Shown: piece by piece, positions 1-22,276 of the stretch | How positions within the stretch are numbered: position 1 is the first letter of the stretch | Layout of the letters: each line of letters opens with the position of its first letter | IMG/VR virus record: IMGVR_UViG_3300049855_000165 | Location: 1 to 22,276 of that record | Source of the DNA: a virus | DNA: 22,276 nucleotides | Reading direction: 5' to 3' (one strand) | Notes under the pieces: generated by a model | What the model saw: only the letters and a program-made list of their open reading frames with translations | Databases searched by the model: none | Told to the model about the DNA's origin: nothing | Made by a program: the position numbers and the translations under genes

Positions 1-267
1 ATCCACCCGTACCCGCCCCAACTCGGGGCGATCAAGTTCCAGGAAACCCCAGAGGGGGGCATCGTCCTCCAAGGGATGATCGCCCCAAACCGCCCGAAAA
101 ACGCCCCCTCCCCAGTTTACGACATGATGCAGCTCGTGTTCTCCTTCCTCGATGCCGCGAAGAAGGACGCCGCGCGCAAGATCTCCGCGTTACGCAAGCC
201 CACCAAGAAGACCGCCGCCCCCGCAAAGAAAGGAGCCAAACGTGCCCCGAACAAAAAGCGCCGATGA
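1..267 (+). CDS. C-terminal part of a hypothetical protein with a basic Lys/Ala-rich tail
   Basis: The reading frame is open from the first base, so the gene starts outside the window; the 88 visible codons end at TGA 265-267. An internal ATG at 76 has no clear ribosome site and is unlikely to be the start. The visible part has a mixed segment, a short amphipathic stretch (VYDMMQLVFSFLDAAKK), then a tail dominated by Lys, Arg, Ala and Pro (AKKGAKRAPNKKRR). Such histone-H1-like tails commonly bind nucleic acid, which is an inference here. It overlaps the next gene by 26 nt and so appears to be in the same plus-strand operon. I do not recognise the family. Confidence 0.6.
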   Translation: MHPYPPQLGAIKFQETPEGGIVLQGMIAPNRPKNAPSPVYDMMQLVFSFLDAAKKDAARKISALRKPTKKTAAPAKKGAKRAPNKKRR

Positions 268-418
268 ACAGACCTCGATCCAATTGCGCTGCCCGCTGGC
301 CCTCCGCGACCAGTTCGCGGCGGTGTGCTGCATGCAAGCCACGGACATGAGCCACGCCTTGCGGCAGCTCATGATCGAGTATGTGACGAAGCACACGAAG
401 GGCGCGAAACGTGAGTAA
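242..418 (+). CDS. Small ribbon-helix-helix (Arc/CopG-like) DNA-binding protein
   Basis: The start is GTG 242, chosen because AAAGGAG at 229-235 lies 6 nt upstream; a longer in-frame ATG at 152 gives an implausible Arg/Pro-rich leader and lacks such a site. The product is 58 residues. It reads as a short beta strand (TSIQLRCP), helix A (LALRDQFAAVCCMQ), a turn with TDMS, and helix B (HALRQLMIEYVTKH), the layout of ribbon-helix-helix proteins, which dimerise and insert the paired strand into the DNA major groove. It is probably a transcriptional regulator of this phage module. The assignment rests on the fold pattern, not on a close family match. It overlaps both neighbours (GTGAGTAA at its end), which implies coupled translation. 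Confidence 0.65.
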   Translation: MPRTKSADEQTSIQLRCPLALRDQFAAVCCMQATDMSHALRQLMIEYVTKHTKGAKRE

Positions 419-926
419 GCACATCCTCGCGATCGACATCGACTTGGGAAACGTGACCGTGGTCAGCAACCGCAAAGGGGTGATCGCGCACCAGGCCGGC
501 CCCTTCAGCGGGATAAACTTCCCTGACGGGACCGACACCGTGCTGATCGAACTCGCGGGGCCGGTGATGCACCACCAGGAAAGCCACAGTCATCGGCGTT
601 GGATGATCTACAACGCCCTGGTGGGCGCGCGCATCGCGGCGGAGTTAGCCGACCATCTACCCGTCCTCGTCTCCGCGTCCACCCAGTGGACGCGGGGGTA
701 CTCCGAGGAGAAACGGCACGCCATCTCGGGCATGCTCCCCCTCAAGTACACCACGCACACGGCCACGAAGAAGGGGGTCAAGACGCAAGTCAAGTCCCCG
801 GTCTACGCGGAACCGCACGACATCCGTGAATGCCGGTGCATGATTGACTTCTACACGAAATACCCCGCCGCGTGGGTCACGATGGACGAGTACCTCGCCG
901 CGTTGGTGGAAGGACCGAAGAAGTGA
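411..926 (+). CDS. Probable RuvC-like / RNase H-fold nuclease (candidate Holliday junction resolvase)
   Basis: GTG start at 411 overlaps the previous stop (GTGAGTAA), with GAAGGG at 397-402 as ribosome site; 171 residues. The N-terminus has a hydrophobic strand ending in acidic residues (HILAIDIDLGN, D9 and D11). A second strand ends in an acidic residue (TVLIELAGP, E47). Near the C-terminus is HDIRECRCMIDFY (D137, E140, D146). This spacing of strand-Asp, strand-Glu and a late His/Asp helix is that of RuvC-type RNase H-fold nucleases of 150-180 residues, common in phages, where they resolve branched DNA before packaging. The fit is by motif layout only; a related RNase H-fold protein without resolvase activity is possible. 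It ends in an overlap with the methyltransferase start (GTGA). Confidence 0.55.
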   Translation: MSKHILAIDIDLGNVTVVSNRKGVIAHQAGPFSGINFPDGTDTVLIELAGPVMHHQESHSHRRWMIYNALVGARIAAELADHLPVLVSASTQWTRGYSEEKRHAISGMLPLKYTTHTATKKGVKTQVKSPVYAEPHDIRECRCMIDFYTKYPAAWVTMDEYLAALVEGPKK

Positions 927-1900
927 CCGCGTACTACAACGAAATCGACCCTTTCGCCGCCGATTGGCTGCGAGAACTCATCAAACAGAACCTAATCGCC
1001 CCCGGCGAAGTGGATACAAGGAGTATTGAAGATGTCAAACCATCTGACCTCGCCAAGTTCACCCAATGCCACTTTTTTGCCGGGATCGGCGGATGGTCCT
1101 ACGCACTACGTCTCGCAGGGTGGCCAGAGGATAAACCCGTGTGGACCGGATCATGCCCATGCCAACCTTTCAGCCAGGCAGGCAAAGGCGCTGGGTTTGC
1201 TGACGAGCGGCACCTATGGCCTGCCTGGTTCCATCTCGTCCGAGCGTGCAGACCTGCCCGAATCTTTGGCGAGCAGGTTGCAAGCGTCATGCCCTGGTGG
1301 GATCTTGTTTCGCCAGACCTGGAAAGCCAAGGTTACGCCTGCGGGGCGGCGGTATTGGGCGCACATAGCGTCGGCGCACCGCATATCAGACAACGATTAT
1401 ACTGGATGGCCGACGCCAACGGTTGGCAACGCAACTGGCTCACAGATGGCGAAGGACGCGAGTCCAACAGGGCGGCGACCGGACGGCAGCAAGGCAACCG
1501 TGAGCCTCAATGCGATAGCTCAGCTCGCAGCTTGGCCAACCCCAACCCCAACCTCAACCGATGCGATACGTCACCCGAGCGAGAACTTCACGACGAAAAA
1601 TATAACGCTGAATCATGCCGCAGCTTGGGCGACACCGACAACGCGGGACTGGAAGGACACCGGGGATCTGGGCAAGTCGATGTTTCGCAAAGACGGCAAG
1701 AGCAGGATGGACAAGCTAGCCTTCCAAGCTTTTGGAGTAACTGCGAATTTCTCGGGTGCCGAGACGGAAAAGCGCGGCCAGTTGAACCCGGCACATTCCC
1801 GCTGGCTCATGGGGTACCCGCCAGAGTGGGACGCTTGCGCGGCTATGGTAACGCCATCGTCCCGCAAGTCGCCGAAGCCTTCATCCGTGCGAGCGTCTGA
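923..1900 (+). CDS. dcm: DNA (cytosine-5-)-methyltransferase
   Basis: This enzyme transfers a methyl group from S-adenosylmethionine to C5 of cytosine, probably to protect phage DNA from host restriction. GTG 923 overlaps the previous stop and gives 325 residues; the frame is open further upstream, but conserved sequence begins with YYNEIDPFAADWL. Motifs with this start: motif I FFAGIGG (about 51-57, AdoMet binding); motif IV GSCPCQPFS with catalytic Cys80; motif VI as GEQV (116-119), Gln replacing the usual Asn; motif VIII HIRQRLYW (154-161) with the Arg pair; motif X GNAIVPQVAEAFI (from 309). Residues about 163-270 are a low-complexity target-recognition region that also encodes the nested ORF in another frame. 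The protein is complete and apparently active. The specificity cannot be read from the sequence, and no partner restriction enzyme is seen, so it looks like an orphan phage methylase. Confidence 0.93.
   Translation: MTAYYNEIDPFAADWLRELIKQNLIAPGEVDTRSIEDVKPSDLAKFTQCHFFAGIGGWSYALRLAGWPEDKPVWTGSCPCQPFSQAGKGAGFADERHLWPAWFHLVRACRPARIFGEQVASVMPWWDLVSPDLESQGYACGAAVLGAHSVGAPHIRQRLYWMADANGWQRNWLTDGEGRESNRAATGRQQGNREPQCDSSARSLANPNPNLNRCDTSPERELHDEKYNAESCRSLGDTDNAGLEGHRGSGQVDVSQRRQEQDGQASLPSFWSNCEFLGCRDGKARPVEPGTFPLAHGVPARVGRLRGYGNAIVPQVAEAFIRASV
1018..1023 (+). promoter_or_regulatory. Internal Shine-Dalgarno site for the nested ORF
   Basis: AAGGAG lies inside the methyltransferase coding sequence, 8 nt before ATG 1032 of the nested frame. 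A TTG at 1026 is only 2 nt away and too close to be used. The spacing and match are near ideal and do not serve the methyltransferase frame, which has no start codon there. Confidence 0.55.
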
Positions 1901-1904
1901 ATGA
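1032..1904 (+). CDS. Nested overlapping ORF inside the methyltransferase gene (WPTPT / LNPAHSRWLMGYP family), function unknown
   Basis: A 290-codon ORF lies in the +1 frame relative to the methyltransferase and covers almost 90 percent of it. ATG 1032 follows AAGGAG (1018-1023) at 8 nt, a better ribosome site than that of the host gene. Its stop TGA 1902-1904 overlaps the next gene's ATG as ATGA. The product is Ser/Thr/Pro/Ala-rich and has recurring motifs: GWPTPTVGNATG, AAWPTPTPTSTDA and AAWATPTTRDWKDTGD, then EKRGQLNPAHSRWLMGYPPEW near the C-terminus. From memory, this motif set recurs in many hypothetical phage proteins found with such methylases. The WPTPT units fall exactly where the methylase frame reads ADAN, ANPN and GDTDN. 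No enzymatic domain is recognised. Either it is a true second product, for example a methylase partner, or a frame kept open by methylase constraint; the translation signals favour the first. Confidence 0.6.
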   Translation: MSNHLTSPSSPNATFLPGSADGPTHYVSQGGQRINPCGPDHAHANLSARQAKALGLLTSGTYGLPGSISSERADLPESLASRLQASCPGGILFRQTWKAKVTPAGRRYWAHIASAHRISDNDYTGWPTPTVGNATGSQMAKDASPTGRRPDGSKATVSLNAIAQLAAWPTPTPTSTDAIRHPSENFTTKNITLNHAAAWATPTTRDWKDTGDLGKSMFRKDGKSRMDKLAFQAFGVTANFSGAETEKRGQLNPAHSRWLMGYPPEWDACAAMVTPSSRKSPKPSSVRASE

Positions 1905-2137
1905 GGCCCACCGCCCCGACAGAACCCTGCCGCGTGTGCGGCAGGATCGAGTACAAAGCTTATGGCAACGCGAAGGGGCTTTGCTCAAGCTACTGCGTCG
2001 AGCGCGATCACGCGAAGAATGGCCGGCCACCGGACCGGTTTATACCCGAGCGTCTCCTACCTTTCCAGCCCAAGCCCCTAGAAGAGGTTGCGGCGGGTCT
2101 TTGCGGGCACCGTACTTTACCCCAAGATCTGGAGTGA
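1901..2137 (+). CDS. Small phage zinc-finger protein, hypothetical
   Basis: Seventy-eight residues. ATG 1901 directly follows the methyltransferase stop and overlaps the nested ORF stop as ATGA; there is no strong ribosome site of its own, so it is probably translated by coupling. The N-terminal half has four cysteines as CxxC (C10, C13) and CxxxC (C28, C32) with His37 nearby, a likely single zinc site. The pattern of Cys pair, then AKGLC, then a basic segment ending in a Gly-Arg-Pro turn resembles small zinc-binding modules seen in phage DNA-binding and HNH-associated proteins; this is inference. The C-terminus is Pro/Leu-rich with no recognised domain. It is the last gene of the plus-strand run and abuts the convergent ejection-protein gene with no gap. 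Confidence 0.65.
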   Translation: MRPTAPTEPCRVCGRIEYKAYGNAKGLCSSYCVERDHAKNGRPPDRFIPERLLPFQPKPLEEVAAGLCGHRTLPQDLE

Positions 2138-5100
2138 TCAGCGCCTCTTCGGCTTGATCGCGGACGCCCACGCCTCAAGTAAGTTATCGTAGTCCTGGAG
2201 TTCGAGCACAGTAGCTTCGCCTAAGTAGTCGGTGAGCTGCATGCGTTGCTCGGGTTTCAGTTTCGCGAGGAACTTGCGGCTTCGCAGACTCGCCGCCACA
2301 GAGGTATTGTCTCGTTCTCCGAGCGCCTCCGCGACCGCCTCGGAAGGGTCGGTTCCAGCCTGGATCGCCTTGGCGGCTTTGCGCATGTTTGAACGGAAAA
2401 GGTCTGTTTCTCCAGGGGCAGGCACGGTGCGGCTCGTGGGCGCGTATTTCTCGCGCCATTTCCAGAACTCGCGCACTGCGCCATTGAGTTTCGGGTTGTC
2501 TTCCGCTACGCCGAGGACCCCCACCACGTTCGTCGCAACCCCGGTCAAAGGCTGGGAGGACTTCAAGAAGGTCGTGGCCTTCTCCCCCATCGTCATGTCT
2601 TGGTAACGGCCTGTGCCATGGAAAGCGTCGACCGCTTCCTGCGCTGCGCCGATCGGGAGGATCGTCGAGCCGAGAGATTCCGCGACGGAGTTCCCTTTGT
2701 CTTGGGACGCGGCGCCGATGACCGCCTGTGCGGGGCCTCCGAGGAGGGCGTACGTCATCGCCTCGGACAGGAAGTCCGTCACCCCGGCAGGGGAACCGAA
2801 CGCCTTGTCGGTGAGCGCCGCCGCTCCGCCGACCACTGCCGCGCGCATGATGAGAGTCACCGCTGCGGCAGAAGTTTGCCCTGCGACGAGATCCGTTGCT
2901 AGGGCGACTGCGCCCACGCGGTCTTTCCAGGAGCTATTCCCGTCCGCGACGACCTTCGCGGCCTTCGCCATGGCGCCGAAGTTCCGGTTGATATTCATCT
3001 GCGCGAACCGATCCGCGAGGGTGATCATGTTCCACCAGCGAGTGCCCCCGGCACGGCTCCGTTCTGCGGTCTGGGAAGTAGAGGCTTGCGCCCACTCCGT
3101 AGCCCGCCCGAGAACCGCGTCGTACTGGGCTTCCGTGGCTTTGCCCTTCATGATCGCGTCGATCTCCGTGTCGGAGAAGTCAAGGACTTTGAGGCGAATA
3201 CGGTCTACCGCCCCGCCCTGGCCTTTGCGCAGACTCTCCGCCCACATTTGGGACATACGCGCGGAGAGGCGCTCGTTGAACTCATTCACCAGACGATTGA
3301 CCGCACTGGTGGTGTTGATCACGTACCGGTTCAAAGTCTCAGGCACGTCGCTCTTGTTCCAATACCAGTCCATCACGTCGCGCGTGAACGCGCCGCGCTT
3401 CGAGAGGTCGTCCAGGACCGCCCCGGAATTGCGGCCCAAGAAGGAGACGTCGAACCCCGCCTTGATGAACTTGATGGGGTTACTGCCGGCGATAACGCGG
3501 GCTTTGCCGATGGTTTCCGGCAAGTTCGCGAGGGGCGCCAATTGGAGCTTCGCGCCTTTGAACGCAGACCAGGGAATCTCCGCCGAGCGCGCGAGCAGGG
3601 AGGCGAGAGAACCAGGACGGGCGGAGCTGCCGCCGGGGGTGTCCAGAGGCATGCCGTTGAGGGCACGATGCAGGTTGAGCCCGGCCTGTTTGCCCTGCTC
3701 CCCGCTCTTGCTCATGAGTTCCGTCATCTCTGGCGGGATACCATCTTGGCCAAAGTGCTCCACGTACGCGATGCGCGCGGGGAAGCGTTGAGTCACCGCG
3801 TCGATGAGGCGCGCAGGGTCCGTCTCTAGGAGTTGGATGACATCACCCTCGGGGGTCTTCCAGTGGGTAGGGAAGTTCTCGATTGTGCGGGCATCCTCTG
3901 CGAGGCCGCGCTTCGCTAGCCCCCGTTCGCCCCACATATTGAGTTCTTTGAGCACGCTCTCGGAGGTCATGCCAGGGTTCGCTTTCGCGATGTCGTCCGC
4001 GAGGGCCTTCGTCCAGGCGTCCCCCGGGCGTTGCGAGAGCCAGTGGAGATCGTGGGTGCCGATGCGGGGAGCGCGCAGGCGAGACGGGTCAGCGGTGAAA
4101 GGGATCAGCTTGTCCCCAACGCGGATCTTGTATCCAGCGGTTTGCGCGGCTTTGCCGGTGTCTAAGAAAGCCCGGGCGTAGGCGTTGATCGCGGCAGCTT
4201 CGTGCGCGCGCGGCGGGGCCTTCTTGTCGAATAGTTGTTGTACCCGAGCGAAGCCGGTGTTGCCGTCCCACGTTACTTCCTCGAAGGACTTCCGCGTCGC
4301 CTTCGCGGCGGGGGTACGCCCACGAAGCTCCTTATGGAAGCGCGCACGGTCGGCCTCAAATTGCCCCATGAGGGCGCGAGCGCGGTCCAAAGTGGATCTC
4401 GCTTTCACTGCCAACGGTTTGCCCCCTGGCAGGTCGCCTACGACTTGGTAGAGGCGCTTCGACCAGAGATCAAGCGTGCGATGTTTGACGTCCGATAGCG
4501 CGCCACTTACGCCCTTGGCAACGTCTACGACGGCTTTCGGGTCTGGCCCGGAGAAGTTGGTAACGGTGCGGGTGCCTCCGCCCTCCATAGGTGACTCTTC
4601 TCCCGCCCGATCTGGGCGGCTATTTGGCACGGGCTCAGAGGCAGGGGCGGCGGTTTTCGCGGTAGGTTGCTCAAGCGTATCCCCTGTCTGCCCCCGTATA
4701 GGGGGCTCACCTTTTGGGCGGAGCTGACTCTTCGCCTTCTTGGCCGCGTTTCCTTCCGCGATCTGATGTGCGTACTGCAAGTTGCCTAAGTCTCCGGCAG
4801 GATCTCGACCTGAGTCCCCGACACGGCGCTCGATCGTGTCCTTGATCGCGGCGCGCTGCCCGGGTTTCAACCCAGAGAGGAACTCCTGCGCGGCGGGGGA
4901 GAGCTTGCGCTCCCCCGGGCGGATACGCAAAGGCGCGCGCTCCGCAGTGGTCTGGAACTGAGGACGGATGTTGGGGCTTCTTCCAGGGCGCACGCTCAAA
5001 GGTTCGCGCTCGACGGTAGTCTGGAATTGTGGGCGGATATTCGCGCGCGTCGGGGCGCCCGGGTCAGACACCCGATCAAGGCCGACTTCGGTGGCAGGCA

Positions 5101-6961
5101 TGGACTTATCGAGGCGCCCCAAATTGCCGTAGGTTTCGGGGTCGAAATCGTTGATCGGATCGTGCGCGACGCCGGAGTCGACGCCACCTTCCGCGATGTA
5201 CTTTCGGTACGCCGCCATGCGCCCATCTACGTCGCCGTAGGGGTCTTGAGCGGGGGGCTGATTCCCGCGGATCGTCCCGTCTGTGCGCGGGGAATAGGGT
5301 TCCGGCACATCCACGGGGGACAAGTCCGACCCGGTGTGCGTACGATCCAAGATGACAGGGTCTTCCCCTGTCGCCGTCGGATCGCGGAATTGAGGGAGTT
5401 GATCTGGTGGCCGGGGCGGTTTCGGCTTGGCGGTAAAATACCCGTCACGCGCCATTGGGGGAGGTTCGCGGTAGCCTTCTTGGGCACCAGGCTCTGCCTT
5501 GTAGTAGCCGCCTTCGGGAACCACACGTGGGCGGTCGTTGGTACGGAAGCCTGGCACCGTGTACGGCATCCCAGCCTCGTCGCGCAACGCTCCGCCGATG
5601 TTCTCTGGCGGGATGACGACCTGCTCTTGCGGCGTGCGCATCGCGGTGACTTCGTCACCTCGCGTGATGCTCGGCATGCCGAGTTCATCTCGGGCATTTC
5701 GCACGGGGGTAAAGGCGCCAGGAGGGCCATCGGGGACGCCCATCTCGCCAGGACCGGGACGGTACGCCGTGGCGTTGAAGTCGCCTTTGGAGATCTCAGG
5801 CAGGTTGAGGTAGTGGGTTTGATCTGGCGGGCCGATTGGCGCCGCGTCCGGGGGCAACTGGGTACGGAACTTCCCGCGTTCGCCAGGGACGGCTTCCAGG
5901 CCAAAAGGCGCGGTGGCCTGTACGGTGATATCAGGATTGAAAGGAGGTTGCGCGCCAGGGAGGGCGGGGGTTGGCTCCATCTGCCGGGACACTGGGTGGA
6001 GGCCAGCGCGGCCACGCGAGAGGAGGGAACCGAGGCCACCAAGCGCGCCCATCGCGCCCGCTGAGGGGAGGATGGCTTGGGCTTCCTGCTGAGCGAGTTC
6101 AGGGTTGTTCTCGAAGAGGGAAGTTTCCGCCGCTTGTGAGCCCATCATCATGCCGCCGAGGCCCGCGTTCGCTGCCGTCGCAGCGACGACTTCGGGCGCG
6201 CGAGTAAGGGCTTGGAGCCCGCGCGTTGCGCGCACCGCTGCCGCTCCGGGGACTGCCCCGAGCGCGTAGTTGAAGGCCGTACCGCCGGCGGACTTATCGT
6301 CCATCTGGGCTTGGCCCCCGCCTGCGAGTCCGCCAGTGACGGGGTTGATGTAGGGCGCCATCGCGCCGCCGAAGCGCGCGGCTCCGCCTGCAAAGTCCAC
6401 CATCCCCTGCGCCACTGGGTTAGGAGCGGCCATGGAGCTGAACTTGTCCTCGATAGGCTGGGACAACTCGGCGTCTCTGCGAGCGGCCTCAGGGCTCACC
6501 AGTCCCGTACCGACCGCCATCGCACGCCCGCCCTGCATAAGCCCCGCGTCGAGGTTCGCTGCGAGCATGCCGCCGACGTTGGAGAGGTTCTCTCCTAAGC
6601 CTGGCGTGTAAGGCGCGGAAGTCGCTGTCGGAGGAGACATCGACTGCGGGTTGGCGGCGAACTTACCGTAAGCCGCGTAATTCGCGGAGGGAGTTGTCGG
6701 GGGAAGTTGTTGGGTGAGAGTCTGTTGGGCGAGCGCTTGCGCGTCCCCCTGCCCATTCTGCGCGTCGTACGCGAGAGAGTAGATCTCACGAATATCGGGG
6801 TGACCGGGCGGAAGTGCTTCGACGTAGGCTTTCTGCTGCGGGTAGGCGTCAAGGGAGATTACCTTCGGGCGCGCCAGATGCGACGGCAGCCCTTGCAAAC
6901 CCGAACCAGGCGCTGGCAGGGGAGTTGGGGCCGGAGCCGGAGTAAGCGTGCGACGAGGCAT
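2138..6961 (-). CDS. Very large candidate DNA-ejection / polyvalent virion protein (1607 aa)
   Basis: ATG 6961 is preceded by AGTAGGAGC. Residues 1-60 are Pro-rich; about 110-330 hold several Gly/Ala-rich hydrophobic segments that could insert into membrane (GGMLAANLDAGLM, AGGAARFGGAMAP, AILPSAGAMGALGGLGSLL). About 330-795 are long, Pro/Gly-rich and probably disordered, with a 23-residue tandem repeat at 641-686. About 800-1607 are mostly helical and folded, with a further hydrophobic stretch (AAAVTLIMRAAVVGGAAAL) and a basic C-terminus (IKPKRR). Position after the tail genes, giant size, membrane-prone segments and a long linker are typical of internal virion proteins that are ejected with DNA in podoviruses, or of polyvalent proteins. 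No lysozyme, transglycosylase or polymerase motif is visible. It is preceded by three smaller candidate virion proteins and separated from the nearest by 8 nt. Confidence 0.75.
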   Translation of the reverse strand: MPRRTLTPAPAPTPLPAPGSGLQGLPSHLARPKVISLDAYPQQKAYVEALPPGHPDIREIYSLAYDAQNGQGDAQALAQQTLTQQLPPTTPSANYAAYGKFAANPQSMSPPTATSAPYTPGLGENLSNVGGMLAANLDAGLMQGGRAMAVGTGLVSPEAARRDAELSQPIEDKFSSMAAPNPVAQGMVDFAGGAARFGGAMAPYINPVTGGLAGGGQAQMDDKSAGGTAFNYALGAVPGAAAVRATRGLQALTRAPEVVAATAANAGLGGMMMGSQAAETSLFENNPELAQQEAQAILPSAGAMGALGGLGSLLSRGRAGLHPVSRQMEPTPALPGAQPPFNPDITVQATAPFGLEAVPGERGKFRTQLPPDAAPIGPPDQTHYLNLPEISKGDFNATAYRPGPGEMGVPDGPPGAFTPVRNARDELGMPSITRGDEVTAMRTPQEQVVIPPENIGGALRDEAGMPYTVPGFRTNDRPRVVPEGGYYKAEPGAQEGYREPPPMARDGYFTAKPKPPRPPDQLPQFRDPTATGEDPVILDRTHTGSDLSPVDVPEPYSPRTDGTIRGNQPPAQDPYGDVDGRMAAYRKYIAEGGVDSGVAHDPINDFDPETYGNLGRLDKSMPATEVGLDRVSDPGAPTRANIRPQFQTTVEREPLSVRPGRSPNIRPQFQTTAERAPLRIRPGERKLSPAAQEFLSGLKPGQRAAIKDTIERRVGDSGRDPAGDLGNLQYAHQIAEGNAAKKAKSQLRPKGEPPIRGQTGDTLEQPTAKTAAPASEPVPNSRPDRAGEESPMEGGGTRTVTNFSGPDPKAVVDVAKGVSGALSDVKHRTLDLWSKRLYQVVGDLPGGKPLAVKARSTLDRARALMGQFEADRARFHKELRGRTPAAKATRKSFEEVTWDGNTGFARVQQLFDKKAPPRAHEAAAINAYARAFLDTGKAAQTAGYKIRVGDKLIPFTADPSRLRAPRIGTHDLHWLSQRPGDAWTKALADDIAKANPGMTSESVLKELNMWGERGLAKRGLAEDARTIENFPTHWKTPEGDVIQLLETDPARLIDAVTQRFPARIAYVEHFGQDGIPPEMTELMSKSGEQGKQAGLNLHRALNGMPLDTPGGSSARPGSLASLLARSAEIPWSAFKGAKLQLAPLANLPETIGKARVIAGSNPIKFIKAGFDVSFLGRNSGAVLDDLSKRGAFTRDVMDWYWNKSDVPETLNRYVINTTSAVNRLVNEFNERLSARMSQMWAESLRKGQGGAVDRIRLKVLDFSDTEIDAIMKGKATEAQYDAVLGRATEWAQASTSQTAERSRAGGTRWWNMITLADRFAQMNINRNFGAMAKAAKVVADGNSSWKDRVGAVALATDLVAGQTSAAAVTLIMRAAVVGGAAALTDKAFGSPAGVTDFLSEAMTYALLGGPAQAVIGAASQDKGNSVAESLGSTILPIGAAQEAVDAFHGTGRYQDMTMGEKATTFLKSSQPLTGVATNVVGVLGVAEDNPKLNGAVREFWKWREKYAPTSRTVPAPGETDLFRSNMRKAAKAIQAGTDPSEAVAEALGERDNTSVAASLRSRKFLAKLKPEQRMQLTDYLGEATVLELQDYDNLLEAWASAIKPKRR
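4904..5041 (-). repeat. Two-copy 69-nt (23-aa) tandem repeat within the ejection-protein gene
   Basis: On the coding (minus) strand the copies occupy 5041-4973 and 4972-4904. Both encode NIRPQFQTT, then ER, PL and RPG at fixed spacing; the copies differ at several residues (V/A, E/A, S/R, V/I). They lie in the Pro/Arg-rich linker, so they probably adjust the linker length or form a repeated short binding motif. Confidence 0.7.
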
Positions 6962-6969
6962 GGAAGCTC

Positions 6970-7812
6970 CTACTGTAGTGGGTTGCCGAGTAGATCCACT
7001 TCTTGGGCCGGAGCAACCTGCGGGGTGGCCCCGCCCATGAGTTCTTCCATGAGCTGGGCAGCGGAATCCTGATCCCCAGCCTCAGCCTCTTGGAGAGACT
7101 GCTCCCACTCGGGAGGAATGCCGCGGGGGAAACGAGCTTGTACTTGGGCGCGCAAATCTCCGCCCCCGCCTGCCGCGGGAGCAGCGGCATTGAGGCCGTA
7201 GAAGCCCATGCGGGATTGCTCGAACGCCGCGCGGTCTGCGGCTCTGTTTCCCGCAGGTGGAGGCGCTGCGCCGAACCAGGGCTTCTCGCCAGGACGGTAG
7301 GTAGGGTTCATCATCGCCTTCGAGTCCCAATCTTCCAGATCCCTTTGGAGGAGTTCCAGACGTCGAGTACGGTCTGCTTGGGAGATAGCGTTCGGGTCCC
7401 GGACGGGGCGTCGGTTTTTCTCCGCCGCCGAGTTGTACATGTCCGCTCGGGCGCGGTCTACTTCACTAGGGCCTTGGAGCATCTTGGCCCCATTCAGGAC
7501 ACCCTTGCCGAAGGATTCTAGGCCCCGCAAGCCCGTCGCGGCTTGGGCGTTTGTCTCCATGGCCTGATTGTGACGCTTGGATTCCCCGAGAGTGTCCGTG
7601 CGGTGCGCTGCGTTCGCGGAATCCTGCGCCATGAGGCGCGCTAGCCCCTGTTGCTGGAACTGTTGCTGCGCGGCTTGCTGCTCCTGTTGCGCGGCAATTT
7701 GGGCGCGCTTGACAGAGGCGTTGTCGATCGAGGCGACGAGTCCTTGGAGCCCCTGGCCGATCCCACCCGGAGTCGTGAGCGTGTTGAAGTTGATTCTGGG
7801 GGTAAAGGCCAT
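6970..7812 (-). CDS. Candidate internal virion protein, Gln/Ala-rich
   Basis: 280 residues. ATG 7812 follows AAGGAACC, which overlaps the stop of the gene before it. Residues about 30-65 form a Gln/Ala-rich helix predicted as coiled coil (AQQEQQAAQQQFQQQGLARL), and about 70-160 continue as charged helix. A Pro/Ala/Gly-rich linker (about 170-210) precedes a short acidic helical C-terminus (LQEAEAGDQDSAAQLMEEL). I recognise no family. It belongs to a block of three similar small proteins before the giant gene, and in P22-like phages this place is filled by ejection proteins (gp7, gp20, gp16), which supports an internal virion role by synteny only. Confidence 0.7.
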   Translation of the reverse strand: MAFTPRINFNTLTTPGGIGQGLQGLVASIDNASVKRAQIAAQQEQQAAQQQFQQQGLARLMAQDSANAAHRTDTLGESKRHNQAMETNAQAATGLRGLESFGKGVLNGAKMLQGPSEVDRARADMYNSAAEKNRRPVRDPNAISQADRTRRLELLQRDLEDWDSKAMMNPTYRPGEKPWFGAAPPPAGNRAADRAAFEQSRMGFYGLNAAAPAAGGGGDLRAQVQARFPRGIPPEWEQSLQEAEAGDQDSAAQLMEELMGGATPQVAPAQEVDLLGNPLQ

Positions 7813-7821
7813 GTGGGTTCC

Positions 7822-8589
7822 TTAGTTGTTAGCGTAGCGCACAGGTTGGGCCGAGCCTGCCCAGTTCGCATTTGAATAGCGTACTGGCTGGGTCGGGGTC
7901 TGCCCGCTTCGAGCCGCTTGTCCGCCGCCTCGTTGGCTCCAAGAGTCGACCGCTCCTCCACCCATCCCGGCCAGGCCACCGATCATCATGAGATCTTTGC
8001 CTGCGCCGGAGGCGAAGTCGAACTTGTTCTGGGCTTCCTGGTTGAGGCGTGCGAGTTGCTGCGCGAGCATCGCTTGACGCATGGCTTCCATGGACTGGAT
8101 GGAGTTGTACTGCCGCCCGAACTTCTGCTCCTGGACACCAAAGTCTGACAGCGCGCCAGACTGGCCTTGGCCGATACGGCGGAGCATTTGCTCGTCCCCC
8201 GCGAGGTTCTGTTGGCGCCCGAGGGCGGCTTCGCCACGCTGTGCGATGGGGGCTGCCCAGCTTTGAGCTGTCCCGCTCATCTGAGGGGTATGCGTGCCGG
8301 CACGTACCTGCGCGAGAGCTGCGTCGGAAGTCGCGGTATCTCCAGCCTGCCGGCCGTACGCAGGGGACATGTAGTCCGTGAGCGCGCCTTGCATTGCGTT
8401 GAGACGGTTCTGGCCAAGGTCTGCGTATTGCTGCGCGAACTCTCGGTTGGATCCTTGTTCACGCCCGTAGTAGTCGCCGAGTTGCTGGTTGTACCAGTCC
8501 TGAGCGTCCCCAAGGGCATGTTTCTGCTTCTGTGCGCCGTAGGCCCCGAGCCCCGCACCTACGCCTGCGCCGATTAGTCCCCAGACCAT
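7822..8589 (-). CDS. Candidate internal virion protein with N-terminal glycine-zipper segment
   Basis: The start is set at ATG 8589: GGAGG lies 8 nt before it, while the in-frame GTG at 8604 has no ribosome site and would overlap the previous gene. This gives 255 residues. The N-terminus (MVWGLIGAGVGAGLGAYGAQ) is a GxxxG glycine-zipper-like hydrophobic segment that could insert into membrane. A second hydrophobic Gly/Met stretch (DLMMIGGLAGMGGGAV) lies at about 200-218. Between them are Gln/Arg/Ala-rich helices with DWYNQQL, YYGREQ and long QQ-rich runs. The C-terminus has two copies of QPVRYxN (QPVRYSN and QPVRYAN). This composition is common in podovirus internal or ejection proteins, but the family is not identified. 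Confidence 0.7.
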   Translation of the reverse strand: MVWGLIGAGVGAGLGAYGAQKQKHALGDAQDWYNQQLGDYYGREQGSNREFAQQYADLGQNRLNAMQGALTDYMSPAYGRQAGDTATSDAALAQVRAGTHTPQMSGTAQSWAAPIAQRGEAALGRQQNLAGDEQMLRRIGQGQSGALSDFGVQEQKFGRQYNSIQSMEAMRQAMLAQQLARLNQEAQNKFDFASGAGKDLMMIGGLAGMGGGAVDSWSQRGGGQAARSGQTPTQPVRYSNANWAGSAQPVRYANN

Positions 8590-8590
8590 A

Positions 8591-9643
8591 TTACCACCCT
8601 CCACCGGACGTTTGATTGCCTCCGTACCAGGCGCTCAGACTGTTCCCGCGGTTCGGGTTACGGTTGATGGCGGCGCCAATTTGGCTGAGCCCTTGGCCCC
8701 ACACCTGAGACTGTTGTTGCTGCCCGAACTGGTCGAGAGCGCGCTGTTGCTGTCCTTGCGCGTACTGCCGGCCTTCCTGCGTTGTTGCGTTGTGGATGCC
8801 TTGCAGTGCGTTCGAGAGTTGCGCCGAATCCCCGATACCGTTCGAGTTGACAAGCCCGAGTAAATTGCCTCGTGCTTCTTGATCCCGCCCCTGGAAATCC
8901 GCGAGAGCTTGGTCGGCGTTAGACGAGGCTTGCACAGCTTGGGTGTCCCGGGCGCGGGTCACACCTTGCCGGCGCTCCGCATCTACCGACCCACCTTGGA
9001 GGCCCTGTGCGGCGGAGCCTTGTACGGAGCCGCGAAAGTTGTTGCCGAAGTCCTCTTGCACGTTGGCGAGGTCGTTTTGTAGGCGACTGTTGACGATATT
9101 ACGCTGCCACCCTTCGCGAGCAGGGTCTGCGAAGTAGGCTTGGATTTGCTGCTCCATTGCGGAGCGCTGGTTATTGTCCTGCTCTTGGCGGTAGGCCATC
9201 AGGAGTTCGTCTTGCGAGAGTGCGCTACCGTTCCCCTGCGCTACGCGCGCCTGTTGGAAGGTGCGAGAAGTGGGGTCGAGTGACCCAAGGTACTCCGTAG
9301 GGGCTTTCGCCGCCGCGGTTTTATTGCTCTGCGCCCAGAGGGCCTGGTCGGCCCGGTCCCGCTCTTGCGCGGCTTTGAACTTCTTGTACCCCGAAAGCGC
9401 GCGAGGAATTTGCGACAGCCCCCCAGTCGCGAACCCCGCCGCATTGGCCCCGCTCGGGCGGAGATCTTGGCGCATGTTTTGGCGGACAAAATCGTCGCCT
9501 CGCATTCCCGGAGTGTACGTGTACCCGCCCATAGGGTTCGAGGTCGAACCACCGATCGTGCGAGTAGGCCCCGGGGTATATCCTCCTCCCCCTTGGGTAG
9601 TAGTGAGCCAGTCGTTGTAGGATTGGTTATCGTAGGTAGGCAT
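8591..9643 (-). CDS. Candidate internal virion protein, Gln/Ser/Gly-rich
   Basis: 350 residues. The ATG overlaps the upstream stop by one base (TAATG at 9645-9641), so translation is probably coupled to the tail-fibre gene; GGAG lies about 11 nt upstream. Residues 1-60 are Gly/Thr/Tyr-rich and probably flexible. About 65-330 are Gln/Ala/Arg/Asn-rich helices (for example SAMEQQIQAYFADPAREGW and long QQQ runs near 295-310). The C-terminus is Asn/Gly-rich. No enzyme or known domain is visible. Its composition resembles the two following genes, which suggests that the three act together as small internal or ejection components; synteny is the main support. Confidence 0.7.
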   Translation of the reverse strand: MPTYDNQSYNDWLTTTQGGGGYTPGPTRTIGGSTSNPMGGYTYTPGMRGDDFVRQNMRQDLRPSGANAAGFATGGLSQIPRALSGYKKFKAAQERDRADQALWAQSNKTAAAKAPTEYLGSLDPTSRTFQQARVAQGNGSALSQDELLMAYRQEQDNNQRSAMEQQIQAYFADPAREGWQRNIVNSRLQNDLANVQEDFGNNFRGSVQGSAAQGLQGGSVDAERRQGVTRARDTQAVQASSNADQALADFQGRDQEARGNLLGLVNSNGIGDSAQLSNALQGIHNATTQEGRQYAQGQQQRALDQFGQQQQSQVWGQGLSQIGAAINRNPNRGNSLSAWYGGNQTSGGGW

Positions 9644-11223
9644 TAGAATTCGATCTCCACGCGCCCTGCGGCGCCTGCAAATCCGAGAGTATACCCTGTA
9701 CTGCCGCCTCCGCCTGGAGCTTCACCCGCAGAGCCCGCCCCCGGGAAGGCTTGCCGGCCTCCCGAACCCCCTTGCGGGGAAGATCCACCGTAAGCCGTTC
9801 GCTGCGCATCTATGTTGGTGTTGTCGTGGTAAGTTTGGCTCCCCGCGCCCCCGTTGATTCCAAATCCTGTCACAGAGGCGTCGAAAGAATACGTGCCCCC
9901 GAGTCCCGTGGTGTCTCCGCGTACGCCCCCCGTGGCGAGCATTAAAGAGGTAGCTCCCCGGAGAAGCTGCGAACTCCCCCCGGTCGAACTTAGCGCGCCG
10001 CCCGCCCCGACAGTGACGGTGAGGCTCTCTGCTGGGGTCACAGTGATAGTCGCTTCCGCGTACGCGCCGCCACCTCCACCCTGGCCAGTTGTAGCATTAG
10101 CGAGACTTACACCTCCCCCGCCCCCGCCCCACATGCGAACGCGAGCCTTTGTCACCCCGGCTGGGACCACCCAAGACGTCGTCCCGGCAGCAGTAAACTG
10201 AGCGCGAGACGAGAAAGCCGCCGTGATGGTGCGGGCAGTTTGAAGGTTAATGGCATCTGTTTCCGCCACGGGGTTCGCCACAGCGGTGATGCGTTGACTG
10301 CCCATATTGAGCGCCCCCGTCATCGCGACCGAGCCATCAATACTTAGTTTTACGTCTATCTGGCTTTTATTTACCGCGTCCGTTGACGCGGTACCGACCG
10401 CGAGCCCAGTAATCTTGTTCGCTCCCATCGGTAAATTTGCCGCCATGGGGGTCGTCCCATCCAGGCGCATGTAGTACGCTTGCAGCGCATTCCAGACTGC
10501 GGTGTAGGCGTTGAACTGGTTGACTGTCACGGCGTCTTGCGCTGACACGCCGTCCGCGACGTTAGTAAGTTTGAAACCCCCCATCGACTGTGCGGCAGTG
10601 AAAGGGACCGTACCAGTACGGCGGATAAGATCCGCTGTAGCCCCGATACCCGTAGCTAAAGCCACCCGAGCTGTGGCTTCCTCTTGTAACGCCGCTTCGA
10701 CTTGCACCGCAGTGAAAAAGCCCCCGGCGTCGTTGATCGCGATGAGACTCGCCCCCTCGGTAGGAGAAACCGTCTGTAGGCGAGATAGAAGCCCCGCTCC
10801 GCTTTCAAACGCGGCAACCGTGACGACATTCCCCGCCGCTTGCGCCGCGATGGTGACCCGGAGGAAGCCGCCCGAGTTTGACACCGTCACAGCGGAAGTC
10901 GCTAGCTTAGTATCATTAACGAAGACGAAGACATTTGAGGAGTTGAATGCGGCAACGTAAACTATGGTGGTGGTGAAAGCGGTCTGTGACACCGTAGCGG
11001 TAAAGTCCTGCGTTCCTGCCAAAGCCTGGGAAGTCGACTGGGCGAAATTGACTAGGGTACCGCTTGACGTGGTGATGCCACGGAGACGCAGAACAACTTG
11101 GTTGACGACATTGATGAGTGCGTTTAGCTCCGCGTCCGTTCCGAGAGCACTAGGGGCGTCGAGCCCGTTGTTGGCATCACGAAGGAAGTTTGTGATACGG
11201 GCGGCATAGGGGGGCTGGGCCAT
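9643..11223 (-). CDS. Tail fibre with glycine-rich C-terminal adhesin domain
   Basis: 526 residues; ATG 11223 with TAAGG 8 nt upstream. The N-terminal part (about 1-150) is beta-rich and likely virion-attached. Residues 213-329 hold three imperfect repeats of the fibre-shaft motif: SMGGFKLTNVADG..AQDAV, PMGANKITGLAVG..STDAV and NMGSQRITAVANP..ETDAI, common in trimeric phage fibres. From about 340 a strand (TSWVVPAGVTKARVRMWG) leads into a Gly-rich domain with GGGGGG and GGGGG runs, AYAEATITVTPAESLTVTVG, and a final RVEIEF strand. This matches known glycine-rich phage adhesin domains that present receptor-binding loops. It is probably the host-recognition fibre and may act beside the propeller protein encoded upstream. 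A 38-nt pyrimidine-rich gap precedes it. Confidence 0.85.
   Translation of the reverse strand: MAQPPYAARITNFLRDANNGLDAPSALGTDAELNALINVVNQVVLRLRGITTSSGTLVNFAQSTSQALAGTQDFTATVSQTAFTTTIVYVAAFNSSNVFVFVNDTKLATSAVTVSNSGGFLRVTIAAQAAGNVVTVAAFESGAGLLSRLQTVSPTEGASLIAINDAGGFFTAVQVEAALQEEATARVALATGIGATADLIRRTGTVPFTAAQSMGGFKLTNVADGVSAQDAVTVNQFNAYTAVWNALQAYYMRLDGTTPMAANLPMGANKITGLAVGTASTDAVNKSQIDVKLSIDGSVAMTGALNMGSQRITAVANPVAETDAINLQTARTITAAFSSRAQFTAAGTTSWVVPAGVTKARVRMWGGGGGGVSLANATTGQGGGGGAYAEATITVTPAESLTVTVGAGGALSSTGGSSQLLRGATSLMLATGGVRGDTTGLGGTYSFDASVTGFGINGGAGSQTYHDNTNIDAQRTAYGGSSPQGGSGGRQAFPGAGSAGEAPGGGGSTGYTLGFAGAAGRVEIEF
10237..10587 (-). repeat. Three imperfect tail-fibre shaft repeats (MGxxKIT...DAV)
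   Basis: Codons 213-329 of the tail-fibre gene hold three units spaced by about 40-50 residues, each reading MG-x2-(K/R)-(L/I)-T-x2-A, then a (Q/T)DA(V/I) end. Such units occur in trimeric phage fibre shafts. Confidence 0.7.
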
Positions 11224-11261
11224 CGGGGTACCTTAGTGGAAGGAAGAGGAAATGGAAGGGG

Positions 11262-13079
11262 TTACCCGGGGGAAGTCATGACGTGGTTCGCCCCGCCAGA
11301 AACTGAAACCGCGACGAAGGTCCCGTTTCCATAGCACACATTACGCCACGCAGAACCGACGATGGGGAAGAGGGACCAGTTCACCCCGTCGGAAGAAACA
11401 ACCCCTTGCGTCCCAAGATACGAGGGGGCGACAAATGCGCCATTGCCGTAGCAAATACAAGTGCCGTCTGACGCTGTCACTGGAGTCACTTGCACGGTCC
11501 AAGTGACCCCGTCCGTGGAAGTCATAACGCGCGAGGCGCCGCTTGCGCCTGCGACGGCCGCAAATCGCCCGTTGCCATAGTCGAGGCAGTACCAGTCGCT
11601 ATCTAAGGGCGTGGCTCGGGAGGTCCAATTTATCCCATCCGGAGAAGTCATGACCCGGTTACCAGTCCCGGTGAACGAAACCGCCACGAACAGCCCGATA
11701 CCGTAGGTGACGTAGATCCACCCCTTGTCTGTTGGATGGCTTCTCCGGGTCCAGGTTACCCCGTCAGGTGAAGTCATGACGCCGGACAGCCCGCCGTCGT
11801 CCGCCACCGCGACAAACAGCCCGTTGCCATAAGCCACACTCCGCCATTTCAGGGACGCGGGGGCAGTTCTCTGAGTCCAGGTTATCCCATCGGGCGAGGT
11901 CATGATCTTGCCAGACCCGCCCTGAAAGGCGACAGCGACGAACAACCCGCCCCCGTAACACACCCCGTGCCAGTCATCTCCTGACGCACTCACCCGCGAG
12001 GTCCAGGTTATCCCGTCGGGCGAGGTCATGACGCGGTTAGTCGAAGACCCGTTCACCGCAACTGCGACGAATAGCCCATTGCCGTAACAAACGCTGTGCC
12101 AGCCGATATCCACTGGGGTAGTTCGCAGCGTCCAGGTGCGAGTGATCCCCCCGCCAATTGTCGGCACAGTAATAGTCGGCGCCCCCGGAGGGGGTAAAGG
12201 AGTGACATCTTGGATCGTCTCTGAGGTGTAGTAAGGAGTAGTGGTGTGGAGCATCCAAGCGGACACCTTCGGGGCCGCAGTTTGGAGTCTTTGAGATACC
12301 GAGTCCCAGACCCCATAGAGGGGGCCAGAAAATTCCGGCCCGGCGTTTCCCGGCGTACTGTCGGCGAAGCCAAACCAGATCTTCCCTGCCCCAACTACCA
12401 CCATATCCGTAAACTCGACCTCGGATTTGCCGTAGTCTTGCACCCATACAGGGGAAGTGGGGGAGGCGATGCTGAAGCGAACCACGCGGTGCCGGTTGAG
12501 GCAGTACAAATCCGCCCCATCGACAGCCGCCCGCAGCACTTCCCGGCAGTTTGGGGCCTCAAACGAGCCCTCGTAGACGAGAGTTGTCGGCGTCACAGTG
12601 AAGACCGCCATCTTCCCCCGCTTGCCATCGAAGACATATAGAGTGCCGCCAAAGAACGCCGCCGCCGTCGACTCGCTTAAAATGCCTGTAAACGTAGCGA
12701 GGACGGCCCCGCCTGCAGTCTGCAGACGGACCCCACCATTGGCCGTAGGAGCAATCAGATTCCCGCCAGAGTAGAAAATCCAACGGTTCGCCCCGGTATC
12801 AAAGACCGACTCCGCGGTAATCACCGGGTTCGCCGCCGCGGAGAGAGTTGTGATTCCTTTCGGGGTCAGGACATAGTAGGCGGATGGAGCACCGTCGCTC
12901 GCGATATCTAAGGGCTGCGCGGTTAGTTGCGCCGACACCCCGGTAAAGTTTATCGCCGAGCCCGGGGTCGCGATCAGGATACGCTTGTAACCTCCTCCGC
13001 ACGCCGCGTACGTCGAACCGTGCTTCGTCAGCCTGTCAATGTAGGCGAAAGACTTGTCGATGGTTTGGGTAGTGGCCAT
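11262..13079 (-). CDS. Tail protein with C-terminal seven-bladed beta-propeller; candidate receptor-binding protein
   Basis: 605 residues; ATG overlaps the previous stop as TAATG. Residues 1-300 are beta-rich and may contain another, degenerate propeller or a virion-anchoring domain. A Pro-rich hinge (VTPLPPPGAP, about 292-301) follows. Residues 313-605 hold seven repeats of about 42 residues with the pattern W..V.YGNGLFVAV..., then VMTSPDGITWT. The SPDGITW turn resembles a shortened Asp-box, found in sialidase-like and other propellers. The protein ends at MTSPG in repeat 7, and the missing last strand is supplied by TRTWTLR before repeat 1, so the ring closes by velcro. Between the nozzle-like protein and the fibre, it is probably a tail spike, fibre or receptor-binding component. 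No catalytic residues can be assigned. Confidence 0.8.
   Translation of the reverse strand: MATTQTIDKSFAYIDRLTKHGSTYAACGGGYKRILIATPGSAINFTGVSAQLTAQPLDIASDGAPSAYYVLTPKGITTLSAAANPVITAESVFDTGANRWIFYSGGNLIAPTANGGVRLQTAGGAVLATFTGILSESTAAAFFGGTLYVFDGKRGKMAVFTVTPTTLVYEGSFEAPNCREVLRAAVDGADLYCLNRHRVVRFSIASPTSPVWVQDYGKSEVEFTDMVVVGAGKIWFGFADSTPGNAGPEFSGPLYGVWDSVSQRLQTAAPKVSAWMLHTTTPYYTSETIQDVTPLPPPGAPTITVPTIGGGITRTWTLRTTPVDIGWHSVCYGNGLFVAVAVNGSSTNRVMTSPDGITWTSRVSASGDDWHGVCYGGGLFVAVAFQGGSGKIMTSPDGITWTQRTAPASLKWRSVAYGNGLFVAVADDGGLSGVMTSPDGVTWTRRSHPTDKGWIYVTYGIGLFVAVSFTGTGNRVMTSPDGINWTSRATPLDSDWYCLDYGNGRFAAVAGASGASRVMTSTDGVTWTVQVTPVTASDGTCICYGNGAFVAPSYLGTQGVVSSDGVNWSLFPIVGSAWRNVCYGNGTFVAVSVSGGANHVMTSPG
11265..12143 (-). 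repeat. Seven propeller-blade repeats (about 126 nt each)
   Basis: Blades start at about residues 319, 362, 404, 446, 488, 530 and 571, with lengths 43, 42, 42, 42, 42, 41 and 35. Blades 5 and 6 have diverged most (STDGVTWT, SSDGVNWS). Blade 7 is short and is completed by the strand at 313-319. Confidence 0.85.
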
Positions 13080-14560
13080 TAGATCCCTGTCTGCCCGACG
13101 TTGAAGTCGAGGATAAAGCGGTGCAACTCGAAAGGGTTCGCCGTTCCGCCCGCGCCTACCGTACCAGTGAAACGGAACGAAGGGGCTTCGCTGTTCTCAA
13201 GGACTGGAATGTCTACCAAGCTCGCGGTACTCCCGTCAATGGTCGCGACATGATCAACGAGAGTGCGGTCGCGGAAGTCGGGGAGGCACTTGATGGCGGC
13301 TACGCCGGAACCCGAGACGTTGATTCGGGTAACGTACTTCCACTTCCCGGGCGCCCCGAGGTCGAGGGGCGAGGTGTCAACTATAAAAGTCGACCCGTCG
13401 TTGTACCCCACCTCGAAGCGATACACATCTGTCCCACTACGGACGTAAAGTTCCCCGAGATGTTCTGTCACCGCGTCCACGGAAACAGGCAAGGTGTAAT
13501 GGGTCCACCCCTTGGTCTTCGAGGTCGGAGACGCCATGTAGCGCCAGCACTCGTCGCCGAAGAAACAGAGGTACGCAGACTGAGACTGCGACCACACCGC
13601 AAGGGGGGCCACGCCGGAAAGCTGCTTAGTACCGGGCGCGATTGGCGCGCCAATATCCCCGTCCTGGAGTTGGCCCGTAATTCCGGACCGACGGAGGGAA
13701 GAGAAAGTGCCGCGCGCAAGGTAGAAAAGATCCCCGCGTACGTTGACGGCGGAACCCGGGTACTGTACCCCTGGCCCGCTCAGCACGCGCACAAGGCGGT
13801 GGAGAGCGGGGTCAGGGTGCATTTCCCAAAGCTGTACGGAATCGGAGAAGAGGACCGCAAGCATGCCGTCGTAGAAAGATAAACCTTGGATAGTGCGGTC
13901 ACCTGTCGCGTGGCGGATCACGGGCAAGAAACCCGCGTCCGCTTCCGCGGCCCAGTCCCCGACGCCATTCACCGTGGAGCAGAATCGCACCGCCCCGTTC
14001 GTGTTATCTATCGCGCACATCTTCTCCTGGATCTTGAGGAGAGTCGTTCCAGGGGTGAAGGGGGTATCAACCTTGGTGTCGACCGGGTCGTTCGAGGGTA
14101 CGTAGGAAGGTGGAGGAGCACCGTTCACAGTGGGGGTAGGAGTGTCAACAATCCAGTGGATCTCGTGGGCGCCGGTGCTTCGCCGGATCACCAGAACTGG
14201 GTAGATACCAATCGCGCTATCTGCGTCCCAGCTCGAAACCGAAGTAACCGCCACTACGCTATTCAGAGCATAGATCGTGCCATCTCCGACCATGTCGTAG
14301 GTGATCGGGACGGTAGCTTGCACCGAGGAGGGTTTTGAGTGCCCCGCCGCCATCGCGCAGCGTAGGCGCCCGCCGACGGAATAGAGGCCCACGGAATCAG
14401 CGTCGACCACAGCCACCTTGCGTAGCCCGCGGCGTTCGCGGATCATACCGTCAGTTTCTAGGTCGACATTGTCCCCGAGCAAAAAAGACTTTGGGTCTGA
14501 TGCATCCGAGTCATTGCGTAGGTCAACCCCCGTCCAGGGGCCGAAAGCGCGCGTAGGCAT
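13079..14560 (-). CDS. Tail nozzle / packaged-DNA stabilisation protein (P22 gp10 / T7 gp12-like)
   Basis: 493 residues; ATG 14560 follows AAAGGACCCCG. The N-terminal segment has the family signature of a Gly-Val-x-x-Arg start followed by LLGDNVDLETDGMIRERRGL (a variant of NV...G.L..R.G), typical of podovirus tail-nozzle and P22 gp10-like packaged-DNA stabilisation proteins. Later strands with AVWSQSQSAYLCFF, GWTHYTLP and GELYVRSGTDVYRFE fit the beta-propeller body of that family. In virions it sits below the adaptor ring and closes or extends the tail channel. The gene immediately follows the adaptor gene, as in P22 (gp4 then gp10). Length is close to the 470-residue P22 protein. A precise family assignment would need a profile search. 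Confidence 0.78.
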   Translation of the reverse strand: MPTRAFGPWTGVDLRNDSDASDPKSFLLGDNVDLETDGMIRERRGLRKVAVVDADSVGLYSVGGRLRCAMAAGHSKPSSVQATVPITYDMVGDGTIYALNSVVAVTSVSSWDADSAIGIYPVLVIRRSTGAHEIHWIVDTPTPTVNGAPPPSYVPSNDPVDTKVDTPFTPGTTLLKIQEKMCAIDNTNGAVRFCSTVNGVGDWAAEADAGFLPVIRHATGDRTIQGLSFYDGMLAVLFSDSVQLWEMHPDPALHRLVRVLSGPGVQYPGSAVNVRGDLFYLARGTFSSLRRSGITGQLQDGDIGAPIAPGTKQLSGVAPLAVWSQSQSAYLCFFGDECWRYMASPTSKTKGWTHYTLPVSVDAVTEHLGELYVRSGTDVYRFEVGYNDGSTFIVDTSPLDLGAPGKWKYVTRINVSGSGVAAIKCLPDFRDRTLVDHVATIDGSTASLVDIPVLENSEAPSFRFTGTVGAGGTANPFELHRFILDFNVGQTGI

Positions 14561-14569
14561 CGGGGTCCT

Positions 14570-15307
14570 TTAGAGGGGCGGAAAGCCGGGCGGGTTCCAA
14601 GATTCATCCCAAGCGTAGTTCTGGCGCGAGCCAGCTTCTCCGTCTTGGGGCATGCACCTCGCGCTGGTATCGCCGCCCATGATGACACTGCCAGCCTCAG
14701 TCTGGGACGCCGCCACGTCGCGCAAGTAGGCGAGGTGGGAGTCCTTCATGTCCTGAGTAACTGGGAGGCCGATGCGGGGGCGGGCGTGGATCTCAGCGCG
14801 CTGAATGAGGGCTTCCCCATCCACGGACGCGAGGTCTTCGTCGTTCACGAGGGCAGAGGCGCGGAGATAGCCGTCTAAGCGGAGCTGGTCCCACGACGCC
14901 ACAAGGGGCGCGGGAGTGATGTTGAGGACTTCGTTGTCGTACCAATACCAGAAGGGGCGACCGCTTGTCACTGCTGACCCTGCGTTACGCTGGCGCTGAG
15001 AAGGCGCCGCGTTGAGGGGGTAGAACTTGAGGGTGGAGGCGTTGCGGACAAAGACGTCTAAGATGCGGCCCGGATCCAGGTCGTCGGGGAAGTCGTAGGT
15101 GTCTACGGCGTCCGTGAGGGTGATGGTCCGTGTCGCGGAAAGGCGCAGCCAGGGGGCTTTCAATTCGAGTTCCCGCTGGGAGCGCCGGATCATCTGGTCG
15201 ACAATTTGAAGCGCACGCGCTCCACGGTCCCCGTTGGTGTTGAGCGTGCACGCGGCAAACACGCCCGCGCGCACTTCAGCCAGAGTCATCGGGGCCGGGA
15301 GAGACAT
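14570..15307 (-). CDS. Head-to-tail adaptor protein (P22 gp4 / T7 gp11-like)
   Basis: 245 residues; ATG 15307 has AAGGAATAGACC upstream, 10 nt after the previous stop. The N-terminal helix region (ALQIVDQMIRRSQRELELKAPWL) followed by a strand pair (SATRTITLTDAVDTYDFPDD) and LDPGRILDVFV is the usual start of podovirus adaptors that form a dodecameric ring under the portal. The middle shows PFWYWYDNEVLNITPAP, also common in this family, and a C-terminal helical segment (DMKDSHLAYLRDVAASQ). Position between a head-region gene and a gp10-like gene supports the call. The C-terminal tail is Trp/Pro-rich and may contact the nozzle protein. Confidence 0.78.
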   Translation of the reverse strand: MSLPAPMTLAEVRAGVFAACTLNTNGDRGARALQIVDQMIRRSQRELELKAPWLRLSATRTITLTDAVDTYDFPDDLDPGRILDVFVRNASTLKFYPLNAAPSQRQRNAGSAVTSGRPFWYWYDNEVLNITPAPLVASWDQLRLDGYLRASALVNDEDLASVDGEALIQRAEIHARPRIGLPVTQDMKDSHLAYLRDVAASQTEAGSVIMGGDTSARCMPQDGEAGSRQNYAWDESWNPPGFPPL

Positions 15308-15317
15308 GGTCTATTCC

Positions 15318-15998
15318 TTACTCTTCGAGGGGGGCACGGCCTGCTAAAGCGCCGAGATCGAACCCCTTGGTGGATTTGTCCTTATCTGACGCAGCGTTCT
15401 TGCTCTGCAAGTCCTTCGCGGCTTCGACCAACTTCTGCGCACTCTTGGGGCCAAGGTACTTCAAGGAACAGAGGGCACTCAGGGACGCGCCCGCGACATC
15501 GTTCACGTCACAGAAACCGCCACGAGCGAGTTCAATAGCGACTTCCGCGACCGTTTCTGGCGCTTCTGCGCCCCGCTTGGCAGCGGCGGCAATTTGCTTC
15601 TCGGTAGGGTCTTTGAACCCAGCTTGAGCCAACAGGTTGATGATGGCTTCGTCGGCTTTAATCTCTTGGGGCGCAGTGGGGCTAACTCCGCCCGCTCGCG
15701 CAATCTTTGCCAGTTCGTTGTCGATCACTTCGCGCATGTCGGATTCGTTCGGGTACACACGGGACACAAGGTCCGCGCCATAGATGCGGATCAAGCGGGA
15801 ATACTCGCCCCCGACGTCGGGAACCGCGGCCCAGTAGCAACCCGGATCTAGGCCACTTTCGGGGCGCTCGATGCGAGGGGCGTGCCCTTGGCGGCGGATA
15901 TGCGCCTGCCAGATCGCGGACTCGTGGGTGCCGAGGAACTTGGTTCGGGTAGTGCCTTGGTGGTCGAATGACCCTTGCACCGATGGTACTTTCAGCAT
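15318..15998 (-). CDS. Head-region protein of unknown function with possible helix-hairpin-helix
   Basis: 226 residues; ATG 15998 with ACAGGAG upstream. The N-terminal half is strand-rich with basic and aromatic residues (KVPSVQGSFDHQGTTRTKFLG). About 85-190 is helical, with Ala-rich segments. Near 180-195, LKYLGPKSAQKLVEAAKDL resembles a helix-hairpin-helix DNA-binding turn (G-P-K after a helix), and INLLAQAGFKDP may be a second, weaker one. The C-terminus is Lys/Asp-rich (SKNAASDKDKSTKG) and probably disordered. It stands between the capsid and adaptor genes, where phages often encode head-completion or decoration proteins. It is not identified and the DNA-binding reading is tentative. Confidence 0.7.
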   Translation of the reverse strand: MLKVPSVQGSFDHQGTTRTKFLGTHESAIWQAHIRRQGHAPRIERPESGLDPGCYWAAVPDVGGEYSRLIRIYGADLVSRVYPNESDMREVIDNELAKIARAGGVSPTAPQEIKADEAIINLLAQAGFKDPTEKQIAAAAKRGAEAPETVAEVAIELARGGFCDVNDVAGASLSALCSLKYLGPKSAQKLVEAAKDLQSKNAASDKDKSTKGFDLGALAGRAPLEE

Positions 15999-16037
15999 GT
16001 GGTTTCTCCTGTGCGGGCCAGCCTACGGGGGGAGGCT

Positions 16038-16074
16038 AAAAAGCAAGCCTCCAGTGGAAGGATCCACTGGAGGC
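16038..16074 (-). terminator. Intrinsic terminator downstream of the capsid gene
   Basis: A perfect 12-bp stem (arms 16047-16058 and 16063-16074, GCCTCCAGTGGA and its complement) with a 4-nt loop is followed, on the minus strand, by TTGCTTTTTA (16046-16037). This is a classic rho-independent shape, oriented to end transcripts from the capsid gene. A partial terminator after the capsid gene is known in T7 (T-phi after gene 10), where it favours capsid mRNA. Confidence 0.75.
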
Positions 16075-16082
16075 CGGCCTCC
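16069..16082. repeat. 14-bp perfect palindrome linking the two hairpins
   Basis: GGAGGCCGGCCTCC is self-complementary and shares bases with the right arm of the terminator stem and the left arm of the second hairpin, so it cannot form together with them. Confidence 0.6.
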
Positions 16083-16110
16083 TGTCTCGTAAGGAGCGGA
16101 CGAGACAGGA
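16080..16110. other. Second perfect inverted repeat after the capsid gene
   Basis: Arms TCCTGTCTCGT (16080-16090) and its exact complement (16100-16110) make an 11-bp stem with a 9-nt loop. There is no T-run on either strand, so it is not an intrinsic terminator by itself; it could stabilise capsid mRNA, bind a protein or act with the adjacent palindromes. Confidence 0.6.
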
Positions 16111-16170
16111 TAGGAATACCCGCCGAGGTTGCGCGTGCCCTTGCGGGCAGAGGCGTGGCGGGTGCGTTAC

Positions 16171-17253
16171 TTAGGTCGCGACGGAAACCGCAGCGCTGGC
16201 GTTCGGGTTCTTGTTGAACACCGACATACGCCAATCGAGGCTCGCCTTGATGACGCGGTACTCTGCTTGTGGGGCAGCGACAGTCATGTTCCAGTCGTTC
16301 TTGTTGAACAGACCGAACACCATCGAGCCTTCGTGCAGGATGTAGCAGCGCATGGTCCACAACGGGGTTGGCGCGTACAAGCCGTCTAAGAGGTCGAACG
16401 TTGGGTCGATCTCTAAAGGGATGCCCATGTAGCGCAGACCGGAGTCCGCGATGTTGAGATCCAGCTTCGGGGTACCCGAGGCTTCGGTGGTCACGAACGC
16501 GCTGTTGTTGCGGAAGAACCGGCGGTACCGGTCAGCGAAACCACGGCCACAAACGATGCGGTATTTACCGCGAGCGTTGCCGCGCGCGTTCAAACGCGCT
16601 TGCCAGAAGGCGGTATTCATCACCTCTTCCAAGTTGCCGCCGTTCGTGTAGGTCAGGCCGGTTTGGAAGAAGTGCTGGATCTTCGCGTCGGTGCGAGGAA
16701 CCGTGCCGTACGAACCCGCGCGATTGAAAGGCAAGAAGGCGTCTAAGCCGATCGTGCGCTTCGTGTCGAGCGAGCCGTCTAAGTGCAAGGTGCGGTCGAG
16801 ACTGACTTGCGCGGCGTCGCGGAAGTTGTCGATCTTGTCGGATATCAAGTTGCGCAAGCGGGTTTTCTCTGAACTCGACAGTGGGCTAGCCAAGGTCTTG
16901 CTCTGGGAGTTGAAGTCGACTTCAAAGCCTGCGTTCATCATGTAGTCGTCGACGATCAGCAAACCACGGTGTTCATTGTAGACGCCGAATTGGAACTCTT
17001 TAGTCGGGGCGTTTTCGCTGAAGCCGAGCTGGTCTTGGTTAGTCCAGCCTTGGTTGTCGCCTTCGTCGCTGACTCGTAAGCCAACGCGGACGGTGCCTTG
17101 CGCCATGTCGACCACTTCGCGTTTGCCCATGAAGGCTTCCGCGAGAGGCATCGCTTGACGATCTAAGAGGATGGGTTTCTGGCGATTGTAGTAGCCAGCG
17201 TCCGAGGACTCAACGAGTTCCTGTAGGACTAGTGCGGGGACGGATACGGCCAT
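16171..17253 (-). CDS. Major capsid protein
   Basis: 360 residues; ATG 17253 with AAAGGAAAAATC upstream, 14 nt after the scaffold stop. It follows portal and scaffold genes directly and is followed by a terminator, the usual setting of a highly expressed coat gene. It has no low-complexity or membrane segments and a balanced composition. The N-terminal region is helical (VPALVLQELVESSDAGYYNRQ), the middle carries charged helix (SSSEKTRLRNLISDKIDNFRD), and the C-terminal half is strand-rich (LEIDPTFDLLDGLY, WTMRCYILHEGSMVFGLF). This layout is compatible with the HK97 coat fold, but the fold itself is inferred, not shown. The start is well supported by the ribosome site. Confidence 0.82.
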   Translation of the reverse strand: MAVSVPALVLQELVESSDAGYYNRQKPILLDRQAMPLAEAFMGKREVVDMAQGTVRVGLRVSDEGDNQGWTNQDQLGFSENAPTKEFQFGVYNEHRGLLIVDDYMMNAGFEVDFNSQSKTLASPLSSSEKTRLRNLISDKIDNFRDAAQVSLDRTLHLDGSLDTKRTIGLDAFLPFNRAGSYGTVPRTDAKIQHFFQTGLTYTNGGNLEEVMNTAFWQARLNARGNARGKYRIVCGRGFADRYRRFFRNNSAFVTTEASGTPKLDLNIADSGLRYMGIPLEIDPTFDLLDGLYAPTPLWTMRCYILHEGSMVFGLFNKNDWNMTVAAPQAEYRVIKASLDWRMSVFNKNPNASAAVSVAT

Positions 17254-17267
17254 GAGATTTTTCCTTT

Positions 17268-18368
17268 CTAAGGAAGGGTCCCGGAGAGAAGTGCGTCTTC
17301 GTACTCTGGGGTGCCCTTTTTGAGGGTGGGTGCTGGAGAGGGTGCATTCACCGCCCGCAGCGTCGGTTGTACGGAGACAACCGGAGCTTTCTGGGAAGCC
17401 TTAGTCAGAACGTGTTCAGCGCATGCGGCAAACCGCACACGCAGCTCAAGAGGGTCATTTACAAGATGGGGAGGGAGTTGAGCCTCGCGGCGAGCCGCTT
17501 CGGCGTAGATCTGGGCCTTCACAGCAGGCCACTTCGTGCCGAGCTGTTGGGCGTAGCGAGCTTCTTGGGACTGTACCCAGGAAGCGGTCTGTTGGAGGGG
17601 GGAGGGGCCTTGTGGCTGGGGAGGAGCTTGGCGCTGTTGTTGGGCAACCGGCGCGGGCTTCTTCTCTACTTTCGGGACCGCTTTCGTGAGCGCGGCCTCG
17701 ATCCGTTCCTTCGCTTCATCACTAATATCGAGCGAGCGGTGGAGTTTGTCCAGTATTTCGGTGACCCCCGAGATGTCGGGGGCAGCGGCTTCGGTTACGA
17801 CTCCATGACTGGCGATCAGATCTTTCATCGCCGCGAGGGCTTGGGGATCTCCGCGACGAACTTGGAAACCGAGGTCAATCCAACCTTGGATCGACTCGAT
17901 CTTGACTTCGTTCTCTGCGGCAGTTCGGACGATGTTCGACGCGAAGTTCGCGTACGGTTCCATCTCTTTGATACGGGAATCTAGTTGCTTGAATCGGCGG
18001 CGAGTCTTGCTGTGGTACTTGGCGCCTTCGGCGTCAGTGTACGGGACGTACTCGTCGCTCTCAGTTTCATCCGCTGGAGTTTCCGGGGCGGCGCCTTCTA
18101 GGGCGACTTCACCTTCGGCCTTCACTGCGGGAACAGAGGGTTCTGACTTTGGCTTCTCTATAGGGGGTGATAAGCGATCAAGGACGTCCTGTTCTCCCAG
18201 TACGGGAGTAGGTGCTTTTGCCTTGTCACTGGCAGCGGGCGAGGCTGGGGTATCGCCACCAGTCGGCGTCGGGTTAGCTTCCGGCGTCGTCTGGGCTGCG
18301 GGGGACGGGGCCGCAACGGGGGTTTCCGGGCTGGCTACCGGGTCGAGGATGTCTTGGGCTGCTGGCAT
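17268..18368 (-). CDS. Capsid scaffolding protein
   Basis: 366 residues; ATG 18368 with GTAGGAGC upstream. The N-terminal 110 residues are rich in Pro, Ala, Thr and Glu and appear disordered. A conserved-looking block follows (EYVPYTDAEGAKYHSKTRRRFKQLDSRI split by charged helix). After it come helical segments to about 235, a Gln/Pro-rich stretch (AQQQRQAPPQPQ) and a C-terminal helical region with many Ala/Gln. Acidic, helical, low-complexity proteins placed between portal and coat genes are typically scaffolds that guide procapsid assembly and leave or are cut before DNA entry. No protease motif is seen. The assignment rests on composition and position. Confidence 0.78.
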   Translation of the reverse strand: MPAAQDILDPVASPETPVAAPSPAAQTTPEANPTPTGGDTPASPAASDKAKAPTPVLGEQDVLDRLSPPIEKPKSEPSVPAVKAEGEVALEGAAPETPADETESDEYVPYTDAEGAKYHSKTRRRFKQLDSRIKEMEPYANFASNIVRTAAENEVKIESIQGWIDLGFQVRRGDPQALAAMKDLIASHGVVTEAAAPDISGVTEILDKLHRSLDISDEAKERIEAALTKAVPKVEKKPAPVAQQQRQAPPQPQGPSPLQQTASWVQSQEARYAQQLGTKWPAVKAQIYAEAARREAQLPPHLVNDPLELRVRFAACAEHVLTKASQKAPVVSVQPTLRAVNAPSPAPTLKKGTPEYEDALLSGTLP

Positions 18369-18401
18369 AGTAGTGCTCCTACTTTGTAAAGCAAGGTCTT
18401 T

Positions 18402-20594
18402 TTAGACCTGCGGACGGTTGGGGATCGAATCGGGGGTTGGGGCTTTGCTCATGGGCTTGCTGCCTCCGCCGCCTTGCCCCTGCTGGGAGTCAAGGCCGGG
18501 AGTGCTTGGCGGAGGACCGCCAGTAGCGGGACCGCCTGCGCCAGGAGGTCCGCCCATTGGGGCCATTGGAGCCATCTGGAAGAACTTGGAGAGGCCAGTG
18601 AAGATACCCGCATCGCGGGTAAGTTCGTCGAGGATCTGCGGACCCTGGGGCATGAGGCCCATGTTCTTCGCGATCTGGGTGATGTTCGTCATCCAGGCGA
18701 GGCGCTTGTCGGTGTCAGGTTTACCAGTCGAACCCGCGCGCACCGAGATGTGCATGGAGCGCCACAGGGTTTCACGGTCTACTTGGGGCACGATCGCGCC
18801 GGGGCCGGCGAGGGCCTTGATATTCGCCTCGGGCATGACCACCACCGCCATGTCGAGCATGCAAGTGACGACGTCGACGTAGAGGTCTTCGATGATCGAG
18901 CGCCGGTAGTCAGCCATCGCGTCCGTGCCTGCTTGGGCCGTGGCAGTTTCGGTCGCGGAGTTGCTGATGCCGACCGTCCCACCAGTGACGGCGGAAGTCC
19001 CGGACATGCGCTGCAAGTCCATCTCAGCCCGAGCGGAGTCGGTCAACAACGGATTGTACTGCGTCGTCGCGGTTTCTTTGAGCGCGTTGTTGATCTCATC
19101 GGGGGTGTCGAGTTCGATGATTTCGTACGGCATGCCGCGTTTGTACTTCTGTTTCTCGCCCTTCGAGAAGATGCCCTTGCGCACCAGGATGCGGGGGAAG
19201 CAGGCTTTCTTCGCGTGCCGGTCCAGAGTGCGCATGAGGTTGATTTCCTCCTGCGCAGGCCGTTGCAAAGTCGCGGACGAGACACCGACCAGTCGGCCCG
19301 TGACTCGGTTGAAGATATAGGGGATGAACGGGTACCAGTTGCGCCACACAACGCGAGGGGTGTAGGAGTGGAAGAACCGCTTGAAGCCCTTCGCGTAGAC
19401 ACTGACCCGGTTCGTCTGCCGGTCCCAGCATTCCCATAGTTCGACTTCTTTGCCGATCTGTTTGTCGACGAGGGTCTGGTCGCGCTTCGTGGCGTCCCCT
19501 TCTCCAGTCCCGACTTTCGTGTTCGAGGTGTTCGCCTCGGGAAGGGTCTTGGCCTCTTCGGCGGAGAGGTTGTACTTCGCGGCGGTTTCGTCCCGGTCTG
19601 CGTAGACGCGGTGCTGGATGCGCTTCGCACGCCAGAAGTCTTCCGGGCGAGTGATGTCCCAAGAGACGCGGAGGTCTTCGGGCTGGATGAAGTCGATGGG
19701 GAAGCCAATCCACGAGGCGACCTCGGGGATGGAAGCAGGGTCAATGGGGAGAGTGCCGTCTTGGAGCCCCTGCATCTGCGCCTGGCGCGGGTCAGGCTGC
19801 ATGATGGGCTGGCCCATCTCGTCCAGCATGGGGGCGCCAGTCATTGGGTCGATCTGTGGTTGGAGCATCGCGGGGTTGGCGAGCATCTCCTGCTGGAGCT
19901 GGGCGACGACGTACTCGCGAATCGTGGACTGGAGGTCCGTGAACCGCTTCATCTCCGCCGAACCCTCGGCTATCTCCCCCGCCGCGACCTTCTTCTGCCA
20001 GAACTGGTACAGGGCGAAGTTATCTTGCTGATCGTTGAAGCGATAGTTGCCGATGGGGTCGCGTTTGAGGTCTTCTTGCTGATTGACCTTAACGAACATG
20101 ATCGCGTTCGTCTCGACGTCTTGGGTTGCGCCGGAGAGCTGTTGGCGGAAGCGAGCTTCGCGGAGTAAGCGGCGAGCGAGGATCTCTTGCGTACGGGCGA
20201 AGCCTTCGATTTCTGGCGGGACTTCTCCGGGGAGTTCTCCGATCTGGACTGGCATGCCCATCGGGTCGAGGATCTGTTGGCCCGACATCGGGTCCGAAAG
20301 GTACTGCGGTTGTGGGGGCCACATCGCGTCTTCGGGCTTGATGCTGATGTCCGCGTCCCGACTGTTGATGAGGGACATCAGCGTGTATTGATTGCGCAGA
20401 ATGTGGTTGGTCGCGACCGCGTCCTCGGCGTCGAGGATCATGCAGTCGTTGTTGACGTACCGGCGGTCACGGTCGAAGGTATTGTACCACTTCTGCAGTG
20501 GGGACGGGATCTCCGTCTCCTGCGCGTACGCGAGAATCAGAGCGGCATCGCCGCCGTCCGCTGTTTCGGCCATGGGTTCAGCGGAGTCCGGCAT
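18402..20594 (-). CDS. Portal protein
   Basis: 730 residues, close to the 725 of the P22 portal. ATG 20594 follows the previous stop by 1 nt, with GGAAG as a weak ribosome site, so coupling is likely. It would form the dodecameric ring through which DNA is packaged and ejected. Visible parts: an N-terminal helical clip (WYNTFDRDRRYVNND), the portal core around 290-480 including ELWECWDRQTNRVSVYAKGFKRFF and WYPFIPYIFNRVTGRLVGVS, a conserved block NLMRTLDRHAKKACFPRILV, and a long helix (DAMADYRRSIIEDLYVDVVTCMLD). Two Met/Gln/Pro insertions (about 90-120 and 235-280) share DPM.G...LD.MG.P motifs. The last 55 residues are Gly/Pro-rich and probably disordered. Scaffold and capsid follow. Confidence 0.85.
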   Translation of the reverse strand: MPDSAEPMAETADGGDAALILAYAQETEIPSPLQKWYNTFDRDRRYVNNDCMILDAEDAVATNHILRNQYTLMSLINSRDADISIKPEDAMWPPQPQYLSDPMSGQQILDPMGMPVQIGELPGEVPPEIEGFARTQEILARRLLREARFRQQLSGATQDVETNAIMFVKVNQQEDLKRDPIGNYRFNDQQDNFALYQFWQKKVAAGEIAEGSAEMKRFTDLQSTIREYVVAQLQQEMLANPAMLQPQIDPMTGAPMLDEMGQPIMQPDPRQAQMQGLQDGTLPIDPASIPEVASWIGFPIDFIQPEDLRVSWDITRPEDFWRAKRIQHRVYADRDETAAKYNLSAEEAKTLPEANTSNTKVGTGEGDATKRDQTLVDKQIGKEVELWECWDRQTNRVSVYAKGFKRFFHSYTPRVVWRNWYPFIPYIFNRVTGRLVGVSSATLQRPAQEEINLMRTLDRHAKKACFPRILVRKGIFSKGEKQKYKRGMPYEIIELDTPDEINNALKETATTQYNPLLTDSARAEMDLQRMSGTSAVTGGTVGISNSATETATAQAGTDAMADYRRSIIEDLYVDVVTCMLDMAVVVMPEANIKALAGPGAIVPQVDRETLWRSMHISVRAGSTGKPDTDKRLAWMTNITQIAKNMGLMPQGPQILDELTRDAGIFTGLSKFFQMAPMAPMGGPPGAGGPATGGPPPSTPGLDSQQGQGGGGSKPMSKAPTPDSIPNRPQV

Positions 20595-20595
20595 G

Positions 20596-21192
20596 TCATA
20601 GCTTCCGTAGGAGGTGGTCTAGGTGCGCCTTCGTGAGTTTCCCTTGCTGCAACTGGCTCTGGATGTCCAGCACTTCGCGCGCCTTTTCGGGGAGCGCCCC
20701 GGCAGTCGCCTTCCAGGACTGGACCGCTGAACGGAGCACGATGTGCTTCACGACGAGGGAGACGACAATGGCGGCGAAGGCGAGGATACTAAGGAGGCCC
20801 AAGTATTGCACGGTTTCGCCTATAAGCAAGAGCATGGCCCCCGATCCGCCAGCGGCGACGGCCCCGACACGGAGAAAAGCCGCGACGGGGTAGGCGATGG
20901 AGAGAGCAAGCGCGGCGGCGCCGAGGATGAGGCACGCGATACCCGACCACCAGCACCACACTTGGCGGGCTTCGAGTCGGGCACGCTCGGCCTCGGCTTC
21001 TGCGGCTTTCGCCGCAGCCTCGTAGGCAGACGCGCGCTTGCGGTAGAACGCGGCCAAGTCCGCCTGAGATGCGCCCTTTGGGGCTTCGGCCTCGATCTTA
21101 GCCTGCTCCGCTGTAGGAGGGATCTCTGCCGGGCGGGAACACCACCGGCATCCAGGCAGGAAGAGGAGGAGCAAAAGGAGCCAGGCGCGCAT
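20596..21192 (-). CDS. Small membrane lipoprotein-like protein, unknown function
   Basis: The start is set at ATG 21192, which overlaps the previous stop as TAATG; the longer ORF to 21378 has an Arg-rich leader that is out-of-frame sequence of the neighbouring gene. This gives 198 residues. The N-terminus MRAWLLLLLLFLPGC is a signal peptide with a lipobox-like LPGC (Cys15). An Ala/Glu-rich coiled coil follows (about 40-78). Then come two or three strongly hydrophobic spans (IACLILGAAALALSIAYPVAAFL, split; AMLLLIGETVQYLGLLSILAFAAIVVSLVV). The C-terminus is a soluble helix (DIQSQLQQGKLTKAHLDHLLRKL). A lipid anchor plus transmembrane spans is unusual. Its place before the portal gene suggests a head-assembly or lysis-related role, but I cannot choose between them. 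Confidence 0.65.
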   Translation of the reverse strand: MRAWLLLLLLFLPGCRWCSRPAEIPPTAEQAKIEAEAPKGASQADLAAFYRKRASAYEAAAKAAEAEAERARLEARQVWCWWSGIACLILGAAALALSIAYPVAAFLRVGAVAAGGSGAMLLLIGETVQYLGLLSILAFAAIVVSLVVKHIVLRSAVQSWKATAGALPEKAREVLDIQSQLQQGKLTKAHLDHLLRKL

Positions 21193-21470
21193 TAGGGGCC
21201 TCGCGGTGGTTTGACTGGCTTGTAGACCGGGGATAAGAGCCCCGCCTGGATGAGCGCCTCGCGGTTGATCTGGACGTCGACCGCCAGCTCCGCCACGCGA
21301 GTGGCGGCGGAGTCTACGCGGGCGTAGGTGAGGGTCAGCCAAACGATGGCCCCAGCGAGCAAGGCCCACGTACGCCAAGTGGCGACCACGTTGCCTTCCG
21401 GGTCGATGCGGGCAAAAGGGGCTTTCGCCCCCTTTATCGCGGGGAAAGGCTTATAGGGAGTGTCGGCCAT
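21192..21470 (-). CDS. Small single-span membrane protein, unknown function
   Basis: 92 residues; ATG 21470 with TAGGAAACCCC upstream that overlaps the previous stop. The N-terminal 28 residues are polar (KPFPAIKGAKAPFARIDPEG), followed by one transmembrane span (WALLAGAIVWLTLTYA) and a helix rich in Ala, Val and Asp (VDSAATRVAELAVDVQINRE). The C-terminus is Pro-rich. A short polar N-terminus, a single span and a helical outer part would suit an inner-membrane phage protein, possibly a partner of the lipoprotein-like gene that overlaps it. Holin or inner spanin roles are possible but not supported by a specific motif. Confidence 0.65.
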   Translation of the reverse strand: MADTPYKPFPAIKGAKAPFARIDPEGNVVATWRTWALLAGAIVWLTLTYARVDSAATRVAELAVDVQINREALIQAGLLSPVYKPVKPPRGP

Positions 21471-21478
21471 GGGGTTTC

Positions 21479-22276
21479 CTAGAGGGCGGCGGGGATGAGG
21501 CCCGCGAGGGCTTTGATCTGGGCGAGTTGGGTGGAGTTGGAGTCCATTTCCTGGCGGTTTTCCGCCGCGGTCGGGATGGTGTCGAGCTGGGCGTCTAAGT
21601 CCGAAGCCGCCATCCCGAGTTCCACGCGGATGTCGACTGCGGATGGGAGAGCGGCGAGCTGGGCGTCTAAGTCCGAAGCCGCCATCCCGAGTTCCACGCG
21701 GATGTCGACTGCGGATGGGAGAGCTGCGACGGTGGCCTCGCTGGCAATGCCACTACTGCCGATGCCGGTCAGTTCTCGCGTGCTGTAGTTCCAGATGTCC
21801 GCGGGCGCGACACTGGCGATTAGCACTGGGGAACGCCATTCGACGTCTACGCCGCCACCGCCTGACGTTGGGTTGCGTACTGGGCGGGTCCCGTCCGAAC
21901 GGAAGAAGCGCCGATTGTCCAATGCGTAGACTTCGGTCCCTGTTGTATTGTCCAGCTTGATGCTAACGATGGTGTTGTCGTTCTCGAAATTTCCTTCGTC
22001 GACAGCAACCAGTGCGCCGAAGAAGTCGCTAATTCCCTGGCTGGTGGTTAGGTTGTACACCCACCATGCGTACAATTCGGACAGGTAGAAATCCGCCCCG
22101 ACGGTTATATCGACCTCGTCGTTGACGTAGTCGGCTGCATAGTCGGTGATCGTGCTGCCGTCGATGGCTAGGGTACCGTAAACAGAGTCGACCACCTGCG
22201 CCGCTAATGCTGACCAACCGTTGGCCCCTGCGGTAGCACCTGCCGTGTACCCAAGATACGCGGTAACGCCGCTCTG
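21479..22276 (-). CDS. Virion-associated protein with tandem helical repeats (partial, continues beyond right edge)
   Basis: The frame stays open to the window edge, with no stop in the 27 codons before a GTG at 22195, so the visible 265 codons are the C-terminal part. The early part is beta-rich (GTLAIDGSTITDYAADYVNDEVDITVGADFYL). An ADIWNYSTRELTG motif follows, of a type frequent in phage tail or collar proteins. The C-terminus has two near-identical 24-residue units (LPSAVDIRVELGMAASDLDA) and a third degenerate one (IPTAAENRQEMDSNSTQLAQ), predicted helical and possibly a trimeric coiled coil. It may be a structural or decoration protein. The family is not certain. Confidence 0.7.
   Translation of the reverse strand, partial: QSGVTAYLGYTAGATAGANGWSALAAQVVDSVYGTLAIDGSTITDYAADYVNDEVDITVGADFYLSELYAWWVYNLTTSQGISDFFGALVAVDEGNFENDNTIVSIKLDNTTGTEVYALDNRRFFRSDGTRPVRNPTSGGGGVDVEWRSPVLIASVAPADIWNYSTRELTGIGSSGIASEATVAALPSAVDIRVELGMAASDLDAQLAALPSAVDIRVELGMAASDLDAQLDTIPTAAENRQEMDSNSTQLAQIKALAGLIPAAL
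21583..21726 (-). repeat. Near-perfect 72-bp tandem duplication
   Basis: Copies at 21583-21654 and 21655-21726 are identical over the first 70 bases and differ at one position near the end. The period is 24 codons, so the frame is kept. Silent positions are also identical, which indicates recent duplication or gene conversion. Confidence 0.9.

Follow-up and report, generated by a model that had tools for sequence, protein, structure and literature searches.

Does the long reading frame nested inside a phage cytosine methyltransferase gene encode a protein, and what would such a protein do? The gene lies on an IMG/VR virus record of 22,276 bases (analyzed over its full length and referred to here as the window), whose minus-strand genes include one for a major head protein and one for a tail fibre. 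The initial annotation had reported a 290-codon open reading frame (ORF) in the +1 frame of the methylase, and that ORF is present with every motif quoted for it, open from ATG 1032 to the TGA at 1902-1904 (292 codons if TTG 1026 is the start). We put a probability of about 0.87 on the reading that a single C5-cytosine DNA methyltransferase is encoded here as two polypeptides by the same DNA, a catalytic subunit (alpha) and, judging from homology, a nested DNA-recognition subunit (beta). The two genes overlap by 869 nt on the same strand (Table 1). Alpha likely starts at GTG 923, which overlaps the stop of the upstream gene (TGA 924-926, giving GTGA), and ends with the stop codon at 1898-1900. 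The small ORF that follows has no family match in Pfam or PHROG and is likely carried on one transcript with beta.

Table 1. Features of the two-frame methyltransferase locus in the window.
Feature	Position	Strand	Basis
Alpha, catalytic subunit of a predicted C5-cytosine DNA methyltransferase, 325 aa, motifs I-VIII and X, lacking IX	923..1900	+	PF00145, PHROG 363, alignment A1, start/stop geometry, M.HhaI fold match
Beta, nested +1-frame putative subunit, 290 aa, WPTP recognition region and motif IX	1032..1904	+	PHROG 1008, open and constrained in relatives, profile alignment with the TRD and motif IX region of single-chain enzymes
Internal Shine-Dalgarno AAGGAG, 8 nt upstream of ATG 1032	1018..1023	+	Sequence; conservation across loci
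Alpha motif I, FAGIGG	1076..1093	+	Alignment A1
Alpha motif IV, PCQPFS, catalytic Cys	1157..1174	+	Alignment A1; aligns with M.HhaI PCQAFS
Segment that truly codes in both frames: alpha motifs VI-VIII (GEQV ... HIRQRL) and, in +1, the beta N-terminal domain (SL.SRL ... TWK ... TPAGR)	1236..1385	+	Strongest synonymous constraint, jointly with 1742-1860; predicted hairpin
Beta target-recognition region, WPTP/WATPT repeats	1407..1776	+	Profile alignment with LPTP repeats of the ShiLan gp70 type
Alpha variable linker, predicted disordered, within the DNA of the beta recognition region	1475-1714	+	Alpha pLDDT below 50
Beta motif IX, LNPAHSRWLMGYPPEW	1782..1829	+	L251, P253 and W258 invariant in 96 sequences; aligns with single-chain EWMMGWPAGW
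Alpha motif X, GNAIVP	1847..1864	+	Alignment A1; aligns with GNGVVP of ShiLan gp70
Small downstream ORF, 78 aa, ATG overlapping the beta stop (ATGA)	1901..2137	+	Start/stop geometry

Alpha belongs to the C5-cytosine DNA methyltransferases, as indicated by matches to PF00145 (E 5.6e-15, 56 bits against a cut-off of 22) and PHROG 363 (E 9.9e-76), and by the catalytic motifs I, IV, VI and VIII in alignment A1 and in a PDB profile match to M.HhaI, with motif VI reading GEQV and not ENV. The list of motifs first given for this frame (I, IV, VI, VIII and X) stands, and motif IX, whose absence that list implied, is indeed missing. Outside its middle, the predicted model adopts the M.HhaI large-domain fold (fold search); between motifs VIII and X the alignment is variable and residues 178-257 are predicted to be disordered, so that this part of alpha looks like a disordered linker in the model. 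The target-recognition region (TRD) and motif IX that belong between VIII and X are absent from alpha itself and present in the +1 frame only. The motifs of the enzyme are thus split between the two frames.

With the alpha protein alone as query, 143 non-redundant relatives of the locus were gathered from virus contigs, bacterial and archaeal species genomes and a few phage records. In every one of these 143 loci the +1 frame was open across 70% or more of alpha (median 92%), compared with a median of 18% for the +2 control frame; none of them breaks the beta frame, the outcome of a search for stops in homologs that the initial annotation had proposed. Synonymous codons were also shuffled within each gene, a procedure that preserves the alpha protein and its codon usage. 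For the window gene, only 4 of 10,000 shuffles left the +1 frame equally open, and across the set 86% of loci were individually significant for +1 versus 2% for +2. Beta-frame selection is also apparent in the codons of alpha. Among 100 representatives less than 70% identical to one another, mean codon homozygosity at 146 conserved alpha columns was 0.558 (0.354 after shuffling), and the excess was concentrated at 1235-1410 and 1742-1860. Several alpha codons are nearly or completely frozen there (Pro104 CCT in 97/99, Val112 GTT in 96/97, Pro282 CCC in 84/84 and Ala288 GCT in 84/84), whereas the N-terminal columns of alpha, an internal control, mostly remained close to the shuffle value. Because the shuffles disregard relatedness, this contrast between regions outweighs the z-scores as evidence. 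Methylase synonymous sites, the other quantity singled out beforehand for scrutiny, are frozen in the stretches over which the nested protein shows conservation. When substitutions were sorted by codon position in 69 independent pairs, they followed an alpha-like pattern in the N-terminal part and were damped at third positions in the motif VI-VIII and C-terminal parts, while the middle varied too fast in both frames to show which one leads.

The nested beta ORF is real and under selection, as is alpha. The original claim that both frames are constrained holds overall and has to be narrowed in detail: the first ~40-65 codons of beta are weakly constrained and alpha residues ~178-257 are linker-like, so not every stretch of the overlap is functional in both frames.

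The identity of beta emerges from comparison with single-chain enzymes. In C5 methyltransferases, specific contacts with DNA are the task of the small domain, which comprises motif IX and a variable recognition region (PMC3404938). Mycobacterium phage ShiLan gp70 holds motifs I-VIII, LPTP repeats, EWMMGWPAGW and GNGVVPQQ in one frame. In profile comparisons, beta aligned with gp70 residues 205-355 (P 1e-9; 3.5e-8 with a second alignment) and alpha with residues 70-168 (P 8.6e-23) and weakly with 363-385, the motif X part (P 0.004, a weak match by itself); alpha and beta profiles did not match each other. Alpha and beta jointly cover a single-chain enzyme. Independently, PHROG 1008, which beta matches (E 1.4e-23), also matches gp70 residues 196-388 (E 2e-61), and PHROG 363 matches both alpha and gp70. 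These profile and PHROG matches to the stretch with the TRD and motif IX in single-chain enzymes identify beta, at the level of sequence homology, as the small-domain half with its recognition region and motif IX. The M.HhaI counterpart, LHPRECARVMGYPDSY and then GNSVV, falls in the correct position in the alignment, non-significantly when taken alone. Searches of Pfam, NCBIfam and PADLOC with beta gave nothing useful, and a PDB sequence search and a fold search with its unreliable model (mean pLDDT 62) returned no match; the model does contain a predicted beta hairpin in the N-terminal domain (pLDDT up to 92). In single-chain enzymes (L256, ShiLan gp70 and relatives) the recognition region contains at least two LPTPxxxD units and sometimes several, a number that varies between relatives.

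A start signal for beta is conserved within alpha. An ATG preceded by a Shine-Dalgarno match of at least 5 nt occurred in the beta frame of 85/143 loci and in 0/143 for each control frame, which favours independent internal initiation over frameshifting as the probable route to beta. The starts of beta fall in clusters at alpha residues 20-24, 30 and 86. The codons around motif VIII (R149, R151 and L152) are conserved no more than in the shuffle.

Four other explanations were weighed against the two-subunit reading. An untranslated chance shadow of a conserved, GC-rich methylase gene is in keeping with the lower tBLASTn identity between relatives for beta (~40%) than for alpha (~50%), as expected of a shadow too, and with the weakly constrained first 40-65 or so beta codons. 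It is refuted by the comparative tests, namely the codon shuffles, the synonymous constraint in beta-conserved segments, the clean control frames and the conserved internal start, and beta is moreover homologous to an in-frame part of single-chain enzymes; we give it practically no weight. Just as negligible is a single-chain methyltransferase that decayed or was misassembled through two indels. Reversing two frame changes would give back the single-chain order, and a frame disruption of the locus does occur in one Krischvirus record, but conservation refutes this account, since the two-frame layout recurs in 143 independent loci from viruses and many bacterial classes, its junctions unchanged and its synonymous codons frozen.

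The remaining two accept a selected +1 frame and differ in what it is for. Overlapping phage genes are often accessory in function as a matter of general knowledge, and beta might accordingly be a separate effector, such as an anti-restriction protein or regulator, that merely shares the methylase DNA. Both "methylase partner" and "anti-restriction factor" had been offered in the initial annotation; the former was the right guess, whereas the latter, as a separate function, finds no support, given that beta holds the recognition region (WPTP) and motif IX that alpha is missing. Beta also never occurred without alpha in 80 beta-selected loci (overlapping alpha in 80/80), and we consider a separate effector improbable. 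A shade less probable still is programmed frameshifting, by which ribosomes would move to +1 after motif VIII and return before motif X to make one full-length chain, with beta alone not a functional product. The succession of alpha motifs I-VIII, beta TRD and IX, and alpha motif X does reproduce the single-chain order. Such a chain, however, requires two opposite shifts, the codons near motif VIII, the place of the first shift, show no more conservation than expected, the feature that is conserved is a separate start with its own Shine-Dalgarno, and the conserved beta N-terminal domain over motifs VI-VIII would be left without a role.

Under the two-subunit reading, frame 0 would give alpha, an AdoMet-binding catalytic large domain with motifs I-VIII and a C-terminal motif X. 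Beta would be initiated on its own at ATG 1032 from the ribosome-binding site inside alpha and, read in the +1 frame, would supply the predicted small domain with its WPTP-repeat target-recognition region and motif IX. The two would assemble, probably while both are being translated from one mRNA, to form an active heterodimer; this would methylate phage DNA and may thereby shield it from host restriction. We infer that beta is expressed and recognizes the target and that the heterodimer is obligate; protection from restriction is likewise inferred, based on the general role of phage methyltransferases, and would be the expected effect of methylation.

Two-polypeptide C5 methyltransferases are known. 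In M.EcoHK31I the small subunit is encoded in an alternative frame inside the large gene, and M.EaeI is an enzyme of the same sort; the small subunit of the window likewise occupies an alternative frame within the large gene. M.EcoHK31I is a two-polypeptide, naturally split enzyme that methylates YGGCCR (Lee, Kam and Shaw 1995, as cited in PMC3404938; PMC3439449). Its large subunit contains motifs I-VIII and X and its small subunit motif IX (PMC3404938), the same division as in the window. Its predicted TRD has been assigned to the large subunit (PMC3404938), whereas homology places the recognition region of the window in beta. Moreover, M.EcoHK31I is part of a restriction-modification system, whereas no restriction gene was recognized beside the window gene; the adjacent small ORFs had no Pfam, PHROG or PADLOC family match, although restriction enzymes are hard to recognize by sequence. 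The E. coli relatives examined lie in prophages without a named restriction gene, and the E. coli and Klebsiella relatives examined are themselves prophage or phage-like genes and not part of a restriction-modification system. The best reading is that the window enzyme would work like M.EcoHK31I, to which it is likened by architecture and published description.

Another C5 enzyme that is split in nature is M.AquI (CYCGRG); as in the window, its larger subunit carries motifs I-VIII and its smaller one motif IX (PMC3404938). Its split is sequential and places motif X on the small subunit, whereas the small gene of the window is nested and its motif X lies in alpha; the window is therefore not of the M.AquI type, with IX and X both on the small subunit. 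Some mycobacteriophage enzymes (L285:1881-2997 and L297:1950-3102) do resemble M.AquI, with an N-terminal ORF carrying motifs I-VIII and a partly overlapping +1 ORF in which LPTP repeats, IX and X stand together. Enzymes of the ShiLan gp70 type have the same order as the window in one chain (alpha motifs, LPTP repeats, IX, X), but they are one protein in one frame and their +1 frame is not open (median 0.37). The PHROG library holds both halves under the label "DNA methyltransferase" (window alpha matches 363, beta 1008) and makes no statement that the two share DNA or form one enzyme. As window beta matches PHROG 1008, beta proteins have already been predicted in some phage genomes.

The nested arrangement is widespread and rarely annotated. 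Beta-frame matches were found in 217 phage records, and in a sample of 60 of these only ~8 had a second annotated feature or a beta label. Coliphage K1ind2 has both ORFs annotated, the nested one as "putative Mte8-like", whereas beta is unannotated in the gene 58 region of phage N15 (L261:1164-1889, ~240 aa), in the Basel-collection phage CarlMeissner and in at least two of the E. coli prophages examined. At least four alpha lineages carry the arrangement: that of the window (proteobacterial phages and many bacterial genomes), an environmental virus group, Lactobacillus phages and two further virus contigs. In the environmental group (L310-L340 and L341-L420) the +1 frame was open over at least 93% of alpha in 72/72 loci, all individually significant. 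This very common family combines a C5 methyltransferase of ~255 aa with ELALFAGAGGGILGG (e.g. L311:1921-2658 and L318:1921-2658) and a hidden +1-frame protein of ~246 aa with MSWLFSQALVEEY ... FSEWMMGWPPGWTDLK. Nesting is alike in the Lactobacillus phage group (Lc-Nu ORF40, L258:1460-2011, and L421-L445), where an unannotated +1-frame protein contains LPTPTASDG and a motif IX-like FQETMMGFPKGWTDL; the set of 24 loci also includes the distant virus contigs L447 and L448. These two share 33-36% identity with Lc-Nu alpha and have the same nested layout, its +1 frame containing LNPNWVEWLMGVPTGWT; in a catalytic-domain tree they branch apart from the Lactobacillus group. Throughout the distant nested lineages, it is the +1 frame that encodes the WPTP/LPTP and motif IX parts, with motif X once more in frame 0. 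In the single-chain controls, by contrast, frame 0 encodes motif IX and the +1 frame is not open.

We tentatively suggest, at somewhat less than even odds, that nested two-frame C5 methyltransferases form a large and old phage and prophage class, spanning at least four alpha lineages, in which recognition and catalysis are inseparable by recombination. The catalytic-domain tree did not settle whether the nested or the single-chain form is ancestral; single-chain enzymes may derive from the nested form by frame fusion and not the reverse. What is apparently new is how widely the arrangement, usually left out of annotations, extends among phages, with four or more alpha lineages carrying it: the open-access papers searched contained no description of this spread, with most subscription journals and REBASE outside the search, and specialists may know it.

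It is rare for a same-strand overlap of 869 nt to have a clear role for both products. This one can be tested, since its two halves are parts of a single enzyme that is well understood. With hundreds of loci in several lineages, it offers a natural data set on two proteins evolving on one DNA. If the enzyme is made from two nested frames, many of the phage genes that annotations present as complete orphan C5 methyltransferases probably specify just half of an enzyme; cloning such a gene would bring the hidden subunit along unnoticed, and recoding it would abolish activity. The laboratory phages N15 and CarlMeissner carry the nested arrangement.

Two records depart from the usual layout or annotation. 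In the lambda-like prophage of E. coli ECCTRSRTH03 (L456:3056-4225), alpha is annotated as two incomplete pieces (pseudogene). In Krischvirus LF73P4 (L259:1471-2326, unannotated), the N-terminal part of alpha is in one frame, the C-terminal part of alpha continues the frame of the beta N-terminal part, and motif IX (LNPRFPCWLMGYPQQW) stands in the third frame, as if a frame-changing indel had occurred in mid-locus; the displacement could be biological or a sequencing error.
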